Source: an uncultured Tolumonas sp. (lineage in GTDB: Bacteria; Pseudomonadota; Gammaproteobacteria; Enterobacterales; Aeromonadaceae). From it: a stretch of 64,000 nt of DNA. Under the pieces are notes generated by a model. That model saw only the letters and a program-made list of their open reading frames with translations, was not told the origin of the DNA and made no database searches. Made by a program: the position numbers and the translations under genes. This document shows positions 1 through 64,000 of the stretch, piece after piece. The stretch covers positions 1,065,001 through 1,129,000 of the forward strand of contig NZ_OY782757.1 of assembly GCF_963678185.1 (NCBI RefSeq), written 5' to 3'. Numbering within the stretch: position 1 is the stretch's first letter; each line of letters starts with the position of its first letter.

Positions 1-555
1 CCAATCAAGCTCTGGCTTGCTGATCAACACAGGTTGAGAGAGCAATTCCGTTGGACTTTTCATTTCTGCAATATAAAGGCTGGAGTTTCCTCGAATATCG
101 GGGTGTTTCTGCGCCCAGAGATAATACAGTTTGTCGTTATGCGTAAACGTGGTGGCATCGAGACAAAAGGCATCGATCCCGGTTTCTACCTGACCGAGAA
201 ACTGCCATGTGCCCTCCAGCGGGTTTTCACTGGCATTACCAATCACATACATGCGATGCTGAAATGCATTGTCTTTTATTTCCCGGCTGGGTGCAGCAGC
301 AAAATAGATAAACCATTGGTTATTGATAAAATGTAATTCAGGTGCCCAAATCAAATCACTATATGGCCCACTGTCTGGTTTATGCCAGGCTGTAATAATC
401 GCACTGGTTGTTTTTAATTCATTGAGTTCGCGAGCTCTACGCAATTCAATACGGTCATATTCTGGCACCGAAGCGGTAAAATAATAGTAACCGTCAGTAT
501 GTAAATAAATATGAGGGTCGGCGCGTTGTTCAATAACTGGGTTCATAATTTTCAT
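1..555 (-). CDS. GH43 alpha-L-arabinofuranosidase, partial (C-terminus beyond left edge)
   Basis: Glycoside hydrolase family 43 enzyme expected to release terminal arabinose from arabino-oligosaccharides. The 185 visible N-terminal residues contain the GH43 opening ADPHIYLHTDG, which carries the likely catalytic-base Asp, followed by YYYFTASVPEYDRIELRRA and IWAPELHF. All are typical of GH43 exo-arabinofuranosidases. No signal peptide is visible, so the enzyme is probably cytoplasmic and acts on imported oligosaccharides. Three in-frame ATGs exist (561, 555, 546); 555 is chosen because GGAG lies 8 nt upstream. It is the last visible gene of the arabinan operon, about 170 bp after the LacI-type regulator. 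The family is well supported; the exact substrate is inferred from the neighbouring GH51 gene. Confidence 0.85.
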   Translation of the reverse strand, partial: MKIMNPVIEQRADPHIYLHTDGYYYFTASVPEYDRIELRRARELNELKTTSAIITAWHKPDSGPYSDLIWAPELHFINNQWFIYFAAAPSREIKDNAFQHRMYVIGNASENPLEGTWQFLGQVETGIDAFCLDATTFTHNDKLYYLWAQKHPDIRGNSSLYIAEMKSPTELLSQPVLISKPELDW

Positions 556-725
556 TTTCATAGCTCCATTGCCTAAAACAAAAATAAAACAGATGAAATC
601 CATTAAAATTGGAATAACTAAAAATCATATATGGTCTAAATCTGATTTTTGAATGCAGAAATCCATCACCCATGCAGGTGCATAAAATAAATTTCCGTAT
701 TAAAAAATAGTGCTGAATTTAATGT

Positions 726-1724
726 CTAGGTTGACTCCCGAACATACAATTCACCTTCAATCTTGATCAGTGGCAACGCTTCTTCCATCGGCACTTTGCA
801 GATCAATTCCACCGCTTTTCTACCCATTTCATCGTAAGGTAAATCGATAGAGCTCAGGCTCGGTGTTAACTCGCTGGCGAGTAACTGATTGTCATAACCC
901 ATCACCGCAATATCATTGGGAATGGTTAAGCCTTTTTTCGCAATAGCCTGATAACAGCCGACAGCCATCAGATCGCTGGCGCAAAAAATAGCGTCTGGCC
1001 GAGGAGTTAATTCCAATAATTTCAGCGTTTCCAGATAACTTTGTTTCACTGACCAGTTCCCTTCCACGATCCAATCAGGATGAGAAGGAATATCGGCATT
1101 CACCAACGCCTGCTGATAGCCTTTCTGGCGCTGGATCGATGATTCAGACCAGCTTTCACCGGTGATCATGGCGATATAATGGTAATTCTGCGAAATCAGA
1201 TAATTGGTGGCTCGATAGCCACCGAGAAAATCGGCAGCAACCACCGCAGGAATCTCGCTTGGTATCTCACAGAAGCAATTCAGCATCACAGTTGGGATCA
1301 CTGGTGCCCCCACTAAAGGAGATATCGACTTCGGTGTGTTTGAAGCAAATATCAGCCCTTGATAATTACCCTCTTCTATCTCTGAATAGATTGCCTGCTT
1401 CATCTCTTCGTCTTCTTCAAAGTCGAAAACGACCAGAAGATAATCCAGTTCCCAAGATCTGGTTTTAGCTGCGGAAATAGCATTGATAAACGGGTCATGC
1501 ATATTCAGACTGTTTACCACCAAGGCAATACGAGGGTGCGTATTACCGTGGCGGATCGTCTGTTTAAGCGCATAGCCCAATTCTTTGGCCTTGTTCAGCA
1601 CCTTAATGCGTGTTGCATCTGATACTTTAATGCTATCAGAGTCATTTAAGATGGCAGATACCGTCGGTTGAGATACCCCAACCGCAGTCGCTATATCACC
1701 CATTGTCACTTTCTTTTTACGCAT
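726..1724 (-). CDS. LacI-family transcriptional regulator
   Basis: A 332-residue LacI/GalR repressor. The N-terminal helix-turn-helix (about residues 5-28, VTMGDIATAVGVSQPTVSAILN) is followed by a hinge and a periplasmic-binding-protein-like effector domain ending in DIAVMGYDNQ and LTPSLSSIDLP, both typical of the family. It sits inside the arabinan operon, between the sugar-binding protein and the GH43 gene and on the same strand. This suggests a local regulator answering to arabinose or an arabino-oligosaccharide. Its target may be the palindrome at 7653-7683 before the first operon gene. The family is certain; effector and operator are inference. Confidence 0.92.
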   Translation of the reverse strand: MRKKKVTMGDIATAVGVSQPTVSAILNDSDSIKVSDATRIKVLNKAKELGYALKQTIRHGNTHPRIALVVNSLNMHDPFINAISAAKTRSWELDYLLVVFDFEEDEEMKQAIYSEIEEGNYQGLIFASNTPKSISPLVGAPVIPTVMLNCFCEIPSEIPAVVAADFLGGYRATNYLISQNYHYIAMITGESWSESSIQRQKGYQQALVNADIPSHPDWIVEGNWSVKQSYLETLKLLELTPRPDAIFCASDLMAVGCYQAIAKKGLTIPNDIAVMGYDNQLLASELTPSLSSIDLPYDEMGRKAVELICKVPMEEALPLIKIEGELYVREST

Positions 1725-1805
1725 TGTTTGCCTATCTATTTCTACAGCTAAAATTCAATTCGGCGTTCAGTTCAAACGACACTGACTCAGACAATCCATC
1801 TTTTA

Positions 1806-3119
1806 CTACAGATTCGCCAGCATCTCGTTAACCCGCGACTCTGCATCAGCCAATGCTGAATCAACATCTTTTGCACCCGTAATGGCAGCTGCCAGTTCTT
1901 CACCAATAATGTCTTGAATAGCAAACTGTCTCTCAACATTACTTGGCAAACCAGTGCCTATCTTGGTGACTTCCATCAAATTAGTGCGTTGTGGCATGGC
2001 TTTAAATTCAGGTTGCTCCAACACAGCTTTGACGCTTGGTAAATGACCTGTACGCGACCACTGATAGTCGTTATCAGCCATAAATTTGTAGAACGCAGCA
2101 ATGGCCGCTAATTCATCTTTACTGTGTTCTTTATTTGGCATTACCCATGAATGACCATCAACATACGTTGCCGCTTTCGCACTGAACAGCTGTGGATATG
2201 GATAAGCAGCATAACTGTTATAGAGCGCACTTTTTGCTTTATGCGACTCTGCGTCATACGTGCCGAGCAACCAGTTACCATTCAGTAATATACCGCCTTC
2301 CCCATTGGAAAATGCAGAAACTGTGGCAGGGTAATCCATATTTTTGGTGGTCAAACCTTCGTCATAAATTTGTTTGAACAAACTTACAATATTTTTAGCC
2401 GCTGGCGTCTTCAGTTGAATATGGGTTGGATCTTTAAATATCTCAGCGCCCTGTTGGAACATGTAGGTGTAAAACAGGCGCGCATAAGCAGCGGTTTCAT
2501 TAGACAAAATCTGCACAAAGTAAGGTTTGCCTGTCGCCTTTTTAAACTGACGCGCCTCTTTCAATAATTCGTCGGCGCTATGCGGCAAGATTGGTTTGCC
2601 TGATGCATCCATCAAACCGGCCTGTTTCATTAACTTGGTATTGATGTGATACAGCATTGTCCATGTATCCATCGGCAGCCCATAGACTTTATCATTACGG
2701 ACAACACCTTTGAGTGCCGTTGGCGTAAATCGAGCTGTGTCTACTTTTTCAGATGCCAATAGTTCATCGATCGGTAAAATCAAATTGTGTGACTGATAAT
2801 CAGCAATGACTGAATTATGCATAGTCACCAGATCAGGCGGTGTTTTCGAAGCCATTTGTGCGGTGAGCTGATCATAACCAGGCCACTCAACCGTAGAAAC
2901 AGTGACATGAATGTCTGGATGTTCGGCGCTGAATTTATTAATTAACGTGGTCATAATGCCACATTCGCCTTCAGCAGCACCGACATCGACACTTTTACCA
3001 TATTCCGCATCGCAAGCACCAAAGAAGCGCTGCAGATGTAAGTTAGTGGCAGCAAAGGCACTAGTAGTAGTGAGTAACGAAGCTAATGTAATGCTGACAA
3101 AAACGCGTGAGTATTTCAT
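1806..3119 (-). CDS. ABC transporter sugar-binding protein (family 1 extracellular)
   Basis: Periplasmic solute-binding protein of a carbohydrate ABC importer, 437 residues. A Sec signal peptide is clear (Lys-containing start, hydrophobic core, cleavage after about SAFA at residue 23). The mature part has family-1 features such as INKFSAEHPDIHVTVSTVEW, PPDLVTMHNS and FSNGEGGILLNGNWLLGTYD. It follows the two permeases after a 98-bp gap containing a small stem-loop, and has its own AAGGA ribosome site. The context (GH51, GH43, MalK-type ATPase) points to arabino-oligosaccharides as ligand, but specificity cannot be read from the sequence. Confidence 0.9.
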   Translation of the reverse strand: MKYSRVFVSITLASLLTTTSAFAATNLHLQRFFGACDAEYGKSVDVGAAEGECGIMTTLINKFSAEHPDIHVTVSTVEWPGYDQLTAQMASKTPPDLVTMHNSVIADYQSHNLILPIDELLASEKVDTARFTPTALKGVVRNDKVYGLPMDTWTMLYHINTKLMKQAGLMDASGKPILPHSADELLKEARQFKKATGKPYFVQILSNETAAYARLFYTYMFQQGAEIFKDPTHIQLKTPAAKNIVSLFKQIYDEGLTTKNMDYPATVSAFSNGEGGILLNGNWLLGTYDAESHKAKSALYNSYAAYPYPQLFSAKAATYVDGHSWVMPNKEHSKDELAAIAAFYKFMADNDYQWSRTGHLPSVKAVLEQPEFKAMPQRTNLMEVTKIGTGLPSNVERQFAIQDIIGEELAAAITGAKDVDSALADAESRVNEMLANL

Positions 3120-3135
3120 TGTTCATTCCTTCTTA

Positions 3136-3154
3136 AACGAGAGTCTTTCTCGTT
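3136..3154 (-). other. Intercistronic stem-loop before the binding-protein gene
   Basis: A perfect 7-bp inverted repeat, AACGAGA and TCTCGTT, separated by GTCTT. It lies between the second permease gene and the sugar-binding protein. No U-run follows on the minus strand, so it is not a standard terminator. It may stabilise or process the mRNA so that the binding protein is made in excess, as is common in sugar ABC operons. Confidence 0.5.
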
Positions 3155-3217
3155 ATTTTGTTGTTGTCTTGTTGTGTGGTCGCATGGTTTTTTACTGCGT
3201 TTGATGTTTATGGCTGC

Positions 3218-4123
3218 TCATTGTTTCACTGCACCTCCTGACACTGCCGTAACAATGTGTTTTTGGAAAAAGATGTAGACAATGATGATCGGAATGGCGG
3301 AAAAAATGGCCTGTGATGAGAGGAAACCTAACCCTTCACTCTGCGCAAAATTAGACTGAGATGACGCGATACCAACGGTCAGCGTGAACATCTCTTTTTG
3401 CGTGGCAGAGATCAACGGCCAGAAATAATCATTCCAAGAAGTTAAGAAGGTCAAAATACCCAGCGTGGCTTGCGCTGGCAGCGTTAATGGCAGCAGCACT
3501 TTCCAGAAAATTTTAAAACGCGAGGCATTGTCTAATAACGCAGCCTCATCGATCTCTTTCGGAATCGCTTTGAAAAATTGCGTCATTAGGAACACACCAA
3601 ATGGCGCGGAAAGCCCCGGTAAGATCAACCCTACATAGGTATTGTGCAAACCAAGCAGACTGAACATCTGATGACGCGCAATGATCACCGCTTGCTCCGG
3701 CACCGCGAGCCCCATCAGCACAATCACAAACAATAGCTTCTTGCAGGGAAAATCTAACCGTGCAAATGCATAGCCGGTCAGCGACGATAAAACCAACACG
3801 CCCAGCGTCATACAACCCGACACGATCAAGCTGTTTTTCAACCAGCCAAACACGGCTGAGCTTTCTAAAATATTCAGATAGTTTTGGATGGTGTAAGGAA
3901 ACTGAAACACCGTTTCCGTGCCCATCATTAGCTCTTGATTTGATTTAAACGACAGGCCCAACGTCCACAAAAATGGCGCCAGCATTGCTAACGACAACAA
4001 CACCGTAAACATCAGCATAATCCGGCTGGATTTAGTGACACCCGGGTTATGTGTCGCAACTGTTTTCGCTTGGTCAACCGTTTGGGTATAAAGTTTTGAA
4101 TTCATCGCCTTCACTTGTGACAT
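3218..4123 (-). CDS. Sugar ABC transporter permease (MalG/UgpE type)
   Basis: Inner-membrane permease of 301 residues with six predicted helices after a long cytoplasmic N-terminus (first helix about residues 37-56). The EAA loop that contacts the ATPase is visible: EIDEAALLDNASRFKIFWKVLLPL. It belongs to the CUT1 carbohydrate uptake group. Its ATG overlaps the stop of the upstream permease (TAATG at 4123), which implies translational coupling. With the other permease it forms the channel of the arabinan-oligosaccharide importer; the substrate is inferred from context. Confidence 0.92.
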   Translation of the reverse strand: MSQVKAMNSKLYTQTVDQAKTVATHNPGVTKSSRIMLMFTVLLSLAMLAPFLWTLGLSFKSNQELMMGTETVFQFPYTIQNYLNILESSAVFGWLKNSLIVSGCMTLGVLVLSSLTGYAFARLDFPCKKLLFVIVLMGLAVPEQAVIIARHQMFSLLGLHNTYVGLILPGLSAPFGVFLMTQFFKAIPKEIDEAALLDNASRFKIFWKVLLPLTLPAQATLGILTFLTSWNDYFWPLISATQKEMFTLTVGIASSQSNFAQSEGLGFLSSQAIFSAIPIIIVYIFFQKHIVTAVSGGAVKQ

Positions 4124-5004
4124 TAGGAATTCCCCTTTGAACGGCTGGCGACAAAGAACTGTGCCATCGCCGCAACCAGAATAATGGCAAACAAGATTTG
4201 AGATGCCGCTGCAGCAAGACCCATATCCCAGCGTCGGAAACCAACATCGTAAATAAACATAACGATGGAACGAGAAGCGTTATTCGGCCCACCGTTTGTC
4301 ATCAGCAAAGCCTGCCCGAACAGCTGGAATTGCATGACAATTTCGATGATGGTGACTAAGACAATGGTGCGCATAATAGATGGCACGGTGATCTTGAAAA
4401 ACACAGTAAAGCGAGAGGCATTATCCAAGGCGGCTGCTTCGTAAATATCTTTCGGGATCTGTTGCAGTGCCGCGATAAACAACATCATTGGCAAGCCCAG
4501 ACACCACCAGACTGTCGCGATAGCCACCGCAATTAACGACCAATCGGGGTTGGATAAAAATGCGATCGGCTCAAAGCCTAATTTGACAAAAATATTGGCC
4601 ATCAAACCGTCATTGGGAATAAACACGATGCGCCAGATCAGTGTTACCACGGTCACCGACAAGATAGTCGATGAGAAAAAGATGCCGCGTAAGCTGGCGG
4701 CCAGCCAGGTTTGTTTGTTCAAATTGATCGCTAAAAACAGACCGAGAATGACCAGCGCAGGCACCGTTAACACGGCAAAATAAAATGTGTTACTGACCGT
4801 TTGTAGGAAAATTTTGTCGTGAAAGAGCCGATGATAATTCGCCAAGCCAACGAAACGCCCGCCACCAAACAGATCGACTTTTTCAAAACTCAGGCTGATC
4901 CCCCAAATTAAGGGGATCAAGATCATGGCAATAAACACCAGCAAGTACGGCAAAATAAAGGCTAAATTCAGCCATTCGCCGCGGTTTCGGAAAGACCCTT
5001 TCAT
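4123..5004 (-). CDS. Sugar ABC transporter permease (MalF/UgpA type)
   Basis: Inner-membrane permease of 293 residues and about six helices, the first at about residues 13-35. The EAA loop is DIYEAAALDNASRFTVFFKIT. It is shorter than MalF and resembles the UgpA/LacF-like CUT1 permeases. Its ATG overlaps the stop of the ATPase gene by 4 nt (ATGA at 5001-5004), and its own stop overlaps the next permease. The tight coupling shows a single transporter unit. Confidence 0.92.
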   Translation of the reverse strand: MKGSFRNRGEWLNLAFILPYLLVFIAMILIPLIWGISLSFEKVDLFGGGRFVGLANYHRLFHDKIFLQTVSNTFYFAVLTVPALVILGLFLAINLNKQTWLAASLRGIFFSSTILSVTVVTLIWRIVFIPNDGLMANIFVKLGFEPIAFLSNPDWSLIAVAIATVWWCLGLPMMLFIAALQQIPKDIYEAAALDNASRFTVFFKITVPSIMRTIVLVTIIEIVMQFQLFGQALLMTNGGPNNASRSIVMFIYDVGFRRWDMGLAAAASQILFAIILVAAMAQFFVASRSKGNS

Positions 5005-6101
5005 TGCGCATCTCCGTGATAAGCCCGACCGGTTGCATCAAACAAATGAATGGCGGCTTTATTCATGCGTAAATGCACCTTGGTTTGCGCCGTGATCGGC
5101 GACTTACCATCGGTATTGGCAATCAGCATGCGACCATCCGCCAGCTTCACATACAGCAACGTGCGTTCGCCCAGCCGTTCAACAAAGGAAACCGTGCCAC
5201 TGACTTCTGATTCCGACTCATGCACCACATCGACATCTTCTGCTCGCACGCCAATTTCAAAGGTTCCGGTAGGATCGGGCAGATGCTCATAGTTGATGTG
5301 CGTTTTGATCGGTTTCATACCGTCAATGTGCACGGTGGTGGCGCCCTGACTACGCTCCAGCGCAGTAACAGGGATAAAGTTCATCGCGGGTGTGCCGACA
5401 AAACCAGCGACGAATTTCGAAGCTGGGCGCTGATAGATGTCGATCGGCGTACCGATTTGTTCAATTTTGGTGTTATTCAGCACCACGATCCGATCGGCCA
5501 GCGTCATCGCCTCCACCTGATCGTGGGTCACAAAGATCATCGTGGCTTTCACACGCTGATGCAGTTGCGCCAGCTCAATGCGGGTGCGCCCGCGCAGCGC
5601 GGCATCTAAATTGGAAAGCGGTTCATCAAACAGGAACGCTTTGGGCTCACGCACAATCGCCCGCCCGATCGCGACACGCTGACGCTGCCCACCAGAAAGC
5701 TCAGCAGGTTTTCGTTTCAGCAGATGGGTCATTTCCAACATTTCAGCGGCTTTTTTAATGCGCGTTGCAATCACAGTTGGTTCAGTTTTGATATTTTTCA
5801 GCCCGAACGCCATGTTGTCTTCCACCGTCATGTGTGGGTATAACGCATAGTTCTGGAACACCATCGACACATTGCGTTTACCCGGTGGTAACACATCCAG
5901 ACGATCCTGATCCATCCAGATCTCGCCATCACTGATACTTTCCAGCCCGGCGATCATGCGCAATAACGTCGATTTGCCACAGCCGGACGGGCCTAAGAAG
6001 ACAATGAACTCACTCGGGTCAATCGAAAATGAGATGTCGTCCAAAATCGTCAAATCATTAAAACGTTTCGTTAAATTTCTTATCTCGATAGCTGCTGACA
6101 T
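5001..6101 (-). CDS. Sugar ABC transporter ATP-binding protein (MalK/UgpC/MsmK type)
   Basis: Cytoplasmic ATPase of 366 residues energising the sugar importer. Walker A is GPSGCGKST (about residues 37-45), the signature is LSGGQRQRVAIGRA, Walker B is AFLFDEPLSNLDA and the switch His lies in FVTHDQVEA. A C-terminal TOBE/regulatory domain of about 120 residues (for example EIGVRAEDVDVV) is present as in MalK, UgpC and MsmK. The gene starts 4 nt after the GH51 stop and overlaps the following permease by 4 nt. MsmK-type ATPases can serve several importers; here it is encoded within the operon. Confidence 0.95.
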   Translation of the reverse strand: MSAAIEIRNLTKRFNDLTILDDISFSIDPSEFIVFLGPSGCGKSTLLRMIAGLESISDGEIWMDQDRLDVLPPGKRNVSMVFQNYALYPHMTVEDNMAFGLKNIKTEPTVIATRIKKAAEMLEMTHLLKRKPAELSGGQRQRVAIGRAIVREPKAFLFDEPLSNLDAALRGRTRIELAQLHQRVKATMIFVTHDQVEAMTLADRIVVLNNTKIEQIGTPIDIYQRPASKFVAGFVGTPAMNFIPVTALERSQGATTVHIDGMKPIKTHINYEHLPDPTGTFEIGVRAEDVDVVHESESEVSGTVSFVERLGERTLLYVKLADGRMLIANTDGKSPITAQTKVHLRMNKAAIHLFDATGRAYHGDAQ

Positions 6102-6105
6102 CTGA

Positions 6106-7617
6106 TCATTCCTTTAACTGGATGAAATGGTAAGAAAGCGGCGCAAGGCAAACGGTTAACTCTTGATCTGTAATAGAAAGAGCTTCGCCTTGAACGAGTG
6201 TTATCCGCTCTGGAAATTGACTGGAATTGCAACTTTGTAGCTCAGCGCTGTTGAGCACTTGATGCTGACAAACCTGCAGATGTTGAAATTGGTTGAATGT
6301 GCTGCGCAGTAACATAGCTTCGCTGCCATGCCGGTTTACGATGAACAGATTGATGGTTTTATCTTGCTCATGGTAAACCGCGGAGATATCAACATAAGGC
6401 ACCTCGCTTGCACATTCGGCTGCATAACAAGGGCTGTTGATGTCTAATTTGAGTGCTTTGCCACGCCCGTAACGCGAAGCCAGCATAAACGGATAGAAAA
6501 TCGTTTGTCGCCAGGCTGCCCCATTTTTCTCAGTCATGATCGGCGCAATGACATTGACCAATTGCGCCAGACAGGCAATTTTGACAATATCGCTTTTACG
6601 AATAAAACTGTTGATTAAACAAGCCACCAGCAATGCATCTTCAACGTTGTAGATATCTTCCAGAATAGCTGGCGCATGCGGCCAGCCCTGCTCACCGTTG
6701 AGGATCTGTTTATCCTGCTCAGTCGAGTGATACCAAACGTTCCATTCATCGAAGCTGATGTAGATCTGTTTATCAGCGTGTTTCTGCGCTTTCACATAAT
6801 TGATGGTTGAGGCAACGGTATCGATGTAGCGTTCCATCTTGAGCGATTGCGCCAGATAGTTGCCGGTATGCCCTTCATGGTTTTTGAAATACATGTGCAG
6901 GGAAATGTAATCGACCACATCATAGGTATGTTCCAGCACCGTTTTTTCCCAGCTTGGAAATGTCGGCATATCCGGGCTGGATGAACCACACACCACCAGC
7001 TCCAGACTTTTATCAAACGCCCGCATCGCTTTTGCCGTTTCAGCAGCAATACGACCATATTCATCGGCTGTTTTCTGGCCAATTTGCCATGGCCCGTCCA
7101 TCTCATTACCCAGGCACCAAGTTTTCACGCCCCAAGGTTGTTCCTGCCCGTTTTCCCGACGCAGATCAGACCAGTAAGAGCTTTTCGGATGATTCACATA
7201 TTCCAGAAAATTACGCGCATCAGTTAAACCGCGAGAGCCTAAATTCACCGCCAGCATCATTTCGCAGCCAACGGACTGTGCCCAATCAGCAAATTCGTGA
7301 ATACCAACCTGATTCGATTCGCTGGAATGCCATGCCAAATCGAGTCGTACCGGACGTTGCGCCTGTGGGCCGATGCCATCTTCCCATTGATAGGCAGAAA
7401 CAAAATTACCACCGGGATAACGCACGACCGGCACCGCCAACTCTTTCACTAAATCGATCACATCACGACGAAATCCGGCTATATTTGCTGACGGATGCTC
7501 CGGCTCGTAAATACCAGAATATATCGCCCGCCCCATGTGTTCGATAAAGGAGCCAAATATTCGTTGGTCTATTTCCGATATCACCGAATTTTTGTTCGCT
7601 GTGACGACGACTTCCAT
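6106..7617 (-). CDS. abfA: GH51 alpha-L-arabinofuranosidase
   Basis: Intracellular retaining arabinofuranosidase (EC 3.2.1.55) of 503 residues, the usual GH51 length. The acid/base Glu is in WCLGNEMDGPW (E172) and the nucleophile Glu in YISFDEWNVWY (E291). The N-terminal FGSFIEHMGRAIYSGIYEPEH and RYPGGNFVSAYQWEDGIGP are GH51 hallmarks. No signal peptide is seen, so it acts on imported oligosaccharides. It is the first gene of the minus-strand operon, with GGAG 6 nt before the ATG, and a strong palindrome lies 36-66 bp upstream. Family and activity are secure; preference among arabino- and arabinoxylo-oligosaccharides is not. Confidence 0.95.
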   Translation of the reverse strand: MEVVVTANKNSVISEIDQRIFGSFIEHMGRAIYSGIYEPEHPSANIAGFRRDVIDLVKELAVPVVRYPGGNFVSAYQWEDGIGPQAQRPVRLDLAWHSSESNQVGIHEFADWAQSVGCEMMLAVNLGSRGLTDARNFLEYVNHPKSSYWSDLRRENGQEQPWGVKTWCLGNEMDGPWQIGQKTADEYGRIAAETAKAMRAFDKSLELVVCGSSSPDMPTFPSWEKTVLEHTYDVVDYISLHMYFKNHEGHTGNYLAQSLKMERYIDTVASTINYVKAQKHADKQIYISFDEWNVWYHSTEQDKQILNGEQGWPHAPAILEDIYNVEDALLVACLINSFIRKSDIVKIACLAQLVNVIAPIMTEKNGAAWRQTIFYPFMLASRYGRGKALKLDINSPCYAAECASEVPYVDISAVYHEQDKTINLFIVNRHGSEAMLLRSTFNQFQHLQVCQHQVLNSAELQSCNSSQFPERITLVQGEALSITDQELTVCLAPLSYHFIQLKE

Positions 7618-7652
7618 TAGCTACTCCATCTCTGATTTGCAGTCGGATCTGA

Positions 7653-7683
7653 TTACTAATAATGTTAGTTAAATTATTAGTAA
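7653..7683. promoter_or_regulatory. Palindromic candidate operator before the arabinan operon
   Basis: A perfect 10-bp inverted repeat, TTACTAATAA and TTATTAGTAA, with an 11-nt spacer. A nested shorter repeat, ACTAA-N5-TTAGT, lies at its left end. It sits just upstream of the GH51 gene, in the expected promoter region of the minus-strand operon. It is the best candidate site for the operon's LacI-type regulator, although LacI operators usually have a shorter, GC-centred core. The assignment is inference. Confidence 0.55.
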
Positions 7684-7856
7684 AATTATCAAACCGCAAA
7701 TTTGACGTTGTCGAAACCGGATGTGAATCACAAAGATTGATGAATAAATGACCTGAGCAAACGACCAAATTGTTTGGGCATGATCAAAAAATTAGCGGGA
7801 TAAAAACGATCTGTACTGAATAAGCAATTCGAGACAGTGATAAATTCAGTGATGTT

Positions 7857-7879
7857 GCCAGCGAAGAAAATTCGCTGGC
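7857..7879 (-). terminator. Stem-loop after the LysR gene
   Basis: A perfect 9-bp stem, GCCAGCGAA and TTCGCTGGC, with loop GAAAA, 21 bp beyond the LysR stop. No clear U-run follows, so it is a weak or Rho-assisted terminator, or an mRNA 3'-end hairpin. Confidence 0.5.
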
Positions 7880-7899
7880 TTAGATAGCGCGGTGCCAGC

Positions 7900-8793
7900 T
7901 CAGCTTAATAGCTCTGCGATCCAATTCATAAACACATACACGCGTTTAGGTAAATGGCGTCGATTACCATAGAGCAGCGATACCGGCATGGGTTTGGCTT
8001 TATATTGTGGTAACAGTTCAACCAGAAAACCATTGTTAATATGGGGTTGCATGCCGTGCAAGGGCGCTTGAATGATCCCCAACCCGGCTAAACAAGCTGC
8101 TTCATACGCATCAGAATTATTCACGGTAATGCGCCCGTTCATCGGTACATAGCAGGTTTCATCACTGGCGCTATCGACATACTCAAAGCCCGCGGATTTG
8201 GTGCCTAAAGTCGACGCATAATGGATCAACTGATGATTCTGTAGTTCAGCCAATGTTTGCGGAACACCGTAAGTGGCTAAATAGTGCGGGCTAGCACAAT
8301 TGATTTGCTCAAACTGGCCGATATGACGCGCCACCAAACTGGAATCATGCAACTTACCAACACGTAACACGCAATCAAACCCTTCGCGCACTAAATCGAC
8401 TAAGCGATCGGTACAGCTAACTTCAATATCGATATGCGGATATTTTTCCGCGAACTCAGCCAAGCGCGGCATGATAATGCTGCGCGCAATGCCCACCGGC
8501 ATATCGACCCGAAGGCGCCCGGTTAATTCCGTTGGATCACGTTGAAATAGCCCTTGTAATTCATCCATATCGGCCAGAATGTCTTTGCAACGCTCATAGA
8601 AAACCAGCCCATCTTGCGTCATCTGCACGCGCCGCGTGGTACGGTGTAATAATCGCGTTTGCATGAGGTTTTCCAGACGCTGCACCGCCGTGGAAATGGA
8701 CGACTTCGGCAAATTTAAACTCTGCGCAGCCAAGGTAAAACTCGCTAATTCAGCAACCCGGACATAAATCTGCATGGCCTCGATCTGATTCAT
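7900..8793 (-). CDS. LysR-family regulator (CrgA-like subgroup)
   Basis: A LysR-type regulator of 297 residues. The winged helix-turn-helix is at about residues 5-60 (FTLAAQSLNLPKSSISTAVQ, then LLHRTTRRVQMTQDG), followed by a substrate-binding domain with GRLRVDMPVGIARSIIMPRL. This pattern is typical of the CrgA/YafC-like group. It is divergent from the short-chain dehydrogenase at 8938 with 144 bp between them, the usual arrangement in which the regulator controls its neighbour. The inducer is unknown. Confidence 0.93.
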   Translation of the reverse strand: MNQIEAMQIYVRVAELASFTLAAQSLNLPKSSISTAVQRLENLMQTRLLHRTTRRVQMTQDGLVFYERCKDILADMDELQGLFQRDPTELTGRLRVDMPVGIARSIIMPRLAEFAEKYPHIDIEVSCTDRLVDLVREGFDCVLRVGKLHDSSLVARHIGQFEQINCASPHYLATYGVPQTLAELQNHQLIHYASTLGTKSAGFEYVDSASDETCYVPMNGRITVNNSDAYEAACLAGLGIIQAPLHGMQPHINNGFLVELLPQYKAKPMPVSLLYGNRRHLPKRVYVFMNWIAELLS

Positions 8794-8937
8794 CTTCTAC
8801 GCTTACTATTGTTCGCTATATATGAACAGTTTAACCACAAATACCATGTTTATCACGCCAGCCACATCCAATAAACTTGCTTAACCGATTATCGCCAAGG
8901 CGCTTAATCACCTCCCTGACCAACAAAGGATGAAATC

Positions 8938-9696
8938 ATGAATCAGAAAATTGCACTCATCACTGGCGGCAGCCGTGGACTGGGCCGTAATGCCGCACTG
9001 AAACTGGTAGAACGTGGTGTCGATATCATTTTGACTTATCGCAGTCAGGAATCTGAAGCGCAGGCAGTCGTCGCTGAGATCGAAAAATCTGGCGCTAAAG
9101 CGATTGCGCTCAAACTCGATGTTGCTGATAGCCACTCATTCCCCGCTTTCGCCGAACAAGTAAAAAACCATCTGCAAACCATCTGGCAGCGGGATAATTT
9201 TGATTATCTGCTGAATAATGCCGGTGTGGGTGTGCATGCCAGTTTCGCCGAAACAACCGAAGCACAGTTCGACCAGCTCATGAATATCCATCTGAAGGGC
9301 GTGTTTTTCCTGACGCAAGCCTTGTTGCCGCTGCTAGCTAATGGCGGTTCCATTTTAAACGTCTCTTCAGGTCTCGCGCGCTTCGCCCTGCCGGGCTACG
9401 CGGCCTATGCCGCAATGAAAGGTGGTATTGAAGTATTAACCAAATATCTGGCCAAAGAGTTAGGCGCTCGCAATATTAACGTCAATGTGCTGGCCCCTGG
9501 CGCTATTGAAACCGATTTTGGCGGTGGCGCTGTGCGCGATAATGCGCAACTCAATGCGTTCGTGGCATCACAAACTGCATTAGGCCGAGTTGGATTACCA
9601 GATGACATCGGTAACGTCATTGCGGCCCTGCTTTCCGAACAAACGCATTGGGTTAATGCACAACGCATTGAAGCCTCGGGGGGAATGTTTTTGTAG
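8938..9696 (+). CDS. Short-chain dehydrogenase/reductase (SDR)
   Basis: A classical NAD(P)-dependent SDR of 252 residues. The cofactor motif GGSRGLG is at about residues 10-16, then NNAGVG, the catalytic Ser in NVSSG and the YAAMK pair (YxxxK). An Arg in the first beta-alpha unit (TYRSQ) suggests NADP preference. The C-terminal APGAIETDFGGGAVRDN and WVNAQRIEASGGMFL fit FabG-like oxidoreductases. A good AAGGA site precedes the ATG. The substrate cannot be assigned; the divergent LysR gene is its likely regulator. Confidence 0.92.
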   Translation: MNQKIALITGGSRGLGRNAALKLVERGVDIILTYRSQESEAQAVVAEIEKSGAKAIALKLDVADSHSFPAFAEQVKNHLQTIWQRDNFDYLLNNAGVGVHASFAETTEAQFDQLMNIHLKGVFFLTQALLPLLANGGSILNVSSGLARFALPGYAAYAAMKGGIEVLTKYLAKELGARNINVNVLAPGAIETDFGGGAVRDNAQLNAFVASQTALGRVGLPDDIGNVIAALLSEQTHWVNAQRIEASGGMFL

Positions 9697-9735
9697 GCGA
9701 AAATATTTATGTAGCGATGCACCATTCAGATGCAA

Positions 9736-9741
9736 TATAAT
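9736..9741 (+). promoter_or_regulatory. Candidate -10 box for the riboswitch leader
   Basis: A perfect TATAAT about 25 nt before the start of the c-di-GMP aptamer, so a transcript starting near 9748 would contain the whole aptamer. The -35 region is poor. Confidence 0.5.
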
Positions 9742-9763
9742 GAGTATCTAATACATCTTTTTC

Positions 9764-9860
9764 GAATGAAAAAGGCAAACTGTTCCGAAAGGTCAGGACG
9801 CAAAGCTTCCGGTCTACCATCAGCCAATAAAACTGATCACGATAGCGGAGTTGCCATCAA
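9764..9860 (+). ncRNA. Class I cyclic di-GMP riboswitch (GEMM-I)
   Basis: The sequence follows the GEMM-I consensus step by step. GGCAAAC is at 9774-9780. A short stem capped by a GAAA tetraloop (9781-9795) is followed by the near-invariant GGACGCAAAGC (9796-9806), CCGG and CTACC. The second stem is ATCAG (9819-9823) with CTGAT (9833-9837), then AGCGG. Closing TTGCC (9851-9855) pairs with GGCAA. It lies in a 445-bp gap with no protein gene, upstream of the PAS chemoreceptor at 10142 on the same strand. The neighbourhood encodes three GGDEF-EAL proteins, consistent with a c-di-GMP sensor. The control mode is not obvious: no U-rich terminator follows. Confidence 0.93.
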
Positions 9861-9868
9861 ATCTAAGC

Positions 9869-9916
9869 ATGCAAATTATCTTTGCATCTCTGGGCGCTTG
9901 TTTTCAAAAAAGCGCC
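9869..9916 (+). promoter_or_regulatory. Two hairpins after the GEMM aptamer (possible expression platform)
   Basis: Hairpin 1 is ATGCAAA-TTATC-TTTGCAT (9869-9887). Hairpin 2 is GGCGCTT and AAGCGCC with a 10-nt loop (9893-9916). Neither is followed by a T-run. They are the only strong folds just downstream of the aptamer. The remaining 225 bp up to the ATG at 10142 shows no gene-like ORF and no recognised element. Confidence 0.4.
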
Positions 9917-10141
9917 GATAGCAACATTTTGCGGCCTCCTCCATCGGACATTAATTTTCTGAATGGAGCATCACGTTGTTTTCTCAAAAAACCTATCTGA
10001 CTGTTATAACACGATTGATCCATCTTGCTTCGACCTTTCTTACTCTCCAGCCTGATTTTGTCATCTCGACTTAAAGCGGTGCGCCAGCTCGTTCATCACT
10101 TTTATTTTTAGTGCCTGTATCCATTCCAAAAGAAACACGAA

Positions 10142-11704
10142 ATGACATCAATGAATCACGCTCATCTAACCAAGATTGGGAAAGAAATTAATTTTGCAGA
10201 TCACGACCAACTGGTTTCAACCACCGATCTAAAAAGTAACATCACCTATGCTAACAATGCTTTTTTGAATGTTGCCGGTTATCAATTGGATGAGTTAGTA
10301 GGTCAACCGCACAACATGATCCGTCACGAAGATATGCCGAAAATCGCCTTTCAGGATATGTGGCAGAAACTAAAAGCGGGTAAAGCTTGGCGGGGTTTGG
10401 TCAAAAACAGATGCAAAAATGGCGATTATTATTGGGTTGATGCCTATGTCACACCTATCTATGAAAATGGTATTGTTGTTGGTTATCAATCTGTCCGGGT
10501 GAAACCTAACTCAGAGCAAAAGCACAGCGCAGAAAGAACGTATGCTCAATTACGCCAACAGGAACGCCAAAACAAAAAAATCAACTTTGCTTGGCAAGAT
10601 CATCGCCCCATCATTGGTCTCGGGTTATCCATCGCCATTATTCTGGCAGCCTTTTCATTCGCGAATCTCACTGTCGCGATGGGATATTTACTTTCATTCT
10701 TAGCATTAGCTATTTGCTTTTATCCGCATTTAGTCATCACCCCGCGTTATTTGCATTCCCTAGCCAACAACTACGATAGCCTGACTCGCCATATTTATTC
10801 TGGCACGCATTTACATAGTATTGCTGACTTTCATCTGCAACACTGGCAAGCGCGGATCAGAACCATATTAGGCCGCGTGCAAGACTCAACAACCGTGCTG
10901 CAAGGAATTGCCGAGCAATCGTTCCAAACCGTCGCAAAAACTGAGCAAGACATGGATCAACAAGAAGCCAGTCTTCAACAAATTGCCGCGGCGGTTACCG
11001 AGTTAACTGAAGCTGCGGCTGAAATAGCACGTTCAACCGTTAATACGGCTGATTATGTATATAGCGCATCGGAACGTTGTAATGGTGCAAGCTCACATTT
11101 ATTAAATACTCGAAACCAGATCCAAATACTCGCTCAAAAAGCAGAGAATGCCTCGGCGTCAGCAGCTAATCTTGTAGAAGAAACAGCGCATATTGGTGGT
11201 GTAATGGCTGAAATTCAGGGTATTGCCGAACAAACCAATCTATTGGCACTCAATGCCGCCATCGAAGCAGCCCGAGCCGGTGAATTTGGTCGAGGGTTTG
11301 CGGTGGTAGCCGATGAAGTCAGAACACTGTCAACTCGCACTCACAAAGCAACAGAACAAATACAGACCAGCATCAGCCATATTCATCAAATACTGTCATC
11401 TTGGAAAGATATGATGATGGAAAACGTAGAACAGACGCGTGCTTGTGTCCAACAAACTGATCAAAGTGCCGCTCAGATGGAACAAGTGGTTGATGACTTA
11501 GGTCAAATGACCGATCTGACCGCACAAATATCTGCCGCAGCCCATGAACAAGGCACCGCATTAACAGATGTAACACGAAACATTAATGAATTAACGGTGT
11601 TAGGCCAAAACAATCTGGCACAAATGAAAGCTATTGATATGAATAGTAATAACATCATGCAACATACTGATAAATTGAATGATATGTGCAGAACGTTCAA
11701 TTAA
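10142..11704 (+). CDS. Aer-type PAS methyl-accepting chemotaxis protein
   Basis: Chemoreceptor of 520 residues with the architecture of Aer. The N-terminal PAS domain (about residues 20-120) contains [31 protein letters not shown] and [12 protein letters not shown]-like segments typical of FAD-binding Aer PAS domains. Two adjacent membrane helices follow (about 155-200) without a periplasmic sensor domain, then a signalling domain with the conserved tip [20 protein letters not shown] and [15 protein letters not shown]. Family knowledge suggests energy or redox taxis. It lies downstream of a c-di-GMP riboswitch, so its expression is probably tuned by c-di-GMP. It is paralogous to the protein at 17915. 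Confidence 0.93.
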
Positions 11705-11779
11705 TTTTAATTAAAAGCTTCTATAGTTATTTTTATAAATAATAGTCATCACAACCCAATAGACACGTAGGGATAAAAC

Positions 11780-14053
11780 TTGATAAGTAACGTTTTCCTC
11801 AAGACTGCTTATAAATCTCTGATTCAGGAAGTGGTAGAAGGTATTCCTATTCGTGTTTTCTGGAAAGATCGGGAATGCCGCTATTTGGGTTGTAACTCTC
11901 TTTTTGCACAAGATGCTGGTTTCAGCCATTCCAATGATCTGATCGGTAAAACTGATTTTGACATGATCTGGCATGATCAAGCCGCTATCTATCGGGCTGA
12001 TGACATGCAAGTCATGGAGTCAGGTCAACCAAAGTTAAATTACGAAGAACCACTGACATCGACAAATGGAACACTTGTCTATTTACGAACATCTAAGGTG
12101 CCGTTGCGAGATGCTAATCAAGTAATTATCGGTATTTTAGGCATTTACGAAGACATTACGGAGCGAAAAAAAGCCGAGCAAATGGAGAAACACCTGACTC
12201 GTGCACTCAAACTGCTCAGTAAATGTAATACCACCCTTATCCATGCCGATAATGAACAAACATTATTAGTCGATATTTGCCGCTTAGCTGTAGAGTTTGG
12301 CGGCTATCGCATGGCATGGGTTGGTTATCCGGAGAATGATGAACACAAAACCATCCGGCCAATGGCTCAGTCCGGCGACGAAAATGGCTTTTTAGATAAT
12401 ATAAAGATCTCATGGGCCGACAACACATGGGGACAAGGCCCGACAGGCACCGCCGTCAGAACGGGCGTCACAGTTGTGAATACAGACACGCAAACCAATT
12501 CAACATTGATGCCATGGCGACAAGCCGCAACAGAACGTAATTACCATTCAAGCATATCGCTGCCTTTAGCAACAAAAAACAAAATGCTTGGTGCATTGAA
12601 TATCTACTCTTCGGAAGCCGATGCCTTTAGCGCAGAAGAAGTATCCCTACTTGAGGAACTGGCTAACGATCTGGCATTTGGTATCGAGACTTTACGTACT
12701 CGTACTTTGCATAATGTGGCTGAAAAAAAATTAGAATTTCTGGCGCATTACGATCCGCTCACCAGTTTACCCAACCGGACATTATTACGAGATCGTTTTG
12801 AGCAAGCCGCCGCTATCGCGGATCGCGAAAAATCTGGCGTGGCCATTTTCTTTCTCGATTTAGATAATTTCACGCACATCAATGACAGTCTTGGGCATGT
12901 CTATGGCGATAAATTACTGGTCAGCGTCGCCAATCGGCTTAAACACTGCATACGTAAAACTGACACACTCAGTCGCCAAGGTGGCGATGAATTTGCCATT
13001 TTGTTAAGCAATATCAATGATGTGGAAAGCATAGAAGAAATAATACAAGGCATAGTTTCTTCATTTACTGAACCGTTTGATATTGATGGTTACACACTGA
13101 ATATCACCTTTAGTGCCGGGATCAGTGTCTACCCTCATGATGACAAATCCTTTGATTCGTTGCTTAAACACGCCGATACCGCGCTCTATCACGCCAAACA
13201 CTCTGGGCGAAATATCTACCGCTTTTTCTCCGGACAAATGAATAACGATGCGCTGGAATATATTCAGTTGCAGGGGCGATTGCACAACGCGATAAAAAAC
13301 AAAGAATTACAGCTGTATTATCAACCTCAGATTGATACCACTACCGGCAAAATCATCGGAGCAGAAGCTTTATTACGCTGGAATCATCCTGAGCATGGCC
13401 TGATCCCGCCAGCAAAATTTATTCCTGGCGCAGAACGCAGTGGGCTCATTATTCCTATTGGTGAATGGGTTTTGAATGAAGCGTGCCGACAAATACAGCT
13501 CTGGCGAGAAACCGATCAGATCCCCTCATTTGTCGTGGCGGTTAATCTTTCTGCACTGCAATTTAAGCGCGGCGATCTCACTGAAACAGTCGTACTGGCA
13601 CTTGAACAAGCTAATTTGCCGGCCAGCCATTTGGAATTAGAACTCACCGAATCTATTTTATTACACGATGTAAATGACGTTAGAAATACATTACACAGCT
13701 TGAAAAAAATAGGTGTTCGCCTTTCGATTGACGATTTCGGCACCGGTTATTCCAGTTTGTCTTACCTCAAACAACTGGCCGTCGATAAACTTAAAATTGA
13801 CCAATCCTTTATCCGCGATATGGTGGAGGATGCTGGAGATGCCGCGATCGTTAAAGCGATTATCCAGCTAGGGCATGCGCTTGATCTTTCAGTCATTGCT
13901 GAAGGCGTAGAAAAAAACACTCAATTTGCGGCGTTAAAAGAACTGGGTTGTGACGAAATTCAAGGCTATTTATTCAGTCGCCCGCTTCCAGCTGAAGAAT
14001 TCATTCGATTTTACCGGGATATGAAATTAGGCCTGTGTCTAGTTGATAAATAA
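11780..14053 (+). CDS. PAS-GAF-GGDEF-EAL c-di-GMP signalling protein
   Basis: A soluble 757-residue protein with PAS (about 20-135), GAF (about 150-315, AVEFGGYRMAWVGYPEN), GGDEF (about 325-490) and EAL (about 500-750) domains. The cyclase site is intact (RQGGDEFAI) with the inhibitory RxxD (RKTD) five residues before it. The EAL domain keeps GAEALLRW, ELTESIL, DDFGTGYSSL, KIDQSF and AEGVE. Both activities are therefore possible. The reading frame begins with TTG at 11780 preceded by TAGGGAT; no in-frame ATG exists near that point. It follows the chemoreceptor by 75 bp and may share its riboswitch-controlled transcript. Confidence 0.93.
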   Translation: MISNVFLKTAYKSLIQEVVEGIPIRVFWKDRECRYLGCNSLFAQDAGFSHSNDLIGKTDFDMIWHDQAAIYRADDMQVMESGQPKLNYEEPLTSTNGTLVYLRTSKVPLRDANQVIIGILGIYEDITERKKAEQMEKHLTRALKLLSKCNTTLIHADNEQTLLVDICRLAVEFGGYRMAWVGYPENDEHKTIRPMAQSGDENGFLDNIKISWADNTWGQGPTGTAVRTGVTVVNTDTQTNSTLMPWRQAATERNYHSSISLPLATKNKMLGALNIYSSEADAFSAEEVSLLEELANDLAFGIETLRTRTLHNVAEKKLEFLAHYDPLTSLPNRTLLRDRFEQAAAIADREKSGVAIFFLDLDNFTHINDSLGHVYGDKLLVSVANRLKHCIRKTDTLSRQGGDEFAILLSNINDVESIEEIIQGIVSSFTEPFDIDGYTLNITFSAGISVYPHDDKSFDSLLKHADTALYHAKHSGRNIYRFFSGQMNNDALEYIQLQGRLHNAIKNKELQLYYQPQIDTTTGKIIGAEALLRWNHPEHGLIPPAKFIPGAERSGLIIPIGEWVLNEACRQIQLWRETDQIPSFVVAVNLSALQFKRGDLTETVVLALEQANLPASHLELELTESILLHDVNDVRNTLHSLKKIGVRLSIDDFGTGYSSLSYLKQLAVDKLKIDQSFIRDMVEDAGDAAIVKAIIQLGHALDLSVIAEGVEKNTQFAALKELGCDEIQGYLFSRPLPAEEFIRFYRDMKLGLCLVDK

Positions 14054-14205
14054 CATAGTGTTAAATCATCAAGTTAGAAAATAAAAAAGCGACTAAACAC
14101 CCGATGTTAACTACTGTTCAACACAATGACTGCATCTCATTTCCCACCCATCACCAACCGCAAATTTGAAAATTTACCTGACCTTTTGTTTTTATCTGCC
14201 AAAAT

Positions 14206-14241
14206 TAACCTAGTAATAATAATGATACTAACAATAGGTTA
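14206..14241. promoter_or_regulatory. Inverted repeat upstream of the periplasmic binding protein gene
   Basis: TAACCTA (14206-14212) and TAGGTTA (14235-14241) form a perfect 7-bp inverted repeat with a 22-nt AT-rich spacer. It lies about 70 bp before the ATG at 14308. It could be a regulator site, but no regulator is encoded nearby. Confidence 0.3.
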
Positions 14242-14307
14242 CTCACATCATCGAACCAGCACTTGAGGAATACCGGCTGAATCGATTGTTTGAAGGGACT
14301 GGGATAA

Positions 14308-15264
14308 ATGAATATAAAAAATTACTTACTCGCCTTGCTGGCCTGTTTATTATTTATTGCTCAACCAACGGCCGCAACAGAGAAAAATCTAAATATCGTT
14401 TTCATTCCTAAATCCAGCGACCAAATCTTTTGGGATATCATGCGTGGAGGGGTAAATGAAGCCATCACTGAGCTCGGTAGCATTAGCCTGACCTGGCGCG
14501 GCCCGGCGTACAACGATGATACCGATGCGCAGATCAGAATATTACAGGTTTATACCCGCCCCGATGTTGATGCCATTATCATTGCACCAACAGACCGTCA
14601 GCGTTTGGTTGAACCAATAAAGAAAGCCGCAGACCAAGGCATCAAGGTAATTGTGGTTGATTCCGCGTTTAATGGCACATCCCACCAAAATTTTATCACC
14701 ACAGATAACTATGCCAGCGGCCAACTTGCCGCAAAACGCTTGGCAGAAAGCCTCCATAAGCAGGGAAAAATCGTTGTATTTCGCATTGTCGCTGGTAGTG
14801 CATCGACCGATGATCGGGCTCAAGGGTTTATCCATTATCTGAATGAATATGCTCCCGATATGAAGATTATCGCCGACATCTACGGTGGTGGATCGCGCGG
14901 CAAGGCCAGACACAGTGCAGATGAACTGCTGAAAAGACTACCTGACATTGACGGTATTTTTGCCGTTAACGAATCATCGACCGACGGCGTATTGCGGGCA
15001 TTACGTGATGCAGGCCGTGCTAAAAAAACAAAATTAGTCGGTTTTGATTCCAGCGATTTTCTTTTTGAGGGTCTGGAAAAGCATGATGTGGATGCGTTGA
15101 TTGTGCAAGACCCTCGACAAATGGGCTATCTGAGTATTAAAGCCGCTGTCGCTGCGATCCATAACTCTAATATCAAAGATAAAACTATCTTTACGCCGGC
15201 TAAATTAGTTACATTTGAGAATCGCTTGACACCAGAGGTTAAAAAACTAATCAGCGTACATTAA
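14308..15264 (+). CDS. Periplasmic ribose-type (LacI-fold) binding protein
   Basis: A 318-residue periplasmic binding protein of the RbsB/LacI type (Peripla_BP_4). It has a signal peptide (about residues 1-23, LLALLACLLFIAQPTAA). Family features include FWDIMRGGVNEAI, DVDAIIIAPTDRQRLVEPIKKA, FITTDNYASGQLAAKRLAE, IDGIFAVNESSTDGVLRALRDAG and VGFDSSD. No ABC permease or ATPase is nearby. Instead it lies 53 bp upstream of a membrane GGDEF-EAL protein on the same strand, suggesting it acts as a ligand-binding partner for that receptor rather than in transport. The ligand is unknown, probably a sugar or sugar-like molecule. Confidence 0.9.
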   Translation: MNIKNYLLALLACLLFIAQPTAATEKNLNIVFIPKSSDQIFWDIMRGGVNEAITELGSISLTWRGPAYNDDTDAQIRILQVYTRPDVDAIIIAPTDRQRLVEPIKKAADQGIKVIVVDSAFNGTSHQNFITTDNYASGQLAAKRLAESLHKQGKIVVFRIVAGSASTDDRAQGFIHYLNEYAPDMKIIADIYGGGSRGKARHSADELLKRLPDIDGIFAVNESSTDGVLRALRDAGRAKKTKLVGFDSSDFLFEGLEKHDVDALIVQDPRQMGYLSIKAAVAAIHNSNIKDKTIFTPAKLVTFENRLTPEVKKLISVH

Positions 15265-15317
15265 ATGCGCATTACACGCCTGACGGAGATAGGCGTGAGA
15301 TATATCAGAGGATAAAT

Positions 15318-17714
15318 ATGCTTGATTTACAGGCAATACAAAAACGATGGCATGCGCTAAAAATGGCGTTGCGATTCAAAAGCTTATCGAGCGGCATTGT
15401 CATTGCCATGTGCGCGGGCTTGCTGGTGCCTGCCGTTATCGGGATCATCTCGTTAAACCATCTGCGTCAAGATAAAACGAATACCGACATTGAAGTATAT
15501 CTCAATGACAAAATTGCCCTGTTATCTAACAGCCTCGCTCTGCCTGTCTGGAATTACGACATCAATTTAGCCAATAAAATTGTACAAGCCTCACTGCAAG
15601 ACCGTCAGGTCGTGCGCATTACCATCAGCGATACCAAACACGACCCGATCCTTAATCTGGAATATCCTGAGCGAAATATCGGTACGTTACATACCGCATC
15701 CCACGAATTACTCCTGAATGGAGAGATTGCCGGATTTGTTAAAGTGGATCTTGACGATGGATTGATGAACCAACAATCGCAGCGAGATCAGTCTATTTAT
15801 ACCTACATATTGCTCGGCCAGTTCACTTTGGCGTTGATATTAATCATGCTCGCCCTGCACTACCGCGTACTTAAGCCACTCGCTGCTTTAACCCGCTTTT
15901 CTAATCAACTCGCTGATGGCGATTTTAATCATACCGTCGGCTGGCAACGTACCGATGAAATCGGCCATTTGGCGGCACAATTAGATCAAATGCGTCGGGA
16001 TCTGCGGGCTGCCTTTTCTGAACAACAAGCCATTTTAAATAATGTACCAGCTGGCGTTATTTTCATCCGTGATGGGGCTATTCAGTTAGCGAACCGACAT
16101 GCTGAAGCCATTTTTGGGTATGAGCAAGGCAGCATGCACGGTCTGCAGCCCAAAGAACTCTATTTATCCAACGATCAATTTATCGCAATCCGTGAACGGG
16201 CCAGACTAACCATGACGGTGATTCTGGGCCGATATGCAGAAGAATTACGTCTTAAGCGTTTTGATGGCAGTGCCTTCTGGGCACGCATGAGTGGCTGCGG
16301 TTTAGACCCTAATAACCCTCAGGCGGGGAGTATCTGGGTATTTGAAGATATTTCAGAACGCAAAGCGGCAGAATCAGAAATCAATAATCTGGCTTTTTAT
16401 GATCCACTCACGCAATTGCCCAACCGTCGCTTGTTATTAGATCGATTAAAACACGCCTTAATTTCAAGTACCCGCAGCATGAGATGTGGTGCCTTACTGT
16501 TTATCGATCTGGATGACTTTAAAACACTGAATGACACCTTTGGTCACGACAGTGGCGATTGTTTATTACAACAAGTAGCACAGCGTTTAACGACCTGTGT
16601 GCGGCAAGATGATACGGTTGCCCGACTGGGTGGTGATGAGTTTGTGATCCTCTTGGAAGATCTCAGCATAGATATGCAGGAAGCAGCTGCACTGTCTAAA
16701 AATGTCAGTGAAAAAATACTCGCGGCGCTTAACCAAAGTTATCTGATCAATAAGCATGAACGCTACAGCACTCCCAGTATTGGGGTAACTCTATTTATTG
16801 ATCACAACGAAAGTATTGAAGAGCTGCTAAAACGCGCCGACATGGCGATGTATGAAGCTAAGGCCGCAGGGCGAAATACCATCCGTTTCTTCGACCAAAA
16901 AATGCAAGATATGCTGATGAATCGGGCTGCGATGGAAGACGGATTACGCCAAGCTATTCTCAAAACAGAATTTCAGCTTTATTACCAACCACAAATTATC
17001 AGTACCGGTTTTCTGACTGGTGTGGAAGCATTGGTACGTTGGGTACATCCACAGCGCGGTTTAGTATCCCCCGCCGAATTCATTCCTTTAGCAGAAGAAA
17101 GTGGTCTTATTTTGCCATTGGGTCACTGGGTGCTACAGACCGCTTGTGCACAAATAGCCAGTTGGGCTTATAACAAGGAAATGGCTAATTTATCCATCGC
17201 TGTTAATGTGAGCGCCCGTCAGTTTCACCAAGCCGAATTTGTCGATGAAGTGCTGAATATCATTGAACAAACCGGTGCTAACCCGTCACGGCTGAAGCTG
17301 GAATTAACTGAAAGTATGCTGATTGATGATATAGAAGACATCATCACTAAAATGACGTTATTAAAGGCTCACGGTGTGGGGTTCTCGTTAGATGACTTCG
17401 GTACCGGTTATTCCTCTCTCTCTTACCTAAAACGCTTGCCTTTAGATCAACTTAAAATCGATCAGAGCTTTGTCAGAAATATATTAAGCGATGCCAACGA
17501 TGCCGCTATCGCCAAAATGGTCGTGGCATTGGGCCTGAGCCTGAATCTGAATGTAATTGCCGAAGGTGTTGAACTTGAAGCACAACGTGATTATCTCGCC
17601 CGCCTAGGCTGCCATGCTTACCAAGGTTATTTGTTTAGCAAGCCGTTACCGCTGCATGACTTGGAGGCGTTTTATAACGAAAAGATGCGGCCTGAAAATA
17701 AATTAGTTGGATAG
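15318..17714 (+). CDS. Membrane HAMP-PAS-GGDEF-EAL c-di-GMP signalling protein
   Basis: A 798-residue transmembrane receptor. Helix 1 lies at about residues 25-46, a periplasmic sensor segment of about 110 residues follows, then helix 2 (about 160-183), HAMP (to about 235), PAS (about 238-350), GGDEF (about 358-525) and EAL (about 530-790). The cyclase site (RLGGDEFVI) and inhibitory RQDD are intact. The EAL domain keeps GVEALVRW, ELTESML, DDFGTGYSSL, KIDQSF and AEGVE. It is probably co-transcribed with the upstream periplasmic binding protein, whose liganded form could signal through the periplasmic segment. The net direction (synthesis or breakdown) cannot be told from sequence. Confidence 0.93.
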   Translation: MLDLQAIQKRWHALKMALRFKSLSSGIVIAMCAGLLVPAVIGIISLNHLRQDKTNTDIEVYLNDKIALLSNSLALPVWNYDINLANKIVQASLQDRQVVRITISDTKHDPILNLEYPERNIGTLHTASHELLLNGEIAGFVKVDLDDGLMNQQSQRDQSIYTYILLGQFTLALILIMLALHYRVLKPLAALTRFSNQLADGDFNHTVGWQRTDEIGHLAAQLDQMRRDLRAAFSEQQAILNNVPAGVIFIRDGAIQLANRHAEAIFGYEQGSMHGLQPKELYLSNDQFIAIRERARLTMTVILGRYAEELRLKRFDGSAFWARMSGCGLDPNNPQAGSIWVFEDISERKAAESEINNLAFYDPLTQLPNRRLLLDRLKHALISSTRSMRCGALLFIDLDDFKTLNDTFGHDSGDCLLQQVAQRLTTCVRQDDTVARLGGDEFVILLEDLSIDMQEAAALSKNVSEKILAALNQSYLINKHERYSTPSIGVTLFIDHNESIEELLKRADMAMYEAKAAGRNTIRFFDQKMQDMLMNRAAMEDGLRQAILKTEFQLYYQPQIISTGFLTGVEALVRWVHPQRGLVSPAEFIPLAEESGLILPLGHWVLQTACAQIASWAYNKEMANLSIAVNVSARQFHQAEFVDEVLNIIEQTGANPSRLKLELTESMLIDDIEDIITKMTLLKAHGVGFSLDDFGTGYSSLSYLKRLPLDQLKIDQSFVRNILSDANDAAIAKMVVALGLSLNLNVIAEGVELEAQRDYLARLGCHAYQGYLFSKPLPLHDLEAFYNEKMRPENKLVG

Positions 17715-17777
17715 TTCTATCTAACATTACCAGGCAAAACACCAAGTATTATGCAGCATGGAATATTTAGAAACTTG

Positions 17778-17818
17778 GATGAGAATTATCTAATAAACTC
17801 AACAAGATAATTCCCATC
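17778..17818 (+). terminator. Long hairpin after the GGDEF-EAL gene
   Basis: A 14-bp stem with one mismatch: GATGAGAATTATCT at 17778-17791 and AGATAATTCCCATC at 17805-17818, loop 13 nt. It lies 64 bp past the stop at 17714 and about 100 bp before the next chemoreceptor. It has no clean T-run, so it may be a terminator or a 3'-end stabiliser. Confidence 0.45.
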
Positions 17819-17914
17819 TAAAGATTGATCCAAACCGCATCTTTCACATCTATTTTTTTGACATCTCAGCAATTGTCTTCAATTCTTAATTGATAACTAG
17901 CATGGGATACGCAT

Positions 17915-19468
17915 ATGAATACATCTGACTTTTCTCAAATGGGTAAGGAAGTCACCTTCCCCGCCGACGTACAGTTAGTTTCTACCACTGATTTACGCAG
18001 CTATGTTACGTATGCTAATACCGCTTTTTTATCTGTCTCCGGTTATAAATTGGATGAGTTAGTCGGTTTGCCACATAACGTGATCCGCCACCCTGACATG
18101 CCTAAAACCGCCTTTCGCGACCTGTGGCAAAAACTGAAAGAAGGCAAAGCATGGCGCGGAATTGTCAAAAATCGCTGTAAAAATGGTGATTTTTATTGGG
18201 TTGATGCCTATGTCACCCCCATCTACGAAGATAAAAATATTGTGGGTTATCAATCTGTCCGCGTTAAACCGGCTCCAGAGGATAAAAGCCGGGCAGAAAA
18301 AATCTACGCGCAATTACATGAACGGGAACGGCTGAATAAAAAGATCTCTTTTTCATGGCAAGACTATCGCCCGCTACTTGGTTTGCTCTTCGCGGCTGGC
18401 AGTGTTATCGCAGCCTACTTTGCTGCTGGGTGGCTGACAGCCATTTGGTGTCTACTCTCTTTTGTATTTTTGGCTATCTGCTTTTACCCGCACCTGATCA
18501 CCATTCCTCAGTTTTTACGATCGTTGGCAACGGAATATGACAGCATTACCCGGCATATTTATTCCGGCACTGACCTGTCCAGTATTGCCGATTTTCACCT
18601 GAAACACTGGCAGGCCCGGATCAGAACCGTTTTGGGGCGTACGCAAGATTCCACCAGTGTTTTACAAACACTGGCTGGCAGACTATTTAGCGCCACAGAC
18701 AAAGCAAAAAACGATATCGATCAACAAGAGGCAAGTCTGCAGCAAATTGCGGCGGCTGTTACGCAGTTGACCGAGGCCGCCGCGGAAATCGCACATTCCA
18801 CCGTCAGCACATCAGATTATGTCAACATGGCGTCTGAACATTGTAATGAGGCCGGAACTCATTTATCGGATGCTAAAAAACAAATTCAGCAACTGGCCAA
18901 ACAAGCAGAACAAGCAACGGAATCGGCCACTAAAATGGTAGAGGAAGCCAATCATATTGGTGGGGTAATGAGTGAAATTCAGGGGATTGCCGAGCAAACC
19001 AATCTACTGGCGTTAAATGCTGCAATTGAAGCTGCCCGAGCCGGAGAACAAGGCCGTGGTTTTGCTGTTGTTGCTGATGAAGTCAGAACGCTATCAACCC
19101 GAACCCACAAAGCCACAGAACAGATACAGGCCAGCATCACACATATTCAGCACATCATGACTGCTTGGGAAAAAATCATGGCCGCCAATCTGGAGCAAAC
19201 CCGCGCCTGTGTGCAACACACCGATGCCAGCTCATTACAGATGGAACAAGTGGTATCAGAATTGGGGCAGATGACGGATTACGCGGCGCAAATCTCAGCG
19301 GCGGCACAAGAGCAAGGTGTTGCATTAGCGGATGTGACCAAAAACATTAATGAACTCACCGAATTAGGCGAAGCTAATCTGGAGCAAATCAAAGCGATTG
19401 ATATCAATAGTCACAAAGTCATGCAACGGGCAGAAAAACTCAATGAATTATGCCGAACATTCAATTAG
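17915..19468 (+). CDS. Aer-type PAS methyl-accepting chemotaxis protein (paralogue)
   Basis: Chemoreceptor of 517 residues, collinear with the one at 10142: the same PAS domain ([34 protein letters not shown]), two membrane helices at about 150-195 and the same signalling tip ([20 protein letters not shown]). The C-termini are nearly identical ([10 protein letters not shown] and [10 protein letters not shown]), which indicates a local duplication. Unlike its sister, no c-di-GMP aptamer precedes it, so the two copies may be expressed under different conditions. Energy or redox taxis is inferred from the Aer-like PAS domain. Confidence 0.93.
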
Positions 19469-19483
19469 GCAGGCCGCACTGAT

Positions 19484-19520
19484 AGCTAAAGCGGGGTAAC
19501 ATTATTGCTCCGCTTTAGCT
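19484..19520. terminator. Convergent terminator between chemoreceptor and GGDEF-EAL genes
   Basis: An 11-bp perfect stem, AGCTAAAGCGG and CCGCTTTAGCT, loop 15 nt, filling the gap between two converging genes (stops at 19468 and 19524). It can act in both directions, although T-runs are short. Confidence 0.6.
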
Positions 19521-19523
19521 GTA

Positions 19524-21983
19524 TTATTTCAGAGAAGCAAGCACCCACTGGACAAAATCATCTGACGGGATCGGGCGGCTGTAATAATAGCCCTGAGCTT
19601 CATCACAATGATAAATCTGTAAATATTTAACCAGATATTCCTCTTCAATACCTTCCGCAATGGTGCGCAAACCTAGGCTTTTGGACATTTGAATAATGGC
19701 GCGCACGATCGCTGCATCGCTTGGGTTTTTATCCATATCGCGAATAAATGACTGATCAATTTTTACTTTATCGACAGCAAAACGTTTTAAATAAGAAAGG
19801 CTCGAATAACCGGTACCAAAATCATCCAGCGATAATTTTATACCCAGCGTTTTAAGGCGTTGCACGGTTTGCAATACATTTTCGGTATCACCAATCAGGA
19901 TCGATTCGGTCAATTCCAACTCAAGAAATTGCGGATCTAAACCGGAATCTTTTAATGCCGAAATAACCGTTTCTTCTAAATTGCCTCGCCGGAATTGGAT
20001 CGCTGATAGGTTAACGGCCATCACTAAATCAGGTAGCCCTTGTTCTCGCCAAGCCATCGCCTGACGGCAAGCTTCGCGTAATGCCCACTCCCCGATCGGT
20101 ACGATAAGACCACTCTCTTCGGCCAGTGTAATGAACTTACCCGGCGGTAAAAGGCCAAACTCAGGATGTTGCCAACGGATCAAGGCTTCAGCCCCAATCA
20201 CGGCATTATTTGATAGATCAATTTGAGGTTGATAATGCAATACAAATTCATTGCGCTCTAACGCCACACGCAACCCGTTTCTTAGTTCGATCTGCTCCAT
20301 GACATCAGCATTCATTTTACTATCAAAGAAACGGTAGGTATTTCCCTTTGCATCTTTTGCGTAATACATGGCCGAATCGGCTTTTCGCAATAATGTATCA
20401 AAATCATCGCCATCATCTGGATAAACCGTCACCCCAATTGAACATGATGTAGAAAGCTCATGCCCATCAATTCTGGCCGGTTTGGTAATGTCTTCCAGAA
20501 TTTTAGAGCAGATAAAAACAACTGCATCACTGGTTGTAATGTGTGATAACACAACCAAAAACTCATCACCACCAAACCGGCTGACGGTGTCTGTGCCTCG
20601 GATAGACTCGCGTAAGCGATGAGAAATGACCTCCAAGAGCACATCACCGCTCGCATGACCTAAAGAATCGTTTATAGATTTGAAATTATCTAAATCCATA
20701 AAAAGTAACGCGACCTTATGTCCGTCTCTTTTTGCAGCGGCTATAGCTTGTTCAACACGATCACGGACTAATAAGCGATTCGGTAATCCAGTTAAGGCAT
20801 CATGGTGAGCCAGATAATCAATCACCCGTTCTGCTTTCTTTTTTTCCGTAATATCAGACAACATGCGAAGTACACACTGCTCACCACTAATGTTGATCAG
20901 TTCAGCAGAGAGCAAAACATCGCCTGTTTCTCCTGTTTTAGTTCTGAACATTAACTCCTGATTCTGTATTTGTCCGTGCTCACACAGCGATGTATACATG
21001 CGTGCTTTCTCTTCTGGATAAACCCACAAGCCAAGTTCAGTCGCGGTATGACCAATAACATCTTTCCGTTCATAGCCAAATAATTGCAAAAAAGCTTCAT
21101 TCACATCAATGAATTGCTCTGATACATAGTTACTAATACCTATCGCCATCGGATTTTTATTAAACACGGTCGAAAAACGGGACTCGCTTTCTATTAGTGC
21201 TAATTCGCGTTTTTTGCGTTCTGTAATGTTGTGAGAAATACCAAATAACCCAGATACTTGGCCGTTATGATTCAGCATCGGCCCTTTCGTCACCTGAAAT
21301 ATCAAGTTTTCACCGGAAAAAGTTGTAATGGACTCCTCATGGGTTTGCGTTTTACCCGACCCCATGATTGATTTATCAATGGCCATTATTTCAGTCGCAA
21401 TAGCAGGTGGAAAAATAAAACTATCGTCATGACCCATAATTTGATCGACCGGCTTACCAACAAATTGGGCAGCAGCCTGATTTACTAATAAATAACGCCC
21501 CTGTATGTCTTTTACAAAGACCGCATCGGTTGAGCCTTCAACCACCACGGTTAATAATTGTTGTTGTTCGCTGAGTTTTTTTTCTGCTGTTTTCCTAGCA
21601 AAACGCTCACTGACTTCACGCAAACAACGTTCTATCGATGGCACTAAGCGGGTCAGATTGTCCTTCAGTAGAAAATCCCACACGCCTAATTTCAGCAATT
21701 CGACGGCTCGTTCCTCACCGATACTGCCCGAAACTAAAATCACTGGGGTATCAGGTAAACGCTGATGAATAAGCGCCAGGTCATGTTCAAAATTAAGCTG
21801 CGGCACACTGTAATCGGACAAAATAATGTCCCAACCACCAGTATCTAACGCTTGGTTCAGTTCCTCGACAGTTTCAATTCGACTACATTTCGCATTCAAA
21901 CCAGCCACCCGCAGGTGTCGTTCGATCAAACGAAAATCAGCGGATGAATCTTCAATAGCGAGAATCAACAGATCGTTCTTCAT
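19524..21983 (-). CDS. Response regulator with PAS-PAS-GGDEF-EAL output
   Basis: An 819-residue cytoplasmic protein. The receiver domain (about 1-130) has its phospho-Asp in IILSDYSVP. Two PAS domains (about 140-265 and 270-385) and then GGDEF (about 390-555) and EAL (about 565-815) follow. The cyclase site SRFGGDEFLV with upstream RGTD and the EAL residues (GAEALIRW, ELTESIL, DDFGTGYSSL, KIDQSF, AEGIE) are intact. It lies 4 bp after a single-domain response regulator, which itself overlaps a hybrid kinase gene. The three form an operon in which the kinase probably phosphorylates this receiver to change c-di-GMP level. Confidence 0.93.
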   Translation of the reverse strand: MKNDLLILAIEDSSADFRLIERHLRVAGLNAKCSRIETVEELNQALDTGGWDIILSDYSVPQLNFEHDLALIHQRLPDTPVILVSGSIGEERAVELLKLGVWDFLLKDNLTRLVPSIERCLREVSERFARKTAEKKLSEQQQLLTVVVEGSTDAVFVKDIQGRYLLVNQAAAQFVGKPVDQIMGHDDSFIFPPAIATEIMAIDKSIMGSGKTQTHEESITTFSGENLIFQVTKGPMLNHNGQVSGLFGISHNITERKKRELALIESESRFSTVFNKNPMAIGISNYVSEQFIDVNEAFLQLFGYERKDVIGHTATELGLWVYPEEKARMYTSLCEHGQIQNQELMFRTKTGETGDVLLSAELINISGEQCVLRMLSDITEKKKAERVIDYLAHHDALTGLPNRLLVRDRVEQAIAAAKRDGHKVALLFMDLDNFKSINDSLGHASGDVLLEVISHRLRESIRGTDTVSRFGGDEFLVVLSHITTSDAVVFICSKILEDITKPARIDGHELSTSCSIGVTVYPDDGDDFDTLLRKADSAMYYAKDAKGNTYRFFDSKMNADVMEQIELRNGLRVALERNEFVLHYQPQIDLSNNAVIGAEALIRWQHPEFGLLPPGKFITLAEESGLIVPIGEWALREACRQAMAWREQGLPDLVMAVNLSAIQFRRGNLEETVISALKDSGLDPQFLELELTESILIGDTENVLQTVQRLKTLGIKLSLDDFGTGYSSLSYLKRFAVDKVKIDQSFIRDMDKNPSDAAIVRAIIQMSKSLGLRTIAEGIEEEYLVKYLQIYHCDEAQGYYYSRPIPSDDFVQWVLASLK

Positions 21984-21987
21984 ACCT

Positions 21988-22422
21988 TCAGATCTCAGTG
22001 GAGGCGGGTTTATTGGTGATTAACCAATAAACCCCTAATCGGGCGACTGTTTCTGCAAACTCACTGAATTCCAGTGGTTTATTAACAAAGCTGTTAGCGC
22101 CATTTTCATAACTTCTGAGACGATCGCGTTCATCATCGGAGGACGTTAAAATGACGACGGGTAATAATTTAGTTCGTGGGTTATTACGTAATTTGGCTAA
22201 CACATCTAAGCCATTTACACGCGGTAAATTGATATCCAGCAACACAACCGTAGGTAAAGGGTCGCCTTTCAAGCTGGCAAATTCATTTTCCTGAAAAAGA
22301 TAATCCAATGCTTGTTGACCATCGCGCGCCACATCGATCTGATTAGCCAGATTCATTTTTTTTAGCGAGCGTAAGATTAGCTTTTCATCCTGCGGATTAT
22401 CTTCAACCAGTAATATGCTCAT
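21988..22422 (-). CDS. Single-domain response regulator (Rcp1/CheY-like)
   Basis: A receiver-only protein of 144 residues. It has the acidic pocket LLVEDNPQDEKL, the phospho-Asp in VVLLDINLPRVNG, Thr/Ser in VVILTSSDDERD and Lys in FVNKPLEF. The extended loop after the phospho-site resembles the Rcp1 group that partners with phytochrome-type kinases. Its ATG overlaps the kinase stop (ATGA, 22419-22422) and the next gene follows after 4 bp. It probably shuttles phosphate between the hybrid kinase and another component. Confidence 0.92.
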   Translation of the reverse strand: MSILLVEDNPQDEKLILRSLKKMNLANQIDVARDGQQALDYLFQENEFASLKGDPLPTVVLLDINLPRVNGLDVLAKLRNNPRTKLLPVVILTSSDDERDRLRSYENGANSFVNKPLEFSEFAETVARLGVYWLITNKPASTEI

Positions 22423-25160
22423 GCTTTATTCTCCATCTCAGACCCTGTAGGTAACGTGAAACAAAACGTTGCGCCTTCGCCTGGTTTTGCCATGGCTTCA
22501 ATTTGACCGCCGTGACGATGAATAATACGTTGCACCGTTGCTAAACCTACCCCCATCCCCGAAAACTCATCTTGCCGATGCAGACGTTGGAATGGTTTAA
22601 ACAGACGATCGACATGTGCCATATCAAAGCCTGCACCATTATCTGTAACACAAAAGCCTGACAGCCCATCGTGAACATGGGGATCAGCAAAAACACGGAT
22701 GTTGGCATCTGATTTTTTAGCGCTGTATTTCCAGGCATTTCCCAGCAAGTTACGCATAACTGCTTCCAACATACGCTCATCGCCGTATGCTTTCAGCTTA
22801 TCATCCACTTGCCAGGTCACTTTTCGTTCAGGATCAGAATGAGACATCTCATCCAGCAGCCGTGTTGCCATTTTAGAAATATCAACGTCGTCGCGACGTA
22901 ATTCACCGCGGGTACAACGTGACAAGGTCAATATGCCATCAATCAAGTCACCCATTCGACGACTGGCAGTATTGATTTCATTCAGATAATCACGTGCTTC
23001 ATCATTTAATTGCTCACCATAATCTTCGGTTAATGCCTGAGAAAATCCGCTCATGGCTCGTAAAGGTGCACGCAAATCATGTGAAACAGCATAGGCGAAA
23101 GCATCCAATTCCTGATTAGCGGCTTTAAGTTCGGTGGTGCGTTGTTCCACCCGAATTTCTAATTCCGCATTAAGTTGGTGAATTTGCTCTTCCGCTAATT
23201 TACGCTCGGTAATGTCGGTAAAAATGCAGGCGAATTGCCCTCGGCGTGGTGAATACAGCGAATTTTCATAATACCGGCCATTGACGTTGACCAGACCTTC
23301 CAGATGAACAGGTTCCCCAGTAAAAGCGGTATATTTATAGGCATTTAACCAGTAAGGTTCTAACCCAGGGAATAACTCAAGAATTGTATGGCCGACAACA
23401 TCTTCCTTTTTTAATCCGATTATTTTGGAATGTGCCGGATTTACATCGAGGAATCGCCAATCAATAGGTTCCCCTTGCCCATCAACCACCGCCTCGGCGA
23501 CAAAAAAACCTTCTAGCATGGTTTCGAATAACAAGCGGAAACGTTTTTCGCTGCGTTTTAATTCTTCAATACTTCTTTGCCTTGTCGCCAAGAGGCTATC
23601 AACTCGAGCTAACACCTCTTTGGTAGAAAAAGGTTTAGTCAGATATTCCTGCACGCCTGCTTTCAGCATCTGGATGCGTAATTCGTCGTCTTCTCTGGCA
23701 GTCAGTAGAACAATCGGGGTATCCACCATTTCGGGATATTGCCGTAATGCCGTGATCATTTGGTCACCACTCATTCTTGGCATCATCAGGTCAGACAGAA
23801 TTAAATCCGGTTTAAATGCTAACGCTTTTTGTAGCCCCTCCATCCCATCAAGCGCACTTTCTACCCGATAAGTTTCAGCGAGTGTTGCCACCAGATAGGC
23901 ATTCATATCTGGGTTATCTTCTACGACCAAAATCAAAGCTTTATTTTCGTCGGAATCATCGATTGTACTCAGCTCAGACTGATGACCACTATGTTCCTGG
24001 TTCAGTTCATCAACAGCCTGTTGCTCCAGAATATGGCTCACATTCATTTGATCATCACTGATCACCGAGCCTTCAGGTGCCATTAACGGCAATACAACCC
24101 GGAATAATGTTCCACCACCAGCGGCATCAAGACAGTTCACATCCCCGCCATGTAAACTGACAAACTCCTTAACAATCGCCAGCCCTAATCCGGTGCCACC
24201 ATGCTGACGCGCTGACCGGCCGTCGACCTGCCGGAAACGCTCAAAAATGGCTTGTTTCATATCGTCGGGCACACCGGGGCCATTATCGCTCACTTCAATA
24301 ATCGCTTTGCCATTCAGCTCAGATAAAACAATATCGATCACACCATTATCAGGCACAAACTTAAAAGCATTCGATAATAGATTCAGCAAGATACGTTGCG
24401 TCTTTTCGCCATCGACCTGCGCACGCAATTGTTGGGGGGTGTTGATCCGATAATTTATTTTCCGATCCGTTGCCACACTCTCAAAAAAAGAGGCGGATAA
24501 CCGGACAATATGCGAAAGATCGACGGCTGAATATTGCAGATTCATTCGTTTCGCTTCTAGTTTAGCTACATCAAGCAGATCGGATACATGCCGGTAAAGG
24601 AAACGCGCATTACGTTCAATGACATCCAAATGGTGTCGTTGAGCCTGATTAAACCCGGTTTCAGCCAGTAGTTTTTCTACCGGACTAATAATCAATGTGA
24701 GGGGTGTTCGCAGTTCGTGACTGACATTAGAGAAAAACTGTGTTTTCAGTTCATCTAATTCCAATGTTTGTTGATAAAGCTCATCGATCCGCGCTTTTGC
24801 TACCCGAGACTGCTCTAATGCATTTTCAATACGAAGATTGGCCTGCCGGAGTCGTTCCTGAGATTCGCTAATCAAATAACCCGTAAATACAAATACCACC
24901 ATGGACCAAATAGTGCTGGTTCTGGCAATTTCCCAAGAAAATCGCGGTGGAACAAAGAAATACCAGACAAACAGTAAAGAAAGGATCGTTGCAGCTAGAC
25001 CTCCTTTCAAACCAGAGACTCGCGCGCTGAAAAATACAGCTGGGAAAAATAGAAACCAGACAAACGGATCGATCCATGTCCACAGTAATAACTGCACACT
25101 GAGGGCCATGATTGGAAACATAATTGCTAAAAAAAACTGTGTCTTGATTGAATACTGCAT
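22419..25160 (-). CDS. Membrane hybrid sensor kinase with two kinase modules
   Basis: A 913-residue sensor kinase. The N-terminal membrane region (helices within about residues 8-98) resembles the KdpD-like DUF4118 segment. Then come HisKA with H148 in FFSNVSHELRTPL, HATPase (GGTGLGLAIVKEF), a receiver domain (about 410-525, Asp in LILSDLMMPRMSG) and PAS (about 540-660). A coiled coil leads to a second HisKA of phytochrome type (AYAVSHDLRAPLRAMSG) and a second HATPase (GMGVGLATVQRII). Two complete kinase cores in one chain are unusual. It is first in an operon with a single-domain regulator and a REC-PAS-GGDEF-EAL protein. The stimulus is unknown. Confidence 0.92.
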   Translation of the reverse strand: MQYSIKTQFFLAIMFPIMALSVQLLLWTWIDPFVWFLFFPAVFFSARVSGLKGGLAATILSLLFVWYFFVPPRFSWEIARTSTIWSMVVFVFTGYLISESQERLRQANLRIENALEQSRVAKARIDELYQQTLELDELKTQFFSNVSHELRTPLTLIISPVEKLLAETGFNQAQRHHLDVIERNARFLYRHVSDLLDVAKLEAKRMNLQYSAVDLSHIVRLSASFFESVATDRKINYRINTPQQLRAQVDGEKTQRILLNLLSNAFKFVPDNGVIDIVLSELNGKAIIEVSDNGPGVPDDMKQAIFERFRQVDGRSARQHGGTGLGLAIVKEFVSLHGGDVNCLDAAGGGTLFRVVLPLMAPEGSVISDDQMNVSHILEQQAVDELNQEHSGHQSELSTIDDSDENKALILVVEDNPDMNAYLVATLAETYRVESALDGMEGLQKALAFKPDLILSDLMMPRMSGDQMITALRQYPEMVDTPIVLLTAREDDELRIQMLKAGVQEYLTKPFSTKEVLARVDSLLATRQRSIEELKRSEKRFRLLFETMLEGFFVAEAVVDGQGEPIDWRFLDVNPAHSKIIGLKKEDVVGHTILELFPGLEPYWLNAYKYTAFTGEPVHLEGLVNVNGRYYENSLYSPRRGQFACIFTDITERKLAEEQIHQLNAELEIRVEQRTTELKAANQELDAFAYAVSHDLRAPLRAMSGFSQALTEDYGEQLNDEARDYLNEINTASRRMGDLIDGILTLSRCTRGELRRDDVDISKMATRLLDEMSHSDPERKVTWQVDDKLKAYGDERMLEAVMRNLLGNAWKYSAKKSDANIRVFADPHVHDGLSGFCVTDNGAGFDMAHVDRLFKPFQRLHRQDEFSGMGVGLATVQRIIHRHGGQIEAMAKPGEGATFCFTLPTGSEMENKA

Positions 25161-25330
25161 TTTTAGCCCGCTTTTTTATTTAATTGAAAACCATACACTT
25201 TGAGGGGTAATGGTGAGCGTTAAATATGAACAATACAGCGAAACAAATACTTTCTTGTCAGTGTAGGACAGATATGAGTACTGCCCAGCTTATGCGGACT
25301 AAAAATGGCTTTTTTTGCTATCAGTCTCAA

Positions 25331-26227
25331 TCAGAGCAGTGTTGCGGCCAGTTTTTCTTTCATAAAATCCAGCCAGACTCTTAAACGAGGGTTTCGCTGA
25401 GCATCGCTGTAAAACACGGCATTGACCGGACGACGCGCTCCGCTGTTAAGCTCGGCTAAAATTTCGATCAGTCGGCCTGACTGAAGATCATCAGTCGTCA
25501 TAAAATCAGACAAACAGGCGATCCCTTCCCCCGCTATGGCTAACTGGCGCAGCGTTTCTCCACTACTGGCGCGCAGTTGTGGTTTTATCGCCAGCCGATC
25601 GCCTTGGTCGTGCACTAACGGCCACCAATTCAAATTCTCGGAACCGGTAAACCCTAACAAGGTGTGATTGTGCAGATCAGTAATGGCCGCAGGAGTGCCA
25701 CAACGCGCTAAATAATCAGGTGCCGCCAACAAACGCAGGCGAGAACTGCCCAATGGCATGGCTCTGAGCCCTGAATCGGTGAGCTCACCAATACGAATGG
25801 CCACATCAACGCGCCGTTCCAGTAAATTGATAAAACCATCTGAACTTTCCAGATTCAGTTCAATGCGGGGGTAACGGCGCCGAAACTCACCGATCAACGG
25901 GATCAGTTGATGCAATATAAACGGCGTGGCCGCATCTACTCGTAATATACCTTCCGGTTCTGCTTTACGGGCAATCAACGCGGCTTCTGCTTGTGCCATC
26001 TGGTTGATCACCGTGACCGCTTCCTGATAAAACCACTGCCCTTCTTCCGTCAGTGAAAGACGTCTAGTAGTACGATTCAATAAGGTGGTGGCCAGTTTCT
26101 CTTCCAGCCGTTTTAATCGACGGCTCACCACCGCATTATCAATGCTCAGATTTTCTGCCGCCTGACGCAGACTTCCTGCGTCTACAACAGCCACAAACAG
26201 CTCTAGTTCATCAGAATTGGTTTTCAT
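25331..26227 (-). CDS. LysR-family regulator
   Basis: A LysR regulator of about 298 residues. The N-terminal DNA-binding domain (SLRQAAENLSIDNAVVSRRL, then LLNRTTRRLSLTEEG) is followed by an effector domain with GILRVDAATPFILHQLIPL. The reading frame can start at a GTG (26236), but ATG at 26227 is preferred, giving MKTNSDELELF. It is divergent from an MFS efflux-type transporter starting at 26338, with about 110 bp between them, and probably controls it. The effector is unknown. Confidence 0.9.
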   Translation of the reverse strand: MKTNSDELELFVAVVDAGSLRQAAENLSIDNAVVSRRLKRLEEKLATTLLNRTTRRLSLTEEGQWFYQEAVTVINQMAQAEAALIARKAEPEGILRVDAATPFILHQLIPLIGEFRRRYPRIELNLESSDGFINLLERRVDVAIRIGELTDSGLRAMPLGSSRLRLLAAPDYLARCGTPAAITDLHNHTLLGFTGSENLNWWPLVHDQGDRLAIKPQLRASSGETLRQLAIAGEGIACLSDFMTTDDLQSGRLIEILAELNSGARRPVNAVFYSDAQRNPRLRVWLDFMKEKLAATLL

Positions 26228-26337
26228 TATTGCCACTACGTCAATTATCTTATGTTTTTATAGTCGTTTTTATCATTAAACTGCAAGCCCATACTGCACT
26301 CCTGACTTACATATCGCTTTGTTTCAAGGAGTACCTT

Positions 26338-27522
26338 ATGCCATTAGCATTATTTGCACTGACTATCAGTGCGTTTGCTATCGGAGCAACAGAGTTTGTC
26401 ATCGTTGGGCTTATTCCAACCATTGCTGAACACTTGCAGATCACGCTACCTTCCGCCGGATTACTGGTTAGCCTGTATGCGTTTGGAGTTGCCGTAGGCG
26501 CGCCAGTGCTCACGGCATTAACGGGTAAAGTACCCAGAAAATGGCTGTTAATGGGGTTAATGGCGCTGTTTACCGCCGGAAATTTACTGGCCTGGCAAGC
26601 AACCAGTTATCTGGTGCTGGTGGTCGCCCGTGTATTAACGGGGTTAGCCCACGGCGTATTTTTCTCAATTGGTTCAACCATCGCCACCAGCCTGGTGCCG
26701 AAAGAAAAGGCGGCCAGCGCTATTGCGATCATGTTCAGCGGACTCACCGTCGCCTTGGTGACAGGCGTGCCATTAGGGACATGGATTGGGCAAACCTATG
26801 GCTGGCAGGAAACCTTCCTGGCCGTTTCGCTATTAGGTGTCATCGCCCTACTCGCGAGTCTGATGTTTATTCCCGATGATATTCACCATGCTCCACCAGC
26901 TTCTCTACGCCAGCAATTGCAGGTGTTGACGCATCCACGCTTATTACTGGTCTATGCTAAAACAGCGTTGGGTTATGGTGGTGCCTTTACTGCTTTCACT
27001 TTTTTAGCCCCTATTTTACAAAACATCAGTGGCTTCTCTGCTGCTAGCGTCAGTGTGATCTTACTGGTCTATGGCGTGTCAGTGGCCGTTGGCAATATCT
27101 GGGGCGGCAAACTCGCTGATCGTAAAGGGCCATTATCCGCACTGAAATTACTTTTTGCCGGTCTGGCAATTGTGTTGATGAGCCTGACCTTTACGGCAGG
27201 CAATCAAATCACCGCAGTATTAACGGTTCTGGTTTGGGGCGCGTTTGCCTTCGGTAATGTGCCCGGTTTACAAGTGCTGGTGGTGCAACAAGCGCAGCGT
27301 TTTACGCCGAATGCTGTCGATGTAGCCTCCGGACTGAATATCGCCGCCTTTAATGTCGGCATAGCTTTGGGTTCAATTACCGGCGGTGCAGTGGTCAGTC
27401 ATATGACCTTAATGGATACCCCGTGGGTAGGCAGCCTGATTGTGCTGGTTGCTTTGGGCTTAACCTTCGCCAGCGAACGTCTTGAACGTGCTGATACAAA
27501 TTTCAGCCCGAACTGGGATTGA
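26338..27522 (+). CDS. MFS transporter, DHA1/AraJ-like efflux family
   Basis: A 12-helix major facilitator of 394 residues. It has the family opening FALTISAFAIGATEFVIVGLI, the GxLaDrkG-type loop (GGKLADRKGPLSA) and motif C-like GVPLGTWIGQTYGWQETF. The frame is open upstream to 26230, but ATG 26338 with AAGGAG before it is the start. Proteins of this group (AraJ, YdhP, NepI types) export sugars, nucleosides or drugs; the substrate cannot be read here. The divergent LysR gene is the likely regulator. Confidence 0.9.
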   Translation: MPLALFALTISAFAIGATEFVIVGLIPTIAEHLQITLPSAGLLVSLYAFGVAVGAPVLTALTGKVPRKWLLMGLMALFTAGNLLAWQATSYLVLVVARVLTGLAHGVFFSIGSTIATSLVPKEKAASAIAIMFSGLTVALVTGVPLGTWIGQTYGWQETFLAVSLLGVIALLASLMFIPDDIHHAPPASLRQQLQVLTHPRLLLVYAKTALGYGGAFTAFTFLAPILQNISGFSAASVSVILLVYGVSVAVGNIWGGKLADRKGPLSALKLLFAGLAIVLMSLTFTAGNQITAVLTVLVWGAFAFGNVPGLQVLVVQQAQRFTPNAVDVASGLNIAAFNVGIALGSITGGAVVSHMTLMDTPWVGSLIVLVALGLTFASERLERADTNFSPNWD

Positions 27523-27533
27523 TACTCATAGCA

Positions 27534-27583
27534 CTGGACAAACATCACTTGATTTGGCTTTTCGCCCGCCGATGTTTGTCCAG
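27534..27583. terminator. Long inverted repeat between convergent MFS and TetR genes
   Basis: A perfect 13-bp inverted repeat, CTGGACAAACATC and GATGTTTGTCCAG, with a 24-nt loop. It lies entirely between the MFS stop (27522) and the TetR stop (27599). It probably ends both transcripts, although no T-run is present. Confidence 0.5.
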
Positions 27584-27598
27584 CTATACCGGCCTGAT

Positions 27599-28210
27599 TT
27601 ATTGAATAGATGCGTTAGAAACGGGCAGTTCCAGCAGTTTGCAGGTAGTCAACATCGCTTGATCCAACGCACTGCTGTCACGGCGTAATTTCGTCAACAG
27701 CGTTGCGCCCAGCCATAATTCATAGAGAGCCAGCGCAGTTTGTTCCGGTATCAAACCGGTAGATAACGAGCCATCCTGAATCCCTTCTTCGATACAAGCG
27801 GTAAGCTGTGCAATCAATTTCTCGGTGCCTTGCTTCAATGCATTACGCATCAATTCCGAGAGATCGGCCACCTCTGCACTGAGCTTAACCACCAGACATT
27901 TGCCGGTCAGATCGTCACTTTCCTGCGCATCTTGCCAGCGCGACCAATACGTCATCAACCGCGCGGCGGCCGTCATACTTTTATCGGAAAACAAGCTTTG
28001 CAGGCGCTGGTTGTATCCCGTGAAGTAATCTTCCAGCAATGCTTCACCAAAAACTTCCTTCGATTTGAAGTAATGGTAAAAGGAACCTTTCGGTACTTTT
28101 GCTGCATTCAGGATCTCTGTCAGCCCAACAGCTGAAAAACCTTTACCAACAATCACCATTTTGCCGGTATCCAGAATATGTTGCCGGACATCTTTATGTT
28201 CGGTCGTCAT
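27599..28210 (-). CDS. nemR: TetR-family electrophile/redox sensor, NemR-like
   Basis: A 203-residue TetR repressor closely resembling NemR, which senses hypochlorite, quinones and reactive aldehydes. The HTH is GLTEILNAAKVPKGSFYHYF. The NemR core around its sensing Cys is conserved as GKCLVVKLSAEVADLSE (C105), and a Lys equivalent to the sulfenamide partner of NemR is present in WLGATLLTKLRRD (K174). ATG 28210 is preferred over 28219 because GAGG lies 9 nt upstream. It is divergent from yqhD-curA-DJ-1, and two TAGAC-N5-GTCTA sites lie between, matching the NemR operator type. Confidence 0.85.
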   Translation of the reverse strand: MTTEHKDVRQHILDTGKMVIVGKGFSAVGLTEILNAAKVPKGSFYHYFKSKEVFGEALLEDYFTGYNQRLQSLFSDKSMTAAARLMTYWSRWQDAQESDDLTGKCLVVKLSAEVADLSELMRNALKQGTEKLIAQLTACIEEGIQDGSLSTGLIPEQTALALYELWLGATLLTKLRRDSSALDQAMLTTCKLLELPVSNASIQ

Positions 28211-28225
28211 GATTGTCATCCTCCC

Positions 28226-28246
28226 GATTAGACCGATCGTCTAATC
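28226..28246. promoter_or_regulatory. NemR-type operator 1
   Basis: GATTAGAC-CGATC-GTCTAATC, 8-bp arms, lies just upstream of the NemR-like gene. Its core TAGAC-N5-GTCTA matches the known NemR palindrome (TAGACC-N4-GGTCTA) in all but the innermost pair. Placement suggests autorepression. Confidence 0.75.
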
Positions 28247-28304
28247 ATCAATGATGGCATTTTCAACGTCTTTGTCTGGAATTGCAAATGCAAAAACAAA
28301 CCGC

Positions 28305-28319
28305 TAGACGACTGGTCTA
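28305..28319. promoter_or_regulatory. NemR-type operator 2
   Basis: TAGAC-GACTG-GTCTA, a second copy with the same arms and spacing as the site at 28226, about 80 bp away and 86 bp before the yqhD start. Two sites in one divergent gap suggest joint control of both transcripts. Confidence 0.75.
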
Positions 28320-28405
28320 TTTGGTGGTAATTTTTTGTCACTTAATCCGGAAAAGAGCTGGCTATCGACATCTCAGGCTCCGGATTTTCCTCAGCGGAGA
28401 TAGTC

Positions 28406-29560
28406 ATGCTTAATTTCGATTTTTATAACCCAACTCATATTGCGTTTGGTCAAGGGCGGATTGCCGATCTGGCGACGCTGGTTCCTGCCGATGCCCGAGT
28501 GCTTATTTTATTGGGCGGTGAAAGTGCGCGTAAAAACGGTACGCTGGATGAAGTCCATGCAGCATTAGGTTCACGTCAGGTTGCTGAATTTAACGGCATT
28601 GAACCTAACCCAAGCTTTGAAACACTGATGCTCGCAGTCGAGCAAGTAAAAAAAGAGAACATCGATTTCCTGCTGGCCGTGGGCGGTGGTTCTGTGTTGG
28701 ATGGCACCAAGTTTGTTGCTGCCGCAGCGCCGTATGAAGGCGACCCAACGGAAATATTAAAATCGTTTGGTGGCAAAGTGACGAAAGCCATGCCATTTGG
28801 TTCCGTGTTAACACTGCCGGCAACCGGCTCAGAAATGAACAATGGCGGCGTGATCACCATCAAAGCGATTGGAGCCAAACTCCCCTTTCTGAGTAAGCAT
28901 GTATTCCCACGTTTTTCTGTGTTAGATCCAACCAAAACGTACAGCTTGCCACAACGTCAGTTGGCGAATGGGGTCGTTGATGCTTTTATCCATGTAATGG
29001 AACAATATCTGACCTACCCAGCCGGCGGGTTTATTCAGGATCGCTTTGCGGAAAGTCTGCTGCTGACCCTGATTGAACACGGCCCGCAGGCCGTCGAATC
29101 AACCGATTACACCGCCCGCGCCAACCTGATGTGGACAGCCACACTGGCACTGAATGGTCTGATCGCAGCCGGCGTGCCTTCTGACTGGAGCACACATATG
29201 ATCGGCCATGAGATTACCGCTAAATATGGTATCGACCATGCCCGCACGCTCGCCGTGGTGCTGCCCGCGATGATGCAGATCCGCCGTGTGGCAAAACATG
29301 AAAAACTGCTGCAATACGCCAAACGGGTCTGGAACATCACTGAAGGTTCTGATGATGCAATCATCGACACAGCGATTGCTAAAACCCGCGCTTTCTTTGA
29401 ATCGCTGGGTCTGCCAACGCGCCTTTCTGCTTACGATATTGGTGAAGATGGTATTACGGCAATCCTCAAGCAACTTGAAGAGCATGGCATGGTCGCGTTA
29501 GGTGAACGTCGTGAAGTGACACTGGCTGAAAGCCGCAAAGTGCTGGAGGCTGCACGATGA
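28406..29560 (+). CDS. yqhD: NADPH-dependent aldehyde reductase / iron-type alcohol dehydrogenase
   Basis: A 384-residue group III alcohol dehydrogenase very similar to E. coli YqhD, which reduces short-chain and reactive aldehydes with NADPH. Shared segments include DARVLILLGGESARKNGTL, GGGSVLDGTKF (cofactor), TLPATGSEMN, the metal-binding DAFIHVMEQY and GHEITAKYGIDHARTLA. It is first in an operon with curA (4-nt overlap) and a DJ-1-type protein. In this setting it should detoxify glyoxal, methylglyoxal or lipid-derived aldehydes. Regulation by the NemR-like protein is inferred from the two operators. Confidence 0.93.
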   Translation: MLNFDFYNPTHIAFGQGRIADLATLVPADARVLILLGGESARKNGTLDEVHAALGSRQVAEFNGIEPNPSFETLMLAVEQVKKENIDFLLAVGGGSVLDGTKFVAAAAPYEGDPTEILKSFGGKVTKAMPFGSVLTLPATGSEMNNGGVITIKAIGAKLPFLSKHVFPRFSVLDPTKTYSLPQRQLANGVVDAFIHVMEQYLTYPAGGFIQDRFAESLLLTLIEHGPQAVESTDYTARANLMWTATLALNGLIAAGVPSDWSTHMIGHEITAKYGIDHARTLAVVLPAMMQIRRVAKHEKLLQYAKRVWNITEGSDDAIIDTAIAKTRAFFESLGLPTRLSAYDIGEDGITAILKQLEEHGMVALGERREVTLAESRKVLEAAR

Positions 29561-30588
29561 GTTCATCATCACAACATACACGGATAACGCTAGCATCCCG
29601 CCCAGTGGGTGCGCCAACTAACGATAATTTTCTTATGGTAAGTGGCCCCATTCCACAACCAGAAAATGGCCAGATTTTACTGCGAACAGTTTATCTCTCA
29701 CTCGACCCGTATATGCGGGGCCGTATGAGCGATGCCGACTCGTATGCCAAACCCGTGCAGATTGGTGAAACCATGGTCGGCGGCACAGTGAGTCAGGTCG
29801 AGATATCCAACCACCCTGATTTCAAAGCCGGCGATTGGGTGCTGGGTTATACCGGTTGGCAATCACATGCCATTTCTGATGGCACGGGTTTGCATAAACT
29901 CGATGGCCTGACGCAGCCTTCCCTTGCGCTGGGTGTATTAGGCATGCCGGGTTTTACCGCCTACATGGGCTTATTGGAGATCGGTCAGCCGAAAGCCGGT
30001 GAAACAGTTGTTGTCGCGGCAGCAACCGGTGCGGTGGGTTCCATTGTCGGCCAGATTGCCAAATTAAAAGGCTGCCGTGTGGTCGGCATTGCCGGTGGTG
30101 CCGAAAAATGCCGCTATGCAGTAGACGAACTGGGCTTTGATGCCTGCATTGATCACCGCAGCCCCTCGCTGTCAGCTGAGTTAGCTGCCGCATGCACGCA
30201 AGGTATTGATGTCTATTTTGAAAATGTCGGTGGAGCCGTCTTTGATGCTGTACTACCGTTATTGAATACCAGCGCACGGGTTCCGCTGTGTGGATTGATT
30301 GCACAATATAATGCAACCGAATTACCCAATGGCCCCGATCGCTCGCCGTTACTGATGCGAACACTATTAACGAAACGAATTCGCATGCAAGGTTTTATCA
30401 TTTTTGATGACTATGGCCACCGTTATCCTGAGTTTTTACAGGCGATGGGGAGTTGGGTCAGCAGCGGTGCGATAAGTCATCGGGAAGATATTGTTACCGG
30501 GCTGGAAAATGCCCCGCAGGCTTTCGCCGGTCTGCTCGAAGGCCGTAATTTCGGCAAGCTGATCATCCAAGTCAGCGAAATAAACTAA
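29557..30588 (+). CDS. curA: NADPH-dependent enone/curcumin-type reductase (MDR family)
   Basis: A 343-residue zinc-independent medium-chain reductase close to E. coli CurA (YncB) and to leukotriene B4 dehydrogenases. It has TVYLSLDPYMRGRMSD, VLGMPGFTAYMGLL, the nucleotide loop AAATGAVGSIVGQIAKLKGC and YFENVGGAVFDAVLPLLN. These enzymes reduce alpha,beta-unsaturated carbonyls, which complements the aldehyde reductase encoded before it. Its ATG overlaps the yqhD stop by 4 nt. Confidence 0.92.
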   Translation: MSSSSQHTRITLASRPVGAPTNDNFLMVSGPIPQPENGQILLRTVYLSLDPYMRGRMSDADSYAKPVQIGETMVGGTVSQVEISNHPDFKAGDWVLGYTGWQSHAISDGTGLHKLDGLTQPSLALGVLGMPGFTAYMGLLEIGQPKAGETVVVAAATGAVGSIVGQIAKLKGCRVVGIAGGAEKCRYAVDELGFDACIDHRSPSLSAELAAACTQGIDVYFENVGGAVFDAVLPLLNTSARVPLCGLIAQYNATELPNGPDRSPLLMRTLLTKRIRMQGFIIFDDYGHRYPEFLQAMGSWVSSGAISHREDIVTGLENAPQAFAGLLEGRNFGKLIIQVSEIN

Positions 30589-30618
30589 TCAAAATTAATG
30601 CCTTAGAAGGAATACACA

Positions 30619-31302
30619 GTGAAAGTTCTTATCGTTCTAACCTCTCATGATCAACTGGGTAATACCGGCCACAAAACCGGTTTCTGGCTGGAAGAATTCG
30701 CAGCCCCTTATTACGTATTCAAAGATGCGGGCGCCACAATCACTTTGGCGTCACCGAAAGGCGGACAGCCACCGCTTGATCCGAAAAGTGATGAGCCAGA
30801 TTTCCAGACCGCAGCAACAGAACGCTTTAAAGCGGATGTGGTAAGTCAGGCATTGCTCGAACACACGCATAAACTCAGTGAAATTGAAGCGGCGAACTAC
30901 GATGCGGTGTTCTATCCCGGTGGTCATGGCCCATTGTGGGATCTGGCAGAAGATCAGAAATCCATCACGCTCATCGAAGAGATGTATAACGCCGGTAAAT
31001 TAGTCGGTGCCGTGTGTCATGCTCCCGGTGTGTTCCGTCATACCAAAGCGGCTAACGGTGAGCCATTAGTCAAAGGTAAGCGCGTAACCGGTTTTACTAA
31101 TACCGAAGAAGCAGCTGTTCAGTTAATTGACATCGTGCCATTCCTCGTTGAAGACATGTTGCTAGCCAATGGTGGTCAATATAGTAAAGGCCTGGACTGG
31201 ATGCCATTTGCTCAGATCGATGGTCATCTGATCACCGGCCAGAACCCCGCCTCTTCTGAGCTGGTGGCCCATGAAATGCTAAAAATGCTGCAAGCGAAAT
31301 AA
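30619..31302 (+). CDS. DJ-1/PfpI-family protein (Hsp31-like)
   Basis: A 227-residue class-I-amidotransferase-like protein of the Hsp31/DJ-1 group. The nucleophile Cys is in GAVCHAPGVF, with Glu at the usual early position (LEEFAAPYY) and YPGGHGPLWDL. Members act as glyoxalase III or protein deglycases on methylglyoxal adducts. It lies 30 bp after curA and ends in a strong terminator, completing a three-gene carbonyl-detoxification operon. The biochemical role is family-based. Confidence 0.88.
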   Translation: MKVLIVLTSHDQLGNTGHKTGFWLEEFAAPYYVFKDAGATITLASPKGGQPPLDPKSDEPDFQTAATERFKADVVSQALLEHTHKLSEIEAANYDAVFYPGGHGPLWDLAEDQKSITLIEEMYNAGKLVGAVCHAPGVFRHTKAANGEPLVKGKRVTGFTNTEEAAVQLIDIVPFLVEDMLLANGGQYSKGLDWMPFAQIDGHLITGQNPASSELVAHEMLKMLQAK

Positions 31303-31309
31303 AACAATC

Positions 31310-31333
31310 AAGGCGCCCGCAGGCGCCTTTTTT
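31310..31333 (+). terminator. Rho-independent terminator of the yqhD-curA-DJ-1 operon
   Basis: AAGGCGCC-CGCA-GGCGCCTT followed by further Ts, 8 nt after the DJ-1 stop. The GC-rich stem with T-run is classical. Confidence 0.92.
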
Positions 31334-31353
31334 ATCGCTAACTTATGTATCAG

Positions 31354-32469
31354 TTATGGTTTAGTAACCATCCCCGCTGCGGTAGTTTGAAACAGTTTTA
31401 CATACTCGCCATAACCTGCTTCCGCCAACTTTTCCGCCGGAATAAACCGCAGCGCCGCCGAATTCATGCAATAACGCATACCAGTAGGTGGCGGGCCGTC
31501 GTCAAACACATGCCCCAGATGTGAATCCGCTTTTTTGCTGCGCACCTCAGTGCGCGTGGTAAACAAGGTATTGTCTTCCACCAGCACGATATTTTCTTTC
31601 ACCAGCGGTTTGGTAAAACTCGGCCAACCGGTGCCGGAATCGTATTTATCCAGTGAGCTAAACAGCGGTTCACCCGAGACAATATCGACATATAAACCGG
31701 GTTTCTTGTTATCCCAATAGGCATTATCGAATGGCGGTTCAGTGCCTGCTTCCTGCGTCACTTTGTATTGCAATGCCGTCAGTTGTTTTTTGAGATCCAC
31801 TTTCATCTGTGCAGCAGTTGGGTCGTATTTCACGTTATCCCAGATTTTATGCAGGAAATCATCACGACCAGAACGGGAACGATAATAGTGATAACGGATC
31901 GGATTTTTCTTGTAATAATCCTGATGATATTCCTCGGCCGGCCAGAATTTTGGGGCATCTAATACGGGTACAGTGAGTGGGCGATCAAAAATACCGCTGG
32001 CCTGCAATTTGTCTTTTGACGCCAGTGCTAACTGCCGTTGTTCGTCGTTATAGACATAAATAACCGGTATATATTCATGCCCGCGATCGACAAATTGCCC
32101 GCCATCGTCCGTCGGATCAATCTGATGCCAGTAGGTGTTTAACAACGTGTTGTAAGAAACTTTTTTGGGGTCATAAATCACCTGAACCACTTCGGTGTGG
32201 CCACCAGAACCATAATCCTGATAAGTCGGGTTGTCCGTTGTTCCACCAGCGTAACCGGATGTCACCGAGGCCACACCATCCAGCGTTTCAAATGGTTTCA
32301 CCATGCACCAGAAACACCCACCAGCAAACAGCGCCTTTTCTTCTGGCGTTGAGTTCATAGCCCCCATCGCCATAGGTTCAGACATTTTATCGGCGGATTT
32401 CGCGACAACCACACCCGCAATAATCAACATGGCCAGAGTGGCGAGCGACCTTATTCCTAACAGTTTCAT
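31354..32469 (-). CDS. msrAB: Exported methionine sulfoxide reductase A/B fusion
   Basis: A 371-residue MsrA-MsrB fusion that repairs both S- and R-methionine sulfoxides. It has an N-terminal signal or membrane anchor ([20 protein letters not shown]) and so should act in the periplasm. MsrA has its catalytic Cys in GGCFWC (C52). MsrB has GTGWPSF and the catalytic Cys in [11 protein letters not shown] (C334). The zinc CxxC pairs of other MsrBs are not seen. ATG 32469 is chosen over 32508 because GGAG precedes it at 6 nt. Its promoter (32540-32567) matches two other sites nearby and points to the divergent ECF sigma factor. Confidence 0.95.
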
Positions 32470-32539
32470 AATGATCTCCGGGTTCTTTCCAGACACCTTC
32501 AGCGTCATATTTGCAGAATATGTTCTGCGTTCTATTGAA

Positions 32540-32567
32540 TAGTCGGAATAGCGGTGTTTTTCTTACA
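32540..32567 (-). promoter_or_regulatory. ECF sigma promoter of msrAB
   Basis: On the minus strand: TGTAAGAAA (-35 part starts at 32567), 13 nt, CGACTA (32545-32540). The same 15 fixed positions recur at 37716-37743 and 37820-37847. Its -10 ends 70 nt before the msrAB ATG. Confidence 0.8.
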
Positions 32568-32660
32568 TTAGAAATAAATATTTATTTTCCTGAACTTATT
32601 GGTGTTGGGTTTCCGTATCACAATGGCACAACCTGATTTTTAAATTTTGAGCTATCAAGG

Positions 32661-32689
32661 TGTAATAAAACGAGTGATAACTCAGACTA
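32661..32689 (+). promoter_or_regulatory. Variant ECF sigma promoter of the sigma-factor gene
   Basis: TGTAATAAA, 14 nt, AGACTA: one base off in each box and one base longer than the three consensus sites. It ends 54 nt before the sigma ATG. This suggests weaker, positive autoregulation. Confidence 0.6.
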
Positions 32690-32743
32690 TACCTATACAC
32701 TCAGACTGATATCAGCAGGGCTATTTCATACAAGGGAAAATTA

Positions 32744-33367
32744 ATGGCGGAATACATGGAAGAGCGTAATGAACATTCCATCAATACCCAAACTAAGTCA
32801 CTTTTTGATGATAAATTTTTGGAACAAATCCGCCGCCAGATGCTGAAATTTGCCACGCTACAGCTTTCTGATTCGCACCTTGCCGAAGATGTGGTGCAGG
32901 AAGCGTTAGTCGGGGCGCTCAAAAATGCCCGTTCATTTGGTGGGCGCTCGGCGTTAAAAAACTGGGTCTTTGCAATTCTCAAAAATAAGATCGCGGATGC
33001 GCTACGACATAAGCATCGTGTCATTGATGCAAGTAGTTTGCTGCGAGAAGAAGACGAAGAGCAAGATTTTGCCGATCTGTTCAATGAACGAGGTTTTTGG
33101 CCAAGAGGTGAACATCCAATAACTTGGTCTAGCCCTGACGAGTCATTGCGTGAAGGCCAATTTTGGCGGGTATTTGAAACCTGTTTGGATAACTTACCCG
33201 GTAATCAGGCGCGCGCATTTATGATGCGGGAATTTATTGAATTCGATTCCGACGAGATCTGTGCAACGTTAGAAATCTCCGTTAGCAACCTCAATGTCAT
33301 GTTATATCGCGCCCGTATGCGCCTGCGGGAATGTTTAGGCAATCATTGGTTTATAGAAAGAGGCTAA
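32744..33367 (+). CDS. ECF-family RNA polymerase sigma factor
   Basis: A 207-residue ECF sigma factor. Region 2 is FATLQLSDSHLAEDVVQEALVGAL followed by the -10-reading WVFAILKNKIADALR. Region 4 has the HTH FIEFDSDEICATLEISVSNLNVMLYRARMRLRECL. The ATG has AAGGGA 6-7 nt upstream. It is followed after 2 nt by a small anti-sigma gene and is divergent from msrAB. Similar sigma/zinc anti-sigma pairs in Neisseria control msrAB. Three identical promoter elements in this locus are the probable targets. Confidence 0.93.
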   Translation: MAEYMEERNEHSINTQTKSLFDDKFLEQIRRQMLKFATLQLSDSHLAEDVVQEALVGALKNARSFGGRSALKNWVFAILKNKIADALRHKHRVIDASSLLREEDEEQDFADLFNERGFWPRGEHPITWSSPDESLREGQFWRVFETCLDNLPGNQARAFMMREFIEFDSDEICATLEISVSNLNVMLYRARMRLRECLGNHWFIERG

Positions 33368-33369
33368 AC

Positions 33370-33573
33370 ATGCTGAACTGCCGTGAAGTCACTCGGTTAT
33401 TGTCAGAAGCACAAGAACGCGAACTGACATTAAAGGAACGTTTATCGCTGACTGTTCATCTTTCGTGGTGCTCTGGATGCCGGACTTTTAGTAAGCAGAT
33501 GCAATCGATCCGCCAGATCACTCGCGCTTATGTAAAAGGAAAAAATGAAGCTGCCAACGATGAACACAAATGA
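33370..33573 (+). CDS. Zinc-finger anti-sigma factor (short ZAS type)
   Basis: A 67-residue soluble protein with the zinc-binding anti-sigma motif HLSWCSGC (H30-x3-C34-x2-C37) and an additional Cys4 near the N-terminus. No membrane helix is present, unlike RseA-type anti-sigmas, so the signal is probably sensed in the cytoplasm through zinc/thiol chemistry. The frame is open upstream, but ATG 33370 fits the 2-nt spacing after the sigma stop. It should hold the sigma factor inactive until oxidised. Confidence 0.88.
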   Translation: MLNCREVTRLLSEAQERELTLKERLSLTVHLSWCSGCRTFSKQMQSIRQITRAYVKGKNEAANDEHK

Positions 33574-33595
33574 TGAATAAGCATGTTTAATTTGC

Positions 33596-34207
33596 CTAAT
33601 CAGAATTAAACACCTGAATTCCCGCCACAATTCGGGTAACGGTCGTAAGCAGACACAACCCGGCAAAAATGTATGCCAGCAGTGGAAACCAGGCTGGCAA
33701 CAAACACATCAGCACAAACACCAAGATTGTTTCAGTCGCTTCCGTTAGCCCGCCCAGATAATAAAAGCCTTTAGTCGGATAATCAGTGCTGATTAACCCT
33801 TGCTTCGCCGCCATCACAGCAAAAGCCAGAAACGAACAGCCTGTGCCGATAAAGCTATAAATCAGCAGCGTTGCGGCCAGCGCATTTTGTGGTGGATCAG
33901 CAAAAGCAAACGCTAATGGAATCGACGAATAAAACAAGAAATCAAACACGCTATCAAGAAAAGCCCCGCGATGTGTTGGCGTTGTTAAGCGGGCAATCGA
34001 ACCATCGAGACCATCGGCTAGCCGATTGAGAAAAATACTCAGCAGCGCCCAATAATAATGCTGTGTGATGATCAGCGGTAACGCCGTCATCCCAACGACA
34101 AAACCTGCAACAGTCACCGAGTCAGCGCGTACATTCCAGGTAATAAGCTGTAACGCAATTTGCTGTAACGGACGATGCACGATGGCGTTCAGTGATTTAT
34201 CCAGCAT
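33596..34207 (-). CDS. ynjF: CDP-alcohol phosphatidyltransferase family protein
   Basis: A membrane protein of 203 residues with the complete CDP-alcohol transferase signature: DGLDGSIAR, seven residues, GAFLDSVFD. It closely resembles E. coli YnjF (for example KGFYYLGGLTEATETILVFVL). The alcohol acceptor is unknown. It is last in the ynjBCD group, 32 nt after ynjD, the E. coli order except that ynjE is missing. It converges on the anti-sigma gene. Co-transcription from the ECF promoter before ynjB is likely. Confidence 0.9.
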   Translation of the reverse strand: MLDKSLNAIVHRPLQQIALQLITWNVRADSVTVAGFVVGMTALPLIITQHYYWALLSIFLNRLADGLDGSIARLTTPTHRGAFLDSVFDFLFYSSIPLAFAFADPPQNALAATLLIYSFIGTGCSFLAFAVMAAKQGLISTDYPTKGFYYLGGLTEATETILVFVLMCLLPAWFPLLAYIFAGLCLLTTVTRIVAGIQVFNSD

Positions 34208-34239
34208 ATGCAGTTGCCTTGTTTATAAATTTGCTCATT

Positions 34240-34881
34240 TTATGAAACTGCCCAGTGACTGATTTCAATTACCCGCCCCAATCGCGGCACATCGGCCAAA
34301 TCATGGGTCACGAGTAATGTCGGTATTCCTTTGCGTGAGATTTGTTCAAACACAAAGGCACGGAATTGCTCACGCAACACGGCGTCCAGTTTGGTAAACG
34401 GTTCATCCAGTAACAAAGCTTCGGGCTCGGCCAATAACGCGCGGAGTAAACTCACCCGGGCTCGTTGCCCGCCAGACAGCGTAGCCGGGTCGCGGTCATG
34501 AAACCCCGCCAGCCCAACGTCGGCTAACGTTGTTTCAATATGAGCCCGACGCTGATCTCGCCCCTTGATTTTTGCAGGTAAAACAAACGCCAAGTTCTGC
34601 CCAACGCTTAAATGAGGAAACAGCAAATCATCCTGAAACAAGATCCCGATGCGGCGTTGTGCAATCGGCAAACTGTCCCGACGAGTGCCATTCAGCCATA
34701 ACTCACCACTAGCAGTGAAAATCGGCGCCAGATCGCCGATCATCCAGTTCAACAACGTCGATTTACCTGAACCGGAGACCCCCATCACCGTTACGATCTC
34801 ACCTGCAGCCACGTTCAGATCAAGCCCGTTGATGATGATTTGTCCCGGTTTCGATAAATGCAGACTTTTGATTTCCAACAT
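34240..34881 (-). CDS. ynjD: ABC transporter ATP-binding protein YnjD
   Basis: An ATPase of 213 residues with Walker A GVSGSGKST, signature LSGGQRARVSLLRAL, Walker B ALLLDEPFTKLDA and switch His LVTHDLADV. The ATG at 34881 (MLEIKSLHLS) is used because AAGGA lies upstream and it begins 1 nt after the ynjC stop; the frame runs open to 35010 inside ynjC. It energises the YnjB/YnjC importer, whose substrate is not established. Confidence 0.92.
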   Translation of the reverse strand: MLEIKSLHLSKPGQIIINGLDLNVAAGEIVTVMGVSGSGKSTLLNWMIGDLAPIFTASGELWLNGTRRDSLPIAQRRIGILFQDDLLFPHLSVGQNLAFVLPAKIKGRDQRRAHIETTLADVGLAGFHDRDPATLSGGQRARVSLLRALLAEPEALLLDEPFTKLDAVLREQFRAFVFEQISRKGIPTLLVTHDLADVPRLGRVIEISHWAVS

Positions 34882-34882
34882 A

Positions 34883-36523
34883 TCAGTGCAGTCCTTTTCT
34901 GTGGCGAAAAAGCCATGTTGGTAACCCAGCCGCACAGGCGAATGCCAGCAGCGGTAACAAGATCTGTAATAATGCCTGCACCGCCAAAATTCGGCGGTTT
35001 CCGCCCGCACTCAATGCCACTGCTTCGGTGGTCACCGTATCAAAGCGCCCACCACCAGCAAATAACGTTGGCAGATATTGCGCAATACTGACGGCAAAAC
35101 CGATCGCTAAGGCCGCCATGATGGGTCGGAGCAACATTGGCCATTTTACGCGCAGACAGGCCATGAAATGCGAAACGCCCAAAGCTTGCGTTGTCGTCAT
35201 GATCCGTCGATCAAAGGCACGATAAGGGCCTACCAGCGTTAACAACATATATGGCAACACCCACTGTAAATGACTCCAGATCAACCCGGTTGCCGAACCA
35301 TCTAAATGCAAATGCAATAAAGCGGAATACTGCCCTGCCATCAACGGCAAAGCCGGCACGATCAGCGGTAAATACAGCAACGCATTAAGTTGCTGTGGCC
35401 CCCACTCCAACCAGAACAACACCAGCGGTAAACACAGAAAACAGACGGCAAAACCAAGCCAGAGCGAGGTTTGAAACGGCACAAAATCAGCCTGCAGCCA
35501 ACTTGTCAACGTGATGGCTTCCGGCCATATCGCGGGGAAAAACCAGCCGCCAGCAAACGACCACAACAGCAAAAGGAAAATAACCGCATAGCCAACGCCA
35601 AAGAATAATAAATGTAACCAAGGGACACGGCTTCTCTGTTTCGGAAAACGTTCCCCCAGCGGATAACGACGAAAATGCAAACCTTGTTGCCACACAAATC
35701 GAACTAAGGCCACCATCATTAAGAGAAGCCCCAACAGCATCAACGAGGCCGCGCTACCTTGCGCTTGTAATTTTTCATCCGGGTTCGTCAGCCATTGCCA
35801 GATCAACACCGCAAACGTGGGCGGATTGGTGGGGCCAAGAATGAGTGCCATATCGACAACGGATAATCCATACGCCAATACCGCAGCCAACGGCCAACCC
35901 ATACGCGGTAAGATCTGTGGCAATAAAATCACACGCCAAACCTGCGAACGGCTATAACCCAACGTTTGCCCGATCGTCATCTGTTTGGTGATTTCCTGTT
36001 CGCTTAATACGGCAAATAACACCCATAACAAGAACCAACTCTCTTTGATCGCTAACGCCAGCCCCAAGCTCAGCCCGTAACTATCTTGCACTGTGATCCA
36101 ATTAGGCGGCATTACCCACCCACTTACAAACACCATCAAACGCGACAACCAACCCGATGGTGCAATCAGAAAAAAGAAACCAATTGCAAATGCCGCATGC
36201 GGTATCGCCAGCAAGACAGGCAATCGTTGTCGAAGCTGTAGCCAACGCCTTCCGGGATACAGCTGCATCGCAATCGTGATAGCCAAAAGGAACGCCAGCA
36301 TAGTGCCAATAACTGCCGACAACATCGTGGCCAATAATGCCTGTAACCACTGCGGATCAATCCAAAGTGTTTGCCAGACAGACAGGTGGAAGGCCGGTGA
36401 CATGGCCCAAAATAGACCGGGTATCAACGGCATAAAAATCAGCGCAACCAGAGCCATGGCAAGCCCAAACATGAACTGATCGCGCCATGTGTGCATTAAT
36501 GCGAACCGTAGCGTTTTAGCCAT
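34883..36523 (-). CDS. ynjC: ABC transporter permease YnjC (double permease)
   Basis: A 546-residue permease with about 12 helices, formed by two fused permease halves as in ThiP/FbpB-like proteins. Segments such as LPVLLAIPHAAFAIGFFF, LGLALAIKESWFLLWVL and VVDMALILGPTNPPTFAVLIWQWL match E. coli YnjC. The start at 36523 (MAKTLRFAL) overlaps ynjB by 28 nt. An ATG at 36496 forming TAATG with the ynjB stop is an alternative. Partner of YnjB and YnjD. Confidence 0.9.
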   Translation of the reverse strand: MAKTLRFALMHTWRDQFMFGLAMALVALIFMPLIPGLFWAMSPAFHLSVWQTLWIDPQWLQALLATMLSAVIGTMLAFLLAITIAMQLYPGRRWLQLRQRLPVLLAIPHAAFAIGFFFLIAPSGWLSRLMVFVSGWVMPPNWITVQDSYGLSLGLALAIKESWFLLWVLFAVLSEQEITKQMTIGQTLGYSRSQVWRVILLPQILPRMGWPLAAVLAYGLSVVDMALILGPTNPPTFAVLIWQWLTNPDEKLQAQGSAASLMLLGLLLMMVALVRFVWQQGLHFRRYPLGERFPKQRSRVPWLHLLFFGVGYAVIFLLLLWSFAGGWFFPAIWPEAITLTSWLQADFVPFQTSLWLGFAVCFLCLPLVLFWLEWGPQQLNALLYLPLIVPALPLMAGQYSALLHLHLDGSATGLIWSHLQWVLPYMLLTLVGPYRAFDRRIMTTTQALGVSHFMACLRVKWPMLLRPIMAALAIGFAVSIAQYLPTLFAGGGRFDTVTTEAVALSAGGNRRILAVQALLQILLPLLAFACAAGLPTWLFRHRKGLH

Positions 36524-37677
36524 TCCGTCTCTAACGCCCCCATCCAACTGGCATGTGGTTCAGCTAAAGTTGGCACCTTTTCCACCAGCATACCGGGCGC
36601 CTTGTTAACTAACTCGATATGCAACGCCGCCGGGATTTTTTTGTCTTTTAAGACACTGCTATCACCCCAAACCGCAATATCCGCTTTTCTGGCCTGTGCC
36701 TCTGGTGACAACAGAAAATTGGCAAACACCTGAGCACCGGCTTTCGCATGGGCATTGATTGGAATTGCCAGAAAATGCACATTCCCTATCGTGCCTTTGG
36801 TAAACCCAAAGCTGTACGCAGTCGCTGGTAGTTGTTGGGTAGCGATCAGATTAGCCGCTTCATTGGGGTTAAACGTCAGCGACAGTTTCAGCTCACCATC
36901 GCCTAGCATACGGTGCATCTCTGCCACACTGGCTGGAAATGCTTTTCCTTGCCGCCAAAGCAATGGATGTAACTGATCCAGATAAGCCCACAATGGTTTG
37001 GTGACTGCCGCAAAATCTGCGGTAGAAACAGGTTGTTGCAACACCGCAGGATCAGGCGTTAATTCCAACAACAACTGTTTTAAAAAGGTCGAACCATGAA
37101 AATCGGGCGGTTTAGGATAAGTCACCAGCCCCGGATTGGCTTTCGCAAATGTCAGCAATTCCATCGCGGAGTGCGGCGGAACCGGTGCTTTAGCTTTATC
37201 CGCAATAAAGGTTAATTGCGCCGTTCCCCACGGGCTCTCCAGCCCCTCAGTTGGCTCAGAAAAATCAACGCGAACGGGTTTGTTCAGATCAACATATTGC
37301 CAGTTTGGCAACTGTTCCGCCCAAGGGCCGAACAACAATTTATCTTGTTTGAGTTTTTTAAAGTTTTCCCCATTTACCCACATCAAATCGACCGAGCCGT
37401 CATCCTTGGTTCTTCCGGCAGCAACTTCCGTTTGAATACGTTTCACAATTTCAGCGGTGTCAGTCACTTTCACCTGTTTTACCGTCAGACCGAAACGCTT
37501 ATTGACCTCTAATGCCGCCCAGGCAATGTACGCATTCGTCGCTTCGCTGCCGCCCCAGGCATTGAAATACACCGTCTGCCCTTTAGCCGCTTGTTGCAAA
37601 GTGGCCCAATCGTCAGTGGCCTTTGTTATGGAGGTAAAAAGACAAGCCAGCATGCCGACAATAATACTAAGCTTCAT
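36496..37677 (-). CDS. ynjB: ABC transporter solute-binding protein YnjB
   Basis: A periplasmic binding protein of 393 residues with a signal peptide (cleavage near ITKA, about residue 20). The core motifs YFNAWGGSEATNAYIAW, VDLMWVNGENFKKLK and LLFGPWAEQLPNWQYVD match E. coli YnjB. The family is related to thiamine/iron-type binding proteins, but its ligand is unknown. It is first in the ynjBCDF group. A promoter identical in plan to that of msrAB ends 38 nt upstream, placing the transporter in the putative ECF stress regulon. Confidence 0.92.
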   Translation of the reverse strand: MKLSIIVGMLACLFTSITKATDDWATLQQAAKGQTVYFNAWGGSEATNAYIAWAALEVNKRFGLTVKQVKVTDTAEIVKRIQTEVAAGRTKDDGSVDLMWVNGENFKKLKQDKLLFGPWAEQLPNWQYVDLNKPVRVDFSEPTEGLESPWGTAQLTFIADKAKAPVPPHSAMELLTFAKANPGLVTYPKPPDFHGSTFLKQLLLELTPDPAVLQQPVSTADFAAVTKPLWAYLDQLHPLLWRQGKAFPASVAEMHRMLGDGELKLSLTFNPNEAANLIATQQLPATAYSFGFTKGTIGNVHFLAIPINAHAKAGAQVFANFLLSPEAQARKADIAVWGDSSVLKDKKIPAALHIELVNKAPGMLVEKVPTLAEPHASWMGALETEWLKRYGSH

Positions 37678-37715
37678 GTGTGGATCTCCGGGTAATGGAA
37701 TAGTGCATAACTCGT

Positions 37716-37743
37716 TAGTCGGGAAAGCATTCGATTTCTTACA
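37716..37743 (-). promoter_or_regulatory. ECF sigma promoter of ynjBCDF
   Basis: Minus strand: TGTAAGAAA from 37743, 13 nt, CGACTA ending at 37716. All 15 fixed positions agree with the msrAB and 37820 sites. It stands back to back with the 37820 promoter in a 201-bp divergent gap. Confidence 0.8.
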
Positions 37744-37819
37744 CTTAATTATTGTTCGCCTATAAAAAAGTGCCGGATTCTTCTTTTATACGCTGCTCAG
37801 CATTCATTCTGACTTCCGG

Positions 37820-37847
37820 TGTAAGAAATAACGAGCCACGACGACTA
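37820..37847 (+). promoter_or_regulatory. ECF sigma promoter of the TVP38-oxidoreductase gene
   Basis: TGTAAGAAA (37820-37828), 13 nt, CGACTA (37842-37847), ending 31 nt before the ATG at 37879. Third exact copy of the element. Confidence 0.8.
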
Positions 37848-37878
37848 ATCTCATAGAACACACAAATGAGATCTTCTG

Positions 37879-40062
37879 ATGAAAAAACTAATTCTGCTTG
37901 GCATCGTGATCGGGGTGATCAGCGTTTTTTTCACGCTCGATTTACAGCACTATCTGACCCTGAACGGCTTAAAATCCGGCATGGATCAGTTTGCGATCTT
38001 GCGCACCACCTCACCCGTAACGGTCGGAACATCATTTTTTCTGCTGTATGTCATTGTGGCGGCCTTTTCATTGCCCGGAGCAGCAATAATGACCATCGCT
38101 GCCGGTGCACTTTTTGGCCTATTCTGGGGTTCAGTGATTGCCTCTTTTGCCTCAACCATCGGTGCAACACTCGCGTTTCTTACTGCGCGCTATTTACTCC
38201 GCGATCTGGTGCAAGCCCATTTTGGCGACAAATTAAAAGCTATTAATGAAGGAATGGCGAAAGATGGTGCTTTTTATCTGTTTTCCCTGCGCCTTATCCC
38301 GTTGTTCCCCTTTTTCCTCGTCAATCTGCTGGTTGGACTGACTCCAATTTCCATCCGACGTTACTATTGGGTCAGTCAAATCGGTATGTTGGCCGGTACG
38401 GTCGTTTATGTTAATGCCGGCACTCAACTGGTCAAAATCACCGGTTTAGCCGACATCGCCTCGCCCGGATTACTGTTTTCATTTGCCTTGCTGGGCATAT
38501 TCCCACTGTCAGTAAAACGATTTACTCATTTTTTGCAGCAGCGTCGTGTCTATGCAAAATGGACAAAACCCAAACACTTTGATCGGAATCTGATCGTCAT
38601 TGGCGGTGGTGCCGCCGGTTTAGTATCTGCCTATATTGCGGCAGCGGTAAAAGCGAAAGTAACCTTGGTAGAAGCGCATAAAATGGGGGGCGATTGTCTG
38701 AACTATGGCTGTATTCCCAGCAAAGCACTGATTAAATCCGCGCACGTTGCTCATACCCTAAAACATGCCGAACAATATGGTCTCGAAAATCTCAACTGTT
38801 TCGAAAACCAAACCCCCTCGTTCAGTTTTCGTAAAGTCATGGCCCGAATACATGAAGTGATCAAAACAGTCGCCCCACATGACAGTATTGAGCGCTATAC
38901 CCAGCTGGGTGTTGATGTTGTTGAGGGTTACGCCACGATCGTTGACCCATGGACAGTGGAAATAAAACGCAATGATGGCACAACACAAAGATTAACAACC
39001 CGCAGCATTATCATTGCCGCCGGTGCTCGTCCGTTTGTACCTATGTTACCCGGTTTAGACGCAGTTGGTTATGTCACCAGTGACACCTTATGGGATGAAT
39101 TTGCCAAACTGGATGCACCACCCGCCCGCTTAGTTGTGTTAGGTGGTGGCCCCATTGGCTGCGAATTAGCCCAGAGTTTTGCCCGATTAGGTTCACAAGT
39201 TTTTCAAATTGAAATGGCGCCACGGATCTTAAGCCGCGAAGATGTGGAAGTATCTGAATTTGCCCAACGCGCACTGGAACAAGATAGTGTGGCAGTGCTA
39301 ACCGGCCACAAGGCGCTACGTTGTGAGCAAAAAGGCGAACGCAAATTCATTATGGTGGAACATGAAGGCAGCGAACAACAGATTGAGTTTGATGCATTAA
39401 TTTGCGCAGTTGGCCGCGTTGCCCGTTTATCCGGTTATGGTCTGGAAGCATTAGGCATTGAAACCAAACGCACCGTGCTCACCAACGAATATCTGGAAAC
39501 CCTCTACCCGAATATTTTTGCCGCCGGAGATGTCGCTGGCCCCTACCAGTTTACGCATACCGCTTCCCATCAAGCTTGGTATGCCGCCGTTAATGCTCTG
39601 TTTGGTGACTGGAAAAAATTCAAAGTCGATTACCGCGTTATTCCATGGACAACCTTTGTTGACCCGGAAATTGCGCGCGTCGGTCTAAACGAACAGGAAG
39701 CCAAAGAAAAAGGCATCGCCTATGAAATCACCCGTTATGGTATTCACGATCTTGATCGCGCCATCGCAGACAGCACCGCGCATGGTTTTGTGAAGGTATT
39801 AACCCTTCCCGGTAAAGATCGCATCCTCGGCGTCACCATCGTCGGGGCGCATGCCAGCGATCTGTTGGCTGAATTTGTGCTGGCGATGAAACATGGTTTG
39901 GGGCTTAACAAAATTCTGGCCACAATCCACACCTATCCAACCATGTCAGAAGCCAATAAATATGTCGCTGGCGAATGGAAACGTCAGCATGCACCACAAC
40001 GCATATTAATATGGCTGGCGTGTTACCATTCATGGAAACGCAATGAAAAAATAACATATTAA
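37879..40062 (+). CDS. TVP38/TMEM64 membrane domain fused to a mercuric-reductase-like flavin disulfide oxidoreductase
   Basis: A 727-residue fusion. Residues 1 to about 225 form a TVP38/TMEM64 (DedA-like) membrane domain (FSLPGAAIMTIAAGALFG, RLIPLFPFFLVNLLVG). From about 236 comes a pyridine nucleotide-disulfide oxidoreductase: FAD loop VIGGGAAGLVSAY, redox pair C273-x4-C278 in GDCLNYGCIPSK, NAD(P) loop VVLGGGPIGCELAQSF, AAGDVAGPYQFTH and the dimer-domain HTYPTMSEANKY. The heavy-metal-binding C-terminal cysteines of MerA are absent. The acceptor is unknown, perhaps a membrane thiol or quinone. The ECF promoter and the neighbouring msrAB suggest a role in oxidative damage. Confidence 0.92.
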   Translation: MKKLILLGIVIGVISVFFTLDLQHYLTLNGLKSGMDQFAILRTTSPVTVGTSFFLLYVIVAAFSLPGAAIMTIAAGALFGLFWGSVIASFASTIGATLAFLTARYLLRDLVQAHFGDKLKAINEGMAKDGAFYLFSLRLIPLFPFFLVNLLVGLTPISIRRYYWVSQIGMLAGTVVYVNAGTQLVKITGLADIASPGLLFSFALLGIFPLSVKRFTHFLQQRRVYAKWTKPKHFDRNLIVIGGGAAGLVSAYIAAAVKAKVTLVEAHKMGGDCLNYGCIPSKALIKSAHVAHTLKHAEQYGLENLNCFENQTPSFSFRKVMARIHEVIKTVAPHDSIERYTQLGVDVVEGYATIVDPWTVEIKRNDGTTQRLTTRSIIIAAGARPFVPMLPGLDAVGYVTSDTLWDEFAKLDAPPARLVVLGGGPIGCELAQSFARLGSQVFQIEMAPRILSREDVEVSEFAQRALEQDSVAVLTGHKALRCEQKGERKFIMVEHEGSEQQIEFDALICAVGRVARLSGYGLEALGIETKRTVLTNEYLETLYPNIFAAGDVAGPYQFTHTASHQAWYAAVNALFGDWKKFKVDYRVIPWTTFVDPEIARVGLNEQEAKEKGIAYEITRYGIHDLDRAIADSTAHGFVKVLTLPGKDRILGVTIVGAHASDLLAEFVLAMKHGLGLNKILATIHTYPTMSEANKYVAGEWKRQHAPQRILIWLACYHSWKRNEKITY

Positions 40063-40291
40063 TTTCACTCACATAAGCGATGGAAATTGTCTATGCTAAG
40101 CAAAAGAATATCACGCTGTTTGTTGTACCGTTCCCGACAAAAACCAGTTAGAACGTGTAAATAGCTATCATTTGAATCTTCCCAAATAAGATTTTTCTAA
40201 TGCAGATCGCTATTTCCGACTAAGGATGTTGGGAACTGTGCCGAAAACACTACAATCCGTACCGCTTTCTTCTTTCTGTGGATCTGTTGCT

Positions 40292-41509
40292 ATGAAAAAT
40301 GTGGATTACCTTCGTATTTATCGGTTCTTGCTCGGTTTGACCATCAAAGAAAAATTCCAGCTCATTTTCTGGCTACCTTTATTGATGATCATTGGTATCA
40401 CTTGGTTCCTCGTATCACACAGCAGTGATTTGAGTCTGACAGACCCTTATGTTCTGACGATGCTGGTGGTATCAATTACGATTTTTGCGGCTATCAGTTT
40501 CTACCTGAATAGTTTCTTTACCCACTCCATTGGCACCATCAGCCAGGCTGTACGTGCAGTTGCGAATGGCGATTTGACCGTAAGATTAAATTTACCGGTC
40601 AATCGTGATGAATTTAGTCAGTTATCACGTGATATCGACACCATGACCGAACGTCGTCAAAGTGTTCTTAAACTCATTAACGAAAGTGCTGATGGACTGG
40701 AACTGTTTGCCGAAGAATTCCGTTCTGCTGCAGAAGAAGGCGAAGAACTGGCAAGAAATCAACGCCAATATATCGATTCACTGGCCACGGCCATGGAAGA
40801 GATGACCGCCGCGATCCGCGAAGTAGCCCACAACGCTAACGAAACATCGACCCAGACACGCCAAACCAGCGAAGAAGCCTCTCACGGTGCCAATCGAGTA
40901 CAGCGGACTATCAATTCCATCAATATTCTGACGGAAGAAATTACCCAGGCTTCAACGGCGGTTGAACATCTGACTTCCCGCGCGAACAAAATCAGCGAAG
41001 TGGTCACCGTAATCAATGCGATTTCCGGTCAAACCAACTTACTGGCATTGAACGCGGCAATTGAAGCAGCTCGTGCTGGTGAACAAGGCCGTGGTTTTGC
41101 TGTAGTAGCAGATGAAGTTCGTACACTGGCTGGCCGTACTCAACAAGCCACCGTTGAAATTCAGAAAATGATTGAAGAGCTGCAAACCGGCACCAGTTCC
41201 TTGAACGACATCATGGAAAAAACCGTTGTTCAGGCCGCAGACAGTCGTGAACTGATTGCTGCAGTGGGTTCAGATATCGATCGTATCGCTAACCACAGTG
41301 GTTCCATCTTTGAAATGAGCGTGCATATCGCAACTTCTGCAGAACAACAAAGTGCAGTGGCTGGCGAAATCGCGCAAAGCATTGATGAGGTACGTAATCA
41401 GTCTGTCAATATTGAAGATAACTCAGCCAATACACTGGCAGGCACAGAAAACCTGCTAGTGACAGCCAAAGAGCTGGGACAAATGATGCAGGGAATGCGT
41501 TTTAAATAG
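40292..41509 (+). CDS. Methyl-accepting chemotaxis protein with HAMP domain
   Basis: A chemoreceptor of about 405 residues with a very small periplasmic part. Helix 1 (about residues 20-40) and helix 2 (about 50-70) are separated by about ten residues. HAMP follows ([23 protein letters not shown]), then a signalling domain with [20 protein letters not shown] and [19 protein letters not shown]. The frame is open to 40226, but that ATG touches its own AAGG; ATG 40292 (MKNVDYLRI) is preferred with moderate certainty. Lacking a sensor domain, it may sense the membrane state or work with a partner. It ends in a strong terminator. Confidence 0.88.
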
Positions 41510-41538
41510 TAATCCCGATGTGATCATTGGTGTTTCAA

Positions 41539-41572
41539 AACAGGGCCAGCTACAATGCTGGCCCTGTTTTTT
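41539..41572. terminator. Bidirectional Rho-independent terminator after the chemoreceptor
   Basis: AACAGGGCCAGC (41539-41550), loop of 6, GCTGGCCCTGTT (41557-41568), then Ts; an A-run precedes it. It lies between the chemoreceptor stop and the rlmI start at 41588, which excludes the longer 41555 start for rlmI. Confidence 0.93.
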
Positions 41573-41587
41573 ATACCAGAGCTAGCT

Positions 41588-42781
41588 ATGAGCACTACCG
41601 TTTATCTGCAAAAAGATCGGGAAAAATCCCTGTTACGCCGCCATCCATGGATTTTTTCCAAAGCTATCGACAAAGTAAAAGGCAAACCAGAAGCAGGTGA
41701 ACCGGTAGATATCGTTGATCAACGCGGTAAATGGTTAGCCCGCGCTGCCTGGTCTCCTGATTCGCAAATCCGTCTGCGAGTCTGGACCTTCAAACAAGAC
41801 GAACAAATTGATACCGAATTTTTCGTTCGCCGTCTGCAACAGGCTCAAGCCGGTCGCGAAGCACTGATTTCCCGTCTACAGCTCTCTGCCTATCGTCTGG
41901 TGGCAGCTGAATCAGATTTACTGCCTGGCATTACTATCGATCGTTATAACGATCATCTGGTCTGCCAACTGTTATCCAGCGGGGCTGAATATCATCGTCA
42001 CGAACTCATTGCCGCGTTACAGCAGCTTTATCCGACTTGTTCCATCTATGAGCGCTCTGACGTAGCTGTTCGCAAAAAAGAAGGTCTTGCAGAGCGTACT
42101 GGTGTGTTGTTTGGCGAAGCACCACCGGATGAGCTGATCATCGAAGAAAATAACGGCATCAAGATCAGTGTCGATATCAAAGGCGGGCATAAAACCGGTT
42201 TTTATCTGGATCAACGCGACAACCGCGCGATTGCCGGTCGCTATGCTAAAGATCGTCGAGTCTTGAACTGTTTCTGTTATACCGGTGGTTTCGGTGTTTA
42301 CGCCCTGCAAGGTGGTGCGAAAGAAGTCATCAACGTTGATGTTTCTGAGTCAGCGCTGGCACTGGCAAAACATAATGCCGAATTGAACAAACTCGATCTG
42401 TCCAACGCCAAATTTGAAAAACAAGACGTTTTCAAATTGTTGCGTGAATACCGCGAACGCGGTGAAAAATTTGACATGATCGTGCTTGATCCACCGAAAT
42501 TTGCTGAGAACAAAGCGCAATTGATCGGTGCCTGCCGCGGCTATAAAGATATCAATCTGTTGGCGTTCCAACTGCTGAATCCGGAAGGTATTTTACTGAC
42601 ATTCTCATGTTCCGGCCTGATGACCTCAGAACTGTTCCAGAAAATTGTCGCGGATGCGGCACTGGATGCTGGTCGTGAAGCGCAAATTCTCGAACGTATG
42701 ACTCAAGCTGCAGATCACCCGATTGCAGCGCCTTATCCTGAAGGTTATTACCTGAAGGGATTGGTCGTTCGCGCAATATAA
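41588..42781 (+). CDS. rlmI: 23S rRNA m5C1962 methyltransferase
   Basis: An SAM-dependent rRNA methyltransferase of 397 residues with an N-terminal PUA domain ([23 protein letters not shown]) and a Rossmann methyltransferase domain. Motifs: [32 protein letters not shown], catalytic-loop [11 protein letters not shown], and LLTFSCSG with the catalytic Cys. It is highly similar to E. coli RlmI (YccW). It lies alone between two strong terminators. The start is set by ATG 41588 after the terminator. Confidence 0.95.
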
Positions 42782-42791
42782 TTAAAAACAT

Positions 42792-42822
42792 ACAACGCAG
42801 GCATTTTGGCCTGCGTTGTTTT
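42792..42822. terminator. Rho-independent terminator after rlmI
   Basis: ACAACGCAGGC, loop ATTTTG, GCCTGCGTTGT, then TTT. An 11-bp perfect stem starting 10 nt after the rlmI stop. Confidence 0.92.
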
Positions 42823-42864
42823 AAGTGTTAACTGGTTATGCATATCTATACTCAAGGGACAATA

Positions 42865-43896
42865 ATGAGCACTTCATGGAATATCACCCCCGTTTCACAG
42901 CAAAAAAGTGATGCTATCCAACATAAAATTGATATGAAAACCAAACCACTGGGTGCATTAGGGCTGCTAGAAAAAGCGGCACACCAGTTAGCCATGATCC
43001 AAGACTCTCCCACTATTACCATTAATCAACCAACTATGCTGGTTTTTGCCAGTGATCATGGTGTTTCAGAAGAAAAGGTTAGTCTGACCAGCAGTGATGT
43101 TACTCGTCAGATGGTGCTGAATTTTTTAGCCGGTGGTGCTGCGATTAACTGTTTCTGCCGCGCTAACAACATGGAATTAAAAGTTGTTGATGCGGGCATT
43201 ATAACCCCGATCAACGATGACCGCCTGATCATCCAACGTATCGGTGCTGGCACTCGTAATCTGGCGAAAGAAGCTGCGATGACCGAAGAAGAAGTTCTGC
43301 TGGCGCTGGAATATGGCCGCAGACTGGCGAAACAACTCGCGACAGAAGGTAGCAACCTGCTAGCTTTTGGTGAGATGGGTATTGGCAACACCACTCCGGC
43401 TTCCTGCATTATGGCAGCACTGATGAATAAGACGGCGACAGAGTGTGTAGGGCGTGGCACCGGTATCAGTGACGCTCAGCTAGAGCACAAAATTAATATC
43501 ACTAAAGCAGCGATAACCCGGATCGAAAATAAAAACGATCCTATCAACGTATTGCAAGAAGTTGGTGGCTTTGAGATAGCACAAATCACCGGCGCTATGT
43601 TAGGTGCTGCTGAAGCAGGTATCAGTGTGTTGGTCGATGGTTTCATCACTACTGCCTCAGCATTATTAGCAGCAAAAATAGCACCGGCCAGCCGTGACTA
43701 CATGTTGTTTGCCCATTGCTCTGGCGAACAAGGCCATAAAGCCATGTTGGAAGCACTGAATGCCACGCCACTTCTACAGCTGGGTCTGCGTCTGGGTGAA
43801 GGTACAGGTGCTGCAGTTGCTCTGCCATTGTTACGTTCTGCTGCCGAGTTCTATAACAACATGGCCAGCTTTGAAAGTGCCGGAGTTACACTGTAA
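42865..43896 (+). CDS. cobT: Nicotinate-nucleotide--dimethylbenzimidazole phosphoribosyltransferase
   Basis: CobT (EC 2.4.2.21) makes alpha-ribazole 5'-phosphate for the lower ligand of cobalamin; 343 residues. Family motifs are KTKPLGALGLLEKAAHQLA, VFASDHGVSEEKVS, GEMGIGNTTPAS, DGFITTASALLA and the catalytic-Glu stretch LRLGEGTGAAVALPLL. ATG 42865 (AAGGGA upstream) replaces the longer 42838 frame. It is first in a coupled run cobT-cobS-cobC-btuR (TAATG overlap to cobS). No cobalamin riboswitch is visible before it. Confidence 0.95.
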   Translation: MSTSWNITPVSQQKSDAIQHKIDMKTKPLGALGLLEKAAHQLAMIQDSPTITINQPTMLVFASDHGVSEEKVSLTSSDVTRQMVLNFLAGGAAINCFCRANNMELKVVDAGIITPINDDRLIIQRIGAGTRNLAKEAAMTEEEVLLALEYGRRLAKQLATEGSNLLAFGEMGIGNTTPASCIMAALMNKTATECVGRGTGISDAQLEHKINITKAAITRIENKNDPINVLQEVGGFEIAQITGAMLGAAEAGISVLVDGFITTASALLAAKIAPASRDYMLFAHCSGEQGHKAMLEALNATPLLQLGLRLGEGTGAAVALPLLRSAAEFYNNMASFESAGVTL

Positions 43897-44681
43897 TGAG
43901 CAGCCTGAAACAGCAGGTCGTCTGCTTTTTGCTGGCGATCAGCTTTTTCACACGCATACCGATCCCTGCCAATACCCCGTTCAGTACTCAACTATTGAAT
44001 CAATCCAGCCGCTATTTTTCTCTGGTGGGCTGGTTGGTTGGCGGAATAGGTGCCGCTATTTTCTGGTTAAGCACACAGGCCTTTCCGGTTTCCGTCAGCA
44101 TTGTTTTGTCGATGCTGACCACGATTCTGCTCACTGGTGCATTTCATGAAGATGGTTTAGCCGATTCCGCCGATGGTTTAGGTGGCGGCATGACCATCGA
44201 AAAAAAACTGCTGATCATGAAAGACTCCCGCTTAGGCACTTATGGCGCGATTGCACTGTGGGGAGCGTTACTGCTGAAATTTGTCACTTTGCAAGAGTTG
44301 GCTCAGCTCTCTCCATTGCAAATCATTCTGGCATTAGTGGTTTTACACCCACTTTCCCGCGCGGTAGCCGGAAGTCTTATCTACGATATGAACTACGTCC
44401 GGGATAATGATGCGAAAGCCAAACCGGTGGCTGAGCAACAACGCAAAAGCGATTTAGTAGTCTTAGTGTTACTAGGCTGTTTCCCTCTACTTCTGCTACC
44501 AGTCTCGTTAGCATTACCACTACTCCTAACACAATGCCTGTTACGATTTGCCGCTAAACGTTATCTGAATAGTCGCTTGGGTGGATATACCGGTGATTGC
44601 CTCGGCGCTGTTCAACAAGTGAGTGAAGTGGTCGGTTATCTGATCCTACTGGCTTTTATGAGCCAAGGAGGAACGGTATGA
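43896..44681 (+). CDS. cobS: Adenosylcobinamide-GDP ribazoletransferase (cobalamin synthase)
   Basis: An integral membrane CobS (EC 2.7.8.26) of 261 residues joining adenosylcobinamide-GDP to alpha-ribazole. Motifs: FFTRIPIPANTPF, GAFHEDGLADSADGLGGG (metal-binding Asp cluster), IMKDSRLGTYGAIAL and GYTGDCLGAVQQVSEV. About six membrane helices are expected. Its start overlaps the cobT stop, and its stop overlaps cobC by 4 nt, so the three are translationally coupled. Confidence 0.95.
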   Translation: MSSLKQQVVCFLLAISFFTRIPIPANTPFSTQLLNQSSRYFSLVGWLVGGIGAAIFWLSTQAFPVSVSIVLSMLTTILLTGAFHEDGLADSADGLGGGMTIEKKLLIMKDSRLGTYGAIALWGALLLKFVTLQELAQLSPLQIILALVVLHPLSRAVAGSLIYDMNYVRDNDAKAKPVAEQQRKSDLVVLVLLGCFPLLLLPVSLALPLLLTQCLLRFAAKRYLNSRLGGYTGDCLGAVQQVSEVVGYLILLAFMSQGGTV

Positions 44682-45307
44682 ATAACGTTTATCAGAGCGC
44701 AACCATTGATTTATTACGTCACGGCACCATTGCCGGCGATGCAGGTTTATACGGACACACCGATATTCCCGTAACAGAAGCTGGTCAGCAACAGATGCTG
44801 CAATCGGTGAATATTGATCTGCAATATCAGCAGGTGATCAGCTCGCCACTGCAACGTTGTCTGCGTTTTGCAAAAGACTATAGCCGACGCCAAGCACTCA
44901 GCCTGACAGTAGAGCCATTAATACAGGAAATGAATTTCGGTGTTTGGGATGGTCGAACGTTTGATCAACTCCAGTCTTGTTGGGCTGATCTGGAACGATT
45001 CTGGCAATCACCGGCGACAGTTACCCCACCGGATGGTGAATCATTACCAGTGTTTCACGCGCGAGTTACTCAATTCTGGCCACAGTTATTACAGCAATGC
45101 CGCGGCACTCAGTCACTAGTAGTCACGCATGGCGGCGTGATACGAATGATCCTTGCGCAGCTTTTATGCGTAGATTGGCAATCCGCCGACTATTATCAAC
45201 GTCTGAGGCTCGATTACGGTTCAATAACCCGCATACATGTGTTGTATACGGAAGATGGAATTTATCCGCAGATCCGTTTTATTGGTCGGCCATCCCCTGC
45301 TATCTGA
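44678..45307 (+). CDS. cobC: Alpha-ribazole phosphatase (histidine phosphatase family)
   Basis: A 209-residue histidine phosphatase with the RHG box (DLLRHGTIAGDAGLYGHTDIP), catalytic Glu region (QEMNFGVWDGRTF) and second His in VVTHGGVIRM. In this operon position it should be CobC, removing the phosphate from alpha-ribazole-5'-phosphate. The family alone would also allow other phosphomonoesterase roles, but the cobS overlap makes CobC the best call. Confidence 0.9.
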   Translation: MNNVYQSATIDLLRHGTIAGDAGLYGHTDIPVTEAGQQQMLQSVNIDLQYQQVISSPLQRCLRFAKDYSRRQALSLTVEPLIQEMNFGVWDGRTFDQLQSCWADLERFWQSPATVTPPDGESLPVFHARVTQFWPQLLQQCRGTQSLVVTHGGVIRMILAQLLCVDWQSADYYQRLRLDYGSITRIHVLYTEDGIYPQIRFIGRPSPAI

Positions 45308-45320
45308 TTGGAGTGTTTTA

Positions 45321-45926
45321 ATGGAAGAGAACAGCGAACGCCAGCAACGTCATCAAGCTCGTCAACAACGTCTAAAAGAAAAAGTAGATGCCCGTATTGC
45401 TGCAGCACAAGATGAACGCGGACTGATGATCGTGATCACCGGTGATGGCAAAGGGAAAAGCACTTCCGGTTTTGGCACCGTTACGCGAGCCGTTGGCCAT
45501 GGCCTGAAAGCTGGTGTAGTGCAGTTTATCAAAGGCACATGGGAATGTGGTGAACGGGTATTATTACAAAAAGCCGGCGTTGAATTTTACATTATGGCCA
45601 CCGGCTTTACCTGGGAAACGCAAAGCCGTGAAAAAGATCAGCAAGCAGCACAACTCGTCTGGCAGGAAGCCAAACGGATGCTGTCCTCTGATGACTATGA
45701 TGTGGTGTTATTAGACGAATTGACGTATATGGCGGCTTATCATTATCTGGATGTTGACGAAATCGTCGCTGCCATCACCAATCGTCCGTTACACCAGCAT
45801 GTGATCATAACAGGTCGTGGCTGCCACCGAGCCTTGTTAGAAATTGCCGATACGGTCAGCGAAATTAAAAACGTCAAACATGCCTTTGACAGCGGAATCA
45901 AAGCACAAAAAGGTATCGACTGGTAA
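45321..45926 (+). CDS. btuR: Corrinoid adenosyltransferase (CobA/BtuR/CobO type)
   Basis: A 201-residue ATP:cob(I)alamin adenosyltransferase with P-loop GDGKGKST, then [27 protein letters not shown] and [21 protein letters not shown]. Its length fits E. coli BtuR. The frame is open upstream to 45237, inside cobC, but ATG 45321 after TTGGAGTG is the start, 13 nt past the cobC stop. It adenosylates salvaged corrinoids. Confidence 0.94.
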
Positions 45927-45988
45927 TAGTGGTAATCCATGGCGCGCATGGTTACCATTTGACGAGAAAAGAATTACAGGACATAACC

Positions 45989-46633
45989 ATGCTGCAATAC
46001 CAGATCATTCCCGTAACCGCCTTTCAGCAAAATTGCACTTTGCTTTGGTGTGATGAAACACACGAAGCTGCGCTCATCGATCCCGGTGGCGATATTGAGA
46101 AATTGCTGCAAGCAGTCGGGAAAAACAACCTGACATTGACCAAACTGCTACTGACTCATGGTCATCTTGATCACGTCGGCGGTGCTGACAAACTACGGAA
46201 ACGTACCGGCTGCCAGATCATCGGCCCACATCAAGCAGATGCCTTCTGGTTAAATGCTCTGCCAGCGCAATCTGAGATGTTCGGGTTTGCACATACCGAT
46301 GTTTTTACACCAGATGACTGGCTCACAGAAACTGAAACCGTGTCAGTTGGCAATCTGGAACTGCAGGTGCTGCATTGCCCTGGACACACGCCAGGCCATG
46401 TCGTGTTCTATCATGCAGCCAGTCAGCTGGCGATCGTCGGGGATGTGCTGTTTAACGGCTCTATCGGCCGGACCGATTTCCCGCAAGGAAACCATACCGA
46501 CCTGATCAATGCCATCACCAAAAAACTGTTACCACTCGGTGATGACGTTAAATTCATTCCGGGTCATGGCCCTATGTCGACATTAGGTCATGAGCGCGTC
46601 AGCAATCCTTATCTTTGCCAGCCTGTTTGGTAA
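45989..46633 (+). CDS. ycbL: Metallo-beta-lactamase-fold hydrolase (glyoxalase II-like)
   Basis: A 214-residue hydrolase with the metal motif THGHLDH, later [18 protein letters not shown] and [14 protein letters not shown]. Length and motifs match E. coli/Salmonella YcbL, a short type II glyoxalase cleaving S-lactoylglutathione-like thioesters. ATG 45989 follows ACAGGA; the longer frame at 45929 lacks support. It ends the cob gene run, before a terminator-like stem. Confidence 0.9.
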
Positions 46634-46641
46634 TATTTCTG

Positions 46642-46670
46642 CCCTCAATTCGTGAATTCAGAATTGAGGG
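46642..46670. terminator. Convergent terminator between ycbL and LysR gene
   Basis: CCCTCAATTC (46642-46651), 9-nt loop, GAATTGAGGG (46661-46670), directly abutting the LysR stop. A 10-bp perfect stem between two converging genes. Confidence 0.65.
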
Positions 46671-47594
46671 TTACTTCACCCTCACCTGATTTTCTGTGAA
46701 ATTTTGCCGCATCAGCTGCACCATATCTTTGAGTTGCGGATCGTCTTGTCGTTCCCGCAACAGATAGATACCTATCGAACTCATGCGCTGCGTTTCAGAT
46801 AACGAAAGGCTGACAATATTGAATTGCCTGAAATAGCTTTCCATACTGCTTGGGAAAAACAAAATCGCATTGGTGTCTTCTAAGGTTTCAACACAAGCCT
46901 CAATGGTATTACTGGAATACACAATTTGTTCTTTCATATGCACTGAATTGCCATATTCCTGTCGGTATAACTCATCCATAACATGAGAATAGCGGCTTTC
47001 ATTCGGCGTCAGATGAATTGCCGGGTAATCCTTTAAATCATCAGTGGTACACGAGCGTAAAGCCAACGGATGGCTCGCCCTGACAAATGCTTTATGAGTC
47101 GTTTGGTATAACGGAATGAAAACCACTCCGGCATTACGACTGAGACCGTAAATCTCATTACCGACAGACAGATCCAGATCACCACTTAGCAGCTGATCCA
47201 TGAGGCGCAAATTATTACCAATTTCGGTGTGAATATTCGCCGAAGGGTGGCGTTGCCGGTAAGTCCTGACACTGTCTTTAACAAACAAATACCATTCCGC
47301 ATGGCCCGCCCCAACCTTTAATTCCCGCTCTAAACGTTCTTTCAAAAACTCGATTTTATTCAGAGTGTTGTCATGCAAACGCTGCATGATTCTCGCCTCT
47401 TCCAAGACGACATATCCGAACTCCGTCAACTCGACGCCACTGGAAGAACGGATCAGCAGTGGCACACCTAATGATTCCTCCAACCGCTTGATATTGATGC
47501 TCAGGGTCGATTGATTCATACAAAGTTTATTTGCCGCATGCGTCACATTTTTGAGTGTTGCGACTTCGAGGAATTGCCGTAAAACCTTGTCCAT
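46671..47594 (-). CDS. LysR-family regulator next to the alpha-galacturonidase gene
   Basis: A LysR regulator of 307 residues beginning MDKVLRQFLEVATL at ATG 47594, with AAGGA 8 nt upstream; the longer frame to 47642 is less likely. The DNA-binding helix (NVTHAANKLCMNQSTLSINI) and a LysR effector domain with DLSVGNEIYGLSR are visible. It is divergent from the GH4 gene at 47810 across 215 bp and probably controls it, with a uronate-type effector as a reasonable guess. Confidence 0.9.
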   Translation of the reverse strand: MDKVLRQFLEVATLKNVTHAANKLCMNQSTLSINIKRLEESLGVPLLIRSSSGVELTEFGYVVLEEARIMQRLHDNTLNKIEFLKERLERELKVGAGHAEWYLFVKDSVRTYRQRHPSANIHTEIGNNLRLMDQLLSGDLDLSVGNEIYGLSRNAGVVFIPLYQTTHKAFVRASHPLALRSCTTDDLKDYPAIHLTPNESRYSHVMDELYRQEYGNSVHMKEQIVYSSNTIEACVETLEDTNAILFFPSSMESYFRQFNIVSLSLSETQRMSSIGIYLLRERQDDPQLKDMVQLMRQNFTENQVRVK

Positions 47595-47809
47595 GATCAC
47601 AGTCCTTAGCCATGAAATTGATTTAATCAATCTTAAAGCCAAAAACTACCATTTCCTAAATGCCTGTGCACTCCCTAATATCATTGGCAAGCGGGCATTT
47701 ACACCCAAGATCGACGGGAAGAAATTCATCTCATGCCAGATCTTCATGAATGCCAGTGTTAATTCAACTTAATGAAACAAACACAAACTGATTTATCAGG
47801 AGACTTTTC

Positions 47810-49171
47810 ATGACCACCAAAATCGTTCTTATCGGTGCAGGTAGTGCTCAATTCGGTTATGGCACATTAGGGGATATTTTTCAGAGCAAAACACTGGCAG
47901 GCAGTGAGATCATCTTGCACGATATCAATCCCAAAGCGTTGGCATTAACAGAAGATACCGCCCGCCGTTTTATTGCAGAAAAAAATTTGCCATTCACTAT
48001 CAGCGCAACCACCAATCGCAAAGAGGCATTGAAAGATGCCAGCTTTATTATGATCTCAATTGAAGTTGGTGATCGATTTGCGCTGTGGGATATGGACTGG
48101 CAATTACCGCAACAATATGGCATCAAGCAAGTTTATGGTGAAAATGGCGGCCCCGGTGGTTTATTCCATTCCCTGCGCATCATCCCACCTATTCTGGCGA
48201 TCTGTGAAGACATCGCAGCTATCTGCCCGGATGCCTGGATCTTCAACTATTCCAACCCAATGAGCCGTATTTGTACTACCGTACACCGTAAATTTCCGCA
48301 ATTGAACTTCATTGGCATGTGCCATGAAATTGCATCACTAGAACGTTACCTGCCAGAGATCTTAAATACGCCCTTTGAAAATTTAGCGGTGCGTGCCGGT
48401 GGGTTGAACCATTTCAGTGTGCTGCTGAATGCCAATTATCGCGATTCAGGTAAAGATGCTTATGCAGATATTCGTGCTAAAGCGCCCGCTTACTTTGAGA
48501 AATTACCGGGTTTTACCGATATCCTTAATTACACCCGTAAACATGGCAAATTAATCGAAACTGAAGGCGCTACTGAGCGTGATGCGATGGGCGGCATTGA
48601 TAGCGCTTATCCTTGGGCAGACAGAACACTGTTTAAGGAAATTTTAGAGAAATTTAACTATCTACCCATCACTGGTGACAGCCATTTTGGTGAATATATC
48701 CGCTGGGCTTATGAAGTCAGCGATCACCGCGGCATTCTCGATTTCTATGCGTTCTACCGCAATTACCTCGGCCATATTGAACCGAAAATTGAGTTGAAAC
48801 TCAAAGAGCGAGTGGTTCCAATCATTGAAGGTATTCTCACTAATTCAGGTTATGAAGAAGCCGCAGTGAATATTCCGAACAAAGGTTATATCAAACAGTT
48901 ACCAGAGTTTATCTCTGTGGAAGTGCCAGCGATTATCGACAGCAAAGGTATTCACGGTATTAAACTGGATATGCCCGCAGGCATTGGTGGGTTGTTAGCC
49001 AATCAGGTGGCTGTGCATGATTTGACGGCGGAAGCGGTGTTAAACCAATCGAGGGAACTGGTTATTCAGGCATTGCTGGTCGACTCTGTTAATGATAAAT
49101 GCCGCTGCATCCCCGAGTTGGTTGATCTGATGATTTCACGCCAATCACCGTATCTCGACTATCTGAAATAA
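47810..49171 (+). CDS. lplD: GH4 family NAD-dependent glycosidase, probable alpha-galacturonidase
   Basis: A 453-residue GH4 enzyme, which uses NAD+ and a divalent metal in a redox-assisted hydrolysis. The NAD loop is VLIGAGSAQFG; N151-area FNYSNPMSR and the metal-binding C171-H172-E173 (GMCHEIASLE) and N200-H201 (GGLNHFS) are present. Within GH4 the triplet after Cys separates subfamilies. CHE marks the LplD-type alpha-galacturonidases, unlike CHS (alpha-glucosidase/galactosidase), CHG (glucuronidase) or CN (phospho-glycosidases). It should act on galacturonate oligomers from pectin. An AGGAG site precedes the ATG. No uptake or uronate-catabolic gene is adjacent. Confidence 0.88.
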   Translation: MTTKIVLIGAGSAQFGYGTLGDIFQSKTLAGSEIILHDINPKALALTEDTARRFIAEKNLPFTISATTNRKEALKDASFIMISIEVGDRFALWDMDWQLPQQYGIKQVYGENGGPGGLFHSLRIIPPILAICEDIAAICPDAWIFNYSNPMSRICTTVHRKFPQLNFIGMCHEIASLERYLPEILNTPFENLAVRAGGLNHFSVLLNANYRDSGKDAYADIRAKAPAYFEKLPGFTDILNYTRKHGKLIETEGATERDAMGGIDSAYPWADRTLFKEILEKFNYLPITGDSHFGEYIRWAYEVSDHRGILDFYAFYRNYLGHIEPKIELKLKERVVPIIEGILTNSGYEEAAVNIPNKGYIKQLPEFISVEVPAIIDSKGIHGIKLDMPAGIGGLLANQVAVHDLTAEAVLNQSRELVIQALLVDSVNDKCRCIPELVDLMISRQSPYLDYLK

Positions 49172-49184
49172 TTGCTATAAAGAC

Positions 49185-49215
49185 AGAAGGCGTAATTAAC
49201 TTAGTTACGCCTTCT
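49185..49215. terminator. Convergent terminator between GH4 and mlaA
   Basis: AGAAGGCGTAA (49185-49195), 9-nt loop, TTACGCCTTCT (49205-49215). An 11-bp perfect stem between converging genes; T-rich on both sides. Confidence 0.8.
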
Positions 49216-49222
49216 TGTTTAT

Positions 49223-50065
49223 TCATTTATTATCAATTTCATCTAAATATTTTTCAACTTCAGCATCTGCCGCCGGGTCACTTTTTGTCGCGCCCCCCAT
49301 TTCTGCCGCTTTTTTGCCCTGCACCTTAGCTTCTTCATACTGCAAATAAAAATCGCGGGTAGTCACATAAGGATCAAACGCGTTATCAATAATAGATTCT
49401 TGATCGATCACTTTCGAGCGAGCATCTAAACCATCAATGGCAAATTTCGCAAGGGTAACTGACGTACCCATATAGCTGTACGGCCAGTAAAGATTATCTA
49501 TCACCCGGCCAATCCCACTACGCAACGTCATTGGGCCAGCAACCGGGATCATAAAATACGGCCCCTGCGTAACTTTAGCGCGCCCCAGCACGGTCGACAT
49601 CGTCATTCTATGCCGATCAATGCCCATGTCAGTTGCAATATCAAACAAACCCAACATACCAACAGTAGAGTTCAAAGAAAAACGCGCCAAACTGGCACCT
49701 GAATGTTTAACTTCGCCTAATAACATGTTATTCACGACATTATTTGGTTCTTCTAAGTTGTTAACGAAGTTACTTACCCCCGTACGGAACGGTGTAGGAA
49801 CCCACTTAACATAACCATGAACAACGGGACGCAGCACATGCTTATCCATAATGTCATAATTAAACCACCACATTGCACGGTTGAATGTAGGGAACGAGTC
49901 GGTTGAACCACCAGGCCCTGAAGGATAATCAGAAGAAATATGTGTTGCCAGAATATCTGGCTGAGCCGGTGCGCGATTTTCTGTAACTGTGGCAGCAGAC
50001 GCTGCCGTTGTATAAGAAAAAAGCCCACAGACTATAACTGATAACAGTTTTCGAATTGGCATCAT
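49223..50065 (-). CDS. mlaA: MlaA/VacJ-family outer-membrane phospholipid-transport protein
   Basis: A 280-residue member of the MlaA (VacJ) family, which removes misplaced phospholipids from the outer leaflet and hands them to MlaC. Characteristic stretches: DSFPTFNRAMWWFNYDIMDKHVLRPV, VSNFVNNLEEPNNVVNNMLLGE, RFSLNSTVGMLGLFDIA, GPYFMIPVAGPMTLR. The start may be the first or second of two adjacent ATGs. The signal peptide ends at about SAFSYTTAASA-like residues; the only early Cys sits in VIVCGL, which is not a standard lipobox. The protein may thus be an unlipidated form. No mlaBCDEF genes are in the window. Confidence 0.88.
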   Translation of the reverse strand: MMPIRKLLSVIVCGLFSYTTAASAATVTENRAPAQPDILATHISSDYPSGPGGSTDSFPTFNRAMWWFNYDIMDKHVLRPVVHGYVKWVPTPFRTGVSNFVNNLEEPNNVVNNMLLGEVKHSGASLARFSLNSTVGMLGLFDIATDMGIDRHRMTMSTVLGRAKVTQGPYFMIPVAGPMTLRSGIGRVIDNLYWPYSYMGTSVTLAKFAIDGLDARSKVIDQESIIDNAFDPYVTTRDFYLQYEEAKVQGKKAAEMGGATKSDPAADAEVEKYLDEIDNK

Positions 50066-50211
50066 GATAATGTTCTAAGCTCCCGTTTGTTCGGTGAAGC
50101 ATTCCATAGGCAAGTATGCAGATAAAACTAAACCAGGGAATTTATTTGCCGATAGAAATAAGTATGCCAGCACACGCCAACTCATTCAAAATTAAATGAC
50201 ATTAATGCCTT

Positions 50212-52470
50212 ATGCCGGAAGATAAACTGAATAATATTGACCGTTTCAGCACCAACCCTCTTTCATCGAACGGAGGTGCTACGCTATTAAATTCAGACTC
50301 AGAAACAACTGACGCAACATTCGCGTCATTATCCAATCGTTACCAAGCGGTGCAGGAGTTAGTCGGGCAATTAAGCAAAGCCCAAGGCCGGTTGCCGACA
50401 GAAGTGGACCAGAAACTACAAGCACTATTACAGCAATTAAATATTGAACGACAATCACTGAGTGACAGTATTACTGATCCACAGCCAGGAAAAACAGAGA
50501 CGACCACAATAGCGCAGCCCAACACAGAACAACAACAATCACTGCGCCAATTAAGCACACTGCTTAGTCAAACTCCTGCCACATCTCTGCCTGCAGCACT
50601 AAAAACTGATGTTGGAACACGTATCACCGGCGATGTTTTATATTCAACGCTCGTGAAATTAATGCAGCAACAACCAGCCACATTGGGTCCTGATACTGCG
50701 TTAGGGAAAAATATACTGAACTACCTGTTACAATCACAATTGGCCTTAACTCAGGATCATTGGCAAAATCTACCGATCCCCTTAAAAGCTCAGCTCACTC
50801 AATCAGGTATTTTGCCGCCAACCGCTGTAGCAACCCCACCACAACGGCAACTGATACAACAGATTACCTCACAAATTTTCAGTTTACTGGCACAACCCAA
50901 AAGCGCACCAACAATGTCTGCAACACTATTAGCAGTAAATAGTAGCAAAACCGCGGTAGCGTTGAGTGAACAAAATGTTCAATCGAATGACGTTCAACAG
51001 CAAACTACTTTACAAAGTGGCGCAAGTAATGTGCGCAATATCGATTTGGCTTTAAAAACCTTCCTGCAATCATTACCACAAGAAACAGCGTCATTACCAC
51101 AACCCGTTAAAGAACTGATTCAGCAGCTGCGAAGTTTATTGCAGCAACCAATGTCTAATTCCAGCAGCAATGAGTCACTACAAACCTCATTGCCAAACCG
51201 TTTACAACCGGTAGTAAATAACCCTTTAGTCAATGAAATTAATAATCGACCAGCTACGACTATCAGTATTAATCGAATTCAAAATGCGCTGAATACACTC
51301 AACACACCAACTGCCTCTGGAAACACGAGCATAAGCACAACCAATAGCCCGGTATTGCCTATCGATTCCAAAACAGTCGATATTTTAAATCGCTGGTTAC
51401 TCCAGTTAGCAGCACCAAAGATCATGCAGTCTCCCGAATTATTGACACAAATAAAAACAATGTCACCAATGCCGATTTGGTTACCTGCCACCACAGATGA
51501 ATGGCATCAGTATCAAAATAGCTTTGAATCTCTACAAGAGACTACATTACAACTTGTCCAACAATTGCAAGCAGCGGTATCAGTAACTACATCACCAATG
51601 TCAGCCAATGATGCCTTGTCCAAGACAACAACCGGCATTCAAAATGAAAATAGTATTTTGCCCATTCAAGCGATCAGCCGAAATGATAAAGGGAATAACA
51701 TTGCCGTTCTGCAACAACTACTAACCTCTTTGCAGCAAGGCTTACCGCGTTTAAGCTCGCCTGCTTCTACGGAGACGTTACCAGTTAGCCTGAATTCGGC
51801 CGCAGAACTTTTATTGCAACAATTCAGCTCACCGTTGCAAACCAGTGATCATGTGCGTAGTTGGATGCAATTTTTATTACAGCCGCTCGATAGTGATGGT
51901 GCTTACGGCAAAGCAATGCAGCAATGGTTAGTACAACTACTTCAACTGCGAGCAAAAACAAATCAAACTGCACAACAAACTAAATCAAACACAACAGAAC
52001 AAAATCACCTGCAAAACCAGCTAAATGCATTAGATAAACTTAGCGAACAGAGTGTAGAGTCATTTCGAATGCCGCCACAACCTACACCAGGTAGTAATGG
52101 TCAATTACCCTCTTTACTACATTTACCCTTGCCACCACAAAATACTGGTGAGGAGCCTGGTTCACTGAATTTACAGAGAAATACGCGGGAAGATAATGAG
52201 CGTGGCTGGAATATTTCACTGTCTCTCGAACCTGGTAAATTAGGCCCCATTCGTTTTCAAGCGCGTATTGCGTTACCCGAAATAACGCTCTCCATCGTGG
52301 CAGAAAAAACAGCTACTGTGGATTTAATTAAACAAACCTATCCATTATTGGAACAGCGATTTCAAGCGCTTGGGTTAACACCACAAACTTTGCAAATACG
52401 TCAGGGAAAAATAAAAAAAGAAACATCGACATCACCTAACCCATCATCCGGATTTTCAATAAAGGTTTAG
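50212..52470 (+). CDS. FliK-like flagellar hook-length control domain protein
   Basis: A 752-residue, Gln/Thr/Ser-rich, low-complexity protein with a C-terminal Flg_hook domain at about residues 655-730 (GWNISLSLEPGKLGPIRFQARI, then LPEITLSIVAEK and QTLQIRQGKI). The long disordered N-terminus and C-terminal domain are the plan of FliK proteins. It lies 2 bp before an FlhB-C-terminal-like gene and faces the polar chemotaxis operon, not a hook-basal-body cluster. It may be an accessory FliK paralogue; the main FliK would be elsewhere. Confidence 0.82.
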   Translation: MPEDKLNNIDRFSTNPLSSNGGATLLNSDSETTDATFASLSNRYQAVQELVGQLSKAQGRLPTEVDQKLQALLQQLNIERQSLSDSITDPQPGKTETTTIAQPNTEQQQSLRQLSTLLSQTPATSLPAALKTDVGTRITGDVLYSTLVKLMQQQPATLGPDTALGKNILNYLLQSQLALTQDHWQNLPIPLKAQLTQSGILPPTAVATPPQRQLIQQITSQIFSLLAQPKSAPTMSATLLAVNSSKTAVALSEQNVQSNDVQQQTTLQSGASNVRNIDLALKTFLQSLPQETASLPQPVKELIQQLRSLLQQPMSNSSSNESLQTSLPNRLQPVVNNPLVNEINNRPATTISINRIQNALNTLNTPTASGNTSISTTNSPVLPIDSKTVDILNRWLLQLAAPKIMQSPELLTQIKTMSPMPIWLPATTDEWHQYQNSFESLQETTLQLVQQLQAAVSVTTSPMSANDALSKTTTGIQNENSILPIQAISRNDKGNNIAVLQQLLTSLQQGLPRLSSPASTETLPVSLNSAAELLLQQFSSPLQTSDHVRSWMQFLLQPLDSDGAYGKAMQQWLVQLLQLRAKTNQTAQQTKSNTTEQNHLQNQLNALDKLSEQSVESFRMPPQPTPGSNGQLPSLLHLPLPPQNTGEEPGSLNLQRNTREDNERGWNISLSLEPGKLGPIRFQARIALPEITLSIVAEKTATVDLIKQTYPLLEQRFQALGLTPQTLQIRQGKIKKETSTSPNPSSGFSIKV

Positions 52471-52472
52471 CT

Positions 52473-52778
52473 ATGCCCAAAAATACAGAATTAGTAGGAT
52501 TAACTTATGATGGTGATAAAGCACCCTTTGTTAGCCAAAGAGCCCGCGGATCGGCAGCAGAACAGATATTATCGTTAGCTGCAGAACAAGGTATGTATAT
52601 ACATCAAGATCCAGAATTACTGGAAAGATTGGCCATTTTGCAGGATGGTGATGCAATTCCACCGGCTTTATTTGTAGTTATTGCAGAAATTCTGGCTTAT
52701 TCGTATGTGTTGCAAGGAAAAACGCCAGAACATTGGCGCCGCGCTGATGGCAGCACCGCTATCGATATTCGTCGTTAA
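52473..52778 (+). CDS. FlhB C-terminal-domain homologue
   Basis: A 101-residue protein equivalent to the cytoplasmic C-terminal domain of FlhB/YscU, without the membrane part or the NPTH self-cleavage site. Shared features: VGLTYDGDKAPFV at the start, GMYIHQDPELLERL and IPPALFVVIAEILAYSYVL. Such stand-alone proteins can replace the FlhB tail in export switching. It is coupled to the FliK-like gene, whose usual partner is exactly this domain. Its stop codon overlaps that of the convergent gene. Confidence 0.85.
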   Translation: MPKNTELVGLTYDGDKAPFVSQRARGSAAEQILSLAAEQGMYIHQDPELLERLAILQDGDAIPPALFVVIAEILAYSYVLQGKTPEHWRRADGSTAIDIRR

Positions 52779-53194
52779 TTACCAGAGCGATGCTTATGCA
52801 GCGAAAGGAGCAGCTCGGCTTCGGCTTTAGGAAGTTCGCATTCCTGCATAATCTCTTCAATACCAGCACCTAACTCAACCATTTTAACGGCACGGCTGTA
52901 CAATTTATTTTCTGGTGTTTGAACGCTCATTTCTTGCTGTACTTCATTCAGCGCAACTAGCTTACGTTCCAATTCAATCAGCTTTTGGCCTGCGCCAAGT
53001 GATACAGATTGAAGTTCACCAAATTTCTTTTTACTACTATCGCGAGTTTTAATTAATTCTTTCACGATCAGCTCCATCGCATGCTGGACGCGATAGAGCC
53101 GACGAATATGAAATGCAGCGACACCTAAGCCAATCGCCATACCAATCGACACAACAATCAATGAAATAAGCCAAGGTTGTGATAAATAATCCAT
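52775..53194 (-). CDS. DUF2802 membrane-anchored coiled-coil protein
   Basis: A 139-residue protein with one N-terminal membrane helix (about 8-28), a coiled-coil middle (about 45-95) and a C-terminal helical motif (YSRAVKMVELGAGIEEIMQECELPKAEAELLLSL) of DUF2802 type. It is found at the end of polar-flagellum chemotaxis operons in many gammaproteobacteria and vaguely resembles the Bacillus swarming protein SwrB. Its function here is unknown. It is separated from cheW by 76 bp. Confidence 0.8.
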   Translation of the reverse strand: MDYLSQPWLISLIVVSIGMAIGLGVAAFHIRRLYRVQHAMELIVKELIKTRDSSKKKFGELQSVSLGAGQKLIELERKLVALNEVQQEMSVQTPENKLYSRAVKMVELGAGIEEIMQECELPKAEAELLLSLHKHRSGN

Positions 53195-53270
53195 TTTCTA
53201 AATTACCGTTACCGTTTCACAACCCGCTTTATACACAAAAAACTATAAATACTCACCTTAAAGATGAGTA

Positions 53271-53759
53271 TCAAAGCATACTCAGTTCGCCCCACTCATC
53301 ATCAGAGAGCAGTTTGTTCAAATCAACCAAAATTAACAACTCACCATCGCGGTTGCTAACACCCTGGATGAATTTAGAACTTTCTTCAGTGCCAACACTC
53401 GGTGCCATATCAATTTCAGAAGCACGCAGGTAAACAACTTCAGCCACGCTATCAACCATGATACCTAAAACTTGTTTCTCGGCTTCAATGATAACGATAC
53501 GGGAATTATCCGTGATCTCTGCAGGCTCTAAACCAAAGCGCGAGCGAGTATCGATAACTGTAACAACATTGCCCCGCAGATTGATAATACCCAACACGAA
53601 ATCCGGTGCCCCTGGAACAGGCGCGATGTCGGTATAACGCAGCACTTCCTGCACCTGCATAACATTAATGCCATAAGTTTCGCGATCCAGCTGAAAGGTA
53701 ACCCACTGCAGGACTTCATCTTCGGCAACATTTTGAGCCAGATTTCTCTTTTGATTCAT
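53271..53759 (-). CDS. cheW: Chemotaxis adaptor CheW
   Basis: A 162-residue CheW linking receptors to the CheA kinase. Motifs: QWVTFQLDRETYGINVMQVQEVLRY, GIINLRGNVVTVIDTRSRFG, IMVDSVAEVVYL and FIQGVSNRDGELLILVDLNKLL. Its length matches gammaproteobacterial CheW. It lies 69 bp after parP at the end of the chemotaxis operon. Confidence 0.95.
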   Translation of the reverse strand: MNQKRNLAQNVAEDEVLQWVTFQLDRETYGINVMQVQEVLRYTDIAPVPGAPDFVLGIINLRGNVVTVIDTRSRFGLEPAEITDNSRIVIIEAEKQVLGIMVDSVAEVVYLRASEIDMAPSVGTEESSKFIQGVSNRDGELLILVDLNKLLSDDEWGELSML

Positions 53760-53828
53760 AGTGATTTTCCCTTCCTCGCCAATTCAGCTTCCCCATTAAA
53801 ACTAGCAATAATATGCCAATCTAGCGAG

Positions 53829-54575
53829 TTACTGACCATCTATATTCACGCCACTTTGTAATAGTGTGAGCAACTCCTGAACATGCAGCAGTGCGCACCG
53901 CTTTTCTTTTACCATTCCAGCCAACCAAGGACGCTTTCCTGGTTTATCGCGCCATTTGATCTGTTCATAACGTAAGGTTTCTGTGCCAATCAATGTATGG
54001 CTCTCAATCCCCCATTGGCTTTCGCCCAACATGACTAGATATTGATAATCTTCATTATTTTGCTGCTCTGGCATAAACCAGCGGGTACTATCAACGACAT
54101 TTAATTGCGTATCCCGATGAGTCATTACACCTGAAAACCATTCTGGCTTACCAAATAACGGTGTTACCTTTTGCAATTGATGAATGCCACCTAAATCAGT
54201 GAGTGGTACAGCAAAGGTAATACCTGAAACAGTAAAAAACAGCGCAGGAAATTCTTTTTCAGGTGAAATATTTTGCCATACAGGCTCAGGTTGTTCAGAT
54301 TCAACCTCAACCGGAACAGCAATGATGGCTGGTTCTTCATGTGCTTCCACAACATTAGTAACTGTCGACAACAGTTGGTTGAGTTGTAGTGTTCTTTCTT
54401 GAGTGACAACCGCTGGTTCAGCAACTGGTAGTTCTGGTTCAGGAATAGCCATTCGAGCAGGTTGAATAGCCATAGGTGTTTCAGAGGGATCTGATTTAAC
54501 CTCAGAGGTATCAACATCATTCAGCAAAGACTGAAAGTAGTCTTGCATGGCTTTCGCCTGAGAGGCTTGACTCAT
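53829..54575 (-). CDS. parP: CheW-domain chemotaxis-array localisation protein ParP
   Basis: A 248-residue protein with a variable acidic/Pro-rich N-terminus (about 1-115) and a C-terminal CheW-like domain (about 120-240: PALFFTVSGITFAVPLTDLGGI, VMTHRDTQLNVVDSTRWFM). Its position after parC, with a 4-nt overlap, and before cheW is that of Vibrio ParP, which binds CheA and receptors and tethers arrays to the pole. The assignment rests on domain plan and gene order. Confidence 0.85.
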   Translation of the reverse strand: MSQASQAKAMQDYFQSLLNDVDTSEVKSDPSETPMAIQPARMAIPEPELPVAEPAVVTQERTLQLNQLLSTVTNVVEAHEEPAIIAVPVEVESEQPEPVWQNISPEKEFPALFFTVSGITFAVPLTDLGGIHQLQKVTPLFGKPEWFSGVMTHRDTQLNVVDSTRWFMPEQQNNEDYQYLVMLGESQWGIESHTLIGTETLRYEQIKWRDKPGKRPWLAGMVKEKRCALLHVQELLTLLQSGVNIDGQ

Positions 54576-55366
54576 ATCTCGCTTTCTTCCTTAGTTTTCT
54601 TATCCTGTTGCTGCACATATTTCAGCAGACTGGCATAAGCTTGGGCTCCGCGGCTTTCAGGAGCGAAAACTGATAAAGGGGTATGTAATAAACTTGCATC
54701 GCGAAATTTGGTATCAACCGGAATAACAGCCCCCCAGACACTATCACCATACACTTCTTTTATGGCATCTAATGTTTGTACTGATGCTTTTGTCCGACGA
54801 TCAAACATCGTTGGCACAATGGTGTAACGAAAACCACCAGGACGCGTTCGCTGCATTAAGGTAAAGGTCTTTATCATTCGTTCGAGACCTTTTTGTGCCA
54901 AAAACTCCGTCTGAACAGGCACGATAACTCGATCACTGGCAGCCATTGCATTTATCATCATCACCCCCAAAACAGGAGGACTATCGATAAGCACGTAATC
55001 ATACAGATCTTTAACACTTTGCAAGGCCCGACTCAGGATCAACCCCATCCCCTCTTTTGTTCCCAATGTACGATCTAATGTTGCCAGCGTAATGGATGCA
55101 GGAACCAGCGAGATATTTTCAAATTGGGTTTTTAATGTCAGTCGGCCAACAACGCCTCGCGTTTGTCTCGGCGCTTTAAACAGTTCATATAAAGTGCCAT
55201 AAAGCTCATCGGAGTCATACCCCATATAACTGGTTAGCGATGCATGGGGATCGGTGTCAATTAATAAAACCCTGTGTCCCTGCTGAGCCAACCAGCCAGC
55301 AAGTGTTACTACAGTTGTAGTTTTACCCACGCCGCCTTTTTGATTCGCTATCGCCCAAACAATCAC
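54572..55366 (-). CDS. parC: ParA-like ATPase ParC for polar placement of chemotaxis arrays
   Basis: A ParA/MinD-type ATPase of 264 residues. Deviant Walker A is NQKGGVGKTTT, followed by VLLIDTDPHASLTSYMGYD, DYVLIDSPPVLGVMMINAMAASD and VPTMFDRRTKAS. The open frame extends to 55405 inside motD, but GTG 55366 (MIVWAIANQKGG) has AGGGG 7 nt upstream and matches Vibrio ParC. It starts 10 nt after motD. ParC positions the array at the cell pole with ParP. Confidence 0.92.
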   Translation of the reverse strand: MIVWAIANQKGGVGKTTTVVTLAGWLAQQGHRVLLIDTDPHASLTSYMGYDSDELYGTLYELFKAPRQTRGVVGRLTLKTQFENISLVPASITLATLDRTLGTKEGMGLILSRALQSVKDLYDYVLIDSPPVLGVMMINAMAASDRVIVPVQTEFLAQKGLERMIKTFTLMQRTRPGGFRYTIVPTMFDRRTKASVQTLDAIKEVYGDSVWGAVIPVDTKFRDASLLHTPLSVFAPESRGAQAYASLLKYVQQQDKKTKEESEI

Positions 55367-55376
55367 ATCAAGGCCC

Positions 55377-56411
55377 CTATCGACTTTCAACTTTAAAACG
55401 GCCATCCGGTAGCTGAATAACCTTCAGTTTATCCGGATCAACAGGTGGTGTATTCTGCGTATCTTGAACAGCTGCCACCGGTGCAACAACTTCTAATGCT
55501 TTGACTTCACGGATGTATTTAGAAATCGCGATAGTCACCTTACGATTACGTTTCCGGCCTTCATCTGTAGAATTAGAAACAAAAGGTGCATATTCACCAT
55601 AAGCTTCTAGTGCCATTCGATCTGGCACAATACCTTCTCGTTGTAAGCTAACCAAAACCGCTTCTGCACGTTTTGCTGATAACTCCCAGTTGGATGCATA
55701 AAGCTCCACTGTTGTTGGTGTATTATCAGTATAGCCACGGACACGAATGTAGTTATTCATTGATTTAACAATGGCTGCAATATTATGAATCACAGGCAAG
55801 GAACGCTTTAGTAGTGTTGAACTACCAGCAGGGAAAACTAAATCAGAACTCAGTTCGATTGTTAACCAATCTTCTGTCTCACTAAAACTCACCGCACCTT
55901 GTGCAATTTGCTGCTGCAAGGCAGAACGCAATTCTTGGCGAACTTTATCAAAAGGAGCACCAGAACTATTTTCCCCCATCTGCGCTGCAATAGACGTTTG
56001 ATGAGGGTTGTTAGCACCCGCGTTTTTATCATCACCTTTCGACTTACTCGGTGGTTGAGGAACGGTAGTCGATGCACCAACATCCATAACCCCACCACCG
56101 CCTTGAGTCGGTGCTTGAACGAGCATAGTTGGCTTACTAGCGGGAATAGACAGTTGCTCCGATGATTCGCCACTACTCATCACATTAGGGCTGGCAGTCA
56201 TCACGGAATTACCTGTGCTGGGTGATATATAACCCATATCAGAAAATGACTGCATCAAACCCTGAATTAATTGTTTAGATTCAGTTTGTTTGGCTGTAGC
56301 AAACGCATATAAAACCACAAACAAGGCAAACAAAAGAGTCAGCAAGTCAGCATATGAAACCAACCATCGTTCATGGTTTTCATGTTCAGCATGCTTCTTC
56401 TTTCTGGCCAT
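55377..56411 (-). CDS. motD: Flagellar stator/MotB-like protein MotD
   Basis: A 344-residue MotB-family protein. The single helix carries the proton/ion-path Asp (WLVSYADLLTLLFALFVVLYAF). A long linker (about 60-165) precedes an OmpA-like peptidoglycan-binding domain (IRVRGYTDNTPTTVELYASNWELSAKRAEAV, RKRNRKVTIAI). It is coupled to motC by a 1-nt TAATG overlap. The motC-motD pair inside a chemotaxis operon is the arrangement of Pseudomonas, where it gives a second stator set. Ion specificity is not clear. Confidence 0.9.
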   Translation of the reverse strand: MARKKKHAEHENHERWLVSYADLLTLLFALFVVLYAFATAKQTESKQLIQGLMQSFSDMGYISPSTGNSVMTASPNVMSSGESSEQLSIPASKPTMLVQAPTQGGGGVMDVGASTTVPQPPSKSKGDDKNAGANNPHQTSIAAQMGENSSGAPFDKVRQELRSALQQQIAQGAVSFSETEDWLTIELSSDLVFPAGSSTLLKRSLPVIHNIAAIVKSMNNYIRVRGYTDNTPTTVELYASNWELSAKRAEAVLVSLQREGIVPDRMALEAYGEYAPFVSNSTDEGRKRNRKVTIAISKYIREVKALEVVAPVAAVQDTQNTPPVDPDKLKVIQLPDGRFKVESR

Positions 56412-57151
56412 TAATGGTGAGCCTCAAGATAGACTTCCATTCTCCGTTTTAACTGCAGTGCATTTTCACCGCTGGCAATGGATAAAATACCTTCAAGGAT
56501 CATATTCTTATAAAATGCGACACCATGCGCTATATTTTTAAGACGATTACCGGTTGGCAGGAAAATGATATTACAAGAGCCAACACCATAGATGGTGGCA
56601 ATGAATGCAACCGCAATTGCGGGGCCAAGCTGATCAGGTTTATCCAACAACCCCATCGCATGAATCAAACCCAATACAGCACCCAATATACCCATGGTAG
56701 GTGCATAGCCACCAAATGCTTCAAAAACCTTCGCAGATTGCTCCATTTGATGCTGTTCAAATTCAATTTCATTTTCAAGCAAATGAACAACTTGTTCTTT
56801 GTCTACACCATCAACAACCATCTGAATACCTTTGCTCAGAAATGGTTCATCGATTTTGCTGATCTCATTTTCCAGTGCCAATAAGCCTTGCTGACGAGCC
56901 AATGTTGCCATGCCTTCCAGCAAAGCCACCTGTGCGGCCAGATCATGAAATGGTGGTTTAATCAGCCATTTGAACTTACCCAAGGCACCAACAAAAACCT
57001 TAATGGGATACTGGACCATTACACAGCCTGTGGTGCCAGCAATAACAATCAGGAAGGCTGGTGCGTTGATAAGTGCACTCGGATGCCCACCTTCGATTAA
57101 CATTGCAGCGATAACACAACCGATCGCAACGATTATTCCCAAAAAGTTCAT
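56411..57151 (-). CDS. motC: Flagellar stator/MotA-like protein MotC
   Basis: A 246-residue MotA/PomA-family membrane protein with four helices. Key stretches: GCVIAAMLIEGGHPSALINAPAFLIVIAGT, YAPTMGILGAVLGLIHAM and GPAIAVAFIATIYGVGSCNIIFLP. The cytoplasmic loop between helices 2 and 3 contacts the rotor. It is encoded right after cheB (1 nt gap) and partners with MotD. Confidence 0.92.
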   Translation of the reverse strand: MNFLGIIVAIGCVIAAMLIEGGHPSALINAPAFLIVIAGTTGCVMVQYPIKVFVGALGKFKWLIKPPFHDLAAQVALLEGMATLARQQGLLALENEISKIDEPFLSKGIQMVVDGVDKEQVVHLLENEIEFEQHQMEQSAKVFEAFGGYAPTMGILGAVLGLIHAMGLLDKPDQLGPAIAVAFIATIYGVGSCNIIFLPTGNRLKNIAHGVAFYKNMILEGILSIASGENALQLKRRMEVYLEAHH

Positions 57152-57152
57152 G

Positions 57153-58277
57153 TTATATGCCTACCTCTACAGAAATTCGCTGAGCAACACGATCTAAAGG
57201 TAACGATTCAGATGAAATTCCCGCTTTAGCCACAGCCTGAGGCATGCCATAGACAACACAACTGGCTTCATCCTGTGCCCAGATCATTGCCCCCTGATCT
57301 TTCAGCAGTCGAGCACCATCTCGCCCATCGGCGCCCATACCAGTCAGAATGATAGCAAGCACCTTGTCACCATGTGATTTAGCTAAAGACGCGAAAGTGA
57401 TATCAACACATGGTTTGTAGTTGACCTTGTCATTACCGTCAATTATGCGTAAACGAGCTGATGTTCCACGCCCATCAACCAGCATTTGTTTACCACCTGG
57501 GGCTAAATAGGCATTCCCAGGTTTAAGCACATCTCCATCTTCGGCTTCTTTTACCGATATTTTGCACAAGCTATTAAGGCGCGCAGCAAATGCGCTGGTA
57601 AACGTAGAAGGCATATGCTGAATAAGCAAAATTGGATGTGGAAAATTTGCTGGCAATTGCGTCAATATTGTCTGCAACGCAACAGGACCACCAGTCGAAG
57701 TTCCTATCGCAACCAGCTGATAACTTTTACCCGAACGTTTGTAATGCACAGGCGCAGACACTTTTTCTGCGACAGGTTGTGTTCGCAGAGAACTCGTGAC
57801 GCTAGTAATGTTACGAGCTAATGAGGAGCCCGTGTTGGTCGGCGTCGGTGTAGCCACTCTCGGTGTCGTCATAAACATACGACGACGAGAAAGTGCCTTG
57901 ATCCGCTGCTGTAATAATGTAATTGCTTCTTGTTTATCCCGAGCAATATCTTCAAATTTTTTCGGTAAAAAATCCAGAGCACCAGCATCTAACGCATCAA
58001 GCGTCGCTTTGGCACCTGCTTGCGTTAATGATGAAAACATTAAAATTGGTGTAGGACATTTCGCCATTATTTCACGAACAGCAGAAATACCATCTAAAAC
58101 AGGCATTTCAATATCCATCGTGATCACATCTGGACGCAAATTCAGGGCTTTTTCTATTGCTTCCTTACCATTCACAGCAGTATCCACTACCTCAAGTAGT
58201 GGATCCTGATTAACGATCTCTGTGACGCGGCGCCGGAAGAAACTGGAGTCGTCCACGACTAGTACTTTTACGGCCAT
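57153..58277 (-). CDS. cheB: Chemotaxis response regulator protein-glutamate methylesterase CheB
   Basis: A 374-residue CheB demethylating and deamidating chemoreceptors. The receiver domain has Asp in [13 protein letters not shown]. The methylesterase domain has catalytic Ser in [10 protein letters not shown], His in [10 protein letters not shown] and Asp in [11 protein letters not shown]. The linker (about 135-180) is Thr/Pro/Ser-rich. It follows cheA by 21 bp. No cheR is present in the window. Confidence 0.95.
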
Positions 58278-58298
58278 GTTCTATTTATTATCTCTTTG

Positions 58299-60413
58299 TT
58301 ATCTGCGACGCGCGTAATGTTTCAATAATCCCGGAATATCCAGAATCAAGGCTATACCGCCATCGCTAGTGATGGTTGCTCCAGCCATTCCCGGAGTTCC
58401 GTGCAACAAATTATCCAGAGGTTTAATGACGACTTCTTCTTGCCCGATAAGATTATCAACAACAAAGCCTATTTGTTTCTGCCCAACCTGAACGATAACA
58501 ACATGCCCACTTTCAGTTCTGTTGCCATGCCCACCGCGGATGAGCCATTCCTGCAAGAAAAATAGAGGGATAGCTTTATCACGAACAATAATCGTCAGCT
58601 GACCATCCACCATTTTGGATGTAGCCAGATTCAAATAGAAAATTTCGTTAACGCTGCTCAACGGTAATGCGAAGGTTTGATGACCGACCTCCACCATTAA
58701 TGTCGGCAATATTGCCAGTGTCAACGGCACTTTAATTTCAATTCGGGTACCAGTTCCTTTTGAGGACTGGATATTAATTGTGCCGTTTAACTGGGTAATG
58801 CTGGTTTTCACGACATCCATGCCGACACCACGGCCGGATATATCCGAAATCTGCTGTTTCGTTGAAAAACCAGGAGCAAAAATCAGATTAAATGCTTCCG
58901 TATCACTCATTCTGGCTGCAGTATCAGGGTCAAGAACACCACGACTAACCGCAATTTCCTTGAGCTTCTCCGGATCCATACCGGCACCATCATCCGTAAT
59001 ACTCAGCAGGATGTGATCACCTTCCTGAGAAGCGCGTAATGTGATGGTTCCTTTTCTTGGTTTCCCTGCTGCTTCACGTTTTTCTGGTAACTCAACACCA
59101 TGGTCGCAAGAATTGCGAACCAAATGCACTAACGGATCAGCCAAAGCTTCAACGAGGTTTTTATCCAGATCGGTTTCCTCACCTTCCATGATCAACTCAA
59201 TGTCTTTTTTCAGACTACGAGCCAAGTCACGAACAACGCGAGGGAAACGGCCAAACACCTTTTTAATTGGTTGCATGCGGGTTTTCATCACCGCACCTTG
59301 CAAATCAGCCGTCACTACATCCAGATTTGACACTGCTTTTGCTAGATCTTCATCGTTACTCGCAACGCCCAAACTAATTAAGCGATTTCGAACTAAAACT
59401 AATTCACCCACCATATTCATGATGACATCAAGAGTACGCGTGTCGACACGAACGGTTGTTTCAGACTGAACAGCCTGCTGCTGAGCCGGTGGTTGGGCAG
59501 AAACCACCGCTTTCGTCGCTATTTCTGGTGCTGTTTCTTGAATATGTTGAGCAGGTTCAGAAGTGGCTTCTTCATTGTTAACTGGTGCCGCAGCTGATAC
59601 AGATGGTCCTTTACCTTGACCATGCAACTGATCCAGTAATTTTTCAAAATCATCGTCAGTGATCTCATCCCCTACGTTAGCTGAGGATGAAGCAGGCTCT
59701 AAAGTCGGAGGTACTGCAGCGGAAGCAGGTGATGTATCTGGACGACCGACATGTTTACCTGCCCCGTGTAATTGATCCAATAGAGCTTCAAACTCATCAT
59801 CGGTAATATCACCAACAGAATCAGATGTAGATACTGTAGTAGTTACTGCTGGCGCCTTTCCTGGACCATGCAGCTCATCCAGCAAACGCTCAAATTCATC
59901 GTCAGTAATCTCATCAATACTGTTACCAGAAGATGATGCAGCTACAGGCGGAGGAGCTACTGGCGCAGGAGGTGCAACCACTGCAGCTGGTTTGGCAACG
60001 GCTGCTGCAACTTTTGCAATATGAGCAGGATCAGCAAGATGATGAAGAGCTTCGAGCAGTGCAGGAGAAGCAGGTTCTAAAGGATCGCGATTTTGAACAC
60101 GGCCAAACATTTCGTTAACGGTATCTAACGCCTGCAGGATAACGTCCATTAATTCAGCACTAATTTGCTGTTTGCCAGTACGTAAAATATCAAATACGTT
60201 TTCTGCACCATGGCAAACATCAACTAGTTCGCCCAGAGATAAGAACCCTGCGCCGCCTTTTACGGTATGAAAACCACGGAAAATAGCATTCAATAATTCG
60301 CGATCATCCGGACGTTTTTCCAGCTCGACCAACTGTTCAGACAGCTGCTCAAGAATTTCAGATGCTTCGACTAAAAAGTCCTGCAGAATATCCTCATCAA
60401 CTTCGAAGCCCAT
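58299..60413 (-). CDS. cheA: Chemotaxis histidine kinase CheA with triplicated linker motif
   Basis: A 704-residue CheA. P1 (about 1-130) has the phospho-His H49 in HTVKGGAGFL. Next comes a long Pro/Ala-rich linker (about 131-315) without a recognisable P2 domain but with three copies of a 20-residue motif, ITDDEFExLLDxLHGxGK, at 167-186, 201-220 and 249-268. P3 dimerisation (LDVIMNMVGELVLVRNRL), P4 kinase (HLVRNSCDHG, DDGAGMD, GRGVGMDVV) and P5 CheW-like domains follow. In Vibrio the linker region (LID) binds ParP. AGGGAG precedes the ATG. Confidence 0.95.
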   Translation of the reverse strand: MGFEVDEDILQDFLVEASEILEQLSEQLVELEKRPDDRELLNAIFRGFHTVKGGAGFLSLGELVDVCHGAENVFDILRTGKQQISAELMDVILQALDTVNEMFGRVQNRDPLEPASPALLEALHHLADPAHIAKVAAAVAKPAAVVAPPAPVAPPPVAASSSGNSIDEITDDEFERLLDELHGPGKAPAVTTTVSTSDSVGDITDDEFEALLDQLHGAGKHVGRPDTSPASAAVPPTLEPASSSANVGDEITDDDFEKLLDQLHGQGKGPSVSAAAPVNNEEATSEPAQHIQETAPEIATKAVVSAQPPAQQQAVQSETTVRVDTRTLDVIMNMVGELVLVRNRLISLGVASNDEDLAKAVSNLDVVTADLQGAVMKTRMQPIKKVFGRFPRVVRDLARSLKKDIELIMEGEETDLDKNLVEALADPLVHLVRNSCDHGVELPEKREAAGKPRKGTITLRASQEGDHILLSITDDGAGMDPEKLKEIAVSRGVLDPDTAARMSDTEAFNLIFAPGFSTKQQISDISGRGVGMDVVKTSITQLNGTINIQSSKGTGTRIEIKVPLTLAILPTLMVEVGHQTFALPLSSVNEIFYLNLATSKMVDGQLTIIVRDKAIPLFFLQEWLIRGGHGNRTESGHVVIVQVGQKQIGFVVDNLIGQEEVVIKPLDNLLHGTPGMAGATITSDGGIALILDIPGLLKHYARRR

Positions 60414-60423
60414 GTATTACTCC

Positions 60424-61170
60424 CTAGAAACCTAAACTTGACAGCAAATCATCAACGTCGTCTTGATTATTCACCACGTCTGTTCGCAACTCTTTGTTAA
60501 TAATAGGACCTTCGGCTTCGATATTGCGTTCTGGCTGCTGGATTTGTGAAGTAGTTTCAGCTGTGATGTCTAAATCGCCAAACATCGTCAGCATTTCAAC
60601 CAATTTATTTTCTACTTCCTGTACCAACGCAATGACTTTACGGATCATTTGCCCAGTCAGATCCTGAAAATCCTGAGCCATAAGAATGTCTGTGAGTAAA
60701 TGACGAAGCTTATCGGCGTCCAATTCAGAAACCTTTATAAAATCATCTAGTTGATGACACAAGGTTTTGAATTTACCAATAGCAATGTTTCGCGTCATTA
60801 ACGCGTTCCAATCAGGTAAAATACGCTGAATATTATCGTTAAGCTTATCTGACAGCGGCAAACAAGCCTCAACAGCATCCATTGTTCGATTTGCCGCTTT
60901 ATCTGTCATATCAATGACGTAATTAAGCCGCTCTCTTGCATCCGGAATATCTTTTTCTGCTAATGCAGGAATTCGTGGATCAAGCTGAAATTCTTGCAAC
61001 GATGTGTGTAACTGTCTGGTTAAATGCCCAAGTTCTGCAAAAAGAGCATGAGCATTAGGCTGGCAAACATCTGCCAACATTAAATTCGCCTCATGCTGTA
61101 ACCCTTGTTCCAGCAGTTCCACCAGCTTTTTAGCCTGATCGAGGGTTATTAAAGGTACTTGCGCCTTCAT
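60424..61170 (-). CDS. cheZ: Protein phosphatase CheZ
   Basis: A 248-residue CheZ, dephosphorylating CheY-P. The active-site helix contains MAQDFQDLTGQMIRKVI with the catalytic Asp/Gln. The extreme C-terminus DDVDDLLSSLGF is the CheY-binding tail. The frame is open to a TTG at 61191, overlapping cheY, but ATG 61170 has AGGGG 6 nt upstream and is chosen. It lies 10 nt upstream of the cheA start signal. Confidence 0.93.
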   Translation of the reverse strand: MKAQVPLITLDQAKKLVELLEQGLQHEANLMLADVCQPNAHALFAELGHLTRQLHTSLQEFQLDPRIPALAEKDIPDARERLNYVIDMTDKAANRTMDAVEACLPLSDKLNDNIQRILPDWNALMTRNIAIGKFKTLCHQLDDFIKVSELDADKLRHLLTDILMAQDFQDLTGQMIRKVIALVQEVENKLVEMLTMFGDLDITAETTSQIQQPERNIEAEGPIINKELRTDVVNNQDDVDDLLSSLGF

Positions 61171-61183
61171 AGATACCCCTGTA

Positions 61184-61567
61184 TCAGCCAATTCGCTCGA
61201 AAATCTTATCCAGTTTTTCTTTCAATGTTGCTGCAGTGAAAGGTTTAACGATATAACCATTAACGCCAGCCTGAGCTGCTTCAATGATCTGTTCACGTTT
61301 GGCTTCTGCAGTCACCATTAATACCGGAAGATGACGCAAAGACTCATCAGCCCGAATCGCTTTTAATAAATCAATGCCTTGCATACCAGGCATGTTCCAG
61401 TCTGTGACAACGAAATCAAAATCACCATTTTTCAGCATTGGCAATGCGGTATTACCATCATCTGCCTCGTGGGTGTTATTTAGCCCCAAATCACGGAGCA
61501 AATTTTTGATTATCCGGCGCATTGTTGAAAAATCATCAACAATGAGGATTTTCATGTTTTTATCCAA
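61184..61567 (-). CDS. cheY: Chemotaxis response regulator CheY
   Basis: A 127-residue CheY: acidic pair in [12 protein letters not shown], phospho-Asp in [14 protein letters not shown], Thr in [11 protein letters not shown] and Lys in [11 protein letters not shown]. It controls motor switching at FliM. The start is TTG 61567 with GGAGG close upstream, giving [10 protein letters not shown] as in Vibrio CheY; the next ATG (61555) has poorer spacing. Confidence 0.95.
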
Positions 61568-61675
61568 AGTGTCCTCCTAAACAACCACCCAATCAGACTA
61601 AGGAAATAATTAACCTGTCTATATGTCTTATTATGCCTGATACGTCACCGTCAGTGTAGCCAACTAATTGTGTTA

Positions 61676-62398
61676 TCAATACCATTCTTTCATTCGGGCT
61701 CTGATTCTGTGAAGTGCCTGGCTTTGAATCTGACTAATTCGAGACTCACTCACATCAAGTATTTGTCCTATTTCCTTTAAATTCAATTCTTCATCATAGT
61801 AAAGCGACAAGATAAGCGCTTCTCTTTCAGGTAATTGTGAAATACATTCAGATAGTGCGGTTGAAAAACGCTCATTTGCGACGGTGTCAAAGGAATGACT
61901 CATGTCAGATACGGCATCAACACCACCGATCACGTCATCAGTGACACCTAAATCTTCGATACCGACAATGCGGCCACAGGCTGTATCATTTAACATACTG
62001 TGGTATTCAGCCAGACCCACCTCAAGTTTCGCGGCTACTTCACTATCTCGGGCATCCCGCCCATGTTCAGTTTCTACTTCATGAATAGCGTCAGATATAC
62101 GTCGGGTATTACGATGAACCGAACGGGGAACCCAGTCGCCCTGACGGATCTCATCAATCATGGCGCCACGAATACGAATACCGGCATACGTTTCAAAACT
62201 AGCACCTTTTCCAGCATCATAATTCCGGTACGCATCAAGCAGTCCAATCATTCCGGCTTGTAATAAATCATCCAGCTGTACACTGCTGGGCAGACGAGCC
62301 AACATATGTTGCCCAATCCGTTTCACCAGCCCTGCATATCTTTCAACCAGCCGGTTAGGATCTTGTTGGCGATGATAGGCTTGAGCTTTGTTCATCAT
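61676..62398 (-). CDS. fliA: Flagellar sigma factor FliA (sigma-28)
   Basis: A 240-residue sigma-28. Region 2 is VQLDDLLQAGMIGLLDAYRNYDAGKGASFETYAGIRIRGAMIDEIR-like, and region 4 is LPEREALILSLYYDEELNLKEIGQILDVSESRISQIQSQALHRIR-like, both very close to known FliA proteins. It directs late flagellar and chemotaxis genes. Its start overlaps the flhG stop. Confidence 0.95.
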   Translation of the reverse strand: MMNKAQAYHRQQDPNRLVERYAGLVKRIGQHMLARLPSSVQLDDLLQAGMIGLLDAYRNYDAGKGASFETYAGIRIRGAMIDEIRQGDWVPRSVHRNTRRISDAIHEVETEHGRDARDSEVAAKLEVGLAEYHSMLNDTACGRIVGIEDLGVTDDVIGGVDAVSDMSHSFDTVANERFSTALSECISQLPEREALILSLYYDEELNLKEIGQILDVSESRISQIQSQALHRIRARMKEWY

Positions 62399-63279
62399 TG
62401 ATTTTCACCTACAACTTTTTTGGGTTGTAACAAATTTTCAATGAAAAATTCCAAATGACCGCCAGGCTGGTTTGGTATTGGCCAACTGGAAACTTTATTC
62501 GCTAATGCTCGGAATGCCAGTGATGCCGGCGATTTCGGGAACGCATCAACGATCACTTTTTGTTTTTTTACTGCTTGGCGAACATTGTTGTCGTAAGGAA
62601 TACAAGCAACTAATTCCAGCGAGGCATCAAGAAAACGATCGGTTACCCGAGTCAATTTAGTAAAGAGCTCTTGCCCTTCGCGTAAACTGCGCACCATGTT
62701 GGCAACAATGCGAAAACGAAAAACGCCATATTCCCGGGAAAGGAGTTTGATCAGCGCATAAGCATCTGTGATTGAAGTCGGTTCATCACAGACCACTACC
62801 ATGACATCTTGTGCCGCTCGAGCAAAACTCATCACCATGTCAGAGATACCAGCAGCAGTATCAACCAAAAGCATATCAATCGGTGTCTGTAATTCACTGA
62901 AAGCTCTGATTAACCCGGCATGCTCAGACGGTGACAATTCAACCATGGATTGAGTACCCGATGTTGCCGGGATAATCATCAGCCCATTTGGCCCTTCAAT
63001 AATAATGTCGTCGAGTGAACATTGGCCGGAAAGCACATGCGACAGGTTTTTATGTACCCGGAGACCCAGCATAACGTCGAGGTTAGCCAAACCTAAGTCG
63101 GCATCTAATATCAACACCCGTTTGCCTTGTGCGGCCAAGCTCATACCGACATTCAAAGTGACATTCGATTTACCGACGCCCCCTTTACCACCTGTCACGG
63201 TGACAACTTTGATGCGGTGATTACGCTGCATATTCCGCAGACCACTGGCTTGATTCATAGTTACACTCATTTTATTCAT
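62395..63279 (-). CDS. flhG: Flagellar number regulator FlhG (FleN/YlxH)
   Basis: A MinD-like ATPase of 294 residues that limits polar flagella to one, with FlhF. Deviant Walker A is TGGKGGVGKSNV, then LDADLGLANLDVMLGL, DMLLVDTAAGISDMV and the C-terminal amphipathic LASKV-like region. The frame extends to 63345 inside flhF; ATG 63279 follows GGAG and overlaps the flhF stop by 8 nt. ATGs at 63270 and 63258 are alternatives. Confidence 0.93.
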   Translation of the reverse strand: MNKMSVTMNQASGLRNMQRNHRIKVVTVTGGKGGVGKSNVTLNVGMSLAAQGKRVLILDADLGLANLDVMLGLRVHKNLSHVLSGQCSLDDIIIEGPNGLMIIPATSGTQSMVELSPSEHAGLIRAFSELQTPIDMLLVDTAAGISDMVMSFARAAQDVMVVVCDEPTSITDAYALIKLLSREYGVFRFRIVANMVRSLREGQELFTKLTRVTDRFLDASLELVACIPYDNNVRQAVKKQKVIVDAFPKSPASLAFRALANKVSSWPIPNQPGGHLEFFIENLLQPKKVVGENQ

Positions 63280-64000
63280 AAAACTCCGCATGATTCGGCT
63301 CATGGGGGTCGCTGCTCCAATAATAGGGCTGACCCGTCTGCGCATCCAGTTGTTGCATGGTAACCGACACTAACTCTGCAACATTCGGTAGCTGAATATC
63401 CTCCGGCACGCGTTGTCCGTTAGTAACGTAACTGATAGGCAACGAGTTTTGAATACAGACATCCAGGACATCCCCAAGATTGAGACTTTCATCCAATTTG
63501 GTCAAAATACAGCCACTCAGTGGGATACGGTGAAAATGTTCATACGCTTCCTGTAATACCCGACGTTGTGCTGTAGCAGGTAACACCAGATAGTGGCGAA
63601 TTTTGACCCGGCTATTTTGAATTAACGTATCTAGTTGTTCGTTCAAACGAACATCACGTTGCCCCATACCTGCAGTATCAATAAGTACTAACCGACGATT
63701 ACGCAGTTGATAAAGCGCAGTACCTAATTCTTCAACATTGTTAACTGCTCTGACTTGGCAGCCCATGATCCGGCCATAGGTTTGTAATTGATCTTGTGCA
63801 CCGATCCGATAGTGATCGGTAGTAATCAACGCTACCTGTTCAGCACCATATTTCATGGCAAATCGAGCAGCTAATTTGGCAATAGTGGTCGTTTTACCTA
63901 CCCCTGTCGGCCCTAATAAAGCTACAGCGCCACCAAATCGCATAATTTCGTCATCGCTGACCTTCAGCTGTTGGGTCAGTAAGCGTTCAATGTGTTTCCA
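63272..64000 (-). CDS. flhF: Flagellar SRP-type GTPase FlhF, partial (N-terminus beyond right edge)
   Basis: The C-terminal 242 residues of FlhF, which marks the pole for flagellum assembly. The G1 loop is LLGPTGVGKTTTIAKLAARF, followed by ALITTDHYRIGAQDQLQTYGRIM, LVLIDTAGMGQRD and GCILTKLDESLNLGDVLDV. The frame is open to the last base of the window (first visible residue Trp), so the basic and N domains are cut off. Overlaps flhG by 8 nt. Confidence 0.95.
   Translation of the reverse strand, partial: WKHIERLLTQQLKVSDDEIMRFGGAVALLGPTGVGKTTTIAKLAARFAMKYGAEQVALITTDHYRIGAQDQLQTYGRIMGCQVRAVNNVEELGTALYQLRNRRLVLIDTAGMGQRDVRLNEQLDTLIQNSRVKIRHYLVLPATAQRRVLQEAYEHFHRIPLSGCILTKLDESLNLGDVLDVCIQNSLPISYVTNGQRVPEDIQLPNVAELVSVTMQQLDAQTGQPYYWSSDPHEPNHAEFYE

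Follow-up and report, generated by a model that had tools for sequence, protein, structure and literature searches.

Does an ECF sigma factor unite the genes around it into one regulon, and to what would such a regulon respond? The question is raised by a stretch of DNA of 64 kb (the window), in which one promoter-like motif recurs before a methionine sulfoxide reductase gene, the genes of an orphan ABC transporter, the gene for a membrane oxidoreductase fusion and, in a near copy, the sigma factor gene itself (Table 1). Judged from the sequence, msrAB, ynjBCDF, TVP38-FAD and the sigma gene very probably form a compact, self-amplifying ECF sigma regulon that works through this shared promoter.

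Table 1. Genes and proposed promoters of the locus; positions count from the first base of the window.
Feature	Position	Strand	Basis
msrAB, periplasmic methionine sulfoxide reductase A/B fusion	31354..32469	-	PMSR and SelR domains; start set by eye
msrAB promoter, TGTAAGAAA-N13-CGACTA	32540..32567	-	window and genome scans, sister genomes
sigma gene promoter, probably autoregulatory, TGTAATAAA-N14-AGACTA	32661..32689	+	sequence, relaxed-pattern scan
ECF sigma factor (NF009196/TIGR02943)	32744..33367	+	profile matches
67-aa zinc-type (ZAS) anti-sigma, C4, H30xxxC34xxC37	33370..33573	+	profile matches, alignment
ynjF, CDP-alcohol phosphatidyltransferase family	33596..34207	-	domain match
ynjD, ABC transporter ATPase	34240..34881	-	domain match
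ynjC, ABC permease	34883..36523	-	weak permease matches; position between ynjB and ynjD
ynjB, periplasmic substrate-binding protein	36496..37677	-	NF008633 match
ynjBCDF promoter, TGTAAGAAA-N13-CGACTA	37716..37743	-	window and genome scans, sister genomes
TVP38-FAD promoter, TGTAAGAAA-N13-CGACTA	37820..37847	+	window and genome scans, sister genomes
TVP38-FAD, TVP38/VTT membrane domain fused to FAD pyridine-nucleotide disulfide oxidoreductase, CxxxxC	37879..40062	+	domain matches

Domain searches agree with the identities that a first-pass annotation had given to MsrAB, the ECF sigma factor, the zf-HC2 anti-sigma factor, YnjF, YnjD, YnjB and TVP38-FAD; the msrAB start that it placed at 32508 was revised, 32469 being likelier when the sequence is read by eye. 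The sigma factor carries Sigma70_r2 and Sigma70_r4_2 and scores 314.6 bits against NF009196 (cut-off 287), and the gene directly downstream encodes a protein matching zf-HC2 and NF052368 above cut-off, in which C4, H30, C34 and C37 are invariant across 15 of 15 aligned sequences. YnjB scores 530.5 bits with NF008633 (PRK11622 family), whose cut-off is 203. A single-protein search of solved structures for its ligand gave no match at E 0.001; profile matches to solved structures, mostly polyamine binders, were too weak and too short to name a cargo, and these searches yielded no evidence for what YnjBCD carries. YnjC lacks a Pfam family match, and its permease matches, weak and under the cut-offs, fall in both halves of the protein, which suggests two fused units. 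The FAD half of TVP38-FAD falls short of the curated cut-off for MerA mercuric reductase (TIGR02053, 354.5 vs 454.45 bits).

The three identical sites described in the first-pass annotation were recovered as exact matches to TGTAAGAAA-N13-CGACTA in the window, in the same places and on the same strands, and the near copy before the sigma gene was found as well. It had also suggested scanning the whole genome, and across its 3,948,912 bases (3.95 Mb) these three, before msrAB, ynjB and TVP38-FAD, are the only exact matches, against about 0.007 expected per genome (our own arithmetic, with equal base frequencies). The relaxed pattern TGTAAKAA-N14/15-MGACTA gives four matches, exactly the four proposed sites, all upstream of genes and correctly oriented, with 0+1 for the control. 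Tolerance erodes this specificity quickly. The shorter TGTAAG-N15/17-CGWCTA also gives four matches, three of them these sites, against 1+3 for its control, and the full motif is therefore required. With up to two mismatches the genome holds the three exact and four 2-mismatch sites, the latter carrying no meaning because the backwards control gives 12+9 at that tolerance; one 2-mismatch site lies in the window, at 58234. With three mismatches the window holds four matches (shuffle mean 1.40, four being reached in 6 of 100 shuffles), which is not unusual: it is the exact identity that is striking. Five other near matches in the genome were rejected. Four fall within long ORFs, and of the four one sits at an ORF's 3' end and points toward the next gene; the fifth is antisense between two collinear genes.

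The three sister genomes (G018, G024 and G033) keep all four sites, the msrAB site among them, with the fixed positions constant and the spacers variable; the msrAB site recurs with N14 in G003 and G030. All 5 sigma-bearing g1 genomes have the motif before the sigma gene itself, as do 11 of 18 g2 loci (eight with N14, three with N13); outside the family only 4 of 29 sigma genes do. In G003 the sigma gene, next to a bufferin cluster at 1.69 Mb, is 1.2 Mb away from the targets at 2.88-2.89 Mb, yet motifs still precede msrAB, TVP38-FAD and, with one base off, ynjB; the sigma factor would therefore act in trans. On a plasmid of the alphaproteobacterium Ciceribacter, the genes for sigma factor, anti-sigma, TVP38-FAD and YnjF, B, C and D are collinear, and motifs precede TVP38-FAD and, 63 bp upstream, ynjB. 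The motif stands 59-61 bp before the TVP38-FAD start in g1, in Ciceribacter and in 4 of the 10 motif-bearing g2 genomes; the pattern used has a background of 0.0076 per 200 bp. A search at E 1e-70 detected fused msrAB in 0 of 18 sigma-bearing g2 genomes, and it is therefore not a fixed member of the regulon. Further sites with no or one mismatch occur in G010:C55, G053:C66, G045:C13, G024:C1:547453 and G021:C100; the G024 site in L177, the same sequence being present in G018, was set aside as antisense inside a gene that by eye resembles rlmN.

An ArsS-type rSAM protein was considered as a general member and rejected, since none of 11 genomes from the genus had a TIGR04167 match above cut-off. 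By eye, a gene with an ArsS-type C-terminal signature stands just upstream of TVP38-FAD in L156, L053 and L220, and another upstream of bufA in L058.

Counted over sigma-bearing loci, the motif lies within 250 bp upstream of 64 of 112 target genes and of 18 of 719 non-target ORFs; the figure for targets in sigma-lacking loci is 1 of 46. The Fisher value for the association (5e-48) is descriptive only, because the pattern was set after part of the data had been viewed and the genomes are related. The genome-contig scan kept 80 loci, of which the 14 nearest were annotated and 12 counted, L064 and L065 and the other 66 being left out. Also left out were G021 and G030 (L155, L151), whose sigma state is ambiguous, the duplicates L150, L232 and L233, loci L254-L256, tblastn matches under the score thresholds or starting past query residue 70, targets with <80 bp upstream, and the doxX, bufB and bufC promoters. 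In the comparison that gave the Ciceribacter locus, a partial 38% TVP38-FAD match in L185 was disregarded. G032 and the 20 g4 loci make weak controls, since TVP38-FAD in them begins only a few bases past another ORF or overlaps with it. Of the plasmid records, 66 have the sigma gene (50 from Burkholderia; five opened) and 91 have TVP38-FAD (four opened).

In the scheme that we infer, the 67-aa anti-sigma would hold the sigma factor through its zinc site (C4, H30, C34, C37) in unstressed cells, releasing it when thiols are oxidised or a thiophilic metal displaces the zinc. The freed sigma factor would direct RNA polymerase to the four promoters (TGTAA-G/T-AAA, 13 or 14 bases, C/A-GACTA), with transcription of its own gene and that of the anti-sigma (self-amplification), of msrAB for periplasmic methionine repair, of ynjBCDF for the orphan ABC importer and a CDP-alcohol phosphatidyltransferase-type enzyme, and of TVP38-FAD for a membrane disulfide oxidoreductase.

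The oxidant/thiol stimulus would follow solely by analogy with related systems that others have studied, and the regulon in its wider extent, bufferins included, points to copper or other thiophilic metals as much as to oxidants and thiols. In G018 and G033 a cluster for bufferins, which chelate copper (PMC12452194), has the same promoter before its doxX and bufA; in G003 bufA is preceded by the CGTAAGAAA form, and 16 of 20 sigma-bearing cases of bufA have the motif upstream. Caulobacter SigF, a sigma factor with DUF2282/DUF692 targets, acts under chromium (PMC3511200). A regulon that is real yet serves mainly the response to copper or another thiophilic metal, the oxidant label being secondary, is in our view a serious contender, albeit one we rate on balance as doubtful: in Haemophilus influenzae both the DoxX cluster and msrAB have been linked with RpoE2 and HOCl (PMC7907618), a genome-wide domain search found no PF05114 gene in the genome of the window, where the bufferin cluster is absent, and a copper-binding RiPP cluster in Microbulbifer, its membership of the regulon not being established, was uninduced by copper (PMC12538549).

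The motif might instead be the site of another regulator (e.g. a repressor) travelling with the genes. In G007, where no sigma homologue was found even at E 0.001, an intact TGTAATAAA-N14-CGACTA stands 75 bp before a gene for an FAD-oxidoreductase, and ynjB has a degenerate site 63 bp upstream; the remaining motif may be a relic or may have another reader, and this genome speaks for the other regulator. We consider that explanation highly improbable all the same, given the two-block form with a spacer of 13-14 bases, the in-register match to the Neisseria sigma-E promoter, the motif upstream of the sigma genes themselves, and G011. There, no such sigma gene was found and TGTAA directly abuts TTCGACTA before TVP38-FAD, the promoter having lost, by comparison, the spacer present in G003. 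G021 and G030 have sites and no sigma gene that we could find, and both assemblies are fragmented (95% complete in about 730 contigs, and 70% in about 450). The first-pass proposal that this sigma factor reads the motif, uniting msrAB, ynjBCDF, TVP38-FAD and itself, is well supported by the conservation of the sites, the location in trans and the co-occurrence with the sigma gene, G007 being the one exception. The bufferin branch and the occurrence in Alphaproteobacteria lay outside what that annotation had to work with.

Duplication of a single promoter, or chance, could give three sites identical at 15 positions, but is exceedingly unlikely, as spacers and flanks differ among the three, G003 and G030 keep sites in place with other spacers, and Ciceribacter has them at TVP38-FAD and ynjB.

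Through a DNA signal shared with a repair enzyme, MsrAB, the orphan transporter would belong to a stress response; a single signal would bring together the repair of methionine, the chelation of copper by bufferins (in sister species) and the orphan genes. The partnership of ynjBCDF with TVP38-FAD is independent of the sigma factor, because g4 loci keep all five genes together without a sigma gene (none in 23 genomes): they do so in 18 of 20 loci fetched, the other two being cut by the end of the stretch. Tentatively, and with rather more doubt than belief, we suggest that YnjBCDF and TVP38-FAD are an envelope module of the sigma regulon in two proteobacterial classes, in which oxidoreductase and importer would salvage or detoxify either a thiol in its oxidised form or the complex of a thiophilic metal, beside bufferins or replacing them; if true, this gives the orphan YnjBCD transporter a function class. 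The first-pass annotation had thought the link with ynjBCDF and TVP38-FAD possibly undescribed, and among the matches listed from the open-licence literature none connected this sigma type with either. With both linked to a sigma factor of a type that senses redox state or metals, and to a promoter that can be switched in a reporter strain, the question becomes directly testable.

The transporter of Escherichia coli encoded by ynjABCD is of the same family, but the VTT proteins YdjX and YdjZ, whose genes we take to lie beside the ynj genes, are separate proteins there. In BaeR data, E. coli ynjA shows a modest change of 1.6-fold and ynjB one of 1.4-fold, and the excerpts of that report do not name such a sigma link (PMC2731931). 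A TVP38 gene of Sinorhizobium is tabulated next to a merA1 gene in part of a paper on another subject (PMC12445080), and a Brucella sigma factor has been studied with HOCl (PMC8315932, in part). The promoter class and the sigma type are already known. As far as the available portions of the reports go, the ECF16 factors Caulobacter SigF and Bradyrhizobium EcfF/OsrA also have small regulons, with DUF2282/DUF692/DoxX genes in the former (PMC3511200) and Msr enzymes in the latter (PMC3420878). Their promoters, however, are GTAACC-N16-CGAA and GTAAC(g,a)-N14-15-(c,t)CG(t,a), and SigF has a 6-TM DUF1109 (NrsF-type) anti-sigma; membership of ECF16 was rejected here on the 67-aa zf-HC2 protein and the TGTAAG-N16-CGACTA register of the window sites.

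Two other systems are also close, again as excerpted. In H. influenzae, msrAB is controlled by RpoE2, whose partner HrsE is likewise a 67-aa zinc-type anti-sigma; the gene lies near msrAB, and a DoxX cluster is RpoE2-dependent under HOCl. Its other targets are a DMT transporter gene and MtsZ, its autoregulation is very weak, and YnjBCDF and TVP38-FAD are not named as targets in those excerpts (PMC7907618). In Neisseria meningitidis and N. gonorrhoeae, the members named for sigma-E (Ecf) with MseR include a small RNA as well as the operon of the sigma factor (NMB2140-2145) and a DoxX/DUF cluster, YnjBCDF and TVP38-FAD not being among those named in the excerpts; a DoxX/DUF2282/DUF692/DUF2063 cluster occurs with the motif in G018, G033 and G003, and the genome of the window has no PF05114 match. 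As the first-pass annotation stated, the Neisseria pair controls msrA/msrB, and also itself, and MseR has Cys4 and His30x3Cys34x2Cys37 at the same positions (PMC2893595; PMC3240639). Neisseria sigma-E sites read GTMAGBWTT-N12/13-CGTCTAAH (PMC2893595), with CGTCTA rather than CGACTA at -10 (T for A), and their register of 21-22 bases is shared by the GTAAG...CGWCTA elements before msrAB and the sigma gene, the latter with AGACTA at -10.

Three exact copies of the proposed ECF sigma promoter had been placed by the first-pass annotation before msrAB, ynjB and TVP38-FAD, the gene for a TVP38/VTT-FAD fusion; all three are present on the strands it gave, and in the whole-genome scan that it had proposed they are the only exact matches to the full motif (3,948,912 bases). 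The pattern TGTAAKAA-N14/15-MGACTA, wide enough for the sigma gene's own site, has four matches in this genome, 4/4 in this locus, versus one for its backwards control. The contrast is lost with two mismatches allowed (seven matches versus 21 for the control) and with TGTAAG-N15/17-CGWCTA (four versus four). Five further near matches were rejected as sites, being in coding DNA or antisense.

Offset of the start codon from the first base of the motif at the four sites of the locus
Gene	Distance (bp)
msrAB	98
ynjB	66
TVP38-FAD	59
sigma gene	83

A domain search finds PMSR and SelR domains in MsrAB; regions 2 and 4 are both present in the sigma factor, which scores above the NF009196 cut-off, and YnjB scores 530.5 bits in its own family profile. 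The 67-aa protein encoded downstream of the sigma gene is a member of the zf-HC2/antisigmaE family, and its C4, H30, C34 and C37 are invariant in 15/15 aligned homologues. The TVP38-FAD protein (727 aa) joins a VTT domain at its N-terminus to an FAD disulfide-oxidoreductase half; its top sequence matches among solved structures are mercuric reductase and dihydrolipoamide dehydrogenase, its score as MerA falls below the MerA cut-off, and GGDCLNYGC and HTYPTMSE were seen in it by eye.

Across the family the sigma gene turns up in 23 of 61 genomes and two of five genera, including five of the 11 genomes of its own genus, g1 (G000, G003, G018, G024 and G033). In the sister genomes G018, G024 and G033 the locus is complete and 4/4 sites are present, with constant fixed bases and varying spacers. 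G018 and G033 also carry a bufferin cluster in the order doxX, bufA (DUF2282-like), bufB (PF05114) and bufC (DUF2063-like), labelled by eye except for the profile match to PF05114, and the motif occurs once before doxX and once before bufA; the G018 cluster with these separate promoters lies at L148:7896-10567. PF05114 has no match in the window genome. The sigma gene of G003 adjoins a bufferin cluster, with the remaining targets 1.2 Mb away, and motifs precede TVP38-FAD and msrAB (both N14), ynjB (-10 box one base off) and the sigma gene.

Two further genomes, G007 and G011, carry msrAB, ynjBCDF and TVP38-FAD, and no sigma homologue of this kind was found in G007 at E 0.001 or in G011, where the best hit is one 25% match (E 9e-4). 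The motif is absent at msrAB, ynjB and TVP38-FAD in G011, where TGTAA abuts TTCGACTATAGC upstream of TVP38-FAD and the spacer seen in G003 is missing. In G007 it is absent at msrAB and TVP38-FAD and degenerate at ynjB; however, an intact TGTAATAAA-N14-CGACTA precedes an FAD-dependent oxidoreductase gene next to ynjF (L144:3141-4316). The suggested co-occurrence of motif and sigma gene has this one exception, and the G007 site speaks against a strict one-to-one link. In Sphingopyxis (L257) and Pseudooceanicola (L254), too, genes annotated as FAD-dependent oxidoreductases are close to TVP38-FAD. Sites are present and the sigma gene was not found in G021 (about 730 contigs) and G030 (70% complete); G015 (87% complete) has no match to sigma gene, motif or TVP38-FAD.

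Genus g2 contributes 18 sigma loci (L156-L173). In seven of them bufABC and doxX immediately precede the sigma gene, in five TVP38-FAD is no more than about 3.5 kb away, and the fetched stretches of the other six show neither. The motif precedes the sigma gene in 11/18 (8 N14, 3 N13); the seven motif-less sigma genes are those following buf genes, and bufA is preceded by the motif in 7/7 of these loci. Of 16 sigma-bearing genomes of g2, ten have a motif no further than 200 bp from TVP38-FAD, and in eight of these ten TVP38-FAD lies on another contig than the sigma gene or more than 75 kb away. The six misses comprise three genes overlapping an upstream ORF, two that start 31 and 45 bases past an rSAM-like gene, and one degenerate site, in G014. 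An ArsS/selenodomain rSAM-type gene, recognised by eye from its C-terminal signature, precedes TVP38-FAD in L156, L053 and L220 and bufA in L058; in Acinetobacter portensis (L195:10587-13764) a motif-like site stands before an annotated arsS gene leading into TVP38-FAD.

In a class-wide sample the sigma gene occurs in 11 of 369 genomes; TVP38-FAD is near it in three (L182, L183, L186) of eleven regions fetched from ten of these 11 genomes, and L186 reads bufABC-doxX-TVP38-FAD-sigma-anti-sigma, with the motif before bufA. Sigma matches occur in 66 plasmid records, five of which were opened. On Pantoea and Enterobacter plasmids the bufferin cluster adjoins the sigma gene and bufA carries the motif. 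The sigma gene is plasmid-borne in Pantoea, Enterobacter, Moraxella and Acinetobacter (L193, L196, L197, L195), adjoined by bufferin-type genes in the first three (in Moraxella with an IS4 transposase gene in their midst) and about 4 kb from TVP38-FAD in Acinetobacter. In the alphaproteobacterium Ciceribacter thiooxidans, sigma, anti-sigma, TVP38-FAD, ynjF, ynjB, ynjC and ynjD stand in line, with TGTAAGATT-N13-CGACGA 61 bp upstream of TVP38-FAD and TGTAAGAAC-N13-CGAC 63 bp upstream of ynjB; in Sphingopyxis the sigma gene is followed by TVP38-FAD with TGTAAGCAT-N13-CGACCA.

The ynjBCDF/TVP38-FAD module is independent of the sigma tie, because the gene set also occurs without this sigma factor: all five genes are together in 18 of 20 loci of genus g4, and on a Pseudoalteromonas and a Pseudooceanicola plasmid, the latter having only a distant sigma/zf-HC2 pair (29%, 62 bits) about 2 kb past the cluster. 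The Pseudoalteromonas plasmid (L256) has TonB receptor, TVP38-FAD, DUF547, ynjBCD, ynjF and sterol desaturase genes in a single run on one strand, and outer-membrane uptake might feed the module there.

Motifs were counted as [TC]GTAA[GTC]-N15/17-[CA]GAC within 250 bp upstream. Sigma-bearing loci had them at 64 of 112 targets (bufA 16/20, msrAB 5/5, ynjB 6/6, TVP38-FAD 17/29, sigma 20/52) and at 18 of 719 other ORFs (at least 120 aa), against 1/46 and 1/183 in sigma-lacking loci, a contrast that is descriptive only, since sister genomes enter several times, the pattern was loosened after part of the data had been viewed, and 20 of 23 sigma-lacking TVP38-FAD rows (g4) begin 2 or 5 bases past another ORF.

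Alongside the observed sites, their conservation, the targets in trans and the common gene neighbourhoods, relatives of the pair suggest that a zinc-thiol switch in the anti-sigma would release the sigma factor, which would then transcribe four units. Either an oxidant or a thiophilic metal may be the signal. At the membrane, TVP38-FAD could perhaps reduce disulfides or quinones; YnjBCDF could conceivably import a stress-related compound.

The suspicion that a link of this sigma type with YnjBCDF and TVP38-FAD is undescribed is in line with the open-licence literature, where no such link was found among the matches listed; in E. coli, the BaeR data show slight changes of ynjA and ynjB (PMC2731931). 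What is already known, from Neisseria sigma-E and H. influenzae RpoE2, is the class of promoter, the type of sigma factor and the link with msrAB. RpoE2, paired with the 67-aa HrsE, has msrAB, a DMT gene and a DoxX cluster under its control, HOCl being a stress in that system (PMC7907618). Neisseria sigma-E sites read GTMAGBWTT-N12/13-CGTCTAAH, with the start site six bases on, a box register equal to the N13/N14 seen here, and MseR has Cys4 and His30x3Cys34x2Cys37 (PMC2893595), matching C4, H30, C34 and C37 of the present anti-sigma.
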